A DNA stretch of 64,000 bases, taken from Clostridia bacterium. GTDB lineage: Bacteria; Bacillota; Clostridia; Christensenellales; Aristaeellaceae. The stretch covers positions 1 to 64,000 of the forward strand of contig JAFWSH010000005.1 of assembly GCA_017519405.1 (NCBI GenBank), read 5' to 3'. Both the position numbers and the translations under genes were made by a program. Of the stretch, positions 1 through 64,000 are shown piece by piece. The notes beneath the pieces are model-generated. The model worked only from the letters and a program-made list of their open reading frames with translations, did no database searches and had not been told where the DNA came from. Within the stretch, counting starts at the first letter, position 1. Every line of letters starts with the position of its first letter.

Positions 1-1
1 A

Positions 2-58
2 CGATCCAACAAGGGGGCTGTGGTTGGAGCCTCCAAAGAACCGTCAAGCGGTAGGTGA
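2..58 (+). pseudogene. possible 3' end of a gene cut by the window edge
   Basis: One open frame runs from the window edge to a TGA at 56-58 and ends in the residues VVGASKEPSSGR. This stretch and the sequence up to about 140 are less GC-rich than the genes that follow. The tail loosely recalls the variable C-termini of IS200/IS605 TnpB-like proteins, but nothing diagnostic such as a zinc ribbon or RuvC motif is inside the window. It may not be coding. Confidence 0.2.
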
Positions 59-154
59 ATATCACCAATCCACAGCATCCCCAGCAGTGTAGCATATCCC
101 TGGAGAGGGATTAACAAATACTACGATTACATAATACGAGGGAGAAGATTAAGA

Positions 155-1060
155 ATGGGTAAATCCAACCGGGCCCTGGGTCCGGTGCTGATCCTGCTGG
201 CCGGGTGCTTCTGGGGCTGCATGGGCATCTTCGTGCGGCGGCTGGGCGCCTACGGCTTCGACGCCATCCAGATTGTGTCCATCCGGGTGACCCTGGCGGC
301 GGCGGTGTTCTGGCTGGTGCTGCTGGTCCGGGAGCCCGCCGGGGCGCGGATCAGGCTGCGGGATCTGCCGCTGTTTCTGGGGCTGGGCCTGGGCAGCGTG
401 CTGTTCTTCACCGTCTGCTACTTCGCCGCCATCACCATGATGTCCCTCTCCACCGCGGCCATCCTGCTCTACACCTCCCCCATCTGGATCATGCTGATGT
501 CGGTGCTCTTCTTCCGGGAGCGGCTGAACCGGCGGAAGCTGCTGGCCCTGGGCCTGGCCTTTGCCGGCTGTGTCCTGGTCTCGGGCATCTCCGGGGAGGG
601 CATCACCCTGCCGGGGCTGCTCATCGGCCTGTGCTCGGGCATCGGCTACGGGCTCTACAGCATCCTGGGCACCGTGGCCCTGCGCCGGTACTCCCCCTAT
701 GCCGTCACCGCCTGGACCTTCCTGCTTGCGGCCGCCGGCTCCTGGCTGATCGCCCGTCCGGGGGAGATGTTCGCGCACTTTGCCGCGGCGCCGGATCTCC
801 CGGCCCTGCTGCTGCTGTGCGTCCTCACCGCCCTGGTGACGGCGGTGGTGCCCTTCCTGGCCTACACCCTGGGGCTGCGCACGGTGGAGGCCAGCCGGGC
901 CGGCATTCTGGCCACCATCGAGCCGCTGGTGGCCACCCTGATCGGGGTCCTGGTCTTCGGGGAGGGGCTGACCCTCCTCTCCGGCCTGGGCATGGTGCTG
1001 ATTCTCGCCGCGGTGGTGCTGCTGAACCGCCCCCAGGGAAAAACAACCCCCGCCCCGTGA
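155..1060 (+). CDS. EamA/DMT-family transporter
   Basis: A 301-residue integral membrane protein with about ten hydrophobic segments arranged as two repeats (roughly residues 8-140 and 150-290), the two-EamA-domain architecture of drug/metabolite transporters. Family signatures include the N-terminal LLAGCFWGCMGIFVRR and the second-repeat ATIEPLVATLIGVLVFGE. The family exports or exchanges small metabolites at the cytoplasmic membrane; the substrate cannot be read from sequence. The ATG at 155 follows a GAGGGAGAAG ribosome binding site. It is a single gene closed by a hairpin at 1081-1123 that it shares with the convergent amidohydrolase gene. Confidence 0.85.
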   Translation: MGKSNRALGPVLILLAGCFWGCMGIFVRRLGAYGFDAIQIVSIRVTLAAAVFWLVLLVREPAGARIRLRDLPLFLGLGLGSVLFFTVCYFAAITMMSLSTAAILLYTSPIWIMLMSVLFFRERLNRRKLLALGLAFAGCVLVSGISGEGITLPGLLIGLCSGIGYGLYSILGTVALRRYSPYAVTAWTFLLAAAGSWLIARPGEMFAHFAAAPDLPALLLLCVLTALVTAVVPFLAYTLGLRTVEASRAGILATIEPLVATLIGVLVFGEGLTLLSGLGMVLILAAVVLLNRPQGKTTPAP

Positions 1061-1080
1061 CGGCGCCCGATATCCACAGG

Positions 1081-1123
1081 AAAACCCGCATACACCGGCG
1101 TCCCTGCCTGTATGCGGGTTTTT
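1081..1123. terminator. bidirectional intrinsic terminator
   Basis: A perfect 14-bp inverted repeat (AAAACCCGCATACA at 1081-1094, its complement at 1109-1122) ends in a T-run on both strands. It lies between the convergent EamA and amidohydrolase genes and can end transcription from both. Confidence 0.9.
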
Positions 1124-1124
1124 G

Positions 1125-1991
1125 CTATGATTCCGGGGAGAGGCCCAGCAGCGCCTCCGCGTTCCGGTGGAGGATCATCTCCCGCGCCTCCTCCCGGAGG
1201 GGAAGCGCCAGGAAATCCGCCACCGCCTGCGCCTCCTCCGCCCAGGGGGAGTCCGTGCCGAAGAGCACATGGTCCGCCCCGAAGGCCTCCACCTGGGCCA
1301 GGAAGTCCTCCGGCGTCATCATCTCCAGGGAGGCCTCGTCCCAGGGGAAGCCGTCGCCGTTGGGGCTGAGGCGGCCCAGGGAGAAGGCGGTGTCGATGTA
1401 GAGTCCCCGGCCGCAGAGCAGATCCGCTGCCTGCTCCCACTGCCGCCAGCCCCCCATGTGGGCCAGAATGTAAGTCCCGTGCCCTGCCGCCCGGATGGCC
1501 CGGTCCAGCCGCTCCGGGGAGGCCTCGTCGTGGCCGGGAAAGCCGATGTCAATCCCGGCGTGGATGGTCACCGCCAGCCCCAGCTCGGCGCAGCGGGCCA
1601 TGATCCGCACGCAGCGGGGGTCGTCAATGGGGGTCTGCTGGTAGACGGGGTGCAGCTTCACGCCCCGGATCCCCGCGGCGGCGATGCGCCCCAGCTCCCC
1701 GTGCCAGTCCGGGAAGTCCGGGTGCATGCAGCCGAAGGAGAGCAGCCCCGTCTCCGCCGTGCGGGCATTGATGGCCAGGGAGGCGTCGTTCACCTTCACC
1801 ACCTGCCGGGGGGAGGTGGCCACCGGCAGGATGACGGCCAGATCCACCCCCGCCCGGGCGATGGCCTGCCCCAGGCCCTCCGCCGTGCCGTCGGTGAAGG
1901 GGCGGGTGTGGGAGTTGCCGGAGAGGGTGGTCAGGGCGGAGGCGGCGATCTTCGCCGGAAAGGTGTGGGTGTGGCAGTCGATGACCCTCAT
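1125..1991 (-). CDS. amidohydrolase-2 family metal-dependent hydrolase
   Basis: A 288-residue TIM-barrel hydrolase of the amidohydrolase-2 type. Visible metal and active-site motifs are DCHTHTFP near the N-terminus (HxH), GVKLHP around residue 112, TIHAG around 140, ILAHMGGW around 175 and HVLFGTDSPW near 240, in the order and spacing of the family. Such enzymes hydrolyse or decarboxylate carboxylic substrates; the substrate is unknown. Its start overlaps the symporter stop by 4 bp (ATGA), so the two are translationally coupled, and the symporter probably imports the substrate or product. Confidence 0.85.
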   Translation of the reverse strand: MRVIDCHTHTFPAKIAASALTTLSGNSHTRPFTDGTAEGLGQAIARAGVDLAVILPVATSPRQVVKVNDASLAINARTAETGLLSFGCMHPDFPDWHGELGRIAAAGIRGVKLHPVYQQTPIDDPRCVRIMARCAELGLAVTIHAGIDIGFPGHDEASPERLDRAIRAAGHGTYILAHMGGWRQWEQAADLLCGRGLYIDTAFSLGRLSPNGDGFPWDEASLEMMTPEDFLAQVEAFGADHVLFGTDSPWAEEAQAVADFLALPLREEAREMILHRNAEALLGLSPES

Positions 1992-3586
1992 GCGTCCTCC
2001 CCGTCCCCCAGGGCCTCGGTCATGGGCACCGTAACCCGCTTCTCGTAGCAGGAGAAGGCATCCTCCACCAGCGCCCGGCCGGGCTTGGGGGTCACCAGGC
2101 TCACCAGGGGGACGATCACCATGCCCGCCAGCATGCAGAAGGCGCCGGCGTAGATGGGGTTGTTCAGCATGCCCAGGAAGTTGGGCAGCACCCCCAGGTT
2201 GATGAGCATGGCCAGGGTCATGAAGACGCTGGAGAAGAGGAAGGAGACCCAGCAGGAGATCTTGCTGGTGCCCTTCCAGTACAGGCCGTAGAGGAAGGGG
2301 GCCAGGAAGGCGCCCGCCATGGCGCCCCAGCTCACCCCCATGGCCTGGGCAATGAAGGCCACCGGGGAGTTCACCTGGACGATGGCGATGCCGGCGGAGA
2401 TGGCGATGAACACCACGATCAGCACCCGCATGGTCAGCAGCTGCTGCTTCTCGCCCATCTTCTTCACCACATGGCCCTTGAGCAGGTCCAGGGTCACGGT
2501 GGAGGAGGAGGTGAGCACCAGGGAGGAGAGGGTGGACATGGAGGCGGAGAGCACCAGGATGATGACAATGGCAATCAGGATGTCCGGCAGGCTGGAGAGC
2601 ATGGCGGGGATCACGGCGTCAAAGCCGCCCGCCGGGGTGCCGGCCTCCGTGACGCCGATCACGTCGGAGAAGAGCCGGCCGAAGCCTCCCAGGAAGTAGC
2701 AGCCCCCCGCCACGATCACCGCGAAGACGGTGGAGATGATGGTACCCTTGTGGATATCCCCCTCGGACTTGATGGCGTAGAACTTGCCCACCATCTGGGG
2801 CAGCCCCCAGGTGCCCAGGGAGGTGAGGATCACCACACCCAGCAGGAAGAGGGGATCCGGCCCCAGGAAGGAGGCAAAGATACCGGGCACCGGGTCCCCG
2901 GCGGCGGTGGTGCCCTCCACCCGGGCCAGGCCGCTCAGGGAGCCCACAAGCCCGCCGTTCAGGTTCAGCACCGCCGCGATCACCGCCACGATGCCCCCCA
3001 GCATGATCAGGCCCTGGATGAAGTCGTTGATGGCCGTGGCCATGTAGCCGCCGGCGATGACGTAGATGCCCGTGAGCACCGACATGATCAGCACGCACCA
3101 GATGTAGTCGATGTGGAAGGCCATCTCGAACAGGCGGCTCAGGCCGTTGTAGAGGGAGGCGGTGTAGGGGATCATGAAGATGAAGATGATGATGGAGGCC
3201 AGCACCTTCAAGGAGCTGGAGCCGAAGCGCTTCTCGAAGAAGTCCGGCATGGTGGCGCTGCCCAGGTGCTGCGTCATGATGCGGGTCCGCCGGCCCAGCA
3301 CCACCCAGGCCAGCAGGGAGCCGATTACCGCGTTCCCCAGGCCCACCCAGGTGGAGGCGATGCCGAAGCGCCAGCCGAACTGTCCCGCATAGCCCACGAA
3401 AATCACCGCGGAGAAGTAGGAGGTGCCATAGGCGAAGGCCGTGAGCCACGGGCCCACCGAGCGCCCGCCCAGCACAAAACCGTTCACGTCCGTGGCATTC
3501 TTCCGGCAGTACAGGCCAATGGCCACCATGACGGCAAAGAAGACGACCAGCAGAAGTCCCTTCAGCAGCATTTCCGCTACCTCCAT
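1988..3586 (-). CDS. sodium:solute symporter (SSS family)
   Basis: A 532-residue membrane protein with about 13 hydrophobic segments and SSS signatures: FVLGGRSVGPWLTAFAYGTS early (the GGR...W..A.SxxA-type motif), STWVGLGNAVIGSLLAW, and ASMSTLSSLVLTSSSTVTLD in the second half. Closest in style to PutP/PanF-type sodium-coupled importers; the substrate is not predictable. The ATG at 3586 was chosen for its fit to the family N-terminus. It is the first gene of a two-gene operon with the amidohydrolase, expressed from a promoter embedded in palindromes at 3610-3651, so induction by the substrate is likely. Confidence 0.88.
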   Translation of the reverse strand: MEVAEMLLKGLLLVVFFAVMVAIGLYCRKNATDVNGFVLGGRSVGPWLTAFAYGTSYFSAVIFVGYAGQFGWRFGIASTWVGLGNAVIGSLLAWVVLGRRTRIMTQHLGSATMPDFFEKRFGSSSLKVLASIIIFIFMIPYTASLYNGLSRLFEMAFHIDYIWCVLIMSVLTGIYVIAGGYMATAINDFIQGLIMLGGIVAVIAAVLNLNGGLVGSLSGLARVEGTTAAGDPVPGIFASFLGPDPLFLLGVVILTSLGTWGLPQMVGKFYAIKSEGDIHKGTIISTVFAVIVAGGCYFLGGFGRLFSDVIGVTEAGTPAGGFDAVIPAMLSSLPDILIAIVIILVLSASMSTLSSLVLTSSSTVTLDLLKGHVVKKMGEKQQLLTMRVLIVVFIAISAGIAIVQVNSPVAFIAQAMGVSWGAMAGAFLAPFLYGLYWKGTSKISCWVSFLFSSVFMTLAMLINLGVLPNFLGMLNNPIYAGAFCMLAGMVIVPLVSLVTPKPGRALVEDAFSCYEKRVTVPMTEALGDGEDA

Positions 3587-3609
3587 CTATCCCCGGAAAG
3601 GGGTGTTTC

Positions 3610-3651
3610 TTTATCGCGTTAAACAGTAACGCATAAAAGCGATAAAGTCAA
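3610..3651 (-). promoter_or_regulatory. promoter with nested operator palindromes for the symporter operon
   Basis: On the minus strand TTGACT (3646-3651) and TACTGT (3623-3628) are 17 bp apart. The promoter is covered by two concentric inverted repeats: GCGTTA (3616-3621) with TAACGC (3627-3632), and TTTATCGC (3610-3617) with GCGATAAA (3639-3646). The inner one covers the -10 and the outer arm touches the -35, as expected for a repressor operator. No regulator gene is adjacent. Confidence 0.6.
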
Positions 3652-3695
3652 GAGGGGCAGCTTGTTTTTTTCCGGTACTGCCCCCCTTCCCACAC

Positions 3696-3741
3696 AAAAG
3701 CCGGCCGCTCTCCCGATCATGGGAAGAGTCGGCCGGCTTTT
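3696..3741 (-). terminator. intrinsic terminator of the beta-helix gene
   Basis: AAAAGCCGGCCG (3696-3707) pairs perfectly with CGGCCGGCTTTT (3730-3741), a 12-bp stem ending in T's on the minus strand, just past the stop codon at 3773. Confidence 0.85.
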
Positions 3742-3772
3742 GCGCCGGGGCCCCGTATGGGGCAGGCCGCGC

Positions 3773-5200
3773 TCAGCGGGTGCCCGCCAGGGCGGTGCCG
3801 TTCACATAGAGGGTGAAGCCGTTGCCGATGACGTTGGCGGCCTCCCCGTCGAAGGCGGCGATCTCCGTGTCCGCCGTGAGGGTCCAGGTGCTGGTGCTGT
3901 CCAGGGTGACGCTGACGCTCCCCAGCTCCGTGGAGACCGTGGTTCCCTTGGCACTCACAATCTCCCCGCTGAAGGTGCCCGTGAAGGCGGAGCCGTTGGT
4001 CAGGTTCAGGGTCATGGCGGCGTTGTCCCCCACCAGGATGGTGCCCTGGAGGGTCTGGGCGTCGGCGGTGAGCTCGGCGATGTTGTCCGCGCCGCTCCAG
4101 CCGTCGTCGCACACGGAGAGCAGGACATCGCTGCCCTCGTTCACCAGCGTCACACCGGAGAGGGTGATGCAGGCATGGGTGTTGGTGACGTGGAACATGT
4201 GGCCGCTGCGGCTGGTGAGGCTGCCCCCGGTCATGCTGAAGGCGGAGGTGCCGCTGTCCGCGTCGCCGCTCATGGACTGGTAGATCATGATGGTGTCCAG
4301 GAAGGTGGCGTTGCCGTTGGTGGCGGTGTTGTTGGCGGTGAGGTCACAGTCCACCAAGGTGATGCTGTTCTTGCCCTCGATGCACACCCCCTCCGACAGC
4401 TCGGAGACCAGGGTGGCGCCGCGCACGGTGATGTCCGCGGTGGAGTAGATGGCCGGGGAGCCCAGGCCGCTGGTGGTGTAGGTGCCGCCCTCCACGGTGA
4501 CGGTGCCGCCGCCGCGGTCCGTGCGGATGGCCGCCGAGGACCGGCCGGAGGTGGTGACGGTGAGGTTGCTGGCCCGGGTGACGCCGCCACCGGTGGTCAT
4601 GATGCCGCCGGAGCCGTCGCCGGTGGTGGTGATGACCGTGTCGGAGATCTCCACCGTGGTGCCGTCCCCCGCCGCGCCGTTGCTGCCGCCGTTGCCGCCA
4701 TAGCAGAAGACGCCGTTGGCTCCGTCAGCGCCGGACTCGATGGTGCCCCCGGTGATGGTGGTGAAGGAGCCGTCCTTCACCAGCACCGCCGCGTTCAGTC
4801 CGTAGAAATTGCAATTGTCGCCGCCGTCGGAATCCCCGGTTTTCAGCACCGTGGGGTTGGTGATGCGCACCGCCTCGGAGGTGGCCACCATCAGCGCGCT
4901 CTCATCCGCCGTCTCCGAGGTGCACACCGGATCCGTCAGGTCGTCGGTGCCGGTGATCTCCGTGGCCGCCGCGTAGGTAAAGGAGGAAGAACGGGTGCCG
5001 GGCATGCCGCCGGGGCCGCCTTCTCCAGGAGCGCCTGCCGGGGGCTTGCCGGGCATGCCGTCAGGCGGTGTGCCGCCGGGGCCGCCTTCCGGGGGCTCGC
5101 CGGGGAAGTCGGGGGGCGTTCCCCCGGGATTGGTCTCCGCCAGGGCCGTGCAGGCCAGCAGCATGGATATGGTCAGCAGGATCGCAATGATTCTCTTCAT
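3773..5200 (-). CDS. secreted beta-helix-like protein with Pro/Gly-rich stalk
   Basis: A 475-residue exported protein. Residues 1-22 form a leader (MKRIIAILLTISMLLACTALA) that could be cut after ALA; LLAC is a borderline lipobox. Residues 24-70 are a PGGTPPD/PGEPPEGGPG-type proline-glycine stalk. The rest is a series of short T/S/G/N-rich strands (GGTIESG, SDTVITTTGDGSGGI, EGGTYTTSGLGSPAI, TGGSLTSRSGHMF) with regular spacing, as in right-handed parallel beta-helices of the carbohydrate-binding or pectate-lyase-like type. No catalytic residues or cell-wall sorting signal are visible. A surface or extracellular carbohydrate-interacting role is inferred. It is a single gene with its own terminator; no clear promoter was identified. 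Confidence 0.7.
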   Translation of the reverse strand: MKRIIAILLTISMLLACTALAETNPGGTPPDFPGEPPEGGPGGTPPDGMPGKPPAGAPGEGGPGGMPGTRSSSFTYAAATEITGTDDLTDPVCTSETADESALMVATSEAVRITNPTVLKTGDSDGGDNCNFYGLNAAVLVKDGSFTTITGGTIESGADGANGVFCYGGNGGSNGAAGDGTTVEISDTVITTTGDGSGGIMTTGGGVTRASNLTVTTSGRSSAAIRTDRGGGTVTVEGGTYTTSGLGSPAIYSTADITVRGATLVSELSEGVCIEGKNSITLVDCDLTANNTATNGNATFLDTIMIYQSMSGDADSGTSAFSMTGGSLTSRSGHMFHVTNTHACITLSGVTLVNEGSDVLLSVCDDGWSGADNIAELTADAQTLQGTILVGDNAAMTLNLTNGSAFTGTFSGEIVSAKGTTVSTELGSVSVTLDSTSTWTLTADTEIAAFDGEAANVIGNGFTLYVNGTALAGTR

Positions 5201-5354
5201 GTCAGATTCCCTCCTGTCTCAGGTTCGCCAGGCCTCCGCCTGACACCAACGATTCTGACAGAGGGATGTTATGGCCACTTGTCCGCCCCGTGAAAGCTGT
5301 GTGACATTTTTCCTCACCGTTTCATCACCGTTTGCCAAAATACCCCAGGGCCGG

Positions 5355-5383
5355 TTGCGGAGGAGGCCGGCGCGGCGTATAAT
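5355..5383 (+). promoter_or_regulatory. sigma-A promoter of the alpha/beta hydrolase
   Basis: TTGCGG (5355-5360), 17 bp, TATAAT (5378-5383), about 70 bp before the start codon. Confidence 0.7.
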
Positions 5384-5455
5384 GACAGGCAGGGAAGCCG
5401 CCATTCCCCGGAGCGGCGGGCGTGACAGAAGAACAATGCGTCAGGAGGCATGACC

Positions 5456-7051
5456 ATGGCCATGATGGAGCGGCCCCGGGTCCACAGGACAGCCGGCGGC
5501 GTGTGCTGGGAGCACACCTTCGATCTCTTCCACCTGAAAGTGTACGTCCCGGACAACGACCTGGACGGGCAGACCAACAACTACGGCTTCCGGGCGCCGC
5601 TGCTGCTGGTCTTCGAGGAGGAGGCCCGGGACATGGACGCGGCGGTGCGCTTCGCCGGGGAGACCGGACTGGCCCGGATCGCGGCGGAGCACGACACCGG
5701 CGTGCTGTTCGTCTATCCCATGGCGGCCGGAGGCTGGCAGGCGGCGGACGAGGGGCTCTACGCGGCCCTGATCTCCGAGGTCCGGATGATCCAGGTCTAC
5801 CGGGACGGCATCGTGGAGAACTACGACTTCTTCACCCGGACCTTCCGGGGGTATTTCGTCCGGGGCGCCATCTTCCGGGCGGACATCTACAGTTATGGCG
5901 CCTCCGCGGACTATGTGGCCCGGCATCTGCTGAAGACCCTGCAGGGGGAGTATCTCTGGGGGCCGGGGGAAATCACCCCCGCCGTGTGCTCCATGGAGCG
6001 GCTCAGCGTCCTCCCGGACGTACAGCGCCGGGATATCCCGGTGGTCAGCGTGGGCAACACCCCGGAGATCAACCGGGCCTTTGAGGGCTGCCTTCATCTG
6101 CTGGTGAAGGAGAAGGCGGACTACCCGGCGGACTTCCGGGCCTTTGTCCGGCGCTACAAGATGTGGTGCGGCCATTTGGAGCCGGAGCCGGACTTTGAGG
6201 CCCTGGGCATGACGGAGGACGCGGGCTGCGTGGAGGTGAGGACCTCCCCGGACAACCGCAGCCCCTACAAGGACGATCCCACCCACAAGGTGGGCTACTT
6301 CGCCTACTACCGCAGCGGCCTGATGGAGGGCGGCCCGGTGCCGCTGGTGCTGGGCTTCCACGGGGGCGGCGACTCCTCCATGTACCTGACCTATGTGGCG
6401 GGCTGGTGGGAGATCGCCCTGAAATACGGCTTCCTCTTCGTCTCGGTGGAGAACCACCAGCACGTCACAGCCACGGAGGTGATGGAGCTGCTGGAGGGGC
6501 TGAAGCAGCGCTATCCCATCGATGCGCACCGCATCTATGCCACGGGCTTCTCCATGGGCAGCGGCAAGACCTGGGATCTCTACCAGGAGTACCCGGAGGT
6601 CTTCGCCGGCCTGATGCCTGCCAGCGCCCTCTTCCCGGTCTACACCACCTTCTTCGGGGAGCCGGTGACGGAGCGGCTGAACCGGACGGTGCCCGTGCCG
6701 GTGTTCTACTCCGGCGGCGAGTGCTCCCACCTGCCGGAGCTGCCCTGCCATGCCGCCACCTGCCTGGAGCGGGTGCAGTATGTGGCCCGGGTGAACCGGC
6801 TCACCGCGCCCCTGGACACGGTCTCCTTCGGGGAGAAGGCCGGCTGGGCGGACCCCATCTGGGGCCTGTCCGGCGACCGGGTGGAGAAGGTGGCGGATCC
6901 CGCCCGGGGCAGCACCCTCACCATCCACTATTTCAACAGTGAGGACGGCGTATGCCGCACCGCCTTCGCCAGCGTCAGCGGCCAGGTCCACGAGTGCCGG
7001 CAGCACAGCTGTGAGAACGCCTGGCTCTTCATCTCCCAATTCCGCCGCTGA
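5456..7051 (+). CDS. alpha/beta hydrolase, esterase/depolymerase type
   Basis: A cytoplasmic protein of about 531 residues without a leader. The C-terminal half (from about residue 290) has the alpha/beta hydrolase elements of the PHB-depolymerase/feruloyl-esterase group: LVLGFHGGG (oxyanion loop), RIYATGFSMGSGKTWDL with nucleophile Ser in GFSMGS, and candidate Asp and His residues near the C-terminus. The N-terminal ~280 residues are not recognised and may be a substrate-binding domain. Of three in-frame ATGs (5450, 5456, 5462), 5456 sits 7 nt after AGGAGG (5443-5448) whereas 5450 is only 1 nt away. The substrate, possibly an acylated carbohydrate, is unknown. Confidence 0.7.
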   Translation: MAMMERPRVHRTAGGVCWEHTFDLFHLKVYVPDNDLDGQTNNYGFRAPLLLVFEEEARDMDAAVRFAGETGLARIAAEHDTGVLFVYPMAAGGWQAADEGLYAALISEVRMIQVYRDGIVENYDFFTRTFRGYFVRGAIFRADIYSYGASADYVARHLLKTLQGEYLWGPGEITPAVCSMERLSVLPDVQRRDIPVVSVGNTPEINRAFEGCLHLLVKEKADYPADFRAFVRRYKMWCGHLEPEPDFEALGMTEDAGCVEVRTSPDNRSPYKDDPTHKVGYFAYYRSGLMEGGPVPLVLGFHGGGDSSMYLTYVAGWWEIALKYGFLFVSVENHQHVTATEVMELLEGLKQRYPIDAHRIYATGFSMGSGKTWDLYQEYPEVFAGLMPASALFPVYTTFFGEPVTERLNRTVPVPVFYSGGECSHLPELPCHAATCLERVQYVARVNRLTAPLDTVSFGEKAGWADPIWGLSGDRVEKVADPARGSTLTIHYFNSEDGVCRTAFASVSGQVHECRQHSCENAWLFISQFRR

Positions 7052-7084
7052 GCGGTCCATCAACCGGAGAGAGGGAGGAGAAAT

Positions 7085-7501
7085 ATGACCCGGCGGGTGG
7101 AGCGCCATGTGGAGAACGCCCTCAAAATCGTGGACTACCTCAGCCGCCATCCCCAGGTGGAGGCCGTCCACCATCCCGCCCTCCCCACCGAGCCCAGCCA
7201 TGCCCTCTACAAAAAGTACTTCCCCGCCGGCGGCGGCAGCATCTTCACCTTCGAGATCAAGGGCGACAGCGAGACCGCCAGGAAGTTCATCGACCATCTG
7301 GCCATCTTCTCCCTGCTGGCCAATGTGGCGGATGTGAAATCCCTGGTGATCCATCCCTACACCACCACCCACAGCCAGCTCACCGACGAGGAGCTGGCGG
7401 ACCAGGGCATCCGGCCCAACACCATCCGCCTCTCCATCGGCACGGAGAATGTGCGGGACCTCATCGCCGCACTGGACGCCGCCTTCGAGGCGGTCAGATA
7501 A
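7085..7501 (+). pseudogene. C-terminal fragment of O-acetylhomoserine sulfhydrylase-type enzyme
   Basis: The 138 residues match only the C-terminal third of the Cys/Met-metabolism PLP-dependent family (MetY/CGS type, usually about 430 residues). It begins at the RVERHVENALKIVDYL helix and ends with the conserved SLVIHPYTTTHSQLTDEE (substrate carboxylate region) and IRLSIGTENVRDLIAALDAAF. The PLP-binding lysine domain is absent and no trace of it lies upstream, where the hydrolase gene ends 33 nt away. An ATG and a GAGGGAGGAG ribosome binding site precede it, so it may still be translated, but it cannot be an active sulfhydrylase. Probably a deletion remnant. Confidence 0.75.
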
Positions 7502-7523
7502 CCCCCCCCCCCGCCTGGGACCG

Positions 7524-7559
7524 AACACAGGGGTTTGCCGCAGGCACCCCTGTGTTTTT
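7524..7559 (+). terminator. intrinsic terminator
   Basis: AACACAGGGG (7524-7533) pairs with CCCCTGTGTT (7547-7556), followed by T's. It ends the transcript carrying the hydrolase and the enzyme fragment. Confidence 0.85.
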
Positions 7560-7635
7560 CGTTTTGGCGTCTGGCACTCCCGGCGGCGTATGCCTTTTGT
7601 ATCCTATTAAATTTATGTTTGTGATGAAATTTCGC

Positions 7636-7664
7636 TTGACAATATATTAAATATGTGTTACAAT
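7636..7664 (+). promoter_or_regulatory. strong sigma-A promoter
   Basis: TTGACA (7636-7641), 17 bp, TACAAT (7659-7664), within an AT-rich stretch (about 7600-7665) that is unusual for this GC-rich window. It drives the small genes at 7719 and 8022. Confidence 0.85.
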
Positions 7665-7718
7665 GGCCACGAAAAGATGAAACACCGTGTTTTTCGACAC
7701 CGGAAGGAGGTCCCAGTC

Positions 7719-7961
7719 ATGTTCCATCCCGAACTCATCACCTACCTGGGCCACGAGGGTACCGTGGGCTTCTTCTCCTACTTCGGCGTGCAGATCCACG
7801 TCTGCTTCAACCGGGCCTCCACCTCCGTGGGGGTGAGCCAGCCGCTGCCGGACGAGGTGCTGGGCGGCCTCCTGGCCTGGTTCGGCCTGGACGCCCACCG
7901 GCATATGCGCACCGTCCGCTACCAGGACAACAGCCGCCTGTACTCCCAGGCGGCTGCCTGA
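7719..7961 (+). CDS. small protein of unknown function, 80 residues
   Basis: Not recognised. It starts MFHPELITYLGHEGTVGFFS and contains a beta-rich core (GVQIHVCFNRASTSVGVSQ) and a helix (LPDEVLGGLLAWFGL); no leader or transmembrane segment. The ATG at 7719 follows GGAAGGAGG; a longer frame opening at 7653 would start inside the promoter and is rejected. It has a near-consensus promoter of its own and precedes a second small unknown gene by about 60 bp, so the two may be co-expressed. Confidence 0.6.
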   Translation: MFHPELITYLGHEGTVGFFSYFGVQIHVCFNRASTSVGVSQPLPDEVLGGLLAWFGLDAHRHMRTVRYQDNSRLYSQAAA

Positions 7962-8021
7962 CCCTCTCTTTTTTTGCCATGGCAGCAGAACATATGTTCC
8001 CGTTTGAGGAGGCGGTGAAGC

Positions 8022-8288
8022 ATGCAGGTGGGTGACACGGTCTACTATGTGGTTTCCTCGATGGCCGTGCGGGAGGCCACGGTGGTCAGGCTCACCCCCG
8101 CCATGTGCACCCTGCGCTATCTCAGCGGGGCCATCTGCCTGCCCCTGTCCCGGGTCTATGCCAGCCCGGAGGAGGCGGCCGCCCACGTCACCCGGCACCC
8201 CGGGGCGGCGGACACGGCGCCGGAGAGCCGGGGTGACCAGCTGGCCCTCCGGGAGGCCTACGACTTCAGCGGCAAGCCCCTGCTCTGA
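8022..8288 (+). CDS. small protein of unknown function, 88 residues
   Basis: Not recognised. The first ~50 residues (MQVGDTVYYVVSSMAVREAT, then VVRLTPAMCTLRYL and GAICLPLSRVYAS) read as consecutive beta strands like a small SH3/KOW-style barrel; the C-terminal half is polar and probably flexible. A GAGGAGG site lies 8 nt before the ATG. It follows the 80-residue gene and precedes the aldo/keto reductase; binding of nucleic acid or protein is only a guess from the fold. Confidence 0.55.
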   Translation: MQVGDTVYYVVSSMAVREATVVRLTPAMCTLRYLSGAICLPLSRVYASPEEAAAHVTRHPGAADTAPESRGDQLALREAYDFSGKPLL

Positions 8289-8415
8289 TTTCTTCCACCG
8301 GCGCTGACCCGGCAGGAATCCGCCGATGCATGCAGAAATATAATGAGATGTACGGGCACGGGAGACCCCCGTTCCGGCCGCCCCGTGGGCGATACGCGAA
8401 AGGAGTGGATATCCT

Positions 8416-9549
8416 GTGATCTATCGTGCATTCCAAGACCTTCAGCTCTCCAACCTGGGCCTGGGCGCCATGCGCCTGCCGGTGCTGGACGGGGATGACA
8501 GCCGGATTGACGAGGCAGCGGTGTTCCGCATGGTGGACTTGGCCATGGCCGGCGGCGTCAACTACTACGACACCGCCTGGGGCTACCACGACGGCCACTC
8601 GGAGGTGGTGCTGGGCAAGGCCCTGGCCCGCTATCCTCGGGAGCGTTTCTTCCTGGCGGACAAGTTCCCCGGCTACGACCTGGCCAACATGGGCAAGGCG
8701 GAGCAGATCTTTGAGGAGCAGCTCCGGCGCTGCGGGGTGGATTACTTCGACTTCTACCTGTTCCACAACGTGTGCGAGATGAACATCGACGCCTACCTGG
8801 ACGACGGGAAATACCGGACAAACAGCTTCCTGACGGCCCAGAAGCGGGCCGGGCGGATCCGGCACCTGGGCTTCTCCGCCCACGGCAGCGTGGCGGTGAT
8901 CCGGCGCTTCCTGGAGGCCTACGGGAAGGACATGGAGTTCTGCCAGCTCCAGCTCAACTGGCTGGACTGGGATTTCCAGGACGCCAAGGCCAAGGTGGCC
9001 CTGCTCCGGGAGTGGAACATCCCCGTGTGGGTCATGGAGCCCCTCCGGGGCGGCAAGCTGGCGCACCTGCCGGCGGAGGACGCCGCCCGGCTGGCGGCGC
9101 TGCGGCCGGAGGAGAGCGTCCCCGCCTGGGCCTTCCGCTTCCTGCAGAGCCTCCCGGAGGTGCGGGTGGTCCTCTCCGGCATGTCCAACGAGGCCCAGGT
9201 GGCGGACAACCTGCGCACCTTTGAGACGGACCGTCCCCTGAACGACGGGGAGAAGGCCGCGCTGCTGTCCCTGGCCTCCGACATGACCCGGCGCACCGCC
9301 CTGCCCTGCACCGCCTGCCGCTACTGCACCACCCACTGCCCCATGGGGCTGAACATCCCCTGGCTGCTGGAGCTGTACAACGAGCACGTCTTCACCGAGG
9401 GCGGCTTCATCGCCCCCATGGCCCTCATGTCCCTGCCGGAGAACAAGAAGCCCTCCGCCTGCATCGGCTGCCGCAGCTGCGAGCGGGTCTGTCCGCAGCA
9501 GATCAAGATCTCCGAGGCCATGCGGGATTTCAGCGCCCGCCTCACCTGA
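8416..9549 (+). CDS. aldo/keto reductase with C-terminal 4Fe-4S domain
   Basis: A 377-residue cytoplasmic oxidoreductase. Residues 1-280 form an AKR TIM barrel with the catalytic set visible: Asp and Tyr in YDTAWGYHDGHSE, Lys in LADKFPGY and His in FYLFHNV. Residues 295-365 carry two clusters, CTACRYCTTHCP and CIGCRSCERVCP, typical of two 4Fe-4S centres. This architecture is common in anaerobes and links carbonyl reduction to ferredoxin-like electron transfer; the substrate is unknown. The start is GTG at 8416, 8-9 nt after AAAGGAG. It has its own terminator. Confidence 0.88.
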   Translation: MIYRAFQDLQLSNLGLGAMRLPVLDGDDSRIDEAAVFRMVDLAMAGGVNYYDTAWGYHDGHSEVVLGKALARYPRERFFLADKFPGYDLANMGKAEQIFEEQLRRCGVDYFDFYLFHNVCEMNIDAYLDDGKYRTNSFLTAQKRAGRIRHLGFSAHGSVAVIRRFLEAYGKDMEFCQLQLNWLDWDFQDAKAKVALLREWNIPVWVMEPLRGGKLAHLPAEDAARLAALRPEESVPAWAFRFLQSLPEVRVVLSGMSNEAQVADNLRTFETDRPLNDGEKAALLSLASDMTRRTALPCTACRYCTTHCPMGLNIPWLLELYNEHVFTEGGFIAPMALMSLPENKKPSACIGCRSCERVCPQQIKISEAMRDFSARLT

Positions 9550-9572
9550 TTTTCCCCCATTGTTTCCCTGCG

Positions 9573-9598
9573 AAGGCCGCCTTCCCGGCGGCCTTTTT
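9573..9598 (+). terminator. intrinsic terminator after the aldo/keto reductase
   Basis: AAGGCCGCC (9573-9581) pairs with GGCGGCCTT (9587-9595) with a 5-nt loop and a T-run. Confidence 0.85.
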
Positions 9599-9644
9599 CC
9601 GCGCCCTGCCGCGCCAAAAAAACACAGAGAAAACAGCCCGCATC

Positions 9645-9673
9645 TTGAAAGGGCCATATCCTGCGGCTATAAT
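9645..9673 (+). promoter_or_regulatory. sigma-A promoter of livK
   Basis: TTGAAA (9645-9650), 17 bp, TATAAT (9668-9673), about 50 bp before the livK start. Confidence 0.85.
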
Positions 9674-9726
9674 GGGCGTGTTCCGGCGGGGTCATCCTGC
9701 CATCTGAGAAGAGGAGGAATCATATC

Positions 9727-10857
9727 ATGAAGAAACTGCTTGCTCTCGTGCTGGCGCTGGTCATGATGATGGGCGCGACGGCTGCTTTCGCAGAGGACCT
9801 GGTGCTGACCATCGGCCACATCGGCCCCCAGACCGGCCCCGCCGCCGTGTACGGCCTGGCCACCTATCGCGGCGCCCAGATCGCTGCCGATGAGATCACC
9901 GCCGCCGACAACGGCATCACCGTGGTGCTGCTCAACGAGGATGACGCCCACGACGCCGAGAAGGCCATCACCGCCTACAACACCGAGATGGACAAGGGCG
10001 CCCAGATGATCGTGGGCACCACCACCACCGCCCCCTGCATCGCCGTGGGCGCCAAGGCCTTCGAGGAGCGGGTGTTCATGCTGACCCCCTCCGCCTCCTC
10101 CACCGACGTGACGGCGGACAAGGACAACGTCTATCAGCTGTGCTTCACCGACCCCAACCAGGGCTCCGCCTCCGCCGCCGTGATCAACGAGCGCAAGCTG
10201 GGCACCAAGATCGCCGTCATCTATAACAACGCCGACGCCTACTCCACCGGCATCTATCAGACCTTTGTGGAGAAGGCCGCCGAGCTGCAGATGGAGATCG
10301 TCTCCACCACCACCTTCACCGACGAGACCACCGACTACTCCGTGCAGGTGGCGGCCGCCAAGGACGCCGGCGCGGACCTGGTCTTCCTGCCCATCTACTA
10401 CACCCCCGCCTCCCAGATCCTCATCGCCGCCAACACCATCGGCTATGCCCCCGTGTTCTTCGGCGTGGACGGCATGGACGGCATCCTGACCCTGGAGGGC
10501 TTTGACACCTCCCTGGCCGAGGGTGTCATGCTGCTGACCCCCTTCGTGGCCGACGCCAAGGACGACGCCACGGTGAACTTCGTGACCAAGTACAACGACC
10601 TCTACGGCGAGACCCCCAACCAGTTCGCTGCTGACGCCTATGACTGCGTCTACGCCCTGGTGGCTGCCGCCCAGCTCGCCGGCGTCACCTCCGACGCCGC
10701 CGCCGAGGATGTCTGCGATCCCATGATCGCCGCCTTCCAGCAGCTGCAGATCACCGGCCTCACCGGTGCCATGACCTGGAGCGCCAACGGCGAGGTGGAC
10801 AAGGTACCCACCGCCATGGTCATCCGCAACGGTGTCTACGTGGGCCTGGACAACTGA
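9727..10857 (+). CDS. livK: branched-chain amino acid ABC transporter substrate-binding protein
   Basis: A 376-residue periplasmic-binding-protein type I (LivK/LivJ-like) receptor. After the leader MKKLLALVLALVMMMGATAAFA come IGHIGPQTGPAAVYGLATYR, the family's first ligand-binding strand and loop, and later YDCVYALVAAAQLAG and AMTWSANGEVDKVPTAMVIR. The leader lacks a lipobox cysteine and should be cut at AFA/E, leaving the receptor unanchored, which is unusual for a Gram-positive binding protein. First gene of livKHMGF; a hairpin after its stop probably gives livK more transcript than the membrane genes. The ligand class (branched-chain amino acids or related compounds) is inferred from family. 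Confidence 0.92.
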   Translation: MKKLLALVLALVMMMGATAAFAEDLVLTIGHIGPQTGPAAVYGLATYRGAQIAADEITAADNGITVVLLNEDDAHDAEKAITAYNTEMDKGAQMIVGTTTTAPCIAVGAKAFEERVFMLTPSASSTDVTADKDNVYQLCFTDPNQGSASAAVINERKLGTKIAVIYNNADAYSTGIYQTFVEKAAELQMEIVSTTTFTDETTDYSVQVAAAKDAGADLVFLPIYYTPASQILIAANTIGYAPVFFGVDGMDGILTLEGFDTSLAEGVMLLTPFVADAKDDATVNFVTKYNDLYGETPNQFAADAYDCVYALVAAAQLAGVTSDAAAEDVCDPMIAAFQQLQITGLTGAMTWSANGEVDKVPTAMVIRNGVYVGLDN

Positions 10858-10872
10858 TCCGAATCCCCGGGG

Positions 10873-10908
10873 GGCCCGGCCAGGGTGAGCCTGCGCCGGG
10901 CCTCCTTT
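10873..10908 (+). terminator. leaky terminator or stabilising hairpin after livK
   Basis: GGCCCGGC (10873-10880) pairs with GCCGGGCC (10895-10902), followed by TCCTTT. The weak T-run suggests partial termination. Confidence 0.55.
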
Positions 10909-10945
10909 CATTATCCATTCAGATCCATGGGGATTGTATTTCCTC

Positions 10946-10984
10946 GGTGCTTTAGTGGACAAAAGCACCGCCCTGTGGTAAACT
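10946..10984 (+). promoter_or_regulatory. promoter of livHMGF with an inverted repeat over the -35
   Basis: TGGACA (10956-10961), 17 bp, TAAACT (10979-10984). The perfect inverted repeat GGTGCTTT (10946-10953) / AAAGCACC (10962-10969) encloses the -35 box, so it may be an operator that controls the permease and ATPase genes separately from livK. Confidence 0.55.
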
Positions 10985-11020
10985 GGTTCCGAATAACCCC
11001 GTGAGGAGGCGGAGCGCACA

Positions 11021-11902
11021 ATGGCATTCCTGTCCAATCTGGTCAACGGCATCAGCCTGGGCAGCATCTACGCGATGATCGCACTGGGCTATACCATGGT
11101 CTACGGCATCGCCAAAATGCTGAACTTTGCCCATGGCGATGTGATCATGGTGGGCGCCTATCTGGCGTTCTGTGCGGCGCAGTACTGGGGCATGCCCCCG
11201 CTGGTGGCGCTGCTCATCGCCATGGTGGCCTGCACCGTGCTGGGCATGACCATCGAAAAACTGGCCTATGCGCCCCTGCGGCAGGCCACCTCCCTGGCGG
11301 TGCTCATCACCGCCATCGGCATGAGCTACCTGCTGCAGAACACCGCCCTGCTGATCTGGGGCGCCAACCCCAAGGTCTTCCCGGACCTGATCGGCCTGGA
11401 CTCCCTCCAGCTCTTCGGCGGCGAGCTGGTGATCAAGGGGGCCACCCTGGTGACCATCGCGGCCAACATCGTCATCATGGTGGTGCTGACCCTGTTCATC
11501 AACCGCACCCGGATGGGCAAGGCCATGCGCTGCGTGTCGGAGGACCGGGGCGCGGCGGAGCTCATGGGCATCAACGTGAACCGCACCATCTCCGCGACCT
11601 TCGCCATCGGCTCCTGTCTGGCGGCGGTGGCGGGCTTCCTGCTGTGCTCCTCCTACCCCATGCTGCAGCCCACCACGGGCTCCATGCCGGGCATCAAGGC
11701 CTTCACGGCGGCGGTGTTCGGCGGCATCGGCTCCATCCCCGGGGCCATGATCGGCGGCATCCTGCTGGGGGTCATCGAGATCCTGGGCAAGGCCTATGTC
11801 TCCACGGAGCTGGGGGACGCCATCGTGTTCGCCGTGCTGATTATCGTGCTGCTGGTGCGGCCCACGGGTCTGCTGGGCAAGGTCCAGCGCGAGAAAGTGT
11901 GA
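11021..11902 (+). CDS. livH: branched-chain amino acid ABC transporter permease
   Basis: A 293-residue membrane protein with about eight hydrophobic segments and the LivH start NLVNGISLGSIYAMIALGYT followed by MVYGIAKMLNFAHGDVIMVG, where NFAHG is the family hallmark. The ATP-binding-protein contact loop is near MGKAMRCVSEDRGAAELMGI. With LivM it forms the membrane channel of the importer. The ATG at 11021 follows GAGGAGG. It sits 10 nt before livM. Confidence 0.93.
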   Translation: MAFLSNLVNGISLGSIYAMIALGYTMVYGIAKMLNFAHGDVIMVGAYLAFCAAQYWGMPPLVALLIAMVACTVLGMTIEKLAYAPLRQATSLAVLITAIGMSYLLQNTALLIWGANPKVFPDLIGLDSLQLFGGELVIKGATLVTIAANIVIMVVLTLFINRTRMGKAMRCVSEDRGAAELMGINVNRTISATFAIGSCLAAVAGFLLCSSYPMLQPTTGSMPGIKAFTAAVFGGIGSIPGAMIGGILLGVIEILGKAYVSTELGDAIVFAVLIIVLLVRPTGLLGKVQREKV

Positions 11903-11912
11903 GGTGGGCGGC

Positions 11913-12984
11913 ATGAAGACAAAGCGCTCCAAGCTGATCTACAACCTGGTCACCTTCGGCCTGGTGATCGCGGCGTTCATCATCATGACCGTCATGATCA
12001 ACAACAAGACCATCTCCCGCTCCCTGAAGGGCCAGCTGATCCCCATCTGCAGCTGGATCATGATGGCCGTCTCCCTGAACCTGGTGGTGGGCATCTCCGG
12101 CGAATTGAGCCTGGGCCATGCGGGCTTCATGAGCATCGGCGCCTTCACGGGCATCGTGGTCTCCGGCTGGCTGCTCAACGGCTTCCAGATGGAGGACCCC
12201 ACCCTGCGTCTGGTGCTGGCCCTCATCGCCGGCGGCGTCACGGCGGGCGTGGCGGGGGTGCTCATCGGCATCCCGGTGCTGCGGCTGCGGGGTGACTACC
12301 TGGCCATCGTGACCCTGGCCTTCGGCGAGATCATCAAGAACGTGATGAACTGCATCTACGTCTCCGTGGACGGCACCCAGCTGCGGTTCGGCTTCCTGAA
12401 CAACACCATCCCGGGCACCATCCTGCTCAACGGCCCCAACGGCGCCAAGGGCGTGAAGACCATCTCCACCTTCACCGCCGGCTTCATCCTGGTGCTCATC
12501 ACCCTGGCGGTGGTGCTGAACCTGGTGAACTCCCGGGCGGGCCGGGCCATCAAAGCCACCCGGGACAACCGCATCGCCGCGGAGTCCATGGGCGTGCCGG
12601 TGACCCGCTACAAGATGATGGCCTTCGTCACCGCGGCGGTGATCGCGGGCATGGCCGGCGTGCTCTACGGCCTGAACATGGCCACCCTGGTGCCCACCAA
12701 GTTCTCCTTCAACGAGTCCATCAACGTGCTGGTCTTCGTGGTGATGGGCGGCATCGGCAACATCCTGGGTTCCGTGATCTCCGCCACCGCCCTGACCATC
12801 CTGCCGGAGAAGCTGCGCTTCCTGCAGAACTACCGCATGCTGATCTACGCCGTCGTGCTGATCCTGGTGATGGTGCTGGGGAACAACCCCACCCTGAAGA
12901 GCTGGTTCCGCTCGGTCTTCGGGCGGCTGTTCCGGCGGGGCAAGCCGGAGGATGGCCCCGATGGGGAAAAGGAGGTGGCCCGCC

Positions 12985-12992
<8 letters not shown>
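11913..12992 (+). CDS. livM: branched-chain amino acid ABC transporter permease
   Basis: A 359-residue membrane protein, the second permease subunit. LSLGHAGFMSIGAFTG near residue 65 and the loop GRAIKATRDNRIAAESMGV near 210 are LivM signatures. The ATG at 11913 is preferred to the in-frame GTG at 11904 because GAGGTGG lies just upstream. The gene ends 8 bp inside livG, so translation is coupled. Confidence 0.93.
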
Positions 12993-13842
<850 letters not shown>

Positions 13843-13844
13843 CC

Positions 13845-14579
13845 GTGACGGAAACCATGCAGAACGCCCCGCAGCCCATGCTGTCGGTGCAGGACATCCA
13901 CGTATACTACGGCGCCATCCACGCCATCAAGGGCATCTCCCTGGAGGTGTACCCGGACGAGATCGTGACCCTCATCGGGGCCAATGGCGCCGGGAAATCC
14001 ACCACCCTGAACACCATCGCGGGCCTGCTGAAGCCCAAGAGCGGCAACGTGCTGTTTGAGGGGAAGCCCATCGCGGGGCTGGGCGCTTCCCGCATCGTTC
14101 CGGCGGGGCTGTCCCTCTGCCCGGAGGGCCGGCGGGTCTTCCAGCAGATGACCGTCCGGGAGAACCTGGAGATGGGCGGATACACCCGCAAGCCGGCGGA
14201 GATCGAAGCCTCCCTGGCGGACATGTTCCAGCGCTTCCCCCGGCTGAAGGAGCGGGAGAAGCAGATCGCGGGCACCCTCTCCGGCGGCGAGCAGCAGATG
14301 CTGGCCATGGCCCGGGCCCTCATGTCCCGGCCCCGGCTGCTGATGCTGGACGAGCCCTCCATGGGCCTGGCCCCCATCCTGGTGGATCAGATTTTCGGCA
14401 TCATCAAGGAGCTGCACCAGGCGGGCACCACCATCCTGCTGGTGGAGCAGAACGCCCAAATGGCCCTCTCCGTGGCGGACCGGGCCTATGTGCTGGAGAC
14501 CGGCAAGATCACCATGTCCGGGGACGCCCGGGACCTGATGCACAACGACAACGTGCGGAAGGCCTACCTGGGCAGCTGA
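13845..14579 (+). CDS. livF: branched-chain amino acid ABC transporter ATP-binding protein
   Basis: A 244-residue ABC ATPase, the LivF partner of LivG. Visible motifs are VYYGAIHAIKGISLEV, Walker A GANGAGKST, CPEGRRVFQQMTVRENLEMG (LivF signature), LSGGEQQMLAMARALM, Walker B LLMLDEPSMGLAP and LLVEQNAQ. The start is GTG at 13845, 7 nt after AAGGAGG (13831-13837) and 2 nt beyond the livG stop. It completes the livKHMGF set and is followed by a terminator. Confidence 0.93.
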   Translation: MTETMQNAPQPMLSVQDIHVYYGAIHAIKGISLEVYPDEIVTLIGANGAGKSTTLNTIAGLLKPKSGNVLFEGKPIAGLGASRIVPAGLSLCPEGRRVFQQMTVRENLEMGGYTRKPAEIEASLADMFQRFPRLKEREKQIAGTLSGGEQQMLAMARALMSRPRLLMLDEPSMGLAPILVDQIFGIIKELHQAGTTILLVEQNAQMALSVADRAYVLETGKITMSGDARDLMHNDNVRKAYLGS

Positions 14580-14596
14580 CCGTCCAAAGCCTTGAC

Positions 14597-14619
14597 AAGG
14601 GGCCCCGCGCCCCTTTTTT
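14597..14619 (+). terminator. intrinsic terminator of the liv operon
   Basis: AAGGGGC (14597-14603) pairs with GCCCCTT (14609-14615), followed by a T-run. Confidence 0.85.
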
Positions 14620-14629
14620 CATTTCCCCC

Positions 14630-14676
14630 TTGACAAGTCTAAATCCTTAGTGTACTATGTCCCTCGTACACTAAGG
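14630..14676 (+). promoter_or_regulatory. promoter with palindromic operator for the gntR-ABC operon
   Basis: TTGACA (14630-14635), 17 bp, TACTAT (14653-14658). A perfect 11-bp inverted repeat CCTTAGTGTAC (14645-14655) / GTACACTAAGG (14666-14676) covers the -10 and the likely transcription start. This layout is typical of autorepression by YtrA-type GntR regulators, whose gene follows directly. Confidence 0.8.
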
Positions 14677-14697
14677 CACTCGAGGGGAGGCGAGCTG

Positions 14698-15072
14698 ATG
14701 GAGTTTGATCCCATGACGCCCATCTGGGCCCAGGTAGCGGGGCATCTCCGGCTGGAGATGGTGACAGGCCGCCTGCAGCCCGGGGAGAAGCTGCCTTCCG
14801 GCCGGGACCTGGCCCTGCAGTTTGCCATCAACCCCAACACCGCCGCCCGGGTCTACCAGGAGCTGGAGGCGGAGGGGCTGTGCAGCACCCGGCGTGGCCT
14901 GGGCACCTTCGTGACAGCGGACCGCGCCCGGCTGGAGGCCATCCGGCTGAGCCTGGCCCGGGAGGCGGCAGAACAATTTCTCAGCCGGCTGGATAAGCTG
15001 GGCCTCAGCCCCGGGGACGCCCTCCGGATGGTGGGCGAGGCAGCCGCAACAGAGGATTCACAGCATCCGTAA
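14698..15072 (+). CDS. GntR-family regulator, YtrA subfamily
   Basis: A 124-residue DNA-binding protein. The winged helix-turn-helix spans roughly residues 8-78 (PIWAQVAGHLRLEMVTGRL, PGEKLPSGRDLALQFAINPN, TAARVYQELEAEGLCSTRRG), followed by a short C-terminal helix region instead of a large effector domain, as in the YtrA subfamily that controls adjacent ABC transporters. The ATG at 14698 follows GGGGAGG; a longer frame starting at 14650 would begin inside the promoter. It probably represses its own operon through the palindrome at 14645-14676. Confidence 0.88.
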   Translation: MEFDPMTPIWAQVAGHLRLEMVTGRLQPGEKLPSGRDLALQFAINPNTAARVYQELEAEGLCSTRRGLGTFVTADRARLEAIRLSLAREAAEQFLSRLDKLGLSPGDALRMVGEAAATEDSQHP

Positions 15073-15085
15073 GGAGGAAAACAAC

Positions 15086-15790
15086 ATGCTGGAGAGCAGG
15101 GAAATCACCATGAAATTCGGCCCCGTGACGGCACTGGACCACGTCAGCCTGAAGCTGGAGCCGGGGCACATCTACGCCATGCTGGGCCCCAACGGCAGCG
15201 GCAAGACCACCTGGATGAAGCTGGCCACGGGCCTGCTGAAGCCCGCCGAGGGCGAGATGCTCTGGAACGGGGCGCCCGTGGGGGTGGAGAGCCGCCGGGA
15301 GATCGCCTACATGTCCACCGAGCCCTACTTCTACAGCTGGATGAGCATCCGGCAGGTGGGGAAATACTACCAGGATTTCTTCCGGGACTATGACCCGGCC
15401 CGCTTCGATGCGCTGCTGGCCCGGATGGAGCTGGACCCCGCCCTGAAGGTGAAGAACCTGTCCTCCGGCATGATGGCCAAGCTGAAGGTGGCGGTGACCC
15501 TGTCCCGCCGGGCCAGGGTCTGGCTGCTGGACGAGCCCTTCAACGGCATCGACCTCATCGCCCGGGACGCCATCGCCCAGTCCATCATCGAGTCCGCCGG
15601 GGAGGACCGGATCATCGTGCTCTCCAGCCACCTGGTGGAGGAGATGGAGGCCATCGCCGACTGGGCGGTGTTCATCCGCAAGGGCGTGCTGGTGGAGTCC
15701 TGCGACCTGGAGGAGATGCGCCAGCGCACCAGCCAGTCCATGGCGGACCGCTACCGGAGCATCTACGGCGCCGAGAAGGAGGTGATCTGA
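15086..15790 (+). CDS. ABC transporter ATP-binding protein (YtrB-like)
   Basis: A 234-residue ABC ATPase: Walker A GPNGSGKTT near residue 36, Walker B VWLLDEPFNGID near 150 and switch His in SSHLVEEME. The signature is NLSSGMMAKLKVAVTLS, degenerate as in other YtrB/ABC-2-type export ATPases. It follows the GntR gene and directly abuts a permease (TGA then ATG), so the pair probably exports a compound, antibiotic or lipid-active peptide that the GntR protein senses indirectly. Confidence 0.9.
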   Translation: MLESREITMKFGPVTALDHVSLKLEPGHIYAMLGPNGSGKTTWMKLATGLLKPAEGEMLWNGAPVGVESRREIAYMSTEPYFYSWMSIRQVGKYYQDFFRDYDPARFDALLARMELDPALKVKNLSSGMMAKLKVAVTLSRRARVWLLDEPFNGIDLIARDAIAQSIIESAGEDRIIVLSSHLVEEMEAIADWAVFIRKGVLVESCDLEEMRQRTSQSMADRYRSIYGAEKEVI

Positions 15791-16543
15791 ATGCTGAAGC
15801 TGATCGGCTATGAATTCCGGAAAACCTGGTTTGCCAAGGTCATTCTGCTGTGCATCACCGCGCTGCTGGAACTGGTCTTTGTCATCGGCCTGCTGACCTC
15901 GGACGAGAGCACCATCGCCCTCAGCGCCATGCTCCTCGCCCTGGTGGCCACCGGCGGCGTCATGGCCATGGGACTCATCAGCGTGACAATCCTCCACCGG
16001 GACATGAACACCCGCCAGGGCTATATGCTCTTCATGACCCCCAACAGCTGCTACAAGATCCTCGGCGCCAAGGTGCTGGAGAACGGCCTGACCATCCTGG
16101 TCACCGGCGCCTTCTTCGCCCTGCTGGGCGCCCTGGACATCACCCTGCTCTTCGGCCACTACAAGATGATCGACCGGATGTGGGAGCTGCTCACCAGCTT
16201 CATGACCAAGATGGTCCCCCAGCTGAACCTGCAGGGCCATGTCATCTTCCTCTTCCTGATCTCCAGCCTGTGCTCCTGGGTGCTCACCGTGCTGACCGCC
16301 TTCTTCGCGGACGTCATGGCCTCCTCGGTGCTGCGGGGGAAACGGGGCGGCGGCTTCGTGGCCTTCCTGATCTTCATCGTCCTCAACGTGCTGATCGCCT
16401 GGGGCAGCCGGCAGCTGACGGACGCCAGGATCTTCCCCGGCGTGGAGTCCATGTTCATCTGGACCTCGGTCATCGACCTGGCGCTGGCAGCCCTGATGTA
16501 CTGGGTCACCGCCCTGGTGATGGAGCGGCGCCTCAGCGTGTGA
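15791..16543 (+). CDS. ABC-2-type transporter permease
   Basis: A 250-residue membrane protein with about six hydrophobic segments (around residues 15-35, 43-65, 95-120, 140-170, 185-205, 220-245) and an amphipathic N-terminus MLKLIGYEFRKTW common in ABC-2 permeases. It begins immediately after the ATPase stop codon, with the ribosome binding site (GAAGGAGGTG) inside the ATPase gene. It is the membrane partner of that ATPase; the exported substrate is unknown. Confidence 0.8.
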   Translation: MLKLIGYEFRKTWFAKVILLCITALLELVFVIGLLTSDESTIALSAMLLALVATGGVMAMGLISVTILHRDMNTRQGYMLFMTPNSCYKILGAKVLENGLTILVTGAFFALLGALDITLLFGHYKMIDRMWELLTSFMTKMVPQLNLQGHVIFLFLISSLCSWVLTVLTAFFADVMASSVLRGKRGGGFVAFLIFIVLNVLIAWGSRQLTDARIFPGVESMFIWTSVIDLALAALMYWVTALVMERRLSV

Positions 16544-16555
16544 GCCGCCCACAGG

Positions 16556-16594
16556 AAAACGTTCTGTCCCTTGCGGGGGGCAGAACGTTTTTTT
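16556..16594. terminator. intrinsic terminator
   Basis: AAAACGTTCTG (16556-16566) pairs with CAGAACGTTTT (16581-16591) and a run of seven T's follows. The stem also ends in T's on the minus strand, so it may serve the convergent metallophosphoesterase. Confidence 0.9.
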
Positions 16595-16609
16595 GAACGT
16601 TATTTGTGC

Positions 16610-17287
16610 TCAGCGGGAGTAGATGCCGGTGAGGACCTCCCGGATCCAGGCGTCCCGGTGGGGCAGGCCCGGGTCCCGGCGGGCCTCCTCCGCGGCGGCT
16701 TCGTTGTCGTAGGGGACGGAGACCACCGTCATGCGGAAGGGCTCGTCCTCCAGCAGCAGGCAGTGGGCCCGGGTGACCCCCATGCTGTTGCCCACGGAGC
16801 CCGTGTTGCAGATGTAGCCGATGTTCACCGTGCGCACAAAGGGCCGGTGGCTGTCGGCGAAGATCACCCCGTCGAAGGTGCCCGCGGGGGTGGTGAAGGT
16901 GGCCTCCAACTCCTCCCGGGGGCTCTGGGCCTTCAGCAGGTGGGTGACGGGCCGGCCGTGGAACAGGCGGAAGCGCAGCCCGGCAAAGGTCAGCTCCGCC
17001 TCCCGGGGCAGCTCCCGGAGCCATTGCATCCGCTCCGGCCCCAGCTGGTCCCAGTAGTAGCCGTCCTCGGGGAACTCCTTGCCCCCGATGCCATAGTCCC
17101 AGTTGCCCCCCACAAAGGCGTCGCAGTGGGTCCGCACCCAGTCGCAGCAGGCCCGGGAGGCAGGCCCCTTCCCCACCGCGTCCCCCAGAAACCAGGTTTT
17201 GTCCGGCTGCAGGCGGTCCAGCGCCTGCTCCATGGCCTGGGTCGCCGGCCAGTTGCCGTGGAGATCGGCCAGCAGCACGATCCGCAT
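16610..17287 (-). CDS. metallophosphoesterase (calcineurin-like)
   Basis: A 225-residue cytoplasmic protein with phosphodiesterase metal motifs: LLADLHGN (residues 5-12), FLGDAVGKGP near 40, GGNWDYG near 65 in place of the usual GNHD/E, and FADSHRPF near 145, then NTGSVGNSMG near 165. This is the YfcE/DUF2436-like layout, acting on cyclic or bis-phosphodiester substrates. The GNHD histidine is replaced (GNWD), which could alter activity. The ATG at 17287 follows GGAGGTGG. It is divergently transcribed from the hydrolase at 17448. Confidence 0.8.
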   Translation of the reverse strand: MRIVLLADLHGNWPATQAMEQALDRLQPDKTWFLGDAVGKGPASRACCDWVRTHCDAFVGGNWDYGIGGKEFPEDGYYWDQLGPERMQWLRELPREAELTFAGLRFRLFHGRPVTHLLKAQSPREELEATFTTPAGTFDGVIFADSHRPFVRTVNIGYICNTGSVGNSMGVTRAHCLLLEDEPFRMTVVSVPYDNEAAAEEARRDPGLPHRDAWIREVLTGIYSR

Positions 17288-17321
17288 TCTTCCATCCACC
17301 TCCGCTGGAGTATCGGAGGCC

Positions 17322-17391
17322 AGTATACCACACCCGGAGCCGCTGCGCAAGCGCGCCGGGGGATGACAAACCCGCCTGTTTGTGGTATACT
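17322..17391. promoter_or_regulatory. two divergent sigma-A promoters
   Basis: Minus strand: TTGCGC (17345-17350), 17 bp, TATACT (17322-17327), for the metallophosphoesterase. Plus strand: ATGACA (17363-17368), 17 bp, TATACT (17386-17391), for the hydrolase. Both -10 boxes are preceded by TGTGG, a shared upstream element. Confidence 0.7.
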
Positions 17392-17447
17392 TCATGGGGT
17401 GGAGATTCCGCTGTTTTGCTGCAAATTGCCGAAAGGAGCCCCTGGCC

Positions 17448-18383
17448 ATGAAAGAGACCTTCACGTTCCGGTCCGCCGATGGAAAGACCATGATCCATGC
17501 CGCCCGGTGGATCCCCCAGGTGGAGCCCCGGTGGATCCTGCAGCTGACCCACGGCATGGTGGAGTACATCGACCGCTACGATCCCTTCGCCACCTGGCTC
17601 AGCGGCCTGGGCGTCCTCTGCGTGGGCCATGACCACCTGGGCCACGGCGCCTCCGTCACCGACCAGAAGGAATGGGGCTATTTTGACCACGACCACCCCT
17701 CCGGCGTCCTGGTGGAGGACATGCACGCCCTGCGGCTGCAGACCCAGCGGGATTACCCGGACCTCCCCTATTTCATGCTGGGGCACTCCATGGGCTCCTA
17801 CCTGCTGCGGAAGTACCTGGCCCTCCACGGGGAGGGGCTGGCCGGGGCGCTGATTGTGGGCACCGGGGACGTGGCCCCGGCGGCGGCGGCCTTCGGCAGC
17901 GGGCTGTGCAGGTTTCTCAGCCTCTTCCGGGGGGATCACTACCGCTCCCGGGCCGTGGCGGGCCTGGCCATGGGCGGCGGCGCCTACGCCAAATTCGACG
18001 CCACCGGCCGGGAGCCCCAGCGCTCCTGGCTCACCCGGGACACCGCCATTGTGGAAAAGTATTACCGGGACCCCCGCTGCACCTTTCTCTTCACCCTGAA
18101 CGGCTACCGCGGGCTCTTTGAGGCGGTGAACTTCGCCGGCAAAAAGGAAAACGCGGCGCGGATCCCGGCGGACCTGCCCCTGCTGCTCACCTCGGGCCAG
18201 GAGGATCCCGTGGGGGATCTGGGGGCGGGGGTGCGCCGGGTAGAGGCCCTCTACCGGGCCGCCGGCATCCGGGACCTGTCCATGAAGCTCTACCCCGGCG
18301 CCCGCCATGAGATCCTCAACGAGACCAACCGCCAGGAGGTCTGGCAGGATATGTACGACTGGATGGAGGCAAGACTGCCGTGA
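17448..18383 (+). CDS. alpha/beta hydrolase, monoacylglycerol lipase-like (hydrolase 4)
   Basis: A 311-residue cytoplasmic hydrolase. LQLTHGMVEYIDRYDPFATW is the hydrolase-4/lysophospholipase oxyanion region, GHDHLGHG follows, and MLGHSMGSYLLRKYL contains the GxSxG nucleophile. The Asp lies in LLLTSGQEDPVGD and the His in YPGARHEILNE, so the Ser-Asp-His triad is complete. It probably deacylates monoacylglycerol or lysophospholipid. The ATG at 17448 follows GAAAGGAG; the frame is open further upstream but crosses the promoter. The end overlaps the next gene (GTGA). Confidence 0.85.
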   Translation: MKETFTFRSADGKTMIHAARWIPQVEPRWILQLTHGMVEYIDRYDPFATWLSGLGVLCVGHDHLGHGASVTDQKEWGYFDHDHPSGVLVEDMHALRLQTQRDYPDLPYFMLGHSMGSYLLRKYLALHGEGLAGALIVGTGDVAPAAAAFGSGLCRFLSLFRGDHYRSRAVAGLAMGGGAYAKFDATGREPQRSWLTRDTAIVEKYYRDPRCTFLFTLNGYRGLFEAVNFAGKKENAARIPADLPLLLTSGQEDPVGDLGAGVRRVEALYRAAGIRDLSMKLYPGARHEILNETNRQEVWQDMYDWMEARLP

Positions 18384-18814
18384 CCGTGAAGAGCTGGCGG
18401 TGCCCCAACTGCAGCGCCAACATGTCGCTCCACGCGGAGGAGGGCGTCTTCCGCTGCCCCTACTGCAGCACCGTGCTCACCGTCGGGGATGTGACGGAGC
18501 TGGTGCAGCGTGCCCGGGAAAAGGCGGACAAGGAGGCGGCGGTCCGGACCGCACCGCCCCCTGTGGAGCCCCTGACCGTGGAGAAGACCGCGCGCCCCCG
18601 GGGCGGGGTGCTGGCCGCCATCGTGGCGGCCGCCCGCTGGGCGCTGGGCACGGCCTGTGTGCTGTGGATCACCCTCCTGCTGATGGTGCTGCTATTCGGC
18701 GGCCAGTCATTCTACGGCATGGAGCTGGTGGCCCTGGGCATCATGATGCTGCCCGCCGTGGCCGGGCTGGTCTGTCTGTACACCACCGGAAAGCACAGGA
18801 AAACCGGGAAATGA
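18380..18814 (+). CDS. zinc-ribbon membrane protein of unknown function
   Basis: A 144-residue protein with an N-terminal zinc ribbon (CPNC at about residues 8-11, CPYC at about 28-31), a charged linker and two C-terminal hydrophobic segments (about residues 82-110 and 115-135), so the ribbon probably faces the cytoplasm. The GTG start at 18380 overlaps the hydrolase stop and the end overlaps an ATG of the next frame. No function can be assigned. Confidence 0.7.
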   Translation: MTVKSWRCPNCSANMSLHAEEGVFRCPYCSTVLTVGDVTELVQRAREKADKEAAVRTAPPPVEPLTVEKTARPRGGVLAAIVAAARWALGTACVLWITLLLMVLLFGGQSFYGMELVALGIMMLPAVAGLVCLYTTGKHRKTGK

Positions 18815-18855
18815 CTCAGGCGCCCGGGGACGGGCGGGAAGAGGAGGAGACGCAG

Positions 18856-19845
18856 ATGCCGGAGATGAACGTGGAACGGGCCGGCACCGTGGTCATCCTG
18901 GCCACCGGCGGCACCATCGCCGGGGTGGGCGAGGCCGGCAGGACCATCGGCTACCGGCCCGGCGCCCTGACGGTGGAGGACCTGCTGGGGGCGGTGCCGG
19001 GCCTGCAGGAAGTGGCCCCTGTCCAGGCGCTGCAGTTCTGCAACCTGAACTCGGACGACATCACCGGGGAGATCTGGCTGGAACTGACCCGGACCATCAA
19101 CCGCCTGGCGGAGAACCCCCATGTGGCGGGCTTCGTCGTCACCCACGGAACGGACACCCTGGAGGAGACGGCCTATTTTCTCAACCTGACCCTGAAAACC
19201 GCCAAGCCCGTGGTGCTCACCGGCTCCATGCGGCCCTCCACCTCCTTCTCCCCCGACGGCCCCATGAACCTGTACCAGGCGGTGTGCGTGGCGGCCTCCC
19301 CCCAGGCGGTGGGCAAGGGGGTGCTGGCGGTCTTCTCCGACCATATCTATGCCGCCCGCTCCGTCACCAAGACCAGCACCTACCATGTCATGGCCATCTC
19401 CGCCGGGGAGATGGGCTCCATCGGCATTGTCCGGGACCGGGAGGTCTACCTCTACGAGACCCCGGCCAAGCGTCACACCCTGGACACCCCCTTTGACGTG
19501 AGCACCCTGGAGCGCCTGCCCCGGGTGTCGGTAATCTATTTCGCCGTGGACGCGGACCCGGCGCTGCTGCGCTGGGCGGCGGAGCACGCGGATGGCCTGG
19601 TGATCGCCGGGGCCGGCGCCGGGGAGTACAGCCAGGCCTTCAAGGAGGTCATCAGCACCCTGACCATCCCGGTGGTGGCCAGCTCCCGCATCGACGACGG
19701 CGTCATCACCCAGGACAGCGTGCTGTGCGCCAACACCATCGCCGCCGACAACCTCCCCGCCCAGAAGGCCGCCATCCTGCTGCGGTTAGCCCTGACCCTC
19801 ACCACGGATCCGGCGGCCATCCGGGCCATGTTCTCCCTCTATTGA
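18856..19845 (+). CDS. L-asparaginase, type II family
   Basis: A protein of about 329 residues with the asparaginase/glutaminase signatures ILATGGTIAG (nucleophile Thr) and VVTHGTDTLEETAYFLNL (Thr-Asp pair); SDD, the KPVVLTGSMRP strand and DGPMNLYQAV also match. It hydrolyses asparagine to aspartate and ammonia. No signal peptide is present, so unlike classical secreted type II enzymes it is probably cytoplasmic. The start at 18856 is preferred because GAGGAGG lies 8 nt upstream; an ATG at 18811 overlapping the previous stop is the alternative. It is cotranscribed with upstream genes and 35 bp before dxr. Confidence 0.9.
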   Translation: MPEMNVERAGTVVILATGGTIAGVGEAGRTIGYRPGALTVEDLLGAVPGLQEVAPVQALQFCNLNSDDITGEIWLELTRTINRLAENPHVAGFVVTHGTDTLEETAYFLNLTLKTAKPVVLTGSMRPSTSFSPDGPMNLYQAVCVAASPQAVGKGVLAVFSDHIYAARSVTKTSTYHVMAISAGEMGSIGIVRDREVYLYETPAKRHTLDTPFDVSTLERLPRVSVIYFAVDADPALLRWAAEHADGLVIAGAGAGEYSQAFKEVISTLTIPVVASSRIDDGVITQDSVLCANTIAADNLPAQKAAILLRLALTLTTDPAAIRAMFSLY

Positions 19846-19880
19846 TCCCCGGCCCATGACGCAGAAAAGAGCATGATTTC

Positions 19881-21035
19881 ATGAAAAGCATCACCATTTT
19901 GGGCTCCACCGGCTCCATCGGCACCCAAGCCCTGCAGCTGGTGGCCCTGCACCCCGACCGCTACCGGGTAGCCGCCCTCACCGCCCACGCCTCCCGGGAG
20001 GCCCTTTTTGAGCAGGTGCGGCGGTTCCGCCCCGCCTTTGCCGGCCTCACCGGCCTGCAGGAGGTGGGAGAGATTCCGGAGGACCTCGCCTTCTGCCGTT
20101 TCGCGGCGGGGCCGGAGGCCCTGCACATCGCCGCGGCGGAGGTCCCCGCGGACATGGTGCTGTGCAGCGTGGTGGGCATCGCCGGGCTGGCGGGGGTGAT
20201 GGACGCTCTCCGGGCCGGACGGCAGGTGCTCCTGGCCAACAAGGAGGCCCTGGTCACCGGGGGCCACCTGGTGACGGAGGCGGCCCGGAAGGCCGGGAAG
20301 CCCCTGCTGCCAGTGGACTCGGAGCACAGTGCCATCTTCCAGTGCCTCCAGGGGGCGGCGGGGAACCGGCCGGTCTCCCTGTGGCTGACGGCCTCCGGCG
20401 GCCCCTTCCGCACCTGGCCGAGGGAGAAGATCGAGCACGCCACCCGGCAGGAGGCCCTGCGCCACCCCAACTGGGCCATGGGCGCCAAGATCACCGTGGA
20501 CTCCGCCTCCATGTTCAACAAGGCCCTGGAGATCATGGAGGCCCGCTGGCTCTTCGACATGCCGGCGGAGCAAATCCAGGTGGTGGTGCACCCCCAGAGC
20601 ATCGTCCACTCGGCGGTGGCCTTCGCCGACGGGGCCGTCCTGGCCCAGCTGGGCATCCCGGACATGCGGGTGCCCATCGGCTACGCCATGAGCTGGCCGG
20701 AGCGCCTCCCCACCGGCGGGGCGCCCCTGAACCCCCTGACCCTGGGCAGCCTGACCTTTGAGCCCGGGGATCCGGAGCGCTTCCCCGCCCTGCGCCTGGC
20801 CGGGGAGTGTCTGCGGGCAGGCGGCGCCGCCTGCACCGTGCTCAACGGTGCCAACGAGGCGGCCGTGGCGGCCTTCCTGCGGGATGAGATCCCCTTCGGG
20901 GGCATCACCCGGCTGGTGGAGGAAGCCCTGGCGGCCCTCCCCTCCCTCCCGGCGGACAGCCTGGAGGACATCTATGAAGCGGACCGGGAGGCGCGCGCCC
21001 TGGTGGCGGAGCGCATCCGGAAAGGAACGGTATGA
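19881..21035 (+). CDS. dxr: 1-deoxy-D-xylulose-5-phosphate reductoisomerase
   Basis: A 384-residue enzyme of the MEP isoprenoid pathway, converting DXP to MEP with NADPH. ILGSTGSIGTQAL is the NADPH-binding start, NKEALVTGG follows, DSEHSAIFQCL carries the metal-binding Asp and Glu region, and SASMFNKALEIMEARWLFDM is the flexible substrate loop. Full length. It overlaps rseP by 4 bp (ATGA), forming dxr-rseP-ispG. The usual upstream cdsA/uppS genes are not here; asparaginase occupies that place. Confidence 0.95.
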   Translation: MKSITILGSTGSIGTQALQLVALHPDRYRVAALTAHASREALFEQVRRFRPAFAGLTGLQEVGEIPEDLAFCRFAAGPEALHIAAAEVPADMVLCSVVGIAGLAGVMDALRAGRQVLLANKEALVTGGHLVTEAARKAGKPLLPVDSEHSAIFQCLQGAAGNRPVSLWLTASGGPFRTWPREKIEHATRQEALRHPNWAMGAKITVDSASMFNKALEIMEARWLFDMPAEQIQVVVHPQSIVHSAVAFADGAVLAQLGIPDMRVPIGYAMSWPERLPTGGAPLNPLTLGSLTFEPGDPERFPALRLAGECLRAGGAACTVLNGANEAAVAAFLRDEIPFGGITRLVEEALAALPSLPADSLEDIYEADREARALVAERIRKGTV

Positions 21036-22117
21036 CCACTTTTCTCTATGTACTGCTGGCCCTGCTGCTGCTGGGCATTCTCATCACGGTGCACGAGTTC
21101 GGCCACTTCATCACCGCCCGGATGACGGGCATCGCGGTGAAGGAGTTCGGCATCGGCTTCGGCCCGAAGCTGGTCTCCTGGAAGGGCAAGAAGCACGGGA
21201 CGGTGTACTCCCTGCGGCTGCTGCCCCTGGGGGGCTTCAACGCCTTCTACGGGGAGGACGACGTCACCGGGGAGAGCCAGGACGATCCCCGGGCCTTCGG
21301 CAAGCAGGCCGTGTGGAAGCGGATGCTCACCATTCTCATGGGCCCGGGCATGAACTTTATCCTGGCCTTCCTGGTGATGGTGGGCTGGCTGTGGATCGGC
21401 GGGCTGGAGGTGCCCACCGCCGTGGAGCCCTTCATCACCGAGGTGGAGGCGGGCCGGCCGGCGGAGGCCGCGGGGCTCCGGGCCGGGGACGTGATCCTCA
21501 CCATCGACGGGGAGAATGTCCAGGACGGCACCATGGACACCCTCACCCGGGCCATCAGCGCCTGGAAGCCGGAAAACGGCCCCATGCAGCTGACGGTGCG
21601 CCGGGGGGAGGAGACGGTGGACCTGGCGCTGGAGCCCTTCTGGGACGAGGCGGAGGGCCGCTGGCGGCTGGGCATCGGCATCAGCAGCCGGGTCATTGCC
21701 TCGGAGCGGGTGCGGCTCACCCTCTGGGACGCCGTCACCAACAGCTGGGACAGCTGCGTCTATGTGGGGGGCACCATTCTCCGGGCCCTGCGGGACCTGG
21801 TGACCACCGGCGCGGGCTTTGACCAGACCTCCGGCCCTGTGGGCACCATCTCCATCATCAGCCAGGAGGTGCGCACCGGCGGCCTGGACGCCTTCCTGAA
21901 CCTGCTGGTGGTGATCTCCATCAACCTGGGGCTGGTCAACCTGATGCCCATCCCGGGGCTGGACGGCTCCCGCTTCCTCTTCCTGGTGCTGGAGGCCATC
22001 CGCCGCAAGCCCATTCCCCAGAAAGCGGAGGCTGTCATCAACCTCACCGGCATGGCCCTGCTCTTCGGCCTGATGATCTTCCTGACCTTCCACGACGTGA
22101 CCAACCTGATCAAATAA
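21032..22117 (+). CDS. rseP: RIP metalloprotease (site-2 protease family)
   Basis: A 361-residue membrane protease. HEFGHFITARMTG near residue 18 is the zinc HExxH motif in the first transmembrane segment, a PDZ domain follows (about residues 125-215, AAGLRAGDVILTIDGE), and NLMPIPGLDGSRFLF near 310 supplies the LDG zinc-ligand motif. It cleaves transmembrane substrates such as anti-sigma factors or signal peptide remnants. Its position between dxr and ispG is the standard Firmicutes arrangement. Confidence 0.93.
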   Translation: MTTFLYVLLALLLLGILITVHEFGHFITARMTGIAVKEFGIGFGPKLVSWKGKKHGTVYSLRLLPLGGFNAFYGEDDVTGESQDDPRAFGKQAVWKRMLTILMGPGMNFILAFLVMVGWLWIGGLEVPTAVEPFITEVEAGRPAEAAGLRAGDVILTIDGENVQDGTMDTLTRAISAWKPENGPMQLTVRRGEETVDLALEPFWDEAEGRWRLGIGISSRVIASERVRLTLWDAVTNSWDSCVYVGGTILRALRDLVTTGAGFDQTSGPVGTISIISQEVRTGGLDAFLNLLVVISINLGLVNLMPIPGLDGSRFLFLVLEAIRRKPIPQKAEAVINLTGMALLFGLMIFLTFHDVTNLIK

Positions 22118-22130
22118 GGGGGAGAGGCCC

Positions 22131-23195
22131 ATGGCTTCCCGGAACACAGTGAAAATCGGCTCCCTGCCCCTGGGCGGGGGCAACCCGGTGCTGGTGCAGT
22201 CCATGACCAACACCCCCACGGCGGACACGGCGGCCACCCTGGCGCAGATCCGCGCCCTGGCGGAGGCGGGCTGCGACCTGGTGCGGGTGACGGTGAACGA
22301 CGAGGCCGGCGCCGCGGCGGTGCGGACCCTGGTGGACGGCTCCCCCGTGCCCCTGGTGGCGGACATCCATTTCAACCACCGTCTGGCCATCCAGGCGGCG
22401 GAGAACGGCATCGCCAAGCTGCGGCTGAACCCCGGCAACGTGGGCGGGGAGGCCCATGTGCGGGAGGTGGCGGACTGCGCGAAGGCTCACCACATCCCCA
22501 TCCGCATCGGGGTGAACTCCGGCTCGGTGGAGAAGGCCCTGCTGGACCGCTACGGCGGCCCCACCCCGGAGGCCCTGGTGGAGAGCGCCCTGAACCACGC
22601 TGCCATGCTGGAGCGGGCCCACTTCTCCGATATTGTGCTGTCCATGAAGTCCTCGGACGTGCGGCTGACCATCGCAGCCTACCGTCTGGCGGCCCGGCGC
22701 TGCGACTACCCCCTGCATGTGGGGGTGACGGAGGCGGGGCTCCCCGGCCAGGGCACGGTGAAGAGCGCCATCGGCATCGGCGCCCTGCTGGCGGACGGCA
22801 TCGGGGACACCATCCGGGTGAGCCTCACCGGGGATCCCCTGCCGGAGGCCCAGGCCGCCTGGGACATCCTCCAGGCCCTGAACCTGCGGCCCCGGGGCAT
22901 CCAGCTCATCGCCTGCCCCACCTGCGGCCGCACCCGGATCAACCTGCCGGAGATCGCCCTGCGGGTGCAGGAGGAGCTCCGGGACATCCGGGTGCCCCTG
23001 AAGGTGGCGGTGATGGGCTGCGTGGTGAACGGCCCGGGAGAAGCCCGGGAGGCGGACGTGGGCATCGCCGGCGGGGACGGCTGCGGCGCCCTGTTCGTGA
23101 AGGGGGAGGCTCCCCGCCGGGTGGAGGGGGACCTGGCCGCCATCCTGATCGCGGAAGTCCGGCGCATCGCGGCGCAGAGGGAGGCAAGCCTGTGA
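22131..23195 (+). CDS. ispG: 4-hydroxy-3-methylbut-2-enyl-diphosphate synthase
   Basis: A 354-residue enzyme catalysing the penultimate MEP-pathway step (MEcPP to HMBPP). VLVQSMTNTPTADTAATLAQ and VADIHFNHRLA mark the TIM barrel, and the Fe-S cysteines are in CPTCGRTRINLPEIA and MGCVVNGPGEA. It is the short bacterial form. The ribosome binding site GGGGGAGAGG precedes the ATG. The end overlaps the GNAT gene (GTGA). Confidence 0.95.
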   Translation: MASRNTVKIGSLPLGGGNPVLVQSMTNTPTADTAATLAQIRALAEAGCDLVRVTVNDEAGAAAVRTLVDGSPVPLVADIHFNHRLAIQAAENGIAKLRLNPGNVGGEAHVREVADCAKAHHIPIRIGVNSGSVEKALLDRYGGPTPEALVESALNHAAMLERAHFSDIVLSMKSSDVRLTIAAYRLAARRCDYPLHVGVTEAGLPGQGTVKSAIGIGALLADGIGDTIRVSLTGDPLPEAQAAWDILQALNLRPRGIQLIACPTCGRTRINLPEIALRVQEELRDIRVPLKVAVMGCVVNGPGEAREADVGIAGGDGCGALFVKGEAPRRVEGDLAAILIAEVRRIAAQREASL

Positions 23196-23662
23196 TCCGG
23201 CCGGCCGAAGCCCGGGACATCCCCGGCCTGATGAACCTGCTGCACCAGGTGCTGGACCTGCACCACCGGGGCCGCCCCGATCTCTTCAAGCCCAACGCCA
23301 CCAAGTACGGCACGGCGGAGCTGGAGAGCATCCTGGCCGACCCGAACACCCCGGTGTTTGTCTTCACCGACAGCGCCGACACCCGGGTGCTGGGCTACGC
23401 CTTCTGCATCCGCCAGCAGATCCTGGGGGACAGCATCCGCACAGACATCCCCACCCTCTACATCGACGACCTGTGCGTGGACAGCGCCTGCCGGGGACAG
23501 GGCGTCGGTCGGCAGCTCTATGAGCATGTGCTGGCCTACGCCCGGGAGAAGGGGTACTACAACGTGACCCTGAACGTGTGGAGCTGCAACCCGGAGGCCA
23601 TGGCCTTCTATCAGCGCATGGGCCTGCGGCCCCAGAAGGTGGGCATGGAGGTGATCCTCTGA
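23192..23662 (+). CDS. GNAT-family N-acetyltransferase
   Basis: A 156-residue acetyltransferase. The acetyl-CoA loop is CRGQGVGRQLYEHVLAYARE near residues 104-122, preceded by the DDLCVDSA strand and followed by NPEAMAFYQRMGLRPQKVGM. The substrate is unknown. The start is GTG overlapping the ispG stop, so it is translated as the last gene of the dxr-rseP-ispG transcript. Confidence 0.88.
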   Translation: MIRPAEARDIPGLMNLLHQVLDLHHRGRPDLFKPNATKYGTAELESILADPNTPVFVFTDSADTRVLGYAFCIRQQILGDSIRTDIPTLYIDDLCVDSACRGQGVGRQLYEHVLAYAREKGYYNVTLNVWSCNPEAMAFYQRMGLRPQKVGMEVIL

Positions 23663-23718
23663 GCCGGGAGGATGCCGCGTTTTCATCAAATTCTCATTTT
23701 CTTTTCATGCAGTCTCCC

Positions 23719-23746
23719 TTGCAGCGGGAACGGCATGTGCTACAAT
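23719..23746 (+). promoter_or_regulatory. sigma-A promoter
   Basis: TTGCAG (23719-23724), 16 bp, TACAAT (23741-23746), upstream of the helical protein gene at 23813. Confidence 0.65.
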
Positions 23747-23812
23747 GAAACCGTGCCGGGGAGATCCCCGGCTGCGCAAAGACAGAATCAACCCTGGAAA
23801 GGAGTGTTGAAC

Positions 23813-24538
23813 ATGAGCGAACTGGAGAAGTTTTTGAAGGGCGTCCTGATGGGCGGCGTGGGCGTGGTGGCCACGGCGGTGGAGAAGACCACGGAGCTGG
23901 CCCAGAACCTGGTGAACAAGGGCACGGAAGTGGTGGAGGAGCAGAAAGGCCCGGTGGGCGAGCTGGTACAGCGCGGCCGCGGCCTGATGGACGACATCTC
24001 CGGCCAGATGGGCCGCGCCTGGGACGGCGTCCGCAAGACCCTGTCCGGCACCGCCCAGCCCACCCGGGAGGAGCGGGAAGTGCTCCGGGAGAGGCTGAAC
24101 GAGATGGACGAGCTGGAGGAGGAGCTGGACACGGTGGGCCGCGGCCTGGACACCCTCATGGGCCATGTGGGCCGCGCCGTGGAGCGCACCGGCGATGCCA
24201 TCGCCCGGATGGCGGAGACCCTGGCCCGGGAGCCGGAAACCCCCGTCTGCCCGCCCCAGCCCAAGGCGGAGGAGCAGCCGACCCCCGAACCTGCCGCCCC
24301 TGAGGCCGACGCGGCTGAGAAGGCTGCCCGGGCCGCCGAGGAGGGGGTCCGCACCATGGAGGACGAGCTGCGCAAGGCGCTGCAGTACATCCGCTCCCGC
24401 ATGGACGCGCCGGAGGGCGCCTCCCAGCCGGAGATGCAGGCCATCCGCCAGCGGCTGATGGACTTCGCCAAGGATGTGGCCGATGCCTTCCAGGCGGCCA
24501 ACCGCCCGGACAAGCCCGAAGACGGCGGCAACGGCTGA
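23813..24538 (+). CDS. helical cytoplasmic protein of unknown function
   Basis: A 241-residue, highly charged, mostly alpha-helical protein. Residues 1-60 resemble phasin or poly(hydroxyalkanoate)-granule-type amphipathic helices (FLKGVLMGGVGVVATAVEKT, LAQNLVNKGTEVVEEQKG). Residues 85-150 form a coiled coil rich in E/L/R, residues 152-185 are a Pro/Ala/Glu linker, and a second helical region ends the protein. It has no leader and no enzymatic motif. The ATG at 23813 follows AAAGGAG and a promoter; a terminator follows, so it is a single-gene unit. A scaffold or membrane-surface role is inferred weakly. Confidence 0.7.
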   Translation: MSELEKFLKGVLMGGVGVVATAVEKTTELAQNLVNKGTEVVEEQKGPVGELVQRGRGLMDDISGQMGRAWDGVRKTLSGTAQPTREEREVLRERLNEMDELEEELDTVGRGLDTLMGHVGRAVERTGDAIARMAETLAREPETPVCPPQPKAEEQPTPEPAAPEADAAEKAARAAEEGVRTMEDELRKALQYIRSRMDAPEGASQPEMQAIRQRLMDFAKDVADAFQAANRPDKPEDGGNG

Positions 24539-24553
24539 TCACGACAGCCTGAC

Positions 24554-24590
24554 GGAGAGCCTTTTCCCCCGGGGAGAAGGCTCTCCTTTT
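24554..24590 (+). terminator. intrinsic terminator
   Basis: GGAGAGCCTT (24554-24563) pairs with AAGGCTCTCC (24577-24586), followed by TTTT. Confidence 0.9.
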
Positions 24591-24619
24591 CACTCTCCCT
24601 TTCCGCTCCGGCGAAAGGC

Positions 24620-24648
24620 TTGCCACAACCTGTCTGATATGGTAGAAT
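24620..24648 (+). promoter_or_regulatory. sigma-A promoter of the GT4-hflX transcript
   Basis: TTGCCA (24620-24625), 17 bp, TAGAAT (24643-24648), 35 bp before the glycosyltransferase start. Confidence 0.75.
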
Positions 24649-24682
24649 GAGGGCGATCCTCACATCATCAGGAGGCTGAAGG

Positions 24683-25921
24683 ATGATCATCGGACAATTC
24701 TGTGATACCTGGCCGCCCCAGGTGGACGGAGTGGGCCGGGTGACGCTCAGCTATTGCCAGACGCTGACCGCCCTGGGTCATCAAACATATTATATCGCGC
24801 CCCAGTCCCCTTTTCCCACGGAAGCCCTGGGCTTTCCCGTGATTCTCTCCGCCAGCGTGAAGGTGCCCGGGGAGCTTTTCCGCATGGGGCTGCCGGGGCT
24901 GGATTTCCGTTACAGGAAAAAGCTGGACGAGGTGCCCTTCGACATTGTCCACGCCCAGAGCCCCTTCCTGGCGGGGGCGGAGGCCCGGCGCATCGCCCAC
25001 AAGCGCAACATCCCCCTGGTGAGCACCTTCCACTCCAAGTATTACGACGACGCCCTGGCCAAGACCCACTCCAAGGCCCTGGCCAAGATGGTGGTCAGCA
25101 GCATTGTGGACTTCTACAACCACTGCGACGGGGTGTGGACGGTGAACAACGCCACGGCGGAGGTGCTGCGGCAGTACGGCTACCGGGGCCGCATCCTGGT
25201 GATGGAGAACGGCACGGACCCGGAGCCCCTGGACGCCCGGGGCCAGCGGCTGCTGAACAAGCGCCTGACCCTGCTGCCTGAGGTCCCCACCCTGCTTTTC
25301 GTGGGCCAGCACAACTGGAAGAAGAACATCCACGGCATCCTGGGGGCCTGCGCCATCCTGCGGGAGCGGGGGGTGGACTTCCAGCTGGTGACCGCCGGGG
25401 ACGGCCCGGACTTTGAGGAGATCCGGGAGGAGGTCATCCGGCTCCACCTGGAGGACTGCACCACCATGCTGGGCTTCATGCGGGACCGGGGGGAGCTGAT
25501 GGCCCTGTACCACGCGGCGGACCTGCTGGTCTTCCCCAGCCTGTATGACAACGCGCCCATGGTGCTGCGGGAGGCGGCGGTCATGGGCACCCCGGGCCTG
25601 GTGGTGGCGGGGTCCTGCTCCGCCGAGGGCATCATCGACGACTACAACGGCTTCATCTCCCCCGGCGAGGGGCCGGAGGACATCGCCGACACCATCCAGC
25701 GGGCCTTGCCCCGGACCCTCCACGTGGGCCACTACGCCAAGGCCACCATCCCCGTGGCCTGGGACAAGATCATGCACCGGGTGGTGGCGGAGTATGAGCG
25801 CCTGATTGCGGAGCATCCGCTGCAGAAAATGACCCTGGGGGACATGGTGAAGAAACACAGCACCCCCACCCGGATCAACCTGAGCATACCGCCCGTCAGC
25901 GGGAAATGGAGAAAACCATGA
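24683..25921 (+). CDS. GT4-family glycosyltransferase
   Basis: A 412-residue GT-B glycosyltransferase. The N-terminal acceptor domain begins MIIGQFCDTWPPQVDGVGRV and contains AQSPFLAGAEARRIAHKRN and LVSTFHSKYYDD, typical of diacylglycerol glucosyltransferase/PimA-like GT4 enzymes. The C-terminal donor domain has LLFVGQHNWKKNIHGIL, and FPSLYDNAPMVLREAAVMGT holds a DX7E variant of the EX7E motif. It probably makes a glycolipid at the cytoplasmic membrane face; the sugar and acceptor are not certain. The gene overlaps the hflX start. Confidence 0.85.
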   Translation: MIIGQFCDTWPPQVDGVGRVTLSYCQTLTALGHQTYYIAPQSPFPTEALGFPVILSASVKVPGELFRMGLPGLDFRYRKKLDEVPFDIVHAQSPFLAGAEARRIAHKRNIPLVSTFHSKYYDDALAKTHSKALAKMVVSSIVDFYNHCDGVWTVNNATAEVLRQYGYRGRILVMENGTDPEPLDARGQRLLNKRLTLLPEVPTLLFVGQHNWKKNIHGILGACAILRERGVDFQLVTAGDGPDFEEIREEVIRLHLEDCTTMLGFMRDRGELMALYHAADLLVFPSLYDNAPMVLREAAVMGTPGLVVAGSCSAEGIIDDYNGFISPGEGPEDIADTIQRALPRTLHVGHYAKATIPVAWDKIMHRVVAEYERLIAEHPLQKMTLGDMVKKHSTPTRINLSIPPVSGKWRKP

Positions 25922-27672
25922 GTGAACTGGTGCACGGCAACCTGGCCGGACTGCGGGACGCCACCCTGGCCCGGCTGGCTGCCCTTTGTGAGGAGCCGCT
26001 GGAGGCAGGCTCCTTTTTGCCGCGGAGCCTGATGCAGACCCTGGCGGCCCTGTCCTGCAGCTTCAACCGGGAGGTGGCGGTGTACATCACCCGGGACGGG
26101 GAGATCATCGACGTGGCGGTGGGCACCGACGCGGAGGTGGAGCTGCGGGACTGCCGGCTGCGGCGGAACCAGCGGCGGCTGAGCCGGGTGCGGTGCGTCC
26201 ACACCCATCCCGGCGGGGACGGCCGCCTCAGCGATGTGGACCTGAGTGCCCTGAAGGACTTCCGCTACGACGCCATGGTGGCGGTGGGCTGCCTGGACGG
26301 AGAGCCCACGGATGTGCAGGCCGCCTTCCTAGGGGCCGGGGACAGCCTGGTGATGGACCCGCCGGTGCGCTGGTACAAGGTGCCCGACGCGGCCTGGCTG
26401 CAGCAGATCCTGGACAGCGACAGCCTGGTGGGCCGGGAGCAGGCGGAGGAGAATCTCCACGTCCGGGAGAAGGCCGTGCTCATGGGCATCGAGAGCGAGG
26501 CCTCCCTGGCGGAGCTGGCCCGGCTGGCCCAGACCGCCGGCGCGGAGGTGGTGGGCAGCTTCCTGCAGAAGCGGGGCAGGCCCGACAGCGCCCTGTTCAT
26601 CGGCCGGGGCCGGGCGGAGGAGCTGGCCCGGGACTGCCAGGCTCTGGACGCGGACCTGTGCATCTTCGACGAGGAGCTCACCGGCATCCAGGCCCGGAAC
26701 CTGGAGGAGATTCTCCGGGTGAAGGTGGTGGACCGCACCGCCCTGATCCTGGACATCTTCGCCCAGCGGGCCGCCAGCGCCGAGGGCAAGCTGCAGGTGG
26801 AGCTGGCCCAGCTGCAGTACCGCAGCGCCCGGCTGATCCACGCCGCGGGGGGCCTCTCCCGGCTGGCGGGCGGCATCGGCACCCGGGGCCCCGGCGAGAG
26901 CAAGCTGGAGATCGACCGGCGGCGCATCCGGGAGCGCACGGCGGACCTGCGCCGGCGCCTGGCGGAGCTGGAGAAGCAGCGGGGCCTGCGCCGGCGGAGC
27001 CGGGAGCGGGCCGGCATTCCCGTGGTGGCCCTGGTGGGCTACACCAACGCCGGAAAGTCCACCCTGCTCAACGTCCTCACCGGCGCAGGAGTCTACGCGG
27101 AGGACCAGCTCTTCGCCACCCTGGACCCGGTGAGCCGCCGCACCGAGACCGAGGAGCACACCGCCTATCTGCTCACGGACACCGTGGGCTTCATCCGCAA
27201 GCTGCCCCACAGCCTGGTGAGCGCCTTCCGCTCCACCCTGGAGGAGGCGGCGGAGGCGGACGTGCTGGTGATCGTCTCCGACGGCGCCTCCCCGGAGATG
27301 CTGCGCCAGCGGGAGACCGTGGACGAGGTGCTCGCGGAGCTGGGGGCCACGGACCAGCCGCGGATCGAGTGCATCAACAAGACGGACCTGGGGACGGCGG
27401 AGCCCGGCATCCCCGGGGCGGTGATGGTCAGCGCGGCCACCGGCGAGGGGCTGCGGGACCTGCAGGCCGCGATTGCGAAGGCCCTGCAGCGCACCACCGT
27501 CACCGCCACGGTATTCATGCCCTTTGCCCGGGGCCGGGACCTGCAGCAGATCCGCAGCCTGGGCCGGGTGCTGGGCGAGGAGTACACCGACGAGGGCACC
27601 CGGCTGACCCTCCTGCTCCCCGCGGCGGAGAAGGAGCGGATCGCCCGGCAGTACGGGGACGTGTTTGTGTAA
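25918..27672 (+). CDS. hflX: ribosome-associated GTPase HflX with N-terminal JAMM-like domain
   Basis: A 584-residue protein. From about residue 186 it is a normal HflX: LFIGRGRAEELARDC, the GGIGTRGPGESKLEIDRRR loop, coiled coil, then the G domain with GYTNAGKST (374-382), DTVGF and NKTD. HflX splits or rescues ribosomes under stress. The first ~180 residues are extra: strands EVAVYITRDGEIIDVAVG lead to CVHTHPGGDGRLSDVDLSAL, where H95-x-H97-x7-S105-x2-D108 is an exact JAMM/MPN+ metal-binding pattern as in RadC-like proteins. The ATG at 25918 has GGAG 6 nt upstream; 25906 is also in frame. It overlaps the glycosyltransferase end by 4 bp. Confidence 0.93.
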   Translation: MSELVHGNLAGLRDATLARLAALCEEPLEAGSFLPRSLMQTLAALSCSFNREVAVYITRDGEIIDVAVGTDAEVELRDCRLRRNQRRLSRVRCVHTHPGGDGRLSDVDLSALKDFRYDAMVAVGCLDGEPTDVQAAFLGAGDSLVMDPPVRWYKVPDAAWLQQILDSDSLVGREQAEENLHVREKAVLMGIESEASLAELARLAQTAGAEVVGSFLQKRGRPDSALFIGRGRAEELARDCQALDADLCIFDEELTGIQARNLEEILRVKVVDRTALILDIFAQRAASAEGKLQVELAQLQYRSARLIHAAGGLSRLAGGIGTRGPGESKLEIDRRRIRERTADLRRRLAELEKQRGLRRRSRERAGIPVVALVGYTNAGKSTLLNVLTGAGVYAEDQLFATLDPVSRRTETEEHTAYLLTDTVGFIRKLPHSLVSAFRSTLEEAAEADVLVIVSDGASPEMLRQRETVDEVLAELGATDQPRIECINKTDLGTAEPGIPGAVMVSAATGEGLRDLQAAIAKALQRTTVTATVFMPFARGRDLQQIRSLGRVLGEEYTDEGTRLTLLLPAAEKERIARQYGDVFV

Positions 27673-27688
27673 AGGAGGTACAGCGTCC

Positions 27689-28756
27689 ATGGACAGCATC
27701 AGCAATAACCACCGTCTCATCCGCTATTCCGGCCGGATTGACTTCCAGGCCGACGGTGCCCACTTCTACTGGCCCGGCTCCTTTGCCCAGGTGACCTTCA
27801 CCGGCACCACCCTCAACTGCGCCCTCACCCCCAACGTGGTCTGGGGCACCTGCAGCCTGGGCCTGGTGGTGGACGGCCGGCTGTCCCGGGTGCCGGTGAA
27901 CCGGGGGCAGAACGACCTGCGGCTCACCCTGCCCCTGGCGGACAATCTGGAGCCGGACGTGCCCCACACGGTGATGCTCTTCAAGCAGCTGGACTGCGCC
28001 TACAGTTACGTCCTCCACGGCTTCACCACCGACGGGGCCTTCCTGGCGCCCCCGGAGAGGGAGAAGCTGCGGCTGGAGTTCTACGGGGACAGCGTCACCA
28101 GCGGCGCCTGTGTGGAGGCGGTGGACTATGTGGGCCGCACCGACCCCTGCTCCAACGACGCCTCCTACGACAACGCCTGGTGGTCCTACGCCTGGCAGTG
28201 CAGCCGCCTGCTGGGGGCGGAGTGCCATCTCACAAGCCAGGGCGGCATCGCCGTCCTCCCCCACACCGGCTACTTCCACTACCCCACCCAGATCGCCATG
28301 GACGAGACCTGGGACCGGCTGTGCTACTTCCCGGAGGCGGGCCCTTTCACCCCCTGGGACTTCAGCCGCTTTGTCCCCCACGCGGTGGTCTTCGCCCTGG
28401 GCCAGAACGACCAGCACAACGCCCTGACGGAGGAGAACGACCTGCGCTGCGAGGGGGAGCACAAGGCGGAGTGGAAAGAGGCCTACAAGAAGATCGCCCG
28501 GGGTGTGGCGGACCACTATCCTGCCGGGACGCCCCTGGTGTTCATCACCACCCTGATCCGCCACGACCCCGCCTGGGACCGGGCCATCGGGGAGATCGCC
28601 GAGGAACTGCGCGCCGAGGGCTATGCCGCCAGCCAGTACCTCTTCCGGCGCAACGGCGACGGCACCAACGGCCATCCCCGCATTCCGGAGCAGACTGAAA
28701 TGGCGGAGGAGCTGGCTGCTTTCCTGCGGCCTCTGCTGCCGGAGCAGCCCGAGTGA
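27689..28756 (+). CDS. SGNH/GDSL hydrolase, CE2-like carbohydrate esterase
   Basis: A 355-residue protein with the two-domain plan of CE2 acetyl esterases. Residues 1-120 form a beta-sandwich (IRYSGRIDFQADGAHFYWPG and SFAQVTFTGTTL, the CE2 N-terminal start), and residues 125-350 form an SGNH domain: EFYGDSVTSG (nucleophile Ser), TSQGGIAVLP (Gly), FALGQNDQHN (Asn) and NGHPRIPEQTEMA (His). It probably removes acetyl groups from plant polysaccharide oligomers. No leader, so it should be intracellular. The ATG at 27689 follows AAAGGAGG directly after hflX. Confidence 0.83.
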   Translation: MDSISNNHRLIRYSGRIDFQADGAHFYWPGSFAQVTFTGTTLNCALTPNVVWGTCSLGLVVDGRLSRVPVNRGQNDLRLTLPLADNLEPDVPHTVMLFKQLDCAYSYVLHGFTTDGAFLAPPEREKLRLEFYGDSVTSGACVEAVDYVGRTDPCSNDASYDNAWWSYAWQCSRLLGAECHLTSQGGIAVLPHTGYFHYPTQIAMDETWDRLCYFPEAGPFTPWDFSRFVPHAVVFALGQNDQHNALTEENDLRCEGEHKAEWKEAYKKIARGVADHYPAGTPLVFITTLIRHDPAWDRAIGEIAEELRAEGYAASQYLFRRNGDGTNGHPRIPEQTEMAEELAAFLRPLLPEQPE

Positions 28757-28784
28757 GAGCGCCGCAGGGAAAAGAGGGAGAGAG

Positions 28785-29318
28785 ATGGAACTGAGAGAGG
28801 CCAGCCTGGAGGACCTGGAGCAGGAGTGGGCCTTTGTGCGGGACATGCCGGAGGACGAGAACGGCCTGACGAACTCCATGCACGGCATCAGCCGGGAGGA
28901 GTTCGCGGCCCGGGGGCTCCCGGACATGCTCCGCTTCGCCAAGGGCATCGGCCTGCCGGACTGGATGGTGCCGGAGACCTTCCTGTTCCTGTGGGAGGAC
29001 GGGGAGATCGTGGGCCAGTTCCGGATCCGGCACTTCCTAAACGACGACCTCCGGGAGGGGGCGGGGCACATCGGCTATTTCATCCGCCGGGACTGCCGCG
29101 GGAAGGGCTTTGGCACCGAGGGCCTGCGCCTGACCCTGGCCCTGGCCCGGGAGATCGTGCCGGAGGAGGAATTCCACCTCCGGGTGAACAAGGACAACCT
29201 CGCCTCCCTGCGGGTGATGCTGAAGAACGGCGGCCGGATCGTGGGGGAGCGGGAGGGCCGGTATTTCGTGCGGATTCCCAACCCGGGGCGGACAGGGCGC
29301 GAAGGGCGCGAAGGCTGA
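28785..29318 (+). CDS. GNAT-family N-acetyltransferase
   Basis: A 177-residue acetyltransferase, typed by IGYFIRRDCRGKGFGTEGLR near residues 93-112 (acetyl-CoA loop RGKGFGTE) and the C-terminal VNKDNLASLRVMLKNGGRIV. It resembles predicted acetyltransferases of the COG3981 type that start MELREASLEDLEQEW. The substrate is unknown. The ATG at 28785 follows AGAGGGAGAG. It lies 28 bp after the esterase and 27 bp before the CotH gene. Confidence 0.87.
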   Translation: MELREASLEDLEQEWAFVRDMPEDENGLTNSMHGISREEFAARGLPDMLRFAKGIGLPDWMVPETFLFLWEDGEIVGQFRIRHFLNDDLREGAGHIGYFIRRDCRGKGFGTEGLRLTLALAREIVPEEEFHLRVNKDNLASLRVMLKNGGRIVGEREGRYFVRIPNPGRTGREGREG

Positions 29319-29345
29319 AAAAAACGGACGGCGGAGGAAGAGGAC

Positions 29346-31376
29346 ATGATGCGGACGGGAATGGGACGGATGCTGATCCTGCTGCTGATGATGCTGACGG
29401 CGTCGGCGCTTTGGGCCGCGGCCGGGGCGGAGGAGGCCCGGGCGGCAGCGGTGGAGGGCGTGGTCATCAGCGAGGTGATGGCCTCCAACGGCACCTACAA
29501 AAGCAGCCACGCCTACGACTGGATCGAGCTGCACAACACCACGGGGAAGACCGTGGACCTCTCCGGCTGGGCCCTCTCCGACAGCGAAAAGAAGCCGGAG
29601 AAGTTCCGCTTTCCCCAGGGGACCAAGGTCAAGAAGAACGGCTATGTGCTGGTGTACTGCACCGGGGACGACAGCCTCGACCCCGGCAAGGGGGACACCT
29701 TCTACGCCCCCTTCAAGCTCTCCGCCTCCGGGGACCAGGCAGTGCTCACCGCTCCCGACGGCATCCGGGCAGTGCTGGAGTTCGGGCAGCAGTACGGCAA
29801 CATCAGCTGGGGCCTGCCCGAGGGCGGGGACAGCTACGGCTTTTTCGCCTCCGCCACCCCCAAGGCGAAGAACGGCAAGACGGTGTACGCCTCCCGGGCT
29901 CATGCTCCGGTGATCGACACCCCCGGCGGCTTCTTTGACGGGGCCGTCACCGTCCTGGCCCACGGCAGCGGAGAGGACACCCTCCGCTACACCACCGACG
30001 GCTCCACCCCCACGGCGAAGTCCAAGGCCTTCCCGGCGGCGGGCCTCACCCTGAAGAAGACCACCACCCTGCGCCTGGCCGCCTTTCGGGGGGACGCCGT
30101 GCCCTCGGCCCCGGTGACCGCCACCTATTTCTTCGGTGAGGACCTGCCCGTGGCGGTGGTGAGCCTCACCACGGACAGCAAGTACATGTTCGACAAAAAA
30201 ACCGGCGCCCTCACGAAGGGCACCGGCGCCGTCCCCAACTATGACAAGCCCTACGAGTATCCGGTGAACATCGAGTACTTCGACGAGAACGGGGTCTGTC
30301 TCATCAACCAGATGGGCACCTTCACCGCCTCGGGGCACTCCGCCCGGCAGAACCCCCAGAAGTCCATCGCCCTCCACGCCCGGAAGGCCTTCGGGCCGGA
30401 GTTCTTCGAGTTCAACCCCTTCCCCCATCGGGACTACACCCACTACCACTCCCTGCTGCTGCGCTCCACCAACTCCGACGCCTTCTCCGAGCGGCTGCGG
30501 GACGCGGTGTTCTCCTCCCTGGCGGAGCCCCTGGACCTGTGCTACCAGGACGCCCGGCCCATCGTGGTGTTCATCAACGGCGAATACTGGGGGCATTACA
30601 ACCTGCGGGAGAAGATCAACAAATACATGGTGGCCCAGTGGGAGGGCGTGGACCTGTCCGACGAGGACACGGTGGACGCCATCGACCTGCTGTCCCGCAC
30701 CGGCTCCGACGACTGGGTCCAGAACGGCTCCAACGAGGACTGGAAGGAACTGTGCGCCTTCTGCAAGACGGAGGACCTGAACGACCCGGAGAACCTGCGC
30801 TACGTCACCGACCGCATCGACGTGGACAACCTCTTCACCCACGCCGCCTGGGAGATCATCGCCGGCAACTCCGACATCACCAACGTGCGGATGTACCGCG
30901 TCCCCGGGGGCAAGTGGAAGTATCTGCTCTTCGACGTGGAGGCCTCCTTCGGCTCCGGCTCGGACAAGAACACCATCCCCCTGGAGAACTACATCAAGCC
31001 CGTTTCGGCGAAGTACGGCGCCTTCCGTCACGAGCCCCTCAACGCCCTGCTGGCGGTGCCCGAAATGCGGGACCGCTTCCTGCGGCGCTTTGCCCAGGTG
31101 CTGGAGACTTCCTTCCTCTGGCCCTATGTGGAGGCCCACTTCGCCCCCTGGGAGGCGGTGCTGGAGCAGCTCCTCCCCCGCCACGTCCAGCGCTGGGGCT
31201 CCCCCAAGCTGGTGAACTGGCGCAAGAACGTCAACGCCACCAAGTATTTCGCCCGGGTGCGCCCCCGGAAGATCGTGGCCATGCTGCAAAAACGCATGGA
31301 TCTCACGGACGAGGAGGTGGCCTTCTACTTCGGCGACGTTCAGCGGCAGCTGGATGATGTGAATGTGCTGAAGTAG
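29346..31376 (+). CDS. secreted lamin-tail/CotH-domain protein
   Basis: A 676-residue exported protein. Residues 1-28 are a leader ending near AAAGA. Residues 38-150 form a lamin-tail domain (VVISEVMASNG, YDWIELHNTTGKTVDLSGWA, then LSDSEKKPEKFRFPQG). Residues 185-258 resemble a chitobiase/hexosaminidase C-terminal Ig-like domain (TLRYTTDGSTPTAKS). Residues 270-600 form a CotH domain: RQNPQKSIALHARKAFG, LLLRSTNSDAFSERLRD, INGEYWGHYNLREKINKYM, and NVRMYRVPGGKWKYLLFDVE with the metal-binding Asp. CotH domains adopt an atypical protein-kinase fold; in Bacillus spores CotH phosphorylates coat proteins. The role here is unknown. Confidence 0.85.
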   Translation: MMRTGMGRMLILLLMMLTASALWAAAGAEEARAAAVEGVVISEVMASNGTYKSSHAYDWIELHNTTGKTVDLSGWALSDSEKKPEKFRFPQGTKVKKNGYVLVYCTGDDSLDPGKGDTFYAPFKLSASGDQAVLTAPDGIRAVLEFGQQYGNISWGLPEGGDSYGFFASATPKAKNGKTVYASRAHAPVIDTPGGFFDGAVTVLAHGSGEDTLRYTTDGSTPTAKSKAFPAAGLTLKKTTTLRLAAFRGDAVPSAPVTATYFFGEDLPVAVVSLTTDSKYMFDKKTGALTKGTGAVPNYDKPYEYPVNIEYFDENGVCLINQMGTFTASGHSARQNPQKSIALHARKAFGPEFFEFNPFPHRDYTHYHSLLLRSTNSDAFSERLRDAVFSSLAEPLDLCYQDARPIVVFINGEYWGHYNLREKINKYMVAQWEGVDLSDEDTVDAIDLLSRTGSDDWVQNGSNEDWKELCAFCKTEDLNDPENLRYVTDRIDVDNLFTHAAWEIIAGNSDITNVRMYRVPGGKWKYLLFDVEASFGSGSDKNTIPLENYIKPVSAKYGAFRHEPLNALLAVPEMRDRFLRRFAQVLETSFLWPYVEAHFAPWEAVLEQLLPRHVQRWGSPKLVNWRKNVNATKYFARVRPRKIVAMLQKRMDLTDEEVAFYFGDVQRQLDDVNVLK

Positions 31377-31449
31377 GTCGACCGGTCGGACGCCTCCGGC
31401 TCATCTGCCCATCTTTCTCCTGCGGAGCGTTCCCGGAAGCTGCGGTTTC

Positions 31450-31469
31450 CGGGGATGCCCCGTTTTTTT
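31450..31469 (+). terminator. intrinsic terminator after the CotH gene
   Basis: CGGGG (31450-31454) pairs with CCCCG (31458-31462) and seven T's follow. The stem is short but GC-only. Confidence 0.65.
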
Positions 31470-31480
31470 GATCCTGATAA

Positions 31481-31509
31481 TGGAAATTCTGCGGCCATGA
31501 TGCTATACT
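31481..31509 (+). promoter_or_regulatory. sigma-A promoter of the Nudix gene
   Basis: TGGAAA (31481-31486), 17 bp, TATACT (31504-31509). It lies about 105 bp before the Nudix start in sequence less GC-rich than its surroundings. Confidence 0.6.
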
Positions 31510-31613
31510 GTATGGGGTTGCGGCCCGACAAACCGGGATTTGGAGATCATTAGAACCCATCTGATGCTGATGAGCTTCGAGTTCGCTCTTCCGTCAGGTA
31601 AAAAGGGAGCAAT

Positions 31614-32102
31614 ATGAAAGAGATTGAAATTCTTGGCGCAAATCGTTTTGAGACCTTCACCAGGACTCGTTCAGGCAGCCGGGCTGTCATCATATGCAAT
31701 GGGAAGATACTTCTCTCACATGAAACCAAGTCGGGTTGGTGGTTGGTTCCCGGCGGCGGTATGGAAGAGAATGAAACACCTGAAGAATGCTGTATAAGAG
31801 AGGTTGAAGAGGAAACAGGATATATCGTGCTGCCTGTTCGGGAATTCCTTATTCTCTATGAGTATTATGAGGAATACCGTTATATCAGCCATTACTTTGT
31901 TTGCGAAGTAACAGGCAAGGGACAGATGAATCTGACAGAAGCGGAATTGAAACGCGGTCTTGAGCCTCAATGGATTCCGCTGCGGGACGCAGTGGAAATG
32001 TTCGCCCGCCATCAGGACTATGCAGACGTCAGTGAGGAAAAACGAGGATCGTACCTGCGAGAATACACTGCTTTGCTGGAGTATATAAAGGCAAAACAGT
32101 AA
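31614..32102 (+). CDS. Nudix hydrolase
   Basis: A 162-residue Nudix protein. GGGMEENETPEECCIREVEE followed by ETGY fits the Nudix box Gx5Ex7REUxEExGU. This family hydrolyses nucleoside diphosphate-linked compounds; the substrate is not predictable. Codon use is clearly less GC-rich than in flanking genes (many AAT, GAA, ATA-type codons), as is that of the next gene, suggesting a separate origin. The ribosome binding site GGGAGC is weak. Confidence 0.87.
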   Translation: MKEIEILGANRFETFTRTRSGSRAVIICNGKILLSHETKSGWWLVPGGGMEENETPEECCIREVEEETGYIVLPVREFLILYEYYEEYRYISHYFVCEVTGKGQMNLTEAELKRGLEPQWIPLRDAVEMFARHQDYADVSEEKRGSYLREYTALLEYIKAKQ

Positions 32103-32153
32103 ATCGGGATTTGTGACAATGCTTGCGTGATTCACTTGAAGGAAGGAAATGTT

Positions 32154-32972
32154 ATGGTCCGGGCACTTACAGAATTTGATACTTGCCGGAACTTTATCAA
32201 CGAGATCAGCGCTGATCCCGATTTTTCGGAGCCGATGTTTCAGACAGAGGAGCAAATGGAAAACAATCTGAAAAGCGCGCTGACATCTCAGGATCAGGTT
32301 CCCTTGGGAGTGTTTATCGGCGATGAAATGAAGGGACTGTTCGTTTTCCTGATTCTTAAGGACGAGCAGTATATCGAGATGCTCGTCGGGCTTTCGCGGG
32401 AGCCGGATGCCTATGAAGAGATTGCGGACTGGTTGCAAGCGCACTACTCCGGTTATCAGGTCGATTTCGTGTTCAATCCCAAGAACTGGGCGATTCGCCC
32501 TACGCTGCAAAAGCGCGGTGCAACCTTCTTTTCAGAGCAGTTGAAAATGGTGCTCACCGAAAACGAGATGTTCGTCGATACCACCGGAATTGAACCGCTG
32601 TCCGAGCAGTACCGGGATCAGTATGTAGCCATGCACAGCATGGACGGTTACTGGACCGGCGACAAGGTCGCAAACGCTTTAGATACATTTCGTGTCTTTC
32701 TCGCCGTGGATGACGGGACCGTCGTCGGTTATATCGATGTGACCAGGAACAACGAGGAAAACGAACCATTTGACTTTCTGGTCAGAGAGGATCGTCGAAG
32801 ACTAGGCTGGGGCAGAAAGCTGCTTGCGAAGGCAATTGAAGTGAACAAGCCGAAAGGGATGATGTTGATTGTCGACGTCGACAACGCCCCTGCGATTGCT
32901 CTCTATCGTTCCATGGGCTTTTCGTTCGACCCGGAACCGGTTAATCAATTGGCGACATGGAATATTGACTGA
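32154..32972 (+). CDS. GNAT-family acetyltransferase, two-domain
   Basis: A 272-residue protein whose C-terminal half is a GNAT domain: VGYIDVTRNN, VREDRRRLGWGRKLLAKAIE (acetyl-CoA loop RRRLGWG) and NAPAIALYRSMGF. The N-terminal half (IGDEMKGLFVFLILKDEQY) looks like a degenerate second GNAT domain. The substrate is unknown. The ATG at 32154 follows GAAGGAAGG. It shares the low-GC character of the Nudix gene and is probably cotranscribed with it. Confidence 0.82.
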   Translation: MVRALTEFDTCRNFINEISADPDFSEPMFQTEEQMENNLKSALTSQDQVPLGVFIGDEMKGLFVFLILKDEQYIEMLVGLSREPDAYEEIADWLQAHYSGYQVDFVFNPKNWAIRPTLQKRGATFFSEQLKMVLTENEMFVDTTGIEPLSEQYRDQYVAMHSMDGYWTGDKVANALDTFRVFLAVDDGTVVGYIDVTRNNEENEPFDFLVREDRRRLGWGRKLLAKAIEVNKPKGMMLIVDVDNAPAIALYRSMGFSFDPEPVNQLATWNID

Positions 32973-33126
32973 TTCAATCCTGACGGAAATCTGTCCAAAT
33001 AACAGGGACAGTATATGAAAGGCATTTTGATACGTCGATAAATTCCAGTTTGCAGCGCCGCAGAATTGACAAAGCCCGAACCCCGTCAAGCGCACGGCAG
33101 CGAAACAGAAGCATGGAGGTGCCGCC

Positions 33127-34089
33127 ATGGATATCAGCATTCTTCTTTCCCTGCAGGCCTTCAGAGAAAGCATGGGCGGATTCCTGACGGGTTTTTTGGC
33201 GAAGATGACCTTTCTCACCGAGCTGAACTCCGTCATCGTGATCATGGCGATTCTGTACTGGAGCATCAGCAAGGAACTTGGCGTCTATCTGTTCATGGGC
33301 TGGGGCGGGAATCGGCTGGCGAACGGCTTTTTGAAGGTCACGGCCTGCGCCTACCGGCCCTGGATCAGGGATCCGCGGATCCTGCCCTATGGGGACGCCA
33401 TCACCACAGCGACGGGCTATTCCTTCCCCAGCGGTCACACCATGAACGGGGCCACCGTATTCGGGGGACTCTCCCTGCGGAGGGAGCTTCCCGGCACGCT
33501 CCGGGTTGTCCTGGGCATCTGCGTGGCGCTGGTCGCTTTCAGCCGTATGTTTCTGGGCGTGCACACCCCCCAGGACGTCATCGTCGGGGCCGTCATCGGG
33601 CTTCTGGTCATGGGACTGACCCTGCGGATCATGGGATGGGTCGCGTCCAATCCGGAAAAGGACTGGATCGTCCTATGCGCCGGCATTGTCCTCGGCACGG
33701 CGATTGCCCTCTATGCCGCCTTCAAGCCCTACCCCGCGGACTTTGACGCAGAAGGAAAGCTGATTGTGGACGGGGCGAAAATGGCCAACGATACCTTCAA
33801 GGGGGTTGGCTACAGCCTGGCGGTTCTGATCGGGTGGATCCTGGAGCGGCGAATCGTGGGCTTTTCCACTGAGATCCCCGTGGCCCAGAGGCTGAGCCGG
33901 GCTTTCCTGGGGCTCATCAGCTACTATGCCGTCAGTCTGATGCTGGTTCCCCTGATCAAGGCATGGATTCCCGGGGCGGCCGGCACCATGCTCTCCTGCT
34001 TTTTGCAGGTGTTCTATGTGATGTTTCTCTTCCCCTGGTGCTTCCATCTCGCCGAAAGGAGCACCCGTTCGCAGCATCAGCCTGACTGA
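33127..34089 (+). CDS. PAP2-family membrane phosphatase
   Basis: A 320-residue membrane protein with the three-part acid phosphatase signature: KVTACAYRPW (Kx6RP), YSFPSGHT (PSGH) and SRMFLGVHTPQD (SRx5Hx3D). It has six or more hydrophobic segments. PAP2 enzymes dephosphorylate lipid phosphates such as undecaprenyl pyrophosphate or phosphatidate on the outer membrane face. C-terminal membrane segments beyond the core make it longer than minimal BcrC-type enzymes. Base composition returns toward the window norm. The ATG follows a GGAGGTG site. Confidence 0.88.
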   Translation: MDISILLSLQAFRESMGGFLTGFLAKMTFLTELNSVIVIMAILYWSISKELGVYLFMGWGGNRLANGFLKVTACAYRPWIRDPRILPYGDAITTATGYSFPSGHTMNGATVFGGLSLRRELPGTLRVVLGICVALVAFSRMFLGVHTPQDVIVGAVIGLLVMGLTLRIMGWVASNPEKDWIVLCAGIVLGTAIALYAAFKPYPADFDAEGKLIVDGAKMANDTFKGVGYSLAVLIGWILERRIVGFSTEIPVAQRLSRAFLGLISYYAVSLMLVPLIKAWIPGAAGTMLSCFLQVFYVMFLFPWCFHLAERSTRSQHQPD

Positions 34090-34166
34090 AAATCGTCCGA
34101 TCCATCGGCGTTTGCGTCTTCAGAAACCGGCCGCAATGACAATACAGCCTTCAGGAGGAGATCAGC

Positions 34167-35513
34167 ATGACAGACAGCCGGGAAGCACCAGGCCCCCGCC
34201 GGGGCAACCCCCTGCGCCCCGGGAATACCCCCGACAACATGTTCCCCGACCCCCACATCAAGATCTTTGTGAACCCCGACACCGGGCGGGAGAATATGTA
34301 TGTCTATGTGGGGCACGACGAGGGCCGCGGGCAGTTCATCATGCGGGACTGGTATGTGCTCTTCAGCGAAGACCTGGTGCACTGGCAGTGCAAAAAATCC
34401 CTGGACCGGCGGGACACCTACCTGCCCCCGGACTCCACCGACTGCTGGGCCTGCGACGCGGTGCGCAGCCCCTGGGACGGGCGGTATTACCTGTACTACT
34501 CCCACGGCGGGGAGTCCACCGGCGTGGCGGTGAGCGACCGGCCCGACGGCCCCTTCACCGACGCCCGGGGCAAAACCCCCATCCTCCCCAAGGGCATCAC
34601 CCCCACCAACTCCTACGACCCGGACATCATCCTCCCGGACGGGGAGGACAGCCGGGCCTGGATTCTCTTCGGCAGCGACTGGACGGACCACTACTGGGCC
34701 ATGCAGCTGCGGGAGAACATGGTGGAGGTGGTGCCGGGCAGCGCCCGGAAGGTGCCGGTCTGGCCGGACGCGGACACCCATGAGGAGCTGCTGGGGCCCC
34801 TGCGCTCCGACCAGGCGGAGGCCTTCCGCTGCGGGGACCGCTGGTACCTGTACTGGGCCGGGCGCTACGCCACCTCGGACCAGCGGCTGGGGCCGTATAT
34901 CTTCCGGGGCAACATCGGCGCGGACATCCCCCACTACCCGGACGGCCGGGCCTTCATCGACCACGGTTCCTTCACGGAGTGGAAGGGCCAGTGGTTCTAC
35001 GCGGTGAGCTGCGGGGAGGAGAGCTGGTCCTTCCGGCAGACCTGGCTGATGTACCTTCACGTCTGCGACGACGGCACTCTGATGTTTGACGAGGAGATCC
35101 GGCAGTACGGCGTGGGCCAGTACTGGGCGGGCTGGGAGAAGATTCACGCCGCCTGGTACATGGAGATCGACGCGCCCGCCCTCCGCAAGATTGAGCTGCG
35201 GGAGGAGGACGGCACCCACCGGGGCTTTGCCGTCGCCCAGGAGACGGGCACCCACTGCGCCCGCTATCCCCATGTGTACGGGCTGCAGGAAAACATGACC
35301 CTGACCCTCTCCCTCCGGGGGGAGGCGGGCGCAGGCGTCACGGTGCTCTGCGACGGGCAGGAGGCCGGCTCCCTTTGTCTGGCGGCGGAGACCCCCGCCT
35401 TCACCCCCGTGACCCTCCCCCTGCGCAATCCTCCCGGGGAGCACGAGATCACCCTGCGTCTCACCGGCCGGATGGCGGTGGCATGGTTCCGCTTCCGGGA
35501 CGGCAGCAACTGA
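34167..35513 (+). CDS. glycoside hydrolase family 43-type enzyme
   Basis: A 448-residue protein with the five-bladed beta-propeller features of GH43. The N-terminal FPDPHIKIF supplies the catalytic Asp, CWACDAVRSPWDGRYYLYYS forms blade 2, NSYDPDIILPDGEDSRAWIL holds the pKa-modulating Asp, and the acid Glu is probably in the DQAEAFRCGDRWYLYWAGRY region. The last ~120 residues look like a CBM6-type beta-sandwich (RKIELREEDG, HEITLRLTG). It probably releases arabinose or xylose side chains. No leader, so it is intracellular. GGAGGAG precedes the ATG. Confidence 0.83.
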   Translation: MTDSREAPGPRRGNPLRPGNTPDNMFPDPHIKIFVNPDTGRENMYVYVGHDEGRGQFIMRDWYVLFSEDLVHWQCKKSLDRRDTYLPPDSTDCWACDAVRSPWDGRYYLYYSHGGESTGVAVSDRPDGPFTDARGKTPILPKGITPTNSYDPDIILPDGEDSRAWILFGSDWTDHYWAMQLRENMVEVVPGSARKVPVWPDADTHEELLGPLRSDQAEAFRCGDRWYLYWAGRYATSDQRLGPYIFRGNIGADIPHYPDGRAFIDHGSFTEWKGQWFYAVSCGEESWSFRQTWLMYLHVCDDGTLMFDEEIRQYGVGQYWAGWEKIHAAWYMEIDAPALRKIELREEDGTHRGFAVAQETGTHCARYPHVYGLQENMTLTLSLRGEAGAGVTVLCDGQEAGSLCLAAETPAFTPVTLPLRNPPGEHEITLRLTGRMAVAWFRFRDGSN

Positions 35514-35537
35514 GCAGCAGACAAAAGCACACAGCAA

Positions 35538-35579
35538 AACGCCCCCGGGGTCCGGCTGCCGCGCCGTCCCGGGGGCGTT
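35538..35579. terminator. bidirectional terminator between GH43 and glf
   Basis: AACGCCCCCGGG (35538-35549) pairs perfectly with CCCGGGGGCGTT (35568-35579). On the minus strand the stem runs into TTTT, so it mainly serves the glf end of the pyr operon. Confidence 0.8.
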
Positions 35580-35592
35580 GCTTTGGTTCTGC

Positions 35593-36714
35593 TTATCCCA
35601 GCACTTCCCGGGCCTTCCGCAGGGCGGAGGCCACCACCTGGTCCATGTCGTAGTAGCGGTACTCCGCCAGCCGGCCGCCGAAGATCACCCCGGTCTCCGC
35701 CGCCGCCAGGGCCGCGTATTCCCGGTAGCGGGCGTTATTGGCGTCGTTGTTGATGGGGTAGTAGGGCTCGTCCCCGCTCTGCCACTCGGAGGGGTACTCC
35801 CGGCTGATGACGGTCTGGGGGAGGTCGTTGCCCTCGCTGTCCTTCCCGAACTCAAACCACTTGTGCTCGATGATCCGGGTCCAGGGGGTCTCCCGGTCGG
35901 TGTAGTTCACTGCGGCGTTGCCCTGGAAGTTGGGCATGTCCAGCAGCTCCGTCTCAAAGCGCACGGCCCGGTACTCCAGGGGCCCGCGGCAGAAGCCGAA
36001 GTAGGCGTCCACGGGGCCGGTGTAGACCACCCGCTCCGCCAGGGCGGAGAGCGCCTCCCGGTCCTCCAGGAAGTCCGTGTTCAGCCACACCTCCGCCCCC
36101 TCCAGCATCCGGGCTACCATGGCGGTGTAGCCCCCCACGGGGATGCCCTGGTACAGGGCGTTGAAGTAGTTGTTGTCAAAGGTCAGCCGCACCGGCAGCC
36201 GCTTGATGATGAAGGCCGGCAGCTCCGTGCAGGGCCGCCCCCACTGCTTCTCCGTGTAGCCCTTCACCAGCTTCTCATAGATGTCCCGGCCCACCAGGGA
36301 GATGGCCTGCTCCTCCAGGTTTTTCGGCTCGGTGATGCCGGCGGCCTCCCGCTGCCGGGCGATCTCCGCCGCCGCCTGGGCGGGGGTGGTCACCCCCCAC
36401 ATTTTGTTGAAGGTATACATGTTGAAGGGCAGGGAGTAGAGCTCTCCGTGAAAGTTGGCCACCGGGGCGTTGGTGAAGCGGTTGAATTCCGCGAACCGGT
36501 TCAGGTACTCCCACACCTCCCGGTCGTTGGTGTGGAAGATATGGGCGCCGTAGCGGTGGACCTGGATCCCCGCCACCGGCTCGGTGTAGACATTGCCGGC
36601 GATGTGGCTGCGCCGGTCCACCACCAGCACCTTCTTCCCCGCGTCCATGGCCTGCCGGGCAAAGGTGGCCCCGAAGAGGCCGGCCCCCACGATGAGATAG
36701 TCATACTGCTTCAT
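35593..36714 (-). CDS. glf: UDP-galactopyranose mutase
   Basis: A 373-residue flavoenzyme interconverting UDP-galactopyranose and UDP-galactofuranose for cell-surface glycans. The FAD-binding start DYLIVGAGLFGATFARQA, the HIAGNVYTEPVAGIQVHRYG stretch and GAHIFHTNDREVWEYLNRF are family hallmarks, as are the central FIIKRLPVRLTFDNNYF and the C-terminal YPINNDANNARYREYAALA. Full length. It is the last gene after pyrF (15-bp gap), an unusual place for a glycan-precursor gene; no galactofuranosyltransferase is adjacent. Confidence 0.93.
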   Translation of the reverse strand: MKQYDYLIVGAGLFGATFARQAMDAGKKVLVVDRRSHIAGNVYTEPVAGIQVHRYGAHIFHTNDREVWEYLNRFAEFNRFTNAPVANFHGELYSLPFNMYTFNKMWGVTTPAQAAAEIARQREAAGITEPKNLEEQAISLVGRDIYEKLVKGYTEKQWGRPCTELPAFIIKRLPVRLTFDNNYFNALYQGIPVGGYTAMVARMLEGAEVWLNTDFLEDREALSALAERVVYTGPVDAYFGFCRGPLEYRAVRFETELLDMPNFQGNAAVNYTDRETPWTRIIEHKWFEFGKDSEGNDLPQTVISREYPSEWQSGDEPYYPINNDANNARYREYAALAAAETGVIFGGRLAEYRYYDMDQVVASALRKAREVLG

Positions 36715-36729
36715 GCGCTTTGCCTCCCG

Positions 36730-37431
36730 TCATGCGCCCAGAAACTCCCGCAGGCAGCGCTCATAGGCCGCCACAGGGTCCGCCGCCGCCGTGATGGGCC
36801 GCCCCACCACGATGTAGTCGCTGCCGCCCTCCCGGGCCCGGGCGGGGGTCATCACCCGCCGCTGGTCGTCCGCCGCGCTGTCGGCGAAGCGGATGCCGGG
36901 GGTCACCGTGAGGAAGTCGGGCCCGCAGGCCTCCTTCACCAGGGCCGCCTCCAGGGGGGAGCACACCACGCCGGGCAGGCCCGCGGCCTTGGCGTTCCGG
37001 GCGTAGTGGGCCACGGTGGAGGGCATGTCCGCGTCGATGAGCAGCTCCCGGCGCATCCGCTCCTCGTCGGTGGAGGTGAGCTGGGTCACCGCCAGCAGCA
37101 CCGCCCGGGTGCCGTCTGGGCGGGTCAGCCCCCGTAGGGCCGCCTCCATCATGGCCACGGTGCCCGCGGCGTGGACGTTGGTCATGTCCACATCCAGCCG
37201 GGAGAGCACCCGCATGGCCTTCTCCACCGTGTTGGGGATGTCGTGGAGCTTCAGGTCCAGAAAGATCCTGTGCCCCCGCTCCTTGATGGCCCGCACAATG
37301 GCCGGTCCCTCGGCATAGTACAGCTCCATGCCGATCTTCACATAGGGTTTCCGGCCGGTGAAGCGGTCCAGGAAGGCCAGGGTCTTTGCCCCCGTGGGAA
37401 AGTCCAGGGCTACGATCACGTCCTGCGGCAT
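36730..37431 (-). CDS. pyrF: orotidine 5'-phosphate decarboxylase
   Basis: A 233-residue enzyme for the final step of UMP synthesis. [20 protein letters not shown] starts the barrel, [17 protein letters not shown] carries the catalytic Lys-Asp network, and [12 protein letters not shown] plus [20 protein letters not shown] bind the phosphate. Part of pyrC-pyrK-pyrD-pyrF. Confidence 0.95.
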
Positions 37432-37455
37432 GCTTTCTTCCTCCTCTTTCTGTGG

Positions 37456-38376
37456 TCAGTTCACGGGCACCCGCTCAATCTCCGAGAGGGCGCGGATGCC
37501 CAGTTTCTCCATCTCCCCGGGCAGGGCGGCCAGGATCTCCGGACAGGCCATGGGGTTCACCAGGTTGGCCGCACCGATCTGCACCGCCTTCGCCCCGGCC
37601 ATCATCATCTCGATGACGTCCCGGGCCGTGGTGACGCCGCCCATGCCGATCACCGGGATGTCCACCGCGCCGGTGACCTGGTGCACCATCCGCAGGGCCA
37701 CCGGGAAGATCCCCGGCCCGGAGTAGCCGCCGTAGGTGTTGGCCAGCACCGGACGCCGCCGCTGCAGGTCGATGCGCATGCCCAGCAGCGTGTTGATCAG
37801 GCTCAGGCCGTCCGCCCCCGCCTCCGCGCAGGCACGGGCGATGGCCACGATGTCAGTCACGTTGGGGGACAGCTTCATGTAGACCGGCCGGGTGGCCACC
37901 CGCTTCACCGCCCGGGTGATCCGGGCCGCCGCCTCCGGGTCCGTGCCGAAGGCCATGCCCCCGTGGCGCACGTTGGGGCAGGAGATGTTGATCTCCAGGA
38001 TGGCCACCTGCTCCTGCCCGGTGAGCCGCTCCACGCACCGGACGTACTCCTCCTCGGAGAAGCCGGAGATGTTGGCGATGATGGGGCCGGTGTACACCTG
38101 CCGCAGGGCCGGGAGCTCCTCCTTCGCCACGGCCTGGGCCCCGGGATTCTGCAGCCCCACGCTGTTGAGCATCCCCGCCGGGCACTCCGCGATGCGGGGC
38201 GTGGGATTGCCGAAACGGGGCTCCCCGGTGGTGCCCTTCACCGAGATGGCCCCCAGCAGGTTCAGGTCATAGTAAGGCAGGAACTCCCGCCCGAAGCCGA
38301 AGGTGCCGCTGGCGGGGATCAGGGGATTCTTCAGTTCCACCCCGGAGAGATTCACCCGCAGATCCGTCATGCCCAT
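37456..38376 (-). CDS. pyrD: dihydroorotate dehydrogenase B, catalytic subunit
   Basis: A 306-residue FMN enzyme of class 1B. NPLIPASGTFGFGREF, INISCPNVRHGGMAFG (catalytic Cys in SCPN) and GMGGVTTARDVIEMMMAGA are diagnostic. It oxidises dihydroorotate to orotate and passes electrons through PyrK to NAD. The ATG at 38376 has GGGGAGG 7 nt upstream and overlaps pyrK by 10 bp. Confidence 0.95.
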   Translation of the reverse strand: MGMTDLRVNLSGVELKNPLIPASGTFGFGREFLPYYDLNLLGAISVKGTTGEPRFGNPTPRIAECPAGMLNSVGLQNPGAQAVAKEELPALRQVYTGPIIANISGFSEEEYVRCVERLTGQEQVAILEINISCPNVRHGGMAFGTDPEAAARITRAVKRVATRPVYMKLSPNVTDIVAIARACAEAGADGLSLINTLLGMRIDLQRRRPVLANTYGGYSGPGIFPVALRMVHQVTGAVDIPVIGMGGVTTARDVIEMMMAGAKAVQIGAANLVNPMACPEILAALPGEMEKLGIRALSEIERVPVN

Positions 38377-39092
38377 GGCAGCACCTCCCCCCGGAACACC
38401 GGGCCTTCCTTGCACACCCGCATGCTGCCCGCTGCGGTCTGCACAGAGCAGCCCATGCAGGCGCCGAAGCCGCAGCCCATGCGCTCCTCCAGGCTGTACT
38501 GGCCCCGTCCGCCGGTGCAGCGCCACAGGGCCTTCAGCATGGGCAGGGGACCGCAGGCCAGCACGTCGTCATAGTCCAGGTCCCCCAGGGCGTCCGTCAC
38601 CAGGCCCCGCAGCCCCAGGGAGCCGTCCATGGTGGTGACCGTCACCGGCACCCCCAGGGCCCGGAAGTCCTCCAGCAGGAAGGCCTCCGCCGCCGTGCCG
38701 AAGCCCGCCAGCACCAGGGGCTTCTTTCCCTGCGCCAGCAGCGCCCGGCACAGCCCCAGCAGGGGCGGCAGGCCCACGCCCCCGCCCACCAGCAGGGGCT
38801 TTTCGCCGCACGCGCCGGTGTCAAAGCCGTTCCCCAGGCCGGGCAGCAGGTCCAGACACGCCCCCGGCTTCATCTCCGCCATGGCCGCCGTGCCCTGGCC
38901 CACCACCTTGTAGACCAGACGCAGGCTCTCCCGGTCCCACTCACACACGGAGATGGGCCGGCGGAGATAGAAGTCCGGCAGCGCCACCTGGACAAACTGC
39001 CCCGGCCGGGTGAGGCTGCCCGTGTCCCCCCTCAGGCGCATGCTGTGCACCGAGGCCGTCAGGGCGCGGTTTTCCGTGATCTCATAGTTCAT
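38367..39092 (-). CDS. pyrK: dihydroorotate dehydrogenase B, electron transfer subunit
   Basis: A 241-residue FAD and 2Fe-2S protein. The FAD site is DFYLRRPISVCEW, the NAD site is LLVGGGVGLPPLLGLCRAL, and the 2Fe-2S cysteines are in MGCGFGACMGCSVQTAAG with a fourth in MRVC. Partner of PyrD; the overlap keeps the two subunits in balance. Confidence 0.95.
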   Translation of the reverse strand: MNYEITENRALTASVHSMRLRGDTGSLTRPGQFVQVALPDFYLRRPISVCEWDRESLRLVYKVVGQGTAAMAEMKPGACLDLLPGLGNGFDTGACGEKPLLVGGGVGLPPLLGLCRALLAQGKKPLVLAGFGTAAEAFLLEDFRALGVPVTVTTMDGSLGLRGLVTDALGDLDYDDVLACGPLPMLKALWRCTGGRGQYSLEERMGCGFGACMGCSVQTAAGSMRVCKEGPVFRGEVLPWA

Positions 39093-39101
39093 GCTTTCTC
39101 C

Positions 39102-40397
39102 TCACAGCAAATTCCAGGCCAGGTTCTCCCCCACCGCCGTCAGGCGGCATGCCGCATGGAGGGGCCAGCCGGCGAAGGGCGTGGCCTTCCCCTTGGAGAC
39201 AAAGTCCGCCGGATCCACCACGGTGTCCGCCTGCAGGTCGAAGACCGTCATCTCCAGCCGGTCCCCCACCCCGATGCCGCCCCCCAGCCGGAAGCGCGCC
39301 CGGGGACGGACGCAGAGCCGGTCGATGAGCAGCGCCAGGGGCACCTTTCCCGTCTCCACCAGGTGGGTGTAGAGCAGGGGGAAGGCCGTCTCGATGCCCA
39401 CGATGCCCATGGCGGAGCCCGTGAGGCCGCGGCTCTTCTCCTCCGCGCTGTGGGGGGCGTGGTCCGTGGCGATGCAGTCGATGGTGCCGTCCAGCAGGCC
39501 CTCCAGCAGGGCCTCCCGGTCCTTCCGGCCCCGCAGAGGCGGGTTCATCTTGAAGCGCCCGCTGTCCGGGGCCAGGGGGTCCTCCGGCAGATCCTCGTCG
39601 CACAGCAGCAGGTAGTGGGGCGCGGTCTCGCAGGTGATGTCCACCCTCTCCGCCTTGGCCGCCCGGATGGCCGCCACCGAGGCCGCGGCGCTGACGTGGC
39701 AGACATGGTAGCGGCAGCCGGTCTCCCGGGCCAGGGCGATGTCCCGGCGGATCTGGGCGGTCTCGCTCTCCGAGGGGATCCCCGGCAGGCCGTGCCGCGC
39801 CGCGTACTGCCCGTCGTGGATGCCCGCCCCGGGGGGGATCAGGCTCAGCTCCTCGCAGTGGGCGGAGATGATGCTGTCCGCCGCCCGGCAGCGTTCCATG
39901 GCCGCCCGCATGGTTTCCGCCGTCTTCACGCCCCGGCCGTCGTCGGAGAAGCCGCAGACCCGTCCCGCCAGGGCCGCCATGTCCGTCAGCTCCCCCTCCC
40001 CCTTCTGGCCCCGGGTGATGCTGCCGTAGGGCAGCACCCGGATCACCGCGTCCCGGCGGATGATGTCCTCCTCCACCGCCAGGTGCTCCGGGCTGTCCGG
40101 CACCGGGTTCAGGTTGGGCATGGCGCACACCACGGTGTAGCCGCCCCGGGCGCAGGCCAGGCTGCCCGTGGCGATGGTCTCCTTGTACGGGAAACCCGGC
40201 TCCCGCAGATGCACATGGACATCCGCGAAGCCGGGAAAAACCGCCAGCCCCTTCAAATCAATGACCCGGTCCACGGGAAAATCAGCGGACTGCGGGCCGC
40301 GCCAGGCCACCGTGCCGTCCTGCGTCCAAAGGTCCTCCCGGATCAGGGCCGCCTGCTCCGGATCCCAGAGCATGCCGCCGGTGTAGCGTGTCCGCAT
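39102..40397 (-). CDS. pyrC: dihydroorotase
   Basis: A 431-residue type I dihydroorotase: DVHVHLREPGFPYKETIATG (metal-binding HxH), ISAHCEE, YHVCHVSAAAS and IDCIATDHAPHS (catalytic Asp). It converts carbamoyl aspartate to dihydroorotate. The ATG at 40397 follows GGGGAG; the longer frame crosses the promoter at 40420-40448. First gene of pyrC-pyrK-pyrD-pyrF-glf. The leader is very short, leaving no room for a PyrR-type attenuator; pyrB and pyrE are not in the window. Confidence 0.94.
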   Translation of the reverse strand: MRTRYTGGMLWDPEQAALIREDLWTQDGTVAWRGPQSADFPVDRVIDLKGLAVFPGFADVHVHLREPGFPYKETIATGSLACARGGYTVVCAMPNLNPVPDSPEHLAVEEDIIRRDAVIRVLPYGSITRGQKGEGELTDMAALAGRVCGFSDDGRGVKTAETMRAAMERCRAADSIISAHCEELSLIPPGAGIHDGQYAARHGLPGIPSESETAQIRRDIALARETGCRYHVCHVSAAASVAAIRAAKAERVDITCETAPHYLLLCDEDLPEDPLAPDSGRFKMNPPLRGRKDREALLEGLLDGTIDCIATDHAPHSAEEKSRGLTGSAMGIVGIETAFPLLYTHLVETGKVPLALLIDRLCVRPRARFRLGGGIGVGDRLEMTVFDLQADTVVDPADFVSKGKATPFAGWPLHAACRLTAVGENLAWNLL

Positions 40398-40419
40398 CGC
40401 TGTCTCCCCTTTCCGGTTT

Positions 40420-40448
40420 ATTATATCAGGCGTTCCGGGGGATTGCAA
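40420..40448 (-). promoter_or_regulatory. sigma-A promoter of the pyr operon
   Basis: On the minus strand TTGCAA (40443-40448), 17 bp, TATAAT (40420-40425), about 23 bp before the pyrC start. Confidence 0.85.
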
Positions 40449-40499
40449 GCGCCGGAACACCGGTGCGGCGTCCAGGGCGGAAAAAGAAAGGGCAGATCC

Positions 40500-40528
40500 T
40501 TGACAACCCCGCAAAATCTGCCTATAAT
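40500..40528 (+). promoter_or_regulatory. consensus sigma-A promoter of metG
   Basis: TTGACA (40500-40505), 17 bp, TATAAT (40523-40528): a perfect consensus that reads into the T-box leader. Confidence 0.92.
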
Positions 40529-40534
40529 TCCCCC

Positions 40535-40766
40535 ATCAGCCTGGAAGGGGAGAGTACCGCCAGGGCGGGCGCACAGAGAGCTGCGGAGGGTGAAAGGCAG
40601 CCGCTGCGCAGGCGGGAACATGGCCCCGGAGCTTTTCGGGTGAAGCGCGGCGTGTCCTCGCCTGTGCGCCAAACCCGGAACGGGTCGCACCGTTATCTGC
40701 AGGATGAGCGATAAATCAGGGTGGTAACGCGGATACACTCCGCCCCTGTTCCCGGGGGCGGTTTTT
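40535..40766 (+). ncRNA. T-box leader, methionine specifier
   Basis: A tRNA-sensing leader upstream of metG. Stem I spans about 40548-40650 with AGAGAGCTGCGG and GGGTGAAAGGCAG elements; the specifier loop reads GAAC-ATG-G with ATG at 40620-40622, matching tRNA-Met. The T-box proper is AGGGTGGTAACGCGG (40718-40732; the UGGU part pairs with the tRNA ACCA end). The terminator is CCGCCCC (40740-40746) with GGGGGCGG (40754-40761) and TTTTT. Uncharged tRNA-Met should favour the antiterminator and turn metG on. Together with the pyr promoter it fills the gene-free stretch between pyrC and metG. Confidence 0.92.
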
Positions 40767-40809
40767 CATTGCTCCCAACCCATCCGACACCGCAAGGGAG
40801 GCATGCACC

Positions 40810-42822
40810 ATGAGCAAGGGCACCTACTACATCACAACCCCCATCTACTACCCCTCCGGGAACATGCACATCGGCCACACCTACACCACCGTGGCCGCCG
40901 ATGCCATGACCCGCTTCAAGCGCCTCACGGGCTGGGACGCCTACTTCCTCACCGGCACCGACGAGCACGGCCAGAAGATCGAGCGCAAGGCCGCTGAGGC
41001 CGGCGTCACCCCCCAGGCCTACGTGGACGAGATCGTGGCCAACACCCAGGAGCTGTGGAAGCTGATGGAGATCGAGTACGACGACTTCATCCGCACCACC
41101 CAGGAGCGGCACCAGCGCATCGTGCAGCAGATCTTCCGCCGCTTCTATGAGCAGGGGGACATCTACAAGAGCGCCTACGAGGGCCTGTACTGCACCCCCT
41201 GCGAGTCCTTCTGGACCCCCACCCAGGTGGTGGAGAAGGACGGCGTGAAGGTCTGCCCCGACTGCGGCCGGCCGGTGGAGGCCATGCAGGAGGAGAGCTA
41301 TTTCTTCCGGATGAGCAAGTATCAGGACTGGCTCATCGACTACATCGAGACCCACCCGGACTTCATCCAGCCAGCCAAGCGCGCCAACGAGATGCTGAAC
41401 AACTTCCTGCGCCCGGGCCTGCAGGACCTGTGCGTCAGCCGCACCAGCTTCAAGTGGGGCGTGCCGGTGGACTTTGACGACAAGCACGTGGTCTATGTGT
41501 GGATCGACGCCCTGTCCAACTACATCACCGCCCTGGGCTACGGCACGGACCACGACGAGCTCTTCCGGAAGTACTGGCCCGCGGACGTGCACCTGGTGGG
41601 CAAGGAGATCGTGCGCTTCCACACCATCTACTGGCCCATCATGCTCCACGCCCTGGGCCTGCCCCTGCCCAAGCAGGTCTTCGCCCACGGCTGGCTGCTC
41701 TTCGGCAACGACAAGATGAGCAAATCCAAGGGCAACGTGGTCTATCCCCAGCCCATCGTGGCCCGCTACGGCGCGGACGCCCTGCGGTACTACCTGCTGC
41801 GGGAGATGCCCTTCGGCGCCGACGGCAACTACACCAACGAGGCCTTCCTCACCCGCCTGAACGCGGACCTGGCCAACGACCTGGGCAACCTGGTCTCCCG
41901 CACGGTGGCCATGATCGAGAAGTATTTCGGCGGCGTGCTCCCCGCCTGGGACGACGCCGCGGAGGAGCCCGTGGGGAACGACCTGCGGGCCCACTGCGCC
42001 GCTCTTCCCGCCGCGGTGGAGGAGCAGATGGACAAGCTGCAGTTCTCCCAGGCGCTCACCGAGATCTGGAAGGTCATCGGGGAGTGCAACAAGTACATCG
42101 ACCAGACCCAGCCCTGGGTGCTGGGCCGGGATCCGGAGAAGCAGGGGCTGCTGGGGAACGTGCTGCTGACCCTGGCGGAGTGCGTGCGCTTCGTGGCCGT
42201 GCTCATCGGGCCCTTCATGCCCGCCACCCCCGGCCGGATCTTCGCCCAGTTGGGTGTCGAGGATGAGGCCCTGAAGACCTGGGACTCCCTGGGCAGCTTC
42301 GGCCGCCTGCCCGCCGGCATCCGCGTGTGCAAGGGCGAGGCCCTCTTCCCCCGGATCGACATCAAAAAGGAGCTGGCTGCCCTGAATCCCGAGGAGGAGG
42401 CGGAGGAGCCCAAGAAGAAGGAAGAGCCCAAGAAGAAAGAAGAGAAAAAGATGGAAGAGAAGAAGAAGGGCCACGACGAGCCGGAGTTCCCGGAGGTCAT
42501 CGCCTTTGACGACTTCGCCAAGTGCAAGATGCAGGTGGGCCGGGTGCTCTCCTGCGAGAAGGTGGAGAAGAGCAACAAGCTGCTCCGCTTCCGCCTGTCC
42601 TTCGGCCCCGACGGCGAGCGCACCATTTTGAGCGGCATCGCCAAGTACTACCAGCCCGAGACCCTGGTGGGCCGGCAGGTGGTGGCCGTCACCAACCTGG
42701 CCCCCCGGAAGATCGCCGGGGAGGAGAGCCAGGGCATGATCCTCTCCGCCCTGGACAACGCCGGCAACCTGCGCCTCATGAGCGTCATGGAGGGCGTGGA
42801 GGACGGCGCTATCGTGGGCTGA
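40810..42822 (+). CDS. metG: methionyl-tRNA synthetase
   Basis: A 670-residue class I synthetase. NMHIGHTYTTVAADAMTRFK has the HIGH motif, TGTDEHGQKIE follows, zinc cysteines are in CTPCESFW and CPDCGRP, and DKMSKSKGN is the KMSKS loop. After the anticodon-binding helices comes a lysine/glutamate linker (about residues 524-555) and a C-terminal EMAPII/Trbp111-type tRNA-binding domain (FDDFAKCKMQVGRVLSCEKV, EESQGMILSA). Full length for the dimeric bacterial form. Controlled by the T-box leader. Confidence 0.96.
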   Translation: MSKGTYYITTPIYYPSGNMHIGHTYTTVAADAMTRFKRLTGWDAYFLTGTDEHGQKIERKAAEAGVTPQAYVDEIVANTQELWKLMEIEYDDFIRTTQERHQRIVQQIFRRFYEQGDIYKSAYEGLYCTPCESFWTPTQVVEKDGVKVCPDCGRPVEAMQEESYFFRMSKYQDWLIDYIETHPDFIQPAKRANEMLNNFLRPGLQDLCVSRTSFKWGVPVDFDDKHVVYVWIDALSNYITALGYGTDHDELFRKYWPADVHLVGKEIVRFHTIYWPIMLHALGLPLPKQVFAHGWLLFGNDKMSKSKGNVVYPQPIVARYGADALRYYLLREMPFGADGNYTNEAFLTRLNADLANDLGNLVSRTVAMIEKYFGGVLPAWDDAAEEPVGNDLRAHCAALPAAVEEQMDKLQFSQALTEIWKVIGECNKYIDQTQPWVLGRDPEKQGLLGNVLLTLAECVRFVAVLIGPFMPATPGRIFAQLGVEDEALKTWDSLGSFGRLPAGIRVCKGEALFPRIDIKKELAALNPEEEAEEPKKKEEPKKKEEKKMEEKKKGHDEPEFPEVIAFDDFAKCKMQVGRVLSCEKVEKSNKLLRFRLSFGPDGERTILSGIAKYYQPETLVGRQVVAVTNLAPRKIAGEESQGMILSALDNAGNLRLMSVMEGVEDGAIVG

Positions 42823-42840
42823 GCCGCCTGCGGACAAACC

Positions 42841-42879
42841 AAAACGGGAGCGCACTCAAAGGGTGTACTCCCGTTTTTT
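42841..42879. terminator. bidirectional intrinsic terminator
   Basis: AAAACGGGAG (42841-42850) pairs with CTCCCGTTTT (42868-42877), with T-runs on both strands. It separates metG from the convergent fucosidase operon. Confidence 0.88.
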
Positions 42880-42895
42880 GCTGCCCGCATGGGGC

Positions 42896-43108
42896 TTACT
42901 GCCCGGTCTGCTCCGCCGGGGAATGGCGCAGTACGCCGTCCCCGAAGTCCCGGTTCTCACAGTCCGCCTTGCCCCGGGCCGGGATGGGCAGGCCGATGAA
43001 GCTGAAGAAGGCGATGCGCACCACCGGCAGCACCGCGGCGCAGACGGTGATGACCCGGGGGTTGCAGAAAAAGGCGGCAAGGCTGTTCGGGATGGCCGCC
43101 ATATCCAT
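42896..43108 (-). CDS. possible small membrane protein, 70 residues
   Basis: Not recognised. It starts MDMAAIPNSLAAFFCNPRVI, has one hydrophobic stretch (ITVCAAVLPVVRIAFFSF) and a polar tail. AAGGGATC lies upstream of the ATG and the gene starts 9 nt after the stop of the membrane glycosyltransferase, so it could be the last gene of that operon. An overlapping minus-strand frame at 42856-43191 has the Arg/Ser/Pro-rich look of non-coding sequence. Confidence 0.45.
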   Translation of the reverse strand: MDMAAIPNSLAAFFCNPRVITVCAAVLPVVRIAFFSFIGLPIPARGKADCENRDFGDGVLRHSPAEQTGQ

Positions 43109-43117
43109 GGTGATCCC

Positions 43118-44764
43118 TTATTTATCATCCCGGGAAAAGTGCGGTCTTTTCTGGAGAGTGCTGTATCGCAAAGAGGGGATCGGGGCGTCAAGGGGGAAAG
43201 CCGGGGCCTCAGGGGGCACGGCGTCCACCCGCTGATACAGGGCGTAGACGTAGCGACGCTCGACCACCCACTCCATCTGCCTCACCAGGCGGTAGTCCGG
43301 GTTGTCCGCCATCTGCCGCCAGAAGCGGTTCTGCTCCTCCGGGGAAAAGTCGCTGCGGCCACGGGTAACCACAAAGGCGGTGCGTTTCTCCGCAACACAG
43401 GCCTCCTGTCCGGCCTCCATGTCGGGGTTTGTGAGGTTGAGCAGGCAGAAATACCGGTCGGGGGTCTGCTGCCCCGCGGCGAAATAGAAGCCGCCGTCCA
43501 GAAAGCCGTAGTTGAGCAGGCTCCGATCCTCCTGCTGCCGGATGATCTGTGCAAATTGCCCGTAGGGCGTCGCCTCCATGGGCAGGCCCAGCATATAGGT
43601 GTTGCCGCACAGACCCAGGGCGAGGAGGGGGTTGGCCAGTAGCAGGACCAGGGCCGCGGCCAGGGCAGTCCGGGTCAGCCGGCCCGGCTTGGTGAGGAAG
43701 GCGCAGGACCGGGGGAGAAATTGCCGCGCAAGAGCCCCCGCCGCAGCCAACCCCAAGGGGCTGAAGACCGCAAACACCAGACCGTAGTAGATGTAGTCCC
43801 TCCCGCCGAAGTAGGTGGAGGCAAACAGGCACAGCGCGCTCAGCCAGACAGCCGGCGCCTCCCGGGCGTGCTCCTTCCGGCAGACGGCGATCCATATCAG
43901 CCCCAGGGCTGCCAGGGGGCACCAGGTCAGGTTCCGCCAGGCGATTTTCAGCGGCAGGAGGAACAGCCTTCCGGGGCTGACCGACCGGGGGTATTTGGTG
44001 AGGTTGTCGATGAAATACACCTGCCACAGGTCCCCGAGGGCGCCTCGCAGGGCGAACCAGCCCACCACCGCGCCGGACAGCGCTGCCAGCCCCAGCAGGA
44101 AGAAGCCGATCAGCCGCAGGAGGCGTCCGGCGCGGCCTGTGGCCAGATACCGGATCATCACCGCCAGGGCCAGGCCGGCGAACAGGCCGCAGAAGGTGTA
44201 CTTGGTCCACAGGGCGGCGGCGGTGCACAGACCCAGGACAAAGCCCTCCCCGTCCCCCAGGGGCCGGTCCGCCCGCAGGGCCCGCAGCACAAGCCACAGC
44301 CCCAGGGCCATCACCGGCAGGAAGCACTCCTCCGCGCTGGAGCCGTGGGTGAAGGCGCCGGAGAGGGGCACAGCCAGGGCCATGACCGCCGCGGCAGGCC
44401 AGTAGATGACCCGGGAGCCCGTCACTGTCTGGGCGATACGGCCGCTCAGGTGGAGGAAGCAGGAGAAGCACAGGCCCTCCAGCAGATAAACCCCCAGGAA
44501 GCTGTTCTCCGACACCAGGGAGGCCAGGGCGTAGAGCAACAGCAGCGGGCCCTTCTGCTCATACAGGTCCCGGTAGGGCATCAGCCCGTGGACGATGCCC
44601 CGGCCCACGGTGAAGAAGCAGTTCACATCCACCCAGTTGTTCATGGGGTAGAGGAAGGAGCTCTTGGAGCAGACGGCCAGGACAGTAAAGGAAAGCAGCG
44701 CAACAAAGACAAGACGCAGGAGGGGGCGGTCCAGCCGCCGGAGCCCATGCATCGGAAGCATCAC
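43118..44764 (-). CDS. GT-C type membrane glycosyltransferase (GT39/PMT-like)
   Basis: A 548-residue protein with about ten transmembrane segments. The first extracytoplasmic loop after TM1 reads NWVDVNCFFTVGRGIVHG then LMPYRDLYEQKGPLLLLYA, like the acidic loop of PMT/ArnT-type enzymes that use polyprenyl-phosphate sugars (the D residues would be the catalytic acids). The C-terminal ~130 residues are soluble and extracytoplasmic. It presumably adds a sugar to a surface polymer or protein; acceptor unknown. It follows the fucosidase gene by 25 bp on the same transcript. Confidence 0.72.
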   Translation of the reverse strand: MMLPMHGLRRLDRPLLRLVFVALLSFTVLAVCSKSSFLYPMNNWVDVNCFFTVGRGIVHGLMPYRDLYEQKGPLLLLYALASLVSENSFLGVYLLEGLCFSCFLHLSGRIAQTVTGSRVIYWPAAAVMALAVPLSGAFTHGSSAEECFLPVMALGLWLVLRALRADRPLGDGEGFVLGLCTAAALWTKYTFCGLFAGLALAVMIRYLATGRAGRLLRLIGFFLLGLAALSGAVVGWFALRGALGDLWQVYFIDNLTKYPRSVSPGRLFLLPLKIAWRNLTWCPLAALGLIWIAVCRKEHAREAPAVWLSALCLFASTYFGGRDYIYYGLVFAVFSPLGLAAAGALARQFLPRSCAFLTKPGRLTRTALAAALVLLLANPLLALGLCGNTYMLGLPMEATPYGQFAQIIRQQEDRSLLNYGFLDGGFYFAAGQQTPDRYFCLLNLTNPDMEAGQEACVAEKRTAFVVTRGRSDFSPEEQNRFWRQMADNPDYRLVRQMEWVVERRYVYALYQRVDAVPPEAPAFPLDAPIPSLRYSTLQKRPHFSRDDK

Positions 44765-44789
44765 ACTCCCATCTCAGCGGTGATGGGGC

Positions 44790-46256
44790 TCACCCCACCC
44801 GGATTCGGAAGGCCACGGGCATCGCCCCGTCCCGGACGGGGATGCGCAGGTGGAGGCCCTCCCCGTCCCGCGCCACCGCCACGGGGGCGTCCGTGTCCAG
44901 GCAGACGGTCTCCCGGATCACCCCCCGGAAGTGGGGGCTGTCCGTGCCCAGGGCCGGGAAGGTGTAGACCCCGTCGGGGCTGGGAGCCAGGGCCACGGCG
45001 TAGAGGCAATCCCCCTTGCGGGTGTAGCGCACATCCTGATGGGTGAAGCCCTTGCGCTCCCCGTCTGTGAAGTGCCCCTCCCGGAACCGGGTGGGGCCTT
45101 CCCCGTAGATCTTCCAGGGGCGGGTGTCCCGGATGGCCTCGCCATTTGCCGCCATCCAGTCCCCGATGGCCTCCAGCACCGCCCGGTCCGGGTCGGAGAT
45201 GGTGCCGTCGGGCTTGGGGCCCACGTTCAGCAGGAAGGTGCCGTTCTTGGACACGATGTCCACCAGGTCCCGCACCAGGTCCTCCGCAGGCTTGAAGCTG
45301 TTGCCCTCCGTCCAGCACCAGGAGTTGTAGGCGATGGCGGTATCCGTCTGCCAGAAGTAGGGCTTCATGTCCGCAAACTGTCCCCGCTCCACGTCCGGCA
45401 CCGCGCAGCCGAAGGGGAAGGCGTCGTGCTTGTAGTTGATCACCACCGTCTCCCCCCGGGCGGCGGCCTGGTTGTAGTAGTAGGCCGCCAGCTTCTGCAG
45501 CCAGGGGCGCACGGCCTTGTGCTGGATCCACCAGTCGAAGTAGAGGATGCGGGGCCTGTAGCGGTCGATGAGCTCGCAGGTGCGCAGGAGCCAGTCCTCC
45601 AGGAACTCCTCCGAGGGGGTGAGGCCCTCGGGGTCGATGCTCTGCATGTCAAAGGGCTCCGGCTCCGTGACGCTGGGCCAGTAGAGGCTGTCCCGGGGCA
45701 CCGGGTCCCGGATGTCGCTGTCGAAGCGCTTCCCCATGCCCATGAACCAGTAGTGCTCCACCCGGTGGGAGGAGGCGCCGCACACCAGGCCGCGGCTGCG
45801 GCAGGCGCTGTGGATCTCCCCCAGCACGTCCCGGCGGGGGCCCATCTCATAGGCGTTCCAGTGGGAGAGGGCAGAGCGGTACATCTGGAAGCCGTCGTGG
45901 TGCTCCGCCACGGGCATCACATACCGCGCTCTCGCCCGGGCGAAGAGCTCCGCCCAGGCCTCCGGGTCGAACCTCTCCGCCCGGAACAGGGGGATGAAGT
46001 CCTTGTAGCCGAAGTCCCGGTGGGGGCCGTAGGTGGCGATGTGGTGCTCATACTCCGGGGAGCCCTGGACGTACATGTTGCGGGAGTACCACTCGTTGGC
46101 GAAGGCGGGCACGGAGAAAACGCCCCAGTGGATGAAGATGCCGAACTTCAGGTTCTGGTACCAGGCGGGGGTCTCGTAGCGGGCCAAAGAGGCCCAGTCG
46201 TCGGTATACGGGCCCTGATCGATGACCCGCCGGATCGCGGCAAGACGGTCGTGCAT
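44790..46256 (-). CDS. alpha-L-fucosidase (GH29)
   Basis: A 488-residue GH29 enzyme. WYQNLKFGIFIHWGVFSVPA is the family start, VMPVAEHHDGFQMYRS the conserved His-His loop, YRPRILYFDWWIQ carries the nucleophile Asp, and FLLNVGPKPDGTISD closes the barrel. A C-terminal beta domain follows. No leader, so it probably acts on imported fucosylated oligosaccharides such as host mucin or milk glycans. AGGAGG precedes the ATG. First gene of the transcript with the GT-C enzyme. Confidence 0.9.
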   Translation of the reverse strand: MHDRLAAIRRVIDQGPYTDDWASLARYETPAWYQNLKFGIFIHWGVFSVPAFANEWYSRNMYVQGSPEYEHHIATYGPHRDFGYKDFIPLFRAERFDPEAWAELFARARARYVMPVAEHHDGFQMYRSALSHWNAYEMGPRRDVLGEIHSACRSRGLVCGASSHRVEHYWFMGMGKRFDSDIRDPVPRDSLYWPSVTEPEPFDMQSIDPEGLTPSEEFLEDWLLRTCELIDRYRPRILYFDWWIQHKAVRPWLQKLAAYYYNQAAARGETVVINYKHDAFPFGCAVPDVERGQFADMKPYFWQTDTAIAYNSWCWTEGNSFKPAEDLVRDLVDIVSKNGTFLLNVGPKPDGTISDPDRAVLEAIGDWMAANGEAIRDTRPWKIYGEGPTRFREGHFTDGERKGFTHQDVRYTRKGDCLYAVALAPSPDGVYTFPALGTDSPHFRGVIRETVCLDTDAPVAVARDGEGLHLRIPVRDGAMPVAFRIRVG

Positions 46257-46296
46257 GGGGAAACCTCCTGTATGAATGTTTGTTTGAGCTCGAGAA

Positions 46297-46325
46297 ATTG
46301 TAGCACATGAGCAGGCGATTGAAAA
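46297..46325 (-). promoter_or_regulatory. promoter of the fucosidase operon
   Basis: On the minus strand TTTTCA (46320-46325), 17 bp, TACAAT (46297-46302). The -35 is weak, consistent with need for an activator. Confidence 0.6.
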
Positions 46326-46397
46326 GACGAAAACGCCGCCGGGTCCCCTCCTGACACCGATCTTTTACCGGGGATGGAGGGGCTGGCGGGAACAATT

Positions 46398-46449
46398 CAA
46401 AGTCAAGCATAGGACAATCTCAAAGTCTGGCGTGGTTGAAATTCAAAGT
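46398..46449 (-). repeat. three CAAAGT repeats at 23-bp spacing, upstream of the fucosidase promoter
   Basis: CAAAGT occurs at 46398-46403, 46421-46426 and 46444-46449, exactly 23 bp apart; the outer two are extended to AATTCAAAGT. They lie about 70-125 bp upstream of the weak -35 box of the fucosidase promoter, where activator sites would sit. The rest of the 46326-46517 gap shows nothing else I recognise. Confidence 0.5.
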
Positions 46450-46517
46450 GAAACGGTGCAGATCCATGCGGGGCACCGTTTTCCGGGCCGTAAATGGTGC
46501 AGAGCCCCACCAAGGGT

Positions 46518-46558
46518 AAAACCCGGGAGGGCGGATCACTCCGCCGCTTCCGGGTTTT
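46518..46558 (-). terminator. terminator overlapping the end of the HEAGH gene
   Basis: AAAACCCGG (46518-46526) pairs with CCGGGTTTT (46550-46558), and inside it GGCGGA (46530-46535) pairs with TCCGCC (46540-46545). The stop codon of the gene at 46536 lies within the hairpin. Confidence 0.75.
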
Positions 46559-47687
46559 TCATCTGCTCGTATTTCTCCCGGGCCAGGGCCGTGAGGGCGC
46601 GCTCCTCCTCCGCTTCCCGGGGATAGGGATAGACGGCGGCGGCCTTCTCGAACCGGGCGAGAATGCCCTCCGCCTTCACCGGGTCCCGGTCCCGCAGCAG
46701 GGCCAGGGCGTACTCCGTGCGGATCACGCCGAGGCTGGTGCGGATGGATTTCATGAACTTCTGCAGCTCCGGCGTGTCCAGCTTCTCCAGCACCTCCGGC
46801 CGGTTTTCCCCCATGAGCTCCAGGCAGATCCGGTCGCAGGCCGGACCCAGGGATTGCACGTCGGGGAGGTCCATCAGCAGGTCCAGCAGGGCCGCCGCCT
46901 CGGGGAAGCGGCGCTCCACCATCAGCCGCCAGCTGGCCAGCGCCGCCGTGGCCGCCGTCAGCGGGCTCTGCCGGATGCGTTCCTCCGGCGGCAGGGTGAA
47001 CCACTCCTCTGGCATGTCCCGGATCCCCAGCCCCCGGCCCAGGGCGTCCATCACCTGCAGCTGGATCCGGAAGTCCCGGACCGTCTCCGGGTGCCTGCGC
47101 AGGGCCAGGGTGTTCCGGCCGTCGTTGCTCACCGGGCCCATGTCCAGGGGCAGGCCGTTGATCAGGGCATAGGTCACCCCGAACACCGTCAGCATCAGCA
47201 GCGACATCCGCCCGAAGCTCTCCGGCGGCAGGAGCAGGGCAATCCCCGCGAACACCGCCGCAGTGATCAGGTTCATCAGCACCCCGCCCAGATTGTAGAG
47301 CACCACCGGCATCTCCCCGTCAGGGACGTCCGGGGGCGCCATCAGGCACTGGCCACCGGTGCCCGGGATCTTCAGCCGCTTCAGCCGCACCCGGCCCTCC
47401 TGCTTCACCCACATCAGGCTGAAGATACGGAAGGAGCTGAAGCGGTATCCCGTCAGCAGGCCGAACACCAGGTGTCCCGCTTCGTGGATGATGAGCTGCA
47501 GGGTCATGGCCGCGTACATCCAGACCAGGGCCAGCAGGAGGAGCAGCCACGGGCGGTCCCACATCCGGACCCCTGTCAGGCAGTTCAGCATCAGCAGCGC
47601 GCTGGCGCCGCCGGCCAGCAGGTACAGGAGGGCGGCCAGCAGGCGGGCGGGCTTTCTCCTCTTTTTGTTTGGGCTTTTCGGGGACAT
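46536..47687 (-). CDS. membrane protein with HEAGH zinc-protease motif (M50-like)
   Basis: A 383-residue protein. Four or more hydrophobic segments fill residues 15-200; LIIHEAGHLVFGLLTGYRF near residue 68 is an HExxH zinc motif inside a membrane segment, as in site-2-type proteases, and NLGGVLMNLI and INGLPLDMGPVSNDGR may give the distal Asp ligand (normally NxxPxxxxDG). Residues 210-383 are soluble and helical, TPR-like. It could be an intramembrane protease processing a surface protein; the secreted repeat protein encoded 40 bp upstream on the same strand is an obvious candidate partner. Confidence 0.7.
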   Translation of the reverse strand: MSPKSPNKKRRKPARLLAALLYLLAGGASALLMLNCLTGVRMWDRPWLLLLLALVWMYAAMTLQLIIHEAGHLVFGLLTGYRFSSFRIFSLMWVKQEGRVRLKRLKIPGTGGQCLMAPPDVPDGEMPVVLYNLGGVLMNLITAAVFAGIALLLPPESFGRMSLLMLTVFGVTYALINGLPLDMGPVSNDGRNTLALRRHPETVRDFRIQLQVMDALGRGLGIRDMPEEWFTLPPEERIRQSPLTAATAALASWRLMVERRFPEAAALLDLLMDLPDVQSLGPACDRICLELMGENRPEVLEKLDTPELQKFMKSIRTSLGVIRTEYALALLRDRDPVKAEGILARFEKAAAVYPYPREAEEERALTALAREKYEQMKNPEAAE

Positions 47688-47727
47688 GGGGACCTCCTCT
47701 GCAGGGCGCCGGGACCGGCTTCAGTCC

Positions 47728-50238
47728 TCAGTCCGTGATGGGGAAGAAGGTGAAGCCGTTGTCCCTGGCATAGGATTCCGCATAGCTGCCGGGCTGGCCG
47801 TAGATGAACCAGACGCCGGAGCCGAAGGGGTTGCCGTCGATTTCGTTGACGCTCGGGGGGATGACCACCGCGATGGCATCGGTGCCGATAAAGGCCTCCG
47901 CGCCGATGGCAGCGAGGTTTTCGGGCAGGACCAGCCGGGTGGCGGGGGGCCATCCGCCCACGTGGAAGTGGTCCGACTCGACCTCCGCCGTGGTGACGCC
48001 GTCCGTTACGATGGCCTTGAAGTAGTGGTCCCCGTCCTCGCCCAGCCAGAAGTAGGGACAGGAGGTGTCAGCATCGGTCTCCCACGTCATGTACCAGTCG
48101 CCGAAGCCGTTGGCCGCCCAGATTTGATAGTGGAAGGTCAGGGGGCCCTGGCCGCCGGTGTAATGAACCCTGGGGAAGGCATCATGACTGCGCGGGCCCA
48201 GTTCCTTGAACCATACCTCCAGCGAGTCCACCGACAGGGGGCCGTGCTCCGCTGCAGCCACAGCGGTCGCGCTGGCGGTGGCAACCCGGCCCAGGGCGTC
48301 CTCAGCCCGGCACGCCAGCGTGTAGTCCCCAGTCTCGGTGAGGAGCACCCCCCAGTCGCCGCCGGTGAACTCGTCGATTTCCCTGATGACCTCATCCCCC
48401 TGCTGGACCGTCATGTGCCAGGTCACGGGCAACACGGCGTTGTACCAGCATAAGGAGGGGTAGAGCGTGTCGCCCACCACCGCCGATGCGGGCCATCTGG
48501 GATAGATGGTGAGCGGCTGCGTCTCCGGCAGGTTCCCGTTCTCATCCGCCACCTTGATCAGGATGCTGGAAATGACGCCCTGCTGATTGAACGCGTCCCA
48601 TGATTCGATGCAAACCGTGTAGTATCCCGCCGCATGGGTCGTGCAGGTAATCTTCCCCTCAGCGTCGGAGATGTCATAATCGCTGCAGGCAAACCAGTCC
48701 TCGCCCAGGCTGTTTATCCGGCTGTCATTCCCGGCATAATCGCCTTCGAACCGCAGCACATAGGGCTCCCCGGCCCGGACCGTGATTTCCGTGTCCATGA
48801 AGGCCGGCCACGCGTGCTCAATGCTCGCCGGCTCGGTTCCGTCCGCGTTCAGCACGGTGATCCACAGGCTCCCCCAGAAAGAGTAGTTGGCGCAGTGACC
48901 GCTTTTGTCAATTCTGTAGCGCCCGGGCTGCAGCCCCGTAAAGGAGAGGCGCCCGTCAGGATTCGACAGGTCAAAGGCGTCGGTCGACGAGGAGAAGTAG
49001 TCGCCGTCCTCGGTCCACACCTCGGCACTCCACCACTGGATGTCATAACCGGACAGGCTCCAGCCGGCCGGCAGCACGTCATAGGTCCTCGTCACGGTTT
49101 CGCCCGGGGCGATGGTCACGCGGTCCCCGAAGCCGGAGATCCCATCAGGGGCGCCGTTGGGATTCTCCGGGACATGGACGATCACGTTCACGTCCCGGGT
49201 CGTGCCGCCCCAGCTGCAGCGGAGGGTGCCGGTGTAGTCGCCCACGGCCGTGTCGCCTCCGACCCAGAGCGAAACGCAGCACTCGCTGTCATAAGGATCA
49301 AGTTCAAAATCGTTGATTGCCTCCGGGTTATCGAACACAAGGGTCCACACCGGATCTGCCTCGAAGCCCGGTCCCCCTGCCAGATCGTTGTATTCCACAA
49401 TGCTGACATATTCGCTGTCAGAGTAATTGCCGCCCGCAAAGCGGATCATCTCGACGGTGTCACGGTCCAGGGTGAAGGTGGGGGCGGAGGATTCCGGCTC
49501 GGTCCCGTCCGCGTTCAGCACGGTGATCTGCAGGCTGCCCATGACCTGGTAGTTGGCGCAGTAGCCGCCTTTACGAAGGATGTAATGCCCGGGCTTCAGT
49601 CCCGTGAAGAAGACGCTCCCGTCATGATCCGCCAGCGTGAAGGCGTCGGTCGACGAGGAGAAGGTGCTGCCGTTCCAGGTTGTGACGTCGGGATCCCACC
49701 AGCAGAACACATAGTCGGGCGAGCTCCAGCCGGCCGGCAGCACGGCATAGGGCCGCTCAAGGGTCTCGCCCAGGGCGAGCGTCAGATGTTCGCCGCCGAA
49801 GCCGGAAACCCCCTGCGGAGGCCCGTCGGGATTCTCCCGCACGTGGACGACCACCTGCACATCCCGGGATCCGCCGCCCCAGGTGCAGCGGAAGGTGCCG
49901 ATGTAGTTGCCCACGGCCACGTACTCTCCGATATCGAACGAGATGCTTCCCGCATCGTCATAAGCATCAATCTTGAAACTGTTTATCGCCGGCAGGCTGT
50001 CGAATTCGAAGGACCACGTCGGATCCGCCTCGAAGCCTGGCTGCCCTGACAGATTGCTGTATTCCATGACACGGACGGTCTCCTTGGCTGTGTACCCGCC
50101 GCCCACGAAGCCGGTTATCTCCACGGCATAGCGGTTCAGGGTGAAGGCGGGGGACCCGTCGGCAAGGCCGGCGCAGGGCAGCGCCAGGAGGCACAGCATC
50201 ATCAGCAGGGCCAGGATCACGGCAGAACGGCACTTCAT
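47728..50238 (-). CDS. large secreted protein with two tandem repeats and LRR-like C-terminus
   Basis: An 836-residue exported protein. Residues 1-26 are a leader (LLALPCAGLA). Two ~220-residue repeats follow (about 29-251 and 252-470), sharing PGFEADP, RCxWGG, RDV, VHVxENPxG, VLPAGWS, FSSSTDAF and TVLNADGTEP. A third, different Ig-like region spans 470-740 (VGDTLYPSLCWYNAVLPVTW). The last ~70 residues (LVLPENLAAIGAEAFIGTDA, VVIPPSVNEIDGNPF) are BspA-type leucine-rich repeats. No anchor motif. Adhesion to host or polysaccharide is inferred. The ATG at 50238 follows GGAGGAG. Confidence 0.75.
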   Translation of the reverse strand: MKCRSAVILALLMMLCLLALPCAGLADGSPAFTLNRYAVEITGFVGGGYTAKETVRVMEYSNLSGQPGFEADPTWSFEFDSLPAINSFKIDAYDDAGSISFDIGEYVAVGNYIGTFRCTWGGGSRDVQVVVHVRENPDGPPQGVSGFGGEHLTLALGETLERPYAVLPAGWSSPDYVFCWWDPDVTTWNGSTFSSSTDAFTLADHDGSVFFTGLKPGHYILRKGGYCANYQVMGSLQITVLNADGTEPESSAPTFTLDRDTVEMIRFAGGNYSDSEYVSIVEYNDLAGGPGFEADPVWTLVFDNPEAINDFELDPYDSECCVSLWVGGDTAVGDYTGTLRCSWGGTTRDVNVIVHVPENPNGAPDGISGFGDRVTIAPGETVTRTYDVLPAGWSLSGYDIQWWSAEVWTEDGDYFSSSTDAFDLSNPDGRLSFTGLQPGRYRIDKSGHCANYSFWGSLWITVLNADGTEPASIEHAWPAFMDTEITVRAGEPYVLRFEGDYAGNDSRINSLGEDWFACSDYDISDAEGKITCTTHAAGYYTVCIESWDAFNQQGVISSILIKVADENGNLPETQPLTIYPRWPASAVVGDTLYPSLCWYNAVLPVTWHMTVQQGDEVIREIDEFTGGDWGVLLTETGDYTLACRAEDALGRVATASATAVAAAEHGPLSVDSLEVWFKELGPRSHDAFPRVHYTGGQGPLTFHYQIWAANGFGDWYMTWETDADTSCPYFWLGEDGDHYFKAIVTDGVTTAEVESDHFHVGGWPPATRLVLPENLAAIGAEAFIGTDAIAVVIPPSVNEIDGNPFGSGVWFIYGQPGSYAESYARDNGFTFFPITD

Positions 50239-50298
50239 TCGAGCTCCTCCAGTTCCATGCAAATATGCATTAGTAACGAAATATAAACGGGATACAAA

Positions 50299-50367
50299 TA
50301 TATACTATAGAGCGGGAGGATTGTCAAGCGCCTGCCGCTTGACAATCCCGACCCGATCCGCTACCAT
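50299..50367. promoter_or_regulatory. mirror-image divergent promoters
   Basis: Minus strand: TTGACA (50322-50327), 17 bp, TATATA (50299-50304), for the repeat protein. Plus strand: TTGACA (50339-50344), 17 bp, TACCAT (50362-50367), for the ABC exporter. The two -35 boxes lie in a perfect 12-bp inverted repeat, GGATTGTCAAGC (50318-50329) / GCTTGACAATCC (50337-50348), so one bound protein could control both. Confidence 0.75.
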
Positions 50368-50396
50368 AGGGAAAAACAGGAAATCGAGGTGATTTC

Positions 50397-52238
50397 ATGC
50401 CTCCAGGCGGCGGACGCGGCGGTCGCTTTCTCACTGAGGAGGAGAGGAAGAACAGCCCCAAGGTGACCCCGGCGCTGCTCAAGCGGGTGCTGAGCTATCT
50501 CGCCCCCTACAAAAAGCAGCTCCTGCTGGTGTTTGTGTGCATCGTGGTCAGCGCGGTGTGCAGCCTCTTTCCCTCCATCCTCACCGGCAGCATCGTGGAC
50601 GTACTCACCGGGAAGGACATGGGGGGCTGGATCGGGGCGGGGCTGTCGGCGCTGATCCGGCTGATTCTGCTGTCCCTGGGGCTCACCCTGGTGTCCAACC
50701 TCATCGGCGTGGGGGAAACCTACCTGAACAACTGGATTGCCCAGCACATCTCCTTTGACATGCGCAACCAGATGTTCCGGCATCTCCAGACCATGAGCCA
50801 GCGGTTTTTCACCACCGTGAGCCAGGGGGACATCATCACCCGCATGACCTCGGACATTGCCGGGGTGGAGAGCGTGGTCTCCGGCACCTTCTCCTCCATC
50901 ATCTCCAACCTGATCACCCTGACGGTGGCGGTGATCGCCATGTTCCAGAAGAACTGGGTGCTGGCCCTGGTGGGGCTGGTGGTGGTGCCCCTGTTCACCC
51001 TGCCCACCCGCATGGCCGGCCGCACCCGCTGGAAGCTGGCCCAGGAGGCCCAGGACTGCAACGACGAGATCAACGGCATCCTCAACGAGACCCTCTCCGT
51101 CTCCGGCCAGCTGCTGGTGAAGCTCTTCGGCCGGGAGGAGGACGAGTACCGGCGCTATCGGGACGCCAACGGCCGCATGGTGAAGCTGAACATCCGGGAG
51201 CGCATGGCCGGCCGCTGGTTCTTCGTGGTGATCTCCACCTTCTCCTCCGTGGGGCCCATGCTGCTGTACCTGGTGGGCGGCATCCTGATGATGCGCTACG
51301 ACGCCAGCCTCACCGTGGGCGACATCACGGTGCTGGTGGCGCTGCTGGGGCGGATGTACGGCCCGGTGAACAGCCTGCTGAACATCCAGGTGGACTGGAT
51401 CCGCTCCATGGCCATGTTCACCCGCATCTTCGAGTACTTCGACATGCCGGCGGAGATCCGGAACCGGGAGGGCGCCGTGACCCCGCAAGGGGCTCCCCGG
51501 GGCGAGGTGCGCTTCGAGCACGTGGACTTCGCCTACAGCCCGGAGCGGCAGATCCTCCGGGACATCAGCTTCGATCTCCCGGCAGGCCGCTCGGTGGCCA
51601 TCGTGGGCCCCTCCGGCTCCGGCAAGTCCACCATCGTGAACCTGATCCCCCGGCTGTGGGACGTGGGGGGCGGCACGGTGTACTTCGACGGCCGGGACGT
51701 GCGGGACCTGGACCTGCACTACCTCCGGAGCCAGGTGGGGGTAGTGACCCAGGAGACCTACCTCTTCAACGGCACCATCCGGGACAACCTGCGCTATGCC
51801 CGGGAGGACGCCACGGAGGAGGAGATGATCGAGGCCTGCAAGAAGGCCAATATCTACGACTTCATCCTGAACCAGCCCCAGGGCTTTGACACCATGGTGG
51901 GCAACCGGGGCCTGAAGCTCTCCGGCGGCGAGAAGCAGCGGATCTCCATCGCCCGGGTGCTGCTGAAGGACCCCGCCCTGCTGATCTTCGACGAGGCCAC
52001 CTCCGCCCTGGACTCCATCTCCGAGGCGGCCATCCAGGCGGCCATCGACCCCCTCATCGACGAGCGCACGTCCATTCTGATCGCCCACCGCCTCTCCACC
52101 ATCCTGGCGGCGGATGAGATCCTGGTGGTGCGGGACGGGGAGATCGTGGAGCGGGGCCAGCACCAGGCCCTGGTCCACGCCGGGGGCACCTACCAGGAGC
52201 TCTACGAGACCCAGTTCTCCAAGGCCCTGGAGGGATGA
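50397..52238 (+). CDS. ABC exporter, fused permease and ATPase
   Basis: A 613-residue half-transporter of the MsbA/LmrA/YwjA type. Six membrane segments span residues 35-345, then the ATPase: VRFEHVDFAYSPERQILRDI, Walker A GPSGSGKST, Q-loop VVTQETYLFNGTIRDNLRYA, signature KLSGGEKQRISIARVLL, Walker B LLIFDEATSALDS and switch IAHRLST. It should work as a homodimer exporting lipids, peptides or drugs. A glycine/arginine-rich N-terminus (MPPGGGRGGRFL) is typical of clostridial members. Divergent from the secreted repeat protein. Confidence 0.9.
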   Translation: MPPGGGRGGRFLTEEERKNSPKVTPALLKRVLSYLAPYKKQLLLVFVCIVVSAVCSLFPSILTGSIVDVLTGKDMGGWIGAGLSALIRLILLSLGLTLVSNLIGVGETYLNNWIAQHISFDMRNQMFRHLQTMSQRFFTTVSQGDIITRMTSDIAGVESVVSGTFSSIISNLITLTVAVIAMFQKNWVLALVGLVVVPLFTLPTRMAGRTRWKLAQEAQDCNDEINGILNETLSVSGQLLVKLFGREEDEYRRYRDANGRMVKLNIRERMAGRWFFVVISTFSSVGPMLLYLVGGILMMRYDASLTVGDITVLVALLGRMYGPVNSLLNIQVDWIRSMAMFTRIFEYFDMPAEIRNREGAVTPQGAPRGEVRFEHVDFAYSPERQILRDISFDLPAGRSVAIVGPSGSGKSTIVNLIPRLWDVGGGTVYFDGRDVRDLDLHYLRSQVGVVTQETYLFNGTIRDNLRYAREDATEEEMIEACKKANIYDFILNQPQGFDTMVGNRGLKLSGGEKQRISIARVLLKDPALLIFDEATSALDSISEAAIQAAIDPLIDERTSILIAHRLSTILAADEILVVRDGEIVERGQHQALVHAGGTYQELYETQFSKALEG

Positions 52239-52267
52239 TTCCGTCCTCCTCCCCATTTGCCCAAGAC

Positions 52268-52291
52268 AAAAGCCTCCGGCCGGAGGCTTTT
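52268..52291. terminator. bidirectional intrinsic terminator
   Basis: AAAAGCCTCC (52268-52277) pairs with GGAGGCTTTT (52282-52291), loop GGCC, between the convergent ABC exporter and proA. Confidence 0.85.
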
Positions 52292-52309
52292 GCAGTGGCG
52301 GGAAGGGGC

Positions 52310-53569
52310 TTACCGCACCTGCCCGTCCCCCGTGACAATATACTTCCAGGTGCACAGTTCCCTGAGGCCCATGGGGCCCCGGGCGTGGAGCTTCTGGGTG
52401 GAGATGCCCATCTCGCAGCCCAGGCCGAACTCCCCGCCGTCGGTGAAGCGGGTGGAGACGTTCACATACACCGCCGCGCTGTCCACCTGGGCGGTGAAGG
52501 CCTCCGCCACGGCCTGGTCGGCGGTGACGACGGCGTCGGAGTGGTGGGTGGAGTGGGCGGCGATGTGGGCGATGGCCTCCGCCGGGCTGTCCACCACCCG
52601 GACGGCCAGGATGTAGTCCAGGAACTCCGTGTCAAAATCCTGCTCCCCGGCGGGGGTGCCGGGGATGATGGCCGCGGCCCGGGGGTCCAGGCGCAGTTCC
52701 ACCGGGGGCTTCCCCTCCCGGGCCCGCTCCGTCACCAGCTTCTCCCGCAGCCGGGGCAGGAAGTCCGCCGCCACGGCGCTGTGCACCAGCAGCACCTCCT
52801 CCGCGTTGCAGACGGAGGGGCGGCTGGTCTTGGCGTTGTTCACGATGTCCAGGGCCATGGCCAGGTCCGCGGCGGCGTCCACATAGACGTGGCAGATGCC
52901 GGTGCCGGTCTGGATGCAGGGGACGGTGGCCTCCTCCACGCAGGCGCGGATCAGACCGGCACCGCCCCGGGGGATCAGCAGGTCCACCAGGCCCTCGGCG
53001 TGCATCAGCTCCCCGGCGCTGGCCCGGCTGGTGTCCTCCACCAGCGAAACCAGACCCTCCGGCAGGCCCGCAGCCCGCAGGCCCCCATGGAGGGCCTCCA
53101 CCACGGCCGCGGCGCTGCGGTGGGCCTCCTTGCCGCCCCGCAGCACGCAGGCGCTGCCGGCCTTCAGGCACAGGGCCGCCGCGTCGGAGGTGACGTTGGG
53201 CCGGGACTCATAGATGATGGCGATGACCCCCATGGGAGAGAGCCGCTTCCGGATGCGCATGCCATTGGGGCGGGTGAAGTCCTCCACCGTGACGCCCACG
53301 GGGTCCGGCAGGGCCGCCACCTCCCGGATGTCGTCGGCCATGCCCCGGATCCGGGCCGCGGTGAGGGTCAGCCGGTCGATCATCACCGGGGAGATCTTCT
53401 CCCGGGCCGCCTCCACGTCCGCCGCGTTGGCCGCCAGGATCACCTCCGTCCCCGCCACCAGGGCGTCCGCCATGGCCAGCAGGGCGGCGTTTTTCTTCTC
53501 TGTGGTGAGCCGGGAGAGCATGGGCCGCAGGGCCGCCGCCTCCCGGAGAATCTCCGCTGTGCTCCGCAT
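52310..53569 (-). CDS. proA: glutamate-5-semialdehyde dehydrogenase
   Basis: A 419-residue enzyme for the second step of proline synthesis. [30 protein letters not shown] and [16 protein letters not shown] (catalytic Cys) are diagnostic, and [20 protein letters not shown] is the conserved C-terminal stretch. Full length. It lies 3 bp after proB at the end of the minus-strand operon that starts with the response regulator. Confidence 0.95.
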
Positions 53570-53572
53570 GGT

Positions 53573-54343
53573 TTACACCTCCATCTTCAGGAAGCGGGTG
53601 CCCACAGGCTCCCCCGCGATGATGCTGTACAGCTCCTCCGGCCGGCTGCCGTTGCTGATCACCACGTCCATGCCGGCGTGGGTGGCGATCTGGGCGGCGT
53701 GGAGCTTGGTGGTCATGCCGCCGGTGCCCAGGGAGGAGCCGGCAGCCCCGGCCATCTCCAGCACCTCCCGGGTGAGACGGGGCACCGTGTGCAGCAGCCG
53801 GGCGTCGGGATGGGTGCGGGGATCGGCGGTGTAGAGGCCGTCGCAGTCCGTGAGGATCACCAGCAGCTCCGCCCGGGCCGCCTCCGCCACCAGGGCGCTG
53901 AGGGTGTCGTTGTCCCCCACGCTGATCTCCTCCGTGGCCACCGTGTCGTTCTCGTTCACCACGGGCAGGGCGTGCATCTCCAGCAGGCGGAAGAGGGTCT
54001 GCTGCAGGTGACCCCGGCGCACGGGATCGGAGAGGTCGTCCGCCGTCAGCAGCAGCTGGGCCACCACGTGGTTGTACTGGCCGAAGAGCCGGTCGTAGGT
54101 GTACATCAGCTCGCACTGGCCCACCGCCGCCGCGGCCTGCTTGCCCTCCGTGTCCCGGGGGCGCTCTCGCAGGCCCAGCTTGCCGGCTCCCATGCCGATG
54201 GCGCCGGAGGACACCAGGATCACCTCGTGACCGGCGTTCTTCAGGTCGCTGAGCACCCGGCACAGCTCCTCCACCCGCCGGATGTTCGTCAGCCCCGTGG
54301 GATGGGCCAGGGTGGAGGTCCCCACTTTCACCACAATACGCAT
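53573..54343 (-). CDS. proB: glutamate 5-kinase, short form
   Basis: An amino-acid-kinase-fold enzyme of about 256 residues, first step of proline synthesis. RIVVKVGTSTLAH begins the fold, VSSGAIGMGAGKLG and PVVNENDTVATEEISVGDND bind substrates, and SSLGTGGMTTKLHAAQIA is the conserved loop. The C-terminal PUA domain of longer forms is absent. ATG 54343 has GGAG at good spacing; 54352 (MENMRIV) is the alternative. About 20 bp after the PHP phosphatase. Confidence 0.94.
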   Translation of the reverse strand: MRIVVKVGTSTLAHPTGLTNIRRVEELCRVLSDLKNAGHEVILVSSGAIGMGAGKLGLRERPRDTEGKQAAAAVGQCELMYTYDRLFGQYNHVVAQLLLTADDLSDPVRRGHLQQTLFRLLEMHALPVVNENDTVATEEISVGDNDTLSALVAEAARAELLVILTDCDGLYTADPRTHPDARLLHTVPRLTREVLEMAGAAGSSLGTGGMTTKLHAAQIATHAGMDVVISNGSRPEELYSIIAGEPVGTRFLKMEV

Positions 54344-54362
54344 ATTCTCCATCTCCGTTTTC

Positions 54363-55178
54363 TCATTTGAGGGGCCGCGTCTCCCATTGGACCCGGCCTG
54401 ACGCGCCGTGGCGCAGCACCAGGGCGTGGTCGAAGCCGCAGGCGCGGGCCGCCGCCTCCGCCTCGGGGAAGCCGCCGGCCAACAGCGTGGCCTGGTGGGC
54501 GTCGCTGCCCAGGCAGATCTCCCCGCCGATCTCCTTCAGATACCGCAGCAGCGGCCGGGCGGGATAGAAGTCCCGCCGCCTGCCCCGGTTGAAGGCCCCG
54601 CAGTTGATCTCCACCACCGGGCACTTCGCCACCAGGGCGGCCAGGGCCTCCCGGGCCGGGTTCAGATACCGGGGGTCCTCCTCGTCGAAGCGGGGCGCCT
54701 GGTGGTTGAACCGGGCAATCAGGTCGAAGTGGCCGATGATCTGGCAGTTTGTTTTCTCCCAGACCCAGGCCTCTTCCTCATAGTATGCAGTGCACATCCG
54801 GTACCAGTCCCCGCCGAAGCCCTCCCGGCACAGGGCGTCGGACTTCTCCACACTCCAGTCCACCGCCTCCGTCAAACCGTTCGGCGCAGAGAGGAAGTGG
54901 GTGGAGCCGATGATGTACTCCGCCCCCGCCACCGTCGCGGGATCCCACCGCTGGTCCAGCTCCACCCCGCAGAGGATGTCCAGCCGTCCCCGCCACTGTG
55001 CCCGCAGGGCCGCGATCTCCGCCAGATAGCCGGGGAAATCCATGTGGTAGGTGGGGTCCATGTGCCCGGAGAAGCCCAGGGCCTCAAAGCCCGCGTCGAA
55101 GGCGGCCCGGGCCATCTCCGCCGGGGTGTTCTTCCCGTCGCACAGGGTCGTGTGGGTGTGGAAGTTGGCCCGGATCAT
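54363..55178 (-). CDS. PHP-domain phosphatase (histidinol-phosphatase family)
   Basis: A 271-residue PHP-fold metalloenzyme. The metal ligands are in NFHTHTTLCDGKNTPAEMAR (HxH), GFSGHMDPTY (His), ILCGVELDQ (Glu), YIIGSTHFL (His), IIGHFDLI (His) and CLGSDAH (Asp and His), the HisJ/HisK pattern. It could dephosphorylate histidinol phosphate, but no other his gene is in the window, so another phosphate ester is possible. The start overlaps the CARF-nuclease stop by 4 bp, implying coupled translation. Confidence 0.85.
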   Translation of the reverse strand: MIRANFHTHTTLCDGKNTPAEMARAAFDAGFEALGFSGHMDPTYHMDFPGYLAEIAALRAQWRGRLDILCGVELDQRWDPATVAGAEYIIGSTHFLSAPNGLTEAVDWSVEKSDALCREGFGGDWYRMCTAYYEEEAWVWEKTNCQIIGHFDLIARFNHQAPRFDEEDPRYLNPAREALAALVAKCPVVEINCGAFNRGRRRDFYPARPLLRYLKEIGGEICLGSDAHQATLLAGGFPEAEAAARACGFDHALVLRHGASGRVQWETRPLK

Positions 55179-56356
55179 TTCTCCTCCTCCCGCCGCAGAC
55201 GGCTCACCAGGCTGCCGGAGGCGAGGTCCTGCCAGTCCACCACCTCGATGCCCAGCTCCGCCGCCCGGCGCCGGACCGGGGAGCCCGACCGGGGCGCGGG
55301 GCCGGAGGAGACAATCATGGCCCGGGCATACTTCCCGCCGAAGCGGTCCCGGAGGATGGCCAGCTCGTTGAGGGCCTCGGTGTGGATCTCGCAGGTCTTG
55401 CAGCTGATGAACAGCGGCTGGATCCCCTGCACCGCCATCACGTCGATCTCGTTGGTCACCGCGTCCCCCCGCTTCTCCCCCAGGGCGCTCACGCCGCTGT
55501 GCCAGTCCACCACGGCGCTGAGCACCACGTCGTCGAAGCAGCCCGCCTCCCGGCAGCACTTCCACACATACAGCTCCAGGGCGGAGCCCATGTCCCGGAG
55601 CCAGAAGCGCACCACCTCGTCCTGGAAGCGGAAACGGAAGCTGTCCTCCTCCACCTCCAGGTCCAGGATCAGCCCCGCCCGGGCCAGGGCCCGGAGCAGG
55701 TCCGTGTCGATGGGCACCCGGCCCCGGTCCGCCTTCACCATCCGGGGGCCTTCCGCTGTCAGCTCCCCCGGCGCGGCGGAGGACACCCGCTGCAGGCAGG
55801 CGATCTGCCGGTTCCACACCCCCCGGAAGGCGCTGTACACCTCAAAGGCCCGGTCGATCCGGGTGAGGTAGTCCTCCAGCACCCGGTTGTCCTCCCGCCC
55901 GGGCTTCAATTCACCCCCGGCCATCAGAAAGCAGGAGGCGGCGTCCAGGCGCACCGTGCAGGGCAGGGAGCGGGCGAAGGGGGCGTTCTGGATCTCATAG
56001 AAGGTGTTGTTCTTCCGGCTGTAGGTGAAGACGGGGTGGTCCCCGGCCACGGCCCCGGCGGCGAAGAGGGTGGCGTCGGTGCCCCCCGAGATATCCAGGG
56101 CGCAGTCCGCCTTCTCCCCCAGCACCCGTGTCAGGGCCTGGGCGATCTTCCCCGCGTCCAGCAGGCTCACCGGGACGAAGGTCAGCTTCACCGGAACCTC
56201 CCGGCGGCGGAAGTAGCGGGTCAGGCCCTCCCGCAGGTGCTTGCTGCCGGCGGCCTCCGGCGGGCAGATCAGCACCGTCTCCTCCGGGCGGAACATCTCC
56301 GTGGCCAGCACATTCTCAATAGGCGAGTCGTCGTAGAGCTCGATCAGGGTCTTCAT
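55175..56356 (-). CDS. Can2/Card1-like CARF-nuclease (DUF1887 type)
   Basis: A 393-residue protein with the architecture of Card1/Can2 effectors of type III CRISPR immunity. Residues 1-140 form a Rossmann-like CARF domain; ALDISGGTDATLFAAG (86-101) is the counterpart of the ring-nucleotide loop, but the usual GGTK lysine is Asp94. A helical/winged linker follows. Residues 255-393 are a PD-(D/E)XK nuclease: LELYVWKCC, NEIDVMAVQG (Asp305), FISCKT (Ser318 where Card1 has Glu, Lys320) and the closing RRRAAELGIEVVD. Such proteins cut nucleic acid when a cyclic nucleotide binds. No CRISPR array or cas gene is present. It overlaps both neighbours by 4 bp, so it is made with the response regulator and the PHP enzyme. 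Confidence 0.8.
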   Translation of the reverse strand: MKTLIELYDDSPIENVLATEMFRPEETVLICPPEAAGSKHLREGLTRYFRRREVPVKLTFVPVSLLDAGKIAQALTRVLGEKADCALDISGGTDATLFAAGAVAGDHPVFTYSRKNNTFYEIQNAPFARSLPCTVRLDAASCFLMAGGELKPGREDNRVLEDYLTRIDRAFEVYSAFRGVWNRQIACLQRVSSAAPGELTAEGPRMVKADRGRVPIDTDLLRALARAGLILDLEVEEDSFRFRFQDEVVRFWLRDMGSALELYVWKCCREAGCFDDVVLSAVVDWHSGVSALGEKRGDAVTNEIDVMAVQGIQPLFISCKTCEIHTEALNELAILRDRFGGKYARAMIVSSGPAPRSGSPVRRRAAELGIEVVDWQDLASGSLVSRLRREEEK

Positions 56357-57051
56357 GGCGTCACCACCTCGAATTTATAGCCCACCGTCCACACGGTGAC
56401 GATGTCCCAGCCATACTTCTCCCGCCCCGGGAGCTTCTCCCGGATGCGCTTGATGTGCACGTCCACCGTGCGGGTGGACTCCACCCGGACAGAGAACCCC
56501 CAGACCCGCTCCAGCAGCTCATCCCGGGTGAACACATGCCCCGCGTGCTCCGCCAGGAAGCACAGCAGCTCCAGCTCCTTGGGGGGCATGTCCACCCGGC
56601 GGCCCTCGTAGTACACCTCATACTCGTCCAGGCTGATGGTCAGCCCCGGGAAGGACAGGGTGCGGTGCTCCTCCTCCCCGCCGCCGCTGCGCCGGAGGAC
56701 GGCCTTCACCCGGGCCACCATCTCCTTGGGGTCGAAGGGCTTGGTGATGTAGTCGTCCGCCCCCAGCTCCAGGCCCAGCACCTTGTCGAAGGTCTCGTCC
56801 CGGGCGGTGAGCATGATCACCGGGATGGAACCGGTGCGGCGCACCGCCTTGAGCACCTCCATGCCGTCCACCCCGGGGAGCATCACGTCCAGCAGCATCA
56901 GGTCCGGGGGATTGCGCCGGAACTCCGCCAGGGCCTCGTCTCCCCGGTCGCTCAGCCGCACCGTGAAGCCCTCCTTCTCCAGATAAATCTTCACCAGCTG
57001 GGCAATGCCGGGATCGTCATCCACCACCAGGATGTCAGGCTTGTCTTTCAT
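56353..57051 (-). CDS. OmpR-family response regulator, no adjacent kinase
   Basis: A 232-residue two-domain regulator. Receiver, residues 1-120: LVVDDDPGIAQLV (acidic pair), LMLLDVMLPGVDGMEV (phospho-accepting Asp), VIMLTARDE (Thr) and DDYITKPFDPKE (Lys). The C-terminal winged helix includes PPKELELLCFLAEHAGHVFT and STRTVDVHIKRIREKL. The ATG at 57051 follows GGGGAAGAG; a TATACT box is at 57108-57113 with a poor -35. It overlaps the CARF-nuclease start by 4 bp. No sensor kinase gene is adjacent, so its input is unknown. Confidence 0.92.
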   Translation of the reverse strand: MKDKPDILVVDDDPGIAQLVKIYLEKEGFTVRLSDRGDEALAEFRRNPPDLMLLDVMLPGVDGMEVLKAVRRTGSIPVIMLTARDETFDKVLGLELGADDYITKPFDPKEMVARVKAVLRRSGGGEEEHRTLSFPGLTISLDEYEVYYEGRRVDMPPKELELLCFLAEHAGHVFTRDELLERVWGFSVRVESTRTVDVHIKRIREKLPGREKYGWDIVTVWTVGYKFEVVTP

Positions 57052-57150
57052 GTGATCTCTTCCCCGATCCGTTGGTCTGTGTGTTCCGGGGAAACCTCCC
57101 CGTATACAGTATATCACAATCCGCCCGGGATGGACGTCCCGTGCACAAAA

Positions 57151-57178
57151 AAGACAGGACGGCCGCCCGTCCTGCCTT
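57151..57178 (-). terminator. intrinsic terminator
   Basis: On the minus strand a ten-position stem (57153-57162 with 57167-57176, one mismatch) runs into TTTTTT (57147-57152). It closes the three-gene operon starting at 58852 and insulates the response-regulator operon. Confidence 0.85.
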
Positions 57179-57889
57179 TCAGCATCCCCCCGGCACCAGC
57201 GTCAGCAGGATCAGCTCCCCGGGGTTGTTGATCCGGGGGATGAGGCTGTGGTTGCTCAAGCCCCGGCTCACCAGCAGTTTTTCGTCGTCATACAGTCCGC
57301 CCGTCAGCCGGGGAAAGAAGCCCTGCCCCGGGGCAAAGAGGCCCTGGCCGAACAGCCGGAACTGCCCGCCGTGGGCGTGGCCGGCCAGGGTCAGGTCGAT
57401 GCCGTGCCCCGCCACATACGGGAAGTAGTACTCCGGGTGATGGCACATCAGCAGGCGGAAGGCGCCGGCGGCTGCCAGGGCTTCCACCGCGGCGGTGTCC
57501 GTCACCGTCTCCTGGGAGGAGAAGCCCCCCAGCACCACGTCCTCCCGCAGGGCCGCCACGCGGTTGTCCAGGATGTGCACCCGGCTTTGCTCCGCCAGGG
57601 CCCGCCAGGCTGCCGCCTCCTCCATCCGCCGCTCGTGGTTGCCGATAGCGTACCACACCGGCGCGATGTCCGGGGCCCGCTCCAGAAACGCCTCCGCCTG
57701 CAGCTGCCGCCCCGGGGTGTGGCGCTCCGTGAGGTCCCCCACCAGCAGGATGGCCTCCGCCTCCCCCAGGGCCGGCAGGAGGTCATCGAAGGGGGTGTTG
57801 TGCAGGTCCGCCACCACCGCCAGGCGCAGGGGAGCCTTCAGCACCCCCCGCCGGTCCGCCCAGGTAATCCGGTTGATTTCACGCCGCAT
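57179..57889 (-). CDS. metallophosphoesterase (YkuE-like)
   Basis: A 236-residue calcineurin-like phosphoesterase. LAVVADLHNTPFDDLLPAL (D-x-H), ILLVGDLTERH (GDL), YAIGNHERRMEEA (GNHE), LLMCHHPEYYF and LTLAGHAHGGQFRLFGQGLF (GHxHGGQ) are the full metal-site set of the YkuE/YaeI group. YaeI-type enzymes act on membrane lipid pyrophosphates; here the substrate is unknown. It has no membrane anchor itself but its start overlaps the membrane-protein gene upstream by 11 bp. Confidence 0.88.
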   Translation of the reverse strand: MRREINRITWADRRGVLKAPLRLAVVADLHNTPFDDLLPALGEAEAILLVGDLTERHTPGRQLQAEAFLERAPDIAPVWYAIGNHERRMEEAAAWRALAEQSRVHILDNRVAALREDVVLGGFSSQETVTDTAAVEALAAAGAFRLLMCHHPEYYFPYVAGHGIDLTLAGHAHGGQFRLFGQGLFAPGQGFFPRLTGGLYDDEKLLVSRGLSNHSLIPRINNPGELILLTLVPGGC

Positions 57890-58712
57890 GGTTTTTCCTC
57901 CCCAGGGGCAGGATCGTCAGGGCCAGGCCCAGCAGCGCTGCGGCGCCCACGCCCCAGAGAAAGGTGCCTGCCAGGCCCCGGAGAAAGACTCCGCACTGGG
58001 CCCCAAACACCGGGGAGAGGGCCCCCGCCCGCCCCGGGATGTCCAGCAGCGCCAGGGGGATCAGGAAGAAGAGCGCCCCCAGCGCCCCGCCGGACAGCGC
58101 CGACCCCAGCAGCTTCCGCTTCCTCAGCCGTAGCATCGCCGCCGCCGTCAGCACCGTGAGTCCGACCAGCGCCAGGGCCCCCAGGCGGAGAAGGCGGGCC
58201 GCCTTCCCCAGGGGAAGCCGCCGGGCCGCCGTGGCCAGCAGGGAGACCCGCAGGGGCATCACCCCCCGGGTCACCGCCCGCTCCACCCCGTAGGCGCCCT
58301 CGTCCCGGGCGATCTGGCGCCGCTGCACCGCCGGGCCTTCCGCCTCGTAGAGGGAATCCGCCAGGATGGCCTCCGTCAGCTCCTCCGCCGAGAAGTCCGG
58401 CAGGGGCGTCTGTTCCCCGGAGACCAGGGAGAAAAGCCAGTCCGCCCCGGCCCGGGAGAGCTCCGCCAGGCGCTGAGGCGGGTAGAAGGCCAGGGCCGTC
58501 TCCGGCCGGAAGGGCAGGGCCGCCGCCACCGCCTCGATCCCCGTCCGGGCCGCCTCCTGCTGCTGCGGCAGGGTGACCTCCGCCGAGGCGCGCCAAAGCC
58601 CGCGGTCCAGCACCGCCCGCCCCAGGGGCACCAGCAGCAGGCACAGCGCCACCAGAAAGCTCAGCAGAAACGCCAGCACCCGGGCCGGCACCGCATGCTT
58701 TTCCCGACTCAT
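57879..58712 (-). CDS. membrane protein of unknown function
   Basis: A 277-residue protein. TM1 is at about residues 10-33 (VLAFLLSFLVALCLLLVPLG), then an extracytoplasmic domain of about 120 residues (ASAEVTLPQQQEAARTGIEA, helical), then three membrane segments (about 163-190, 200-222, 245-268). It has no recognised family motif. The ATG at 58712 overlaps the stop of the 47-residue gene (ATGA). Middle gene of a three-gene operon; a receptor or transporter-like partner for the phosphoesterase is a guess. Confidence 0.75.
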   Translation of the reverse strand: MSREKHAVPARVLAFLLSFLVALCLLLVPLGRAVLDRGLWRASAEVTLPQQQEAARTGIEAVAAALPFRPETALAFYPPQRLAELSRAGADWLFSLVSGEQTPLPDFSAEELTEAILADSLYEAEGPAVQRRQIARDEGAYGVERAVTRGVMPLRVSLLATAARRLPLGKAARLLRLGALALVGLTVLTAAAMLRLRKRKLLGSALSGGALGALFFLIPLALLDIPGRAGALSPVFGAQCGVFLRGLAGTFLWGVGAAALLGLALTILPLGRKNHAA

Positions 58713-58852
58713 GGGATCACCGCCATCTTGAGCCCCGCGGTGAGCCACTCCGCCGCCGCCGGCACGCCCCACACCGCTGCCGCCAGGGCGCACAGCAGCG
58801 CCGGCACCGCCAGCAGCAGCGGCAGCAGGGCACTTCTCCTCTTCTCGCGCAT
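58709..58852 (-). CDS. small membrane protein, 47 residues
   Basis: A short gene: MREKRRSALLPLLLAVPALL, then CALAAAVWGVPAAAEWLTAG and LKMAVIP. A basic N-terminus, one hydrophobic helix (about residues 8-30) and a short amphipathic tail make it a single-span membrane protein. Support for coding is a consensus promoter, AAGGAGT 9 nt before the ATG, and a 4-bp ATGA overlap with the next gene. It probably works with the 277-residue membrane protein. Confidence 0.7.
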   Translation of the reverse strand: MREKRRSALLPLLLAVPALLCALAAAVWGVPAAAEWLTAGLKMAVIP

Positions 58853-58875
58853 CTGTCTCCCACTCCTTCGGTGCC

Positions 58876-58904
58876 ATTATAGCGGAAAGGGAGGGGGGAT
58901 GCAA
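58876..58904 (-). promoter_or_regulatory. sigma-A promoter of the small-membrane-protein operon
   Basis: On the minus strand TTGCAT (58899-58904), 17 bp, TATAAT (58876-58881), about 25 bp before the 58852 start. Confidence 0.85.
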
Positions 58905-58957
58905 GGGCGGATTCCGGCGGCGGCCTCTCCCCCGGGGCTGAGGCTGACAGGGGCAGC

Positions 58958-58983
58958 AAAAAACCGGAGCACCATCGCTCCGG
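58958..58983 (-). terminator. terminator of tRNA-Pro
   Basis: CCGGAGC (58964-58970) pairs with GCTCCGG (58977-58983); on the minus strand six T's follow. Confidence 0.88.
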
Positions 58984-58990
58984 CTTTTGT

Positions 58991-59067
58991 TGGTCTGGGT
59001 GAGAAGATTCGAACTTCCGGCCTCTTGAACCCCATTCAAGCACGCTACCAAACTGCGCCACACCCAG
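58991..59067 (-). tRNA. tRNA-Pro, anticodon GGG
   Basis: A 77-nt cloverleaf with encoded CCA. The acceptor CTGGGTG pairs with CACCCAG, the D arm has GTTTGGTAGC, the anticodon stem CTTGA/TCAAG encloses the loop ATGGGGT with anticodon GGG, and the T arm has GGAAG-TTCGAAT-CTTCT. It reads CCC and CCU proline codons. A consensus promoter and a terminator flank it, so it is a single transcription unit. Confidence 0.95.
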
Positions 59068-59089
59068 TCACCGCCCCAAGGGCACGCCT

Positions 59090-59118
59090 ATTATAGCGCG
59101 CCGGGGTGGTTCTGTCAA
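59090..59118 (-). promoter_or_regulatory. consensus promoter of tRNA-Pro
   Basis: On the minus strand TTGACA (59113-59118), 17 bp, TATAAT (59090-59095), 23 bp before the tRNA 5' end. Confidence 0.92.
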
Positions 59119-59195
59119 GGGGGTCAGGACGCTTTCCGCGGCAGCAATCCGAACTTTCCGTTTCGGCGGCCCCGGCAGCGGCCCCGCTGCGTCTG

Positions 59196-59441
59196 TCAGT
59201 TCCCTTTCCGCAGCTCGTTCATGCAGTTCCGGCAGATGTTCTTTCCCCGGAACTCGGTCACATTCTCCATACTTCCACAGAACAGGCAGGCCGGCTGATA
59301 CTTCCGCAGAATGATGTCCTCCCCGTCCACGTAGACCTCCAGCAGGTCCTTCACGCCGATGCCCATCGTCCTGCGCAGTTCGATGGGGAGTACAACACGT
59401 CCCAGATTATCCAGCTGACGGACCACACCCGTAGATTTCAT
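59196..59441 (-). CDS. AbrB/SpoVT-type transition-state regulator with zinc ribbon
   Basis: An 81-residue DNA-binding protein. Residues 1-50 are the swapped-hairpin AbrB domain (MKSTGVVRQLDNLGRVVLPI, ELRRTMGIGVKDLLEVYVDG). Residues 51-80 hold CLFCGS...CRNCMNE, a CxxC-CxxC pair probably binding zinc. AbrB proteins repress post-exponential genes in Firmicutes. The ATG at 59441 has AAGGAGG 10 nt upstream and a strong promoter about 90 bp away. It is a single gene with no antitoxin-type partner, so not a toxin-antitoxin unit. Confidence 0.9.
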   Translation of the reverse strand: MKSTGVVRQLDNLGRVVLPIELRRTMGIGVKDLLEVYVDGEDIILRKYQPACLFCGSMENVTEFRGKNICRNCMNELRKGN

Positions 59442-59528
59442 GATGCCATGCCTCCTTGGTTCTATACCAGCGCCTGAAAAGCGCGTTTCCGCGCCCTCCA
59501 GATCGTTATACCTCTATATCCGTCGGCT

Positions 59529-59557
59529 ATTTTATCCCTTTGATATGCTTTTGTCAA
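59529..59557 (-). promoter_or_regulatory. sigma-A promoter of the abrB-like gene
   Basis: On the minus strand TTGACA (59552-59557), 17 bp, TAAAAT (59529-59534), in an AT-rich stretch with an about 90-nt leader before the start codon. Confidence 0.85.
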
Positions 59558-59628
59558 GTTCTATCGCGCAAATTGTATATTTCCTGTTTTTTTCTGTTTC
59601 CGTCTTCCGGGAGGCCCTCCCGCCGCCC

Positions 59629-61080
59629 TCACGCCATCCCCCGGATCAGCGTCCGGTAGAAGCGCACCGCGCCGGGGAGGCAGTCCGCGGCGATGTTCTC
59701 GTTCAGGCCGTGCATGCCCTTCATCTGCTCCGGGCCGTAGACCACGGGGGCAAAGCGCACCACGCTGTCGCAGATCTCCTGGTAGAAGCGGCTGTCGGTG
59801 GCGCCGGTCATGACATAGGGGCTGACGGGGCAGCCTGGGAAGACCTCCGCCACGGTGTCCGCCACCTTCCGGAAGGCTGCACCGCCGATATCGCAGGGGG
59901 CCGTGAAATCCGTGGCCTGGTGCACCGTCATCTCCAGGCGGAACATGCCGGCGGTCTTGCGCAGCTTTTCCAGGCTCTCCGCCATGCCCTGGTGGGGAAT
60001 GAAGCGCAGGTTGGCCCCCACGGAGGCCTCCTGGGGCATGACGTTGAAGGCCTCGGAGCCCCGGGCCATGGTGAAGGCGATGGTGGTGCGGATCATGGCG
60101 CCGGCCTGGGGGCTGAGGAGGGGCAGCACCCGCAGCAGCACCGGCCGGAAGAGCCAGAGGTTCCCCAGCACATACCGCAGGGGGAAGGACGCGTAGGGCG
60201 CCAGGGTCTCAAACATGGAGGCCACCTCCCGGGACATGTGCCGCCGGAAGACATCATTGTGCTCCACATGGTGGACAAAGTCCGCCAGCCTGGCCAGGGG
60301 GGAGTGCTTCCGGGGGGTGGAGGCGTGGCCGCCGTTGGATTTCGCGGTGAAGGTGACATCCGCCTTGCCCTTCTCGAAGACCCCCAGCATGGCAAAGTTG
60401 CCGTGGATGCCCCCGATGGGCTCCGTGATGATGCCGCCGCCCTCGTCCACCACCAGCCAGGGCCGGACGCCCCGGCGCTTCAGCTCCGCCACCAGCTTGG
60501 GACAGCCGTCCCCGGCCCACTCCTCCGTGCAGGAGGAGGAGAGCCACACATCCTGGGGCGGCACCAGGCAGCCCTCCGCCAGCAGCTCCTCCACCGCCTG
60601 GAAGAAGGCCATCACCGAGCACTTGGTGTCGGAGGCGCCCCGCCCCCACACTTTGCCCTCGGCGATGTCCCCGGAGAAGGGGGGATGGGTCCAGGTGCCC
60701 TCCGCCGGCACCACATCCTGGTGGCTCATGAGCACCAGGGGCCGGTCGGCGGCGGCGCCCTTCCAGTGGAAAAGGAGGTTGCCATCGATCTCGATCTTCT
60801 CCAGGTGCCGGTGCACCAGGGGGAAGAGCTCCTCCAGCAGCCGGTGGAAGCCCAGGAACTTCTCCCGCTGGTCCACCCCCGGGACGGACACGGTCTCGCA
60901 GCGGACCATCCGGGCCAGCTTCTCCGCCAGAGGCGCCACGGTCTCCGGGGCCTCCCGGGGGACATAGGTGGATTTCTTCGGCTTCATCAGCAGGGTGCGC
61001 ACCAGGGCGGCCAGCAGGAGCAGCAGCAGGAGCCCCGCCAGGCCCAGGAGGGTCAGGGCCACGATTCTCCAGGGATTCAT
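59629..61080 (-). CDS. membrane-anchored M20 peptidase (PM20D1-like)
   Basis: A 483-residue zinc amidohydrolase. Residues 4-33 are one hydrophobic anchor. M20 motifs: LVLMSHQDVVPAEGTWTHPP (His and Asp), VWGRGASDTKCSVMAFFQA (bridging Asp), SSCTEEWAGDG (catalytic Glu pair), LVVDEGGG, and MHGLNENI (C-terminal His). Overall closest in style to PM20D1/carboxypeptidase-S-like enzymes, which cleave or make N-acyl amino acids or short peptides. ATG 61080 is 7 nt after AGGAGG and overlaps the upstream stop by 1 bp. Last of three genes, after two membrane proteins. Confidence 0.87.
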   Translation of the reverse strand: MNPWRIVALTLLGLAGLLLLLLLAALVRTLLMKPKKSTYVPREAPETVAPLAEKLARMVRCETVSVPGVDQREKFLGFHRLLEELFPLVHRHLEKIEIDGNLLFHWKGAAADRPLVLMSHQDVVPAEGTWTHPPFSGDIAEGKVWGRGASDTKCSVMAFFQAVEELLAEGCLVPPQDVWLSSSCTEEWAGDGCPKLVAELKRRGVRPWLVVDEGGGIITEPIGGIHGNFAMLGVFEKGKADVTFTAKSNGGHASTPRKHSPLARLADFVHHVEHNDVFRRHMSREVASMFETLAPYASFPLRYVLGNLWLFRPVLLRVLPLLSPQAGAMIRTTIAFTMARGSEAFNVMPQEASVGANLRFIPHQGMAESLEKLRKTAGMFRLEMTVHQATDFTAPCDIGGAAFRKVADTVAEVFPGCPVSPYVMTGATDSRFYQEICDSVVRFAPVVYGPEQMKGMHGLNENIAADCLPGAVRFYRTLIRGMA

Positions 61081-61760
61081 CACGCCGCCTCCTTCCGGAA
61101 CTTCAGCCAGGCCAGGCCGATGGCCAGGGCGCCGGCGGGGATGATCATGAAGGAGGTGGAGCCCGTCAGGGAGGGCACCAGGGTGAAGAGCAGGGTCATC
61201 AGGGCCAGGGGGATCACCGCCAGCAGCGGGCTCTTGCGGAAATACTTGTAAGCCATGGCGCCGAAGAGGGCCGGCACCACGTTGTCAAAGGCGGGCTGCA
61301 GCACGGGATCCTGCAGCAGGGGCGTCAGGGGGGTCAGCAGCGCCACCCCCAGGGCCAGCACCAGGATGGTCACCAGGGAGGAGGTGGCGATGGACAGGGT
61401 GGAGATGATCTCGTTCTCCGCCGTGCCGGTCCGCGCCCCCACCATGTCCCGGGCGTTCATGGCGCAGGGGATCTTCATGTTGATCAGGTTGCCGGTGATG
61501 AAGGCCAGGTAGGAGCCGCCGGCCCCCAGCATGGGGGTGTAGACCAGGAACTCCACCACGCTGGAGACGGTCCACACCAGCCCCACCGCCAGAAAGCCCC
61601 GGGCCGCCGCCCCCAGGTCCGGCATGGCCCCCAGGAAGGCCCCCATGAGGAAGGGCGCCCCCACCAGCAGCACCAGGGTGATCACCGAGAAAACCCGCCC
61701 CAGCCGGTGGGTGGTCTTCAGATAGTCGTCATAGGGCGTCTTTGCGGGATTGTTCTGCAT
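61080..61760 (-). CDS. integral membrane protein, partner of the 61776-62537 product
   Basis: A 226-residue protein with about six hydrophobic segments. Notable conserved-looking stretches are YTPMLGAGGSYLAFITGNLI and NMKIPCAMNARDMVGA, followed by GTAENEIISTLSIATSS, which resemble the re-entrant, polar-rich membrane motifs of secondary transporters. I recall no firm family name. Its position between another membrane protein (15-bp gap) and an M20 peptidase suggests a two-part importer feeding peptide or acyl-amino-acid substrates to the peptidase. Confidence 0.65.
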   Translation of the reverse strand: MQNNPAKTPYDDYLKTTHRLGRVFSVITLVLLVGAPFLMGAFLGAMPDLGAAARGFLAVGLVWTVSSVVEFLVYTPMLGAGGSYLAFITGNLINMKIPCAMNARDMVGARTGTAENEIISTLSIATSSLVTILVLALGVALLTPLTPLLQDPVLQPAFDNVVPALFGAMAYKYFRKSPLLAVIPLALMTLLFTLVPSLTGSTSFMIIPAGALAIGLAWLKFRKEAA

Positions 61761-61775
61761 TGCTCGCGCCTCCTC

Positions 61776-62537
61776 TCACAGCATGCCGGCCAGCACCGCC
61801 GCCGCCATGCCCAGCAGCATGCTCCCGGCGATGGAGAAGCTCTCCAGCCACCGGATACCCCTGCGCTCCGAAAGCCAGGTGAACAGCGCCATGGCCAGGG
61901 CGGCCACCGCCGCCGTCACCAGGGGGATCCAGGGCCCGGCGAAGGTGAACAGCCCCTCCCCGGAGATGAAGCCCCCCAGATAGCTGCCGATGTAGGCGCT
62001 GACCATGCCCACGAACATGGCCGTCATGGCCGCGTCGCCGAAGCTCCTCCGGGGCGCCTCCCCGGCGGCCTCCGGCTTCCTCCGGGAGAGGGAGGAGAGA
62101 TAGCGCTTGCCGAAGAAGGTGGCCAGGATCATCCCCCACATGATGCACACGCTCATCAGCAGGGCGATGGTGGTGAAGGCCCGGGGCGTCATGGCGCTGC
62201 CGGAGAGGCTCTTCAGGCCGATCTGCTCCGCCGCGGCGGTGGCCACCTGGGTCTCGTAGTGCAGGGCGCCGATCACCGAGAGCCGCAGCCAGGGCCAGGG
62301 GATGCCCAGGCTCCCGGAGAGGGCGATGACCCCCAGGAGGATGCCCACGCTGGGCAGGATGGTGAAGGTGGCGCTGGCCGTCACCGCCTTGCGCATTTTG
62401 GCCGGATCCATGCCGATGGCCTTTCCGGCCCGCCATGCCCGGATGAGAAAAACGACGCACACCACCGCCACGAAGGCCACAATGGCCCCGCAGATCAGGT
62501 ACATGGTGCCGCCGGAGAGCTGCTCCAGTGTGTTCAT
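61776..62537 (-). CDS. integral membrane protein, DUF5058-like
   Basis: A 253-residue protein with about six or seven hydrophobic segments. The central part SASATFTILPSVGILLGVIA, LSGSLGIPWPWLRLSVIGAL and HYETQVATAAAEQIG is distinctive and fits my recollection of the DUF5058 family; this is not verified. ATG 62537 follows AGGAAGG; the in-frame GTG at 62543 is less likely. First gene of the membrane pair plus M20 peptidase operon, with its own promoter divergent from ribU. Confidence 0.65.
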   Translation of the reverse strand: MNTLEQLSGGTMYLICGAIVAFVAVVCVVFLIRAWRAGKAIGMDPAKMRKAVTASATFTILPSVGILLGVIALSGSLGIPWPWLRLSVIGALHYETQVATAAAEQIGLKSLSGSAMTPRAFTTIALLMSVCIMWGMILATFFGKRYLSSLSRRKPEAAGEAPRRSFGDAAMTAMFVGMVSAYIGSYLGGFISGEGLFTFAGPWIPLVTAAVAALAMALFTWLSERRGIRWLESFSIAGSMLLGMAAAVLAGML

Positions 62538-62581
62538 GGACACCCTTCCTTTCCCGCCGCCTGTGGGCTGAGTTCCGGATT

Positions 62582-62610
62582 ATCATAGCACCGGGCGGGA
62601 AAAAAGGCAA
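62582..62610 (-). promoter_or_regulatory. promoter of the membrane-pair/M20 operon
   Basis: On the minus strand TTGCCT (62605-62610), 17 bp, TATGAT (62582-62587), back to back with the ribU promoter 2 bp away. Confidence 0.75.
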
Positions 62611-62612
62611 TC

Positions 62613-62641
62613 TTGACACATTATTCCCGGCGTGCTATGAT
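62613..62641 (+). promoter_or_regulatory. promoter of the FMN-riboswitch/ribU transcript
   Basis: TTGACA (62613-62618), 17 bp, TATGAT (62636-62641). Confidence 0.88.
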
Positions 62642-62668
62642 GCACCCGACAAGTGCATCGCTGATGAA

Positions 62669-62786
62669 GCTTCTTCGGGGCAGGGTGAAATTCCCTACCG
62701 GCGGTAAAGCCCGCGAGCCTTCCTCCACAGGAGGGCAGATCCGGTGAGATTCCGGGGCCGACAGTACAGTCTGGATGAGAGAAGAG
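62669..62786 (+). ncRNA. FMN riboswitch aptamer (RFN element)
   Basis: It carries the conserved RFN blocks in order: TTCTTCGGGGCAGGGTGAAA, TTCCCTACCGGCGGTAAAGC, CCGCGAGCC, GATCCGGTGAGATTCCGGGG, CCGACAGTACAGTCTGGATG and AGAGAAGA. FMN binding should turn off the downstream riboflavin transporter gene. Confidence 0.96.
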
Positions 62787-62807
62787 CGCTGGAAAGACCC
62801 TCTTTCC

Positions 62808-62842
62808 GCCCCTGAACGCAAGCTGCTTCAGGGGCGCTGCAT
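62808..62842 (+). terminator. expression platform of the FMN riboswitch
   Basis: GCCCCTGAA (62808-62816) pairs with TTCAGGGGC (62827-62835), followed by a T-containing stretch. It does not include the ribosome binding site (GGGAGGAGG at 62848-62856), so control is probably by transcription termination. Confidence 0.7.
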
Positions 62843-62863
62843 ATTTTGGGAGGAGGCAATTCC

Positions 62864-63415
62864 ATGACAACCCGTTCCACGAACAAACTGCTCACCACCC
62901 CGACCCTCACCCGCATCGCAATCCTGGCGGCCATCGGCGCAGCCCTCTCCATGCTGGAGTTCCCGATCTTCCCGGCGGCTCCCTTCTTCAAGCTCGACCC
63001 CAGCGGCGTCGCCGTGCTGCTGGCCGGCTTCGCCATGGGCTGGCCTGCGGGCGTGATCACCCTGCTGGTCAAGGACCTGGTGGGCCTGCTGATCCACCCC
63101 AGCGGCGGCTGGGTGGGCCAGCTGGCCGACTTCATCATGCTCTTTGCCTTCATCACCCCCGCCGTCCTGATCTACTTCCACGGCAAGAGCCGCCGCAGCG
63201 CGCTGATCGGCATGGCCATCGGCACGGTGGCCATGGTGGCCGGCGCCATCGTGGCGAACGTGTTCATCCTCTTCCCCACCTACGGGGTGCCCAACGCCGA
63301 GGGCTATATTGTCCCGTTCATCATCCCCTTCAACCTGATCAAGGGCGCGCTGCTGACGCTCATCACCTTCTTCATCTACAAGCCCCTGCGGCCGCTGCTG
63401 AAGGGAAAGCTGTAA
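62864..63415 (+). CDS. ribU: riboflavin ECF transporter, S component
   Basis: A 183-residue membrane protein with about six segments. LTRIAILAAIGAALSMLEFP, LDPSGVAVLLAGFAMGWPAG and VLIYFHGKSRRSALIGMAIG fit RibU, and the EFPIFPAAPFFKLDPSG loop is the riboflavin-binding signature. It works with a shared ECF energising module encoded elsewhere. The FMN riboswitch upstream confirms the vitamin. The ATG at 62864 follows GGGAGGAGG. Confidence 0.95.
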   Translation: MTTRSTNKLLTTPTLTRIAILAAIGAALSMLEFPIFPAAPFFKLDPSGVAVLLAGFAMGWPAGVITLLVKDLVGLLIHPSGGWVGQLADFIMLFAFITPAVLIYFHGKSRRSALIGMAIGTVAMVAGAIVANVFILFPTYGVPNAEGYIVPFIIPFNLIKGALLTLITFFIYKPLRPLLKGKL

Positions 63416-63453
63416 AAAACCGCCAACCCGGGTGCCTTTGAGGCGCCGCGGCC

Positions 63454-63482
63454 TTGCATATCCCGCCCGGATGGACTATCAT
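63454..63482 (+). promoter_or_regulatory. sigma-A promoter of the VanZ-like gene
   Basis: TTGCAT (63454-63459), 17 bp, TATCAT (63477-63482), 33 bp before the start codon. Confidence 0.65.
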
Positions 63483-63515
63483 GTCGGGGGACGGACTTTG
63501 CAGGGGGGGCGGAGC

Positions 63516-64000
63516 ATGATCAGCGCCAACAGTCTTCCTGTGAACATCGCCGTCACCGTGCTGGTGGCGGTGATGGTTTTTGTGCTGCCCCGGGTGGACC
63601 GGTCCGTCTGCCGCCGTCTGGGGCTGAACCTCCGGGGCGGCGTCAGCAGCCATCCCCGGGCCGCCGCTCTGCTCCGGATCCGCCGGGGCATCCTGTACGC
63701 GGCCTTCGGCGGGTACCTGGCCGCCGTCTCCTACCTGGTGTTCTTCTCCCGCGCCGCCACCCGGGACTATCAGGTGCACATCGCCCTGTACCAGGACCTG
63801 GGGCGGGCGGTGCGCATTGACCTGGGCTTCCTGGCCTTCCTCCGGGTGCTCTTCACCGAGGGGTTCGCCGCCGCCATGCGCCATGTGCAGGTGGAGACGA
63901 AGGACATCACCCAAGTCTACATGAACGCCATGCTCTTCGTGCCCATGGGCTACCTGCTGCCCTACCTCTTCAGCTGGTTCCGGGCCAGGGCCCGCATCCG
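63516..64000 (+). CDS. VanZ-like membrane protein, cut by the window end
   Basis: About 161 residues are visible and the gene continues past 64000. It starts MISANSLPVNIAVTVLVAVM, has a second membrane segment (ILYAAFGGYLAAVSYLVFFS) and then NAMLFVPMGYLLPYLFSWFR, the NxxLFxPxGxLLP motif of VanZ proteins. Role unknown; VanZ itself gives low-level teicoplanin resistance. Confidence 0.8.
   Translation, partial: MISANSLPVNIAVTVLVAVMVFVLPRVDRSVCRRLGLNLRGGVSSHPRAAALLRIRRGILYAAFGGYLAAVSYLVFFSRAATRDYQVHIALYQDLGRAVRIDLGFLAFLRVLFTEGFAAAMRHVQVETKDITQVYMNAMLFVPMGYLLPYLFSWFRARARI

What the first reader, a model, noticed from the sequence alone, without database searches (positions are those of the whole stretch)
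55175..56356. Can2/Card1-like CARF-nuclease in a stress/proline operon with no CRISPR
The protein matches the Card1/Can2 plan (N-terminal CARF, C-terminal PD-(D/E)XK nuclease, closing helix with RRRAAELGIEVVD). Two functional positions differ: GGTK is GGTD (Asp94), and the catalytic Glu of ExK is Ser (ISCKT, Ser318-Lys320) while Asp305 is kept. No repeats or cas genes occur in 64 kb, and it is coupled by 4-bp overlaps to a response regulator and a PHP phosphatase, then proBA. It may be a nucleotide-sensing nuclease, or a dead-nuclease sensor, used outside CRISPR.
Basis: partly seen in the sequence, partly recalled or inferred. Interest (0 to 1): 0.8.

Follow-up and report, generated by a model that had tools for sequence, protein, structure and literature searches.

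The report
Orphan CARF nuclease without CRISPR
A bacterium related to rumen Clostridia carries a CRISPR-type sensor-nuclease gene although no CRISPR signal-maker was found in its genome; its cutting site looks complete in a rearranged form, and its sensor pocket appears rebuilt for a different, still unknown signal.

Summary
The gene at 55175-56356(-) is real: a DUF1887/Card1-Can2 protein, CARF sensor plus PD-(D/E)XK nuclease. Its family is found in 48 of 150 genomes of its taxonomic family and does not track Cas10: 1 of 48 carriers and 3 of 102 others have Csm1 over the cut-off. It is under purifying selection.

Ser318 is not decay: it is common in this superfamily, including proteins inside type III loci, and is nearly always paired with a Glu on the next helix (E331, 81 of 81 here), where ExK members have Lys or His. 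This looks like a permuted, complete site. And PHP/proBA adjoin the gene in none of 80 relative loci.

The CARF pocket is the real departure: the four cA4 contacts that Can2 shares with Can1 are replaced (D9, P32, D94, T111). The nearest CRISPR-linked relatives with acidic pockets lie in type III-B loci, two of three with CorA, whose Cas10 aligns with SAM-AMP-synthase residues.

Best reading: an orphan, ligand-gated, probably active nuclease with a non-cOA ligand, possibly SAM-AMP-like. Structure prediction was off; geometry is inferred.

The parts
55175..56356 (-). orphan CARF-PD-(D/E)XK nuclease gene, 393 aa
   Evidence: relatives
55937..56356 (-). N-terminal CARF domain (about residues 1-140)
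   Evidence: PADLOC CARF4 model over 1-389. Weak profile hit of A2 to the CARF part of Can2 7bdv: whole-sequence E 0.0032, 1.1 for the stretch 4-125. No structural test
56339..56341 (-). E6 codon, invariant acidic residue of the clade
   Evidence: invariant in the 80 rows of A2 and the 8 rows of A3
56330..56332 (-). D9 codon, at the place of Can2 Ser19 (cA4 contact)
   Evidence: 81 of 81 rows; aligned to Can2 Ser19; contacts from PMC7969007 passages
56075..56077 (-). D94 codon (GGTD), at the place of Can2 Lys99 (cA4 contact)
   Evidence: D in 77 and E in 4 of 81 rows; alignment
55175..55594 (-). C-terminal PD-(D/E)XK nuclease domain (about residues 255-393) with stop
   Evidence: PF09002, residues 256-374
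55442..55450 (-). E303-x-D305, catalytic ExD motif (Can2 E276/D278, Cdn1 E308/D310)
   Evidence: 81 of 81 rows; papers, passages
55397..55405 (-). S318-C-K320, the ExK position with Ser for Glu
   Evidence: 81 of 81 rows; same in type III-linked proteins
55364..55366 (-). E331 codon, proposed relocated catalytic Glu on the next helix
   Evidence: 81 of 81 rows; pairing with Ser318; that it lies on a helix is inferred
56353..57057 (-). OmpR-type response regulator, 4-bp overlap with the nuclease gene
54363..55178 (-). PHP-domain (HisJ-like) phosphoesterase, 4-bp overlap
53573..54352 (-). proB-like gene (glutamate 5-kinase), downstream
   Evidence: ORF; name from reading the sequence, no family search run
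52310..53569 (-). proA-like gene (glutamyl phosphate reductase), downstream
   Evidence: ORF; name from reading the sequence, no family search run

Best explanation
It is an orphan, apparently chromosomal member of the DUF1887 (Card1/Can2) family that works as a ligand-gated, metal-dependent nuclease without CRISPR. Shown by sequence: the two-domain plan, a conserved catalytic set (E261, E303, D305, K320) and no tie to Cas10. Inferred: a CARF homodimer binds a small ligand and closes the two nuclease domains, as in Can2, Card1 and Cdn1. Catalysis uses a permuted site in which E331 on the helix replaces the strand Glu of ExK. The ligand is not a cyclic oligoadenylate, because the pocket has lost the four cA4 contacts shared by Can1 and Can2 and become acidic. 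A ligand with local positive charge is favoured, SAM-AMP or another SAM-derived or metabolic nucleotide. Activation would nick DNA or cut RNA, in defence or stress.
For: PF09002 in the nuclease part and PADLOC CARF4 over the full length. E303, D305, S318, K320, E331, E261 and D9 are invariant in 81 rows. S/E versus E/K pairing at 318/331 in 41 rows: 34 S+E (11 of them window-family rows), 4 E+K, 1 E+H, 1 S+Q, 1 S+K. The S+E site occurs in proteins inside type III loci: G497, G727 and G893 and Nostoc and Anabaena plasmids. Permuted PD..K..E sites are known in CCGG restriction enzymes (PMC6344858, PMC551604; passages). cA4 contacts of Can2 (S19, T42, K99, Y118; PMC7969007 passages) align with D9, P32, D94, T111, with P32 and T111 invariant in 80 rows. 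CARF in 48 of 150 family genomes, Csm1 over cut-off in 4, both in 1; Cmr2 over cut-off in 0 of 150. Purifying selection.
Against: In Cdn1, E323A (the S318 position) abolishes activity. The 318/331 pairing is only weakly tested against phylogeny: 2 independent pairs on well-supported branches, median sign-test p 0.5. Two rows break it (L143 S+Q, L017 S+K), and both lie in the acidic-pocket clade. VC1899, also an orphan with acidic pocket residues, did not nick plasmid and had only weak RNase activity, not regulated by cA4. No ligand source is identified; mCpol was found in 0 of 150 genomes. Two of the three type III-B relatives have Ser, not Asp, at position 9.
Confidence: 0.55

Rival explanations
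1. The nuclease is dead. The protein is a ligand sensor or scaffold, or a decaying CRISPR relic.
For: Ser replaces a Glu that is essential in Cdn1 (E323A abolishes activity). The orphan VC1899 is nearly inactive and was called possibly 'cast adrift'. Of 48 family genomes, 3 have the gene in pieces (one of them on two contigs) and 1 has an in-frame stop.
Against: S318 is paired with E331 and shared with type III-linked relatives. E303, D305 and K320 are invariant in 81 rows. The nuclease domain has a lower dN/dS than the CARF domain (0.07 against 0.11). 43 of 48 family genomes hold it in one clean frame.
Confidence: 0.2
2. It still senses cyclic oligoadenylate, made by a Cas10 missed in the incomplete genome or by another host enzyme.
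For: The characterised CRISPR-linked members of the family sense cA4 or cA6. The own genome is 80.3% complete.
Against: The four cA4 contacts shared by Can1 and Can2 are all replaced and the replacements are themselves conserved. The Can1 contact variant K90E is inactive. Cas10 does not track the gene: Csm1 over cut-off in 1 of 48 carriers, Cmr2 over cut-off in 0 of 150, mCpol 0 of 150. The profiles can miss diverged Cas10.
Confidence: 0.07
3. Operon-specific regulator of a proline/histidinol stress response with the response regulator and PHP phosphatase.
For: 4-bp overlaps in the window. A response regulator lies within two genes in 10 of 79 loci, the window included.
Against: Only three other loci have a response regulator over 70% identical to the window's, and there it lies two genes upstream; the six others are about 33% identical and lie downstream. 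In those three genomes an aldo/keto reductase-like gene, not PHP, adjoins the CARF gene. PHP, proB and proA matched none of the 16 neighbourhoods nor any predicted gene of 80 loci.
Confidence: 0.06
4. Orphan SAM-AMP receptor: the CARF pocket specifically reads SAM-AMP or an analogue made without Cas10, or delivered by a type III system in some strains.
For: The 17 rows with E6 and D/E94 lie on one side of a 97/89-supported branch (with three further rows) and include three proteins in III-B loci (G497, G727, G893). Their Cas10s share the residues that align with B. fragilis D70/E151 (PMC10600005 passages). Two of the loci carry CorA and a protein that I read as a DEDD-type exonuclease.
Against: No Cas10 in the window's genome at this sensitivity. 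The D70/E151 alignment scores only 17.7 bits. Position 9 is Ser in two of the three. Co-location does not prove which molecule the CARF protein reads. The clade test on 15 rows is neutral (p-AU 0.173).
Confidence: 0.12

Closest known systems
VC1899 (PDB 1XMX), orphan DUF1887 protein of Vibrio cholerae
   Same: CARF + PD-(D/E)XK, no type III CRISPR link, acidic residues where cA4 would bind (Asp9, Asp11, Asp34; PMC7969007); best PDB hit of the family profile, E 4.3e-6
   Different: VC1899 has ECK with Lys on the following helix and Arg96 at the place of D94; the window family has SCK + E331 and Asp/Glu at 94
Can2 / Card1 / Cdn1 (type III ancillary nucleases)
   Same: domain plan; ExD motif (Can2 E276/D278); equivalents of Cdn1 E274 and K325
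   Different: no Cas10 partner found, the four cA4 contacts shared by Can1 and Can2 replaced, strand Glu replaced by Ser with Glu further on
DUF1887 proteins of PDB 8q3y-8q44 and of Nostoc/Anabaena RAMP-type CRISPR loci
   Same: Ser at the ExK position and Glu on the following helix
   Different: GGTK pocket kept, CRISPR-linked (Nostoc, Anabaena), catalytic Lys replaced by Ser or Thr
CARF nuclease of III-B loci G497 and G727 (with CorA) and G893 (no CorA seen)
   Same: E6, D/E94, S318 + E331; one side of a supported branch with the window family
   Different: embedded in a cmr operon with Cas10; position 9 Ser in two of three
CCGG-family restriction enzymes (Cfr10I, NgoMIV, AgeI)
   Same: permuted PD..K..D/E active site with the acidic residue relocated (passages)
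   Different: sequence-specific restriction enzymes, no CARF

Membership tests
DUF1887 / PF09002 CARF-nuclease family | Card1-like endonuclease domain above curated cut-off | tested here: met
   34.1 bits against 26.4
DUF1887 / PF09002 CARF-nuclease family | N-terminal CARF domain | tested here: met
   PADLOC CARF4 models full length; no structural test was possible
Can2/Card1 type III effector | genetic link to type III CRISPR (Cas10) | tested here: not met
   Like-for-like: 0 of 48 carriers have any listed Csm1 match on the same contig, against at least 11 of 18 other PF09002 genomes of the phylum within about 31 kb (those matches score 24-66 bits, below the cut-off of 170)
Can2/Card1 type III effector | conserved cA4 contacts (Ser19, Thr42, Lys99, Tyr118 in Can2) | tested here: not met
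   D9, P32, D94, T111
Can2/Card1 type III effector | ExD...ExK active site | tested here: inconclusive
   ExD and K present; Glu of ExK is Ser with E331 as proposed substitute
Can2/Card1 type III effector | cOA-activated nuclease activity | not testable with these tools
   needs purified protein
Permuted PD-(D/E)XK site (CCGG type) | acidic residue moved from the strand to a spatially adjacent helix | tested here: inconclusive
   sequence pairing in 41 rows; no model
SAM-AMP signalling effector | co-located SAM-AMP-type Cas10 | tested here: not met
   no Cas10 over cut-off in the own genome; a Cas10 with the aligned acidic residues only beside relatives G497, G727, G893

The most novel reading that the evidence does not exclude
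There is a clade of CARF domains that read SAM-AMP-like, locally cationic messengers through an acidic pocket. Its CRISPR-linked branch works as a second SAM-AMP effector beside CorA. Its orphan branch, to which the window gene belongs, is a CRISPR-free nuclease switch driven by a SAM-derived nucleotide that these Clostridia make by an unknown enzyme.
Probability: 0.15. Interest if true: 0.87.

Novelty: new variant of a known kind. Interest (0 to 1): 0.6.

Why it matters
It gives a large, clean set of CARF nucleases that are apparently chromosomal, under purifying selection and not linked to Cas10, so the question of what CARF domains sense outside CRISPR becomes directly testable. It also corrects how the active site of this family is read: Ser in ExK, which would be called dead, is probably a permuted working site in much of the sampled family, CRISPR-linked members included. 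Finally it points to CARF nucleases sitting in III-B loci of SAM-AMP type. In the passages I saw of four papers (PMC10600005, PMC12255297, PMC11229360, PMC12669027) SAM-AMP sensing is described for CorA and not for a CARF nuclease; the other papers listed I did not open on this point.

Tried and rejected
Dead nuclease by S318: rejected as the main reading after the S+E / E+K pairing and dN/dS, but kept as a rival. CRISPR array in the window or Cas10 over cut-off in the genome: none found, with 80% completeness as a limit. Mobile or phage origin: window protein against 72,556 plasmid and 50,697 phage records at E 0.01, no match; viral contigs, 42 pattern matches and no relative. Conserved operon partner: not found. 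Stand-alone mCpol polymerase as ligand source: 0 of 150 genomes, though this profile reached its cut-off in none of the 14 control genomes. Fold search: not possible without a model. The independent-pairs test of the 318/331 pairing is underpowered (2 pairs). In one search the 15 acidic rows held as one clade were neither rejected nor shown (p-AU 0.173); L145, L137 and, L195 may lie inside. Rows dropped: L128 (partial protein, E+K) from the trees and the 41-row count; L090 (an over-long frame) from alignment A2 and the dN/dS pairs; two of 81 loci (L059, L076) gave no CARF gene. Of the 48 carriers one (G079) matches over the nuclease part only, inside a 1263-aa ORF. One search did not list all of its matches, so 11 of 18 is a lower bound; one of the 11 (G432) has stops in its PF09002 match. 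The CARF classification paper (doi 10.1093/nar/gkaa635) is not held, so what it says about CRISPR-free CARF4 proteins is unread. The RNase Y label for the weak Csm1 hits in my notes is a guess, not tested, and that those profile positions are an HD domain is recalled.

Full report
What is there. The ORF at 55175-56356 on the minus strand encodes 393 aa. Residues 256-374 match Pfam PF09002 Card1_endonuc (E 2.3e-8, 34.1 bits against a cut-off of 26.4), and residues 1-389 match PADLOC CARF4--CARF_PDDEXK (E 2.3e-38). The nearest solved structure by sequence is VC1899, 1XMX (E 0.0023 with the single protein; 4.3e-6 with a profile of 80 relatives). The gene overlaps an OmpR-type response regulator and a PHP-domain gene by 4 bp each.

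How widespread. In 60 genomes (relatives, the own one included) 17 have the protein; of the 11 other genomes in the genus 9 have it, and the two without are 66% and 72% complete. In 150 genomes of the taxonomic family 48 have a match: 43 in one clean full-length frame, one with an in-frame TAG, three in pieces (one of them on two contigs), and one matching over the nuclease part only, in a giant ORF. A scan of named genomes gave 201 relatives, of which 80 were kept, titled mostly as Clostridia, Clostridiales and Lachnospiraceae assemblies; many titles name rumen or other ruminant gut sites. No relative was found in plasmid, phage or viral collections. dN/dS over 36 non-independent pairs has a median of 0.11 (CARF 0.11, nuclease 0.07). 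This is a maintained, apparently chromosomal gene.

CRISPR link. Csm1 over cut-off occurs in 4 of 150 family genomes; one of them (G133, 6% contamination) also has the CARF gene, on another contig, so 1 of 48 carriers against 3 of 102 others. Cmr2 over cut-off: 0 of 150 (this profile also misses the cut-off in those four). As a positive control, 19 of 348 genomes of the phylum have a PF09002 match. Of the 18 apart from the window's own, at least 11 have a Csm1-profile match on the same contig within about 31 kb; all 11 are below the cut-off (24-66 bits), as expected of other Cas10 types, and one (G497) was confirmed as III-B Cas10. By the same loose test 0 of the 48 carriers has any listed Csm1 match on the CARF contig. 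Two more of the 18 (G501, G477) have a CRISPR-like array in the fetched stretch. The window's family is therefore unusual in this respect, but orphan members are known: VC1899 (PMC7969007, Discussion read) and Daci_4198 (PMC4012209, section 9 read).

Active site. Passages of PMC12825302 name E274, E308, D310, E323 and K325 as the Cdn1 catalytic network, with E308A, D310A and E323A inactive. I take the window equivalents to be E261, E303, D305, S318 and K320; this mapping is by motif and order, since no alignment with Cdn1 itself was made. In 81 family rows E261, E303, D305, S318, K320 and E331 are all invariant. In 41 rows, residue 318 with residue 331 reads S+E in 34 (11 of them window-family rows), E+K in 4, E+H in 1, S+Q in 1 and S+K in 1. 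The proteins of PDB 1xmx, 7bdv and 8bao show E+K in the printed alignments. The S+E type includes proteins inside type III-B operons (G497, G727, G893), in named loci with RAMP genes (Nostoc pNsp_a with csx19; Anabaena) and the solved 8q3y group. Five of the 41 rows, L167 and L168 among them, have also lost the Lys. Relocation of the carboxylate with retention of the Lys is established in CCGG-family restriction enzymes (PMC6344858 and PMC551604, passages). I infer a permuted, working site.

Ligand pocket. PMC7969007 (passages) gives Ser19, Thr42, Lys99 and Tyr118 as the cA4 contacts conserved between Can1 and Can2. In the profile alignment to 7bdv (a weak hit) and in my own alignments the window has D9, P32, D94 and T111 there: D9 in 81 of 81 rows, D94 in 77 with E in the other 4, P32 and T111 in all 80 rows of A2. 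E6 is also invariant. Can1 K90E, a variant at a key cA4 contact, is inactive. A cOA ligand is therefore unlikely.

The SAM-AMP lead. On the tree, the 17 rows with E6 and D/E94 lie on one side of a 97/89-supported branch (three further rows, L137, L145 and L195, lie on the same side). They include proteins of G497, G727 and G893. In G497 the neighbours are CorA (E 3e-79), Cmr1, Cas10, Cmr3, Cmr4, Cmr6 and Cas6. In G727 CorA (1.2e-75), Cmr1 and Cas10 are confirmed in the same order. In G893 Cas10, Cmr1 and Cas6 are found, but no CorA was recognised on the 16-kb contig (not every ORF was scanned). G497 and G727 also encode a ~180-aa protein that I read as DEDD-type from its sequence; library support is weak (PADLOC DEDDh, E 0.0068, for G497; none for G727). 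The best PDB hit of the G497 Cas10, 9lq5_B (E 4.3e-22), has the DD of its GGDD at 328-329, D at 70 and E at 151 (counted by hand). These match the B. fragilis numbers in PMC10600005 (passages), where D70N/E151R abolishes SAM-AMP synthesis and E151R alone has a limited effect. That 9lq5_B is the B. fragilis protein is my inference from this numbering. The aligned residues are D75 and E159 in G497, in a stretch that scores only 17.7 bits, and both are conserved in all three Cas10s. PMC10600005 argues that SAM calls for a less basic site; an acidic CARF pocket would fit the same logic. Against: position 9 is Ser in G727 and G893, and co-location is not binding.

Context. The response regulator-CARF-PHP-proBA order is not conserved. 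In three genus members (G005, G009, G010) the order is a MutS2-like gene, the response regulator, an aldo/keto reductase-like gene, CARF (MutS2 and reductase named by reading the sequence). A response regulator lies within two genes in 10 of 79 loci, the window included; three of the others are over 70% identical to the window's and six about 33%. PHP, proB and proA match no predicted gene of the 80 loci. I give little weight to a proline or stress operon.

Verdict. An ordinary member of DUF1887 by descent, but an unusual variant by inferred function: orphan, non-cOA pocket, and an S+E site shared with part of the family. The active-nuclease reading is favoured over the dead one. The SAM-AMP reading is a lead with named tests.

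Noticed in passing
L169:84-10387 (G497) and L192:112-9506 (G727): CorA-type III-B loci that also carry a CARF-nuclease beside CorA and a small DEDD-like protein; possible CARF-type SAM-AMP effector.
   Followed up: partly
L122, L124, L127, L131 (one taxonomic family, f110) and L165:7998-9155 (Peptoclostridium plasmid): A second clade of SCK + Glu DUF1887 proteins with SNG(N/H)P in place of GGTK; no Cas10-type match is listed near the four f110 genes (a capped list), and no cas gene is annotated within about 8 kb of the Peptoclostridium one.
   Followed up: partly
L195:4558-8562 (G779); similar large ORFs in G766, G817 and G796; L145 (G079): Giant 1200-1400 aa ORFs with a C-terminal Card1-like nuclease; the G779 one has a weak N-terminal protein-kinase match, below the cut-off. 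G778 and G819 carry shorter ORFs of 876 and 1003 aa.
   Followed up: partly
L166:2374-4104 (Klebsiella quasipneumoniae plasmid): A DUF1887 CARF protein of the ExK + Lys type next to AAA ATPase genes, a PP2C phosphatase and a gene annotated as a kinase, on a plasmid typed as conjugative.
   Followed up: no
L035:8708-10027 (G046): A distant orphan relative of the window gene followed by a two-AAA, M41-peptidase protein.
   Followed up: no
L134, L138, L163, L167, L168: DUF1887 proteins with GGTK in which the catalytic Lys of SCK is Ser, Thr or Ile while Ser and the helix Glu are kept.
   Followed up: no
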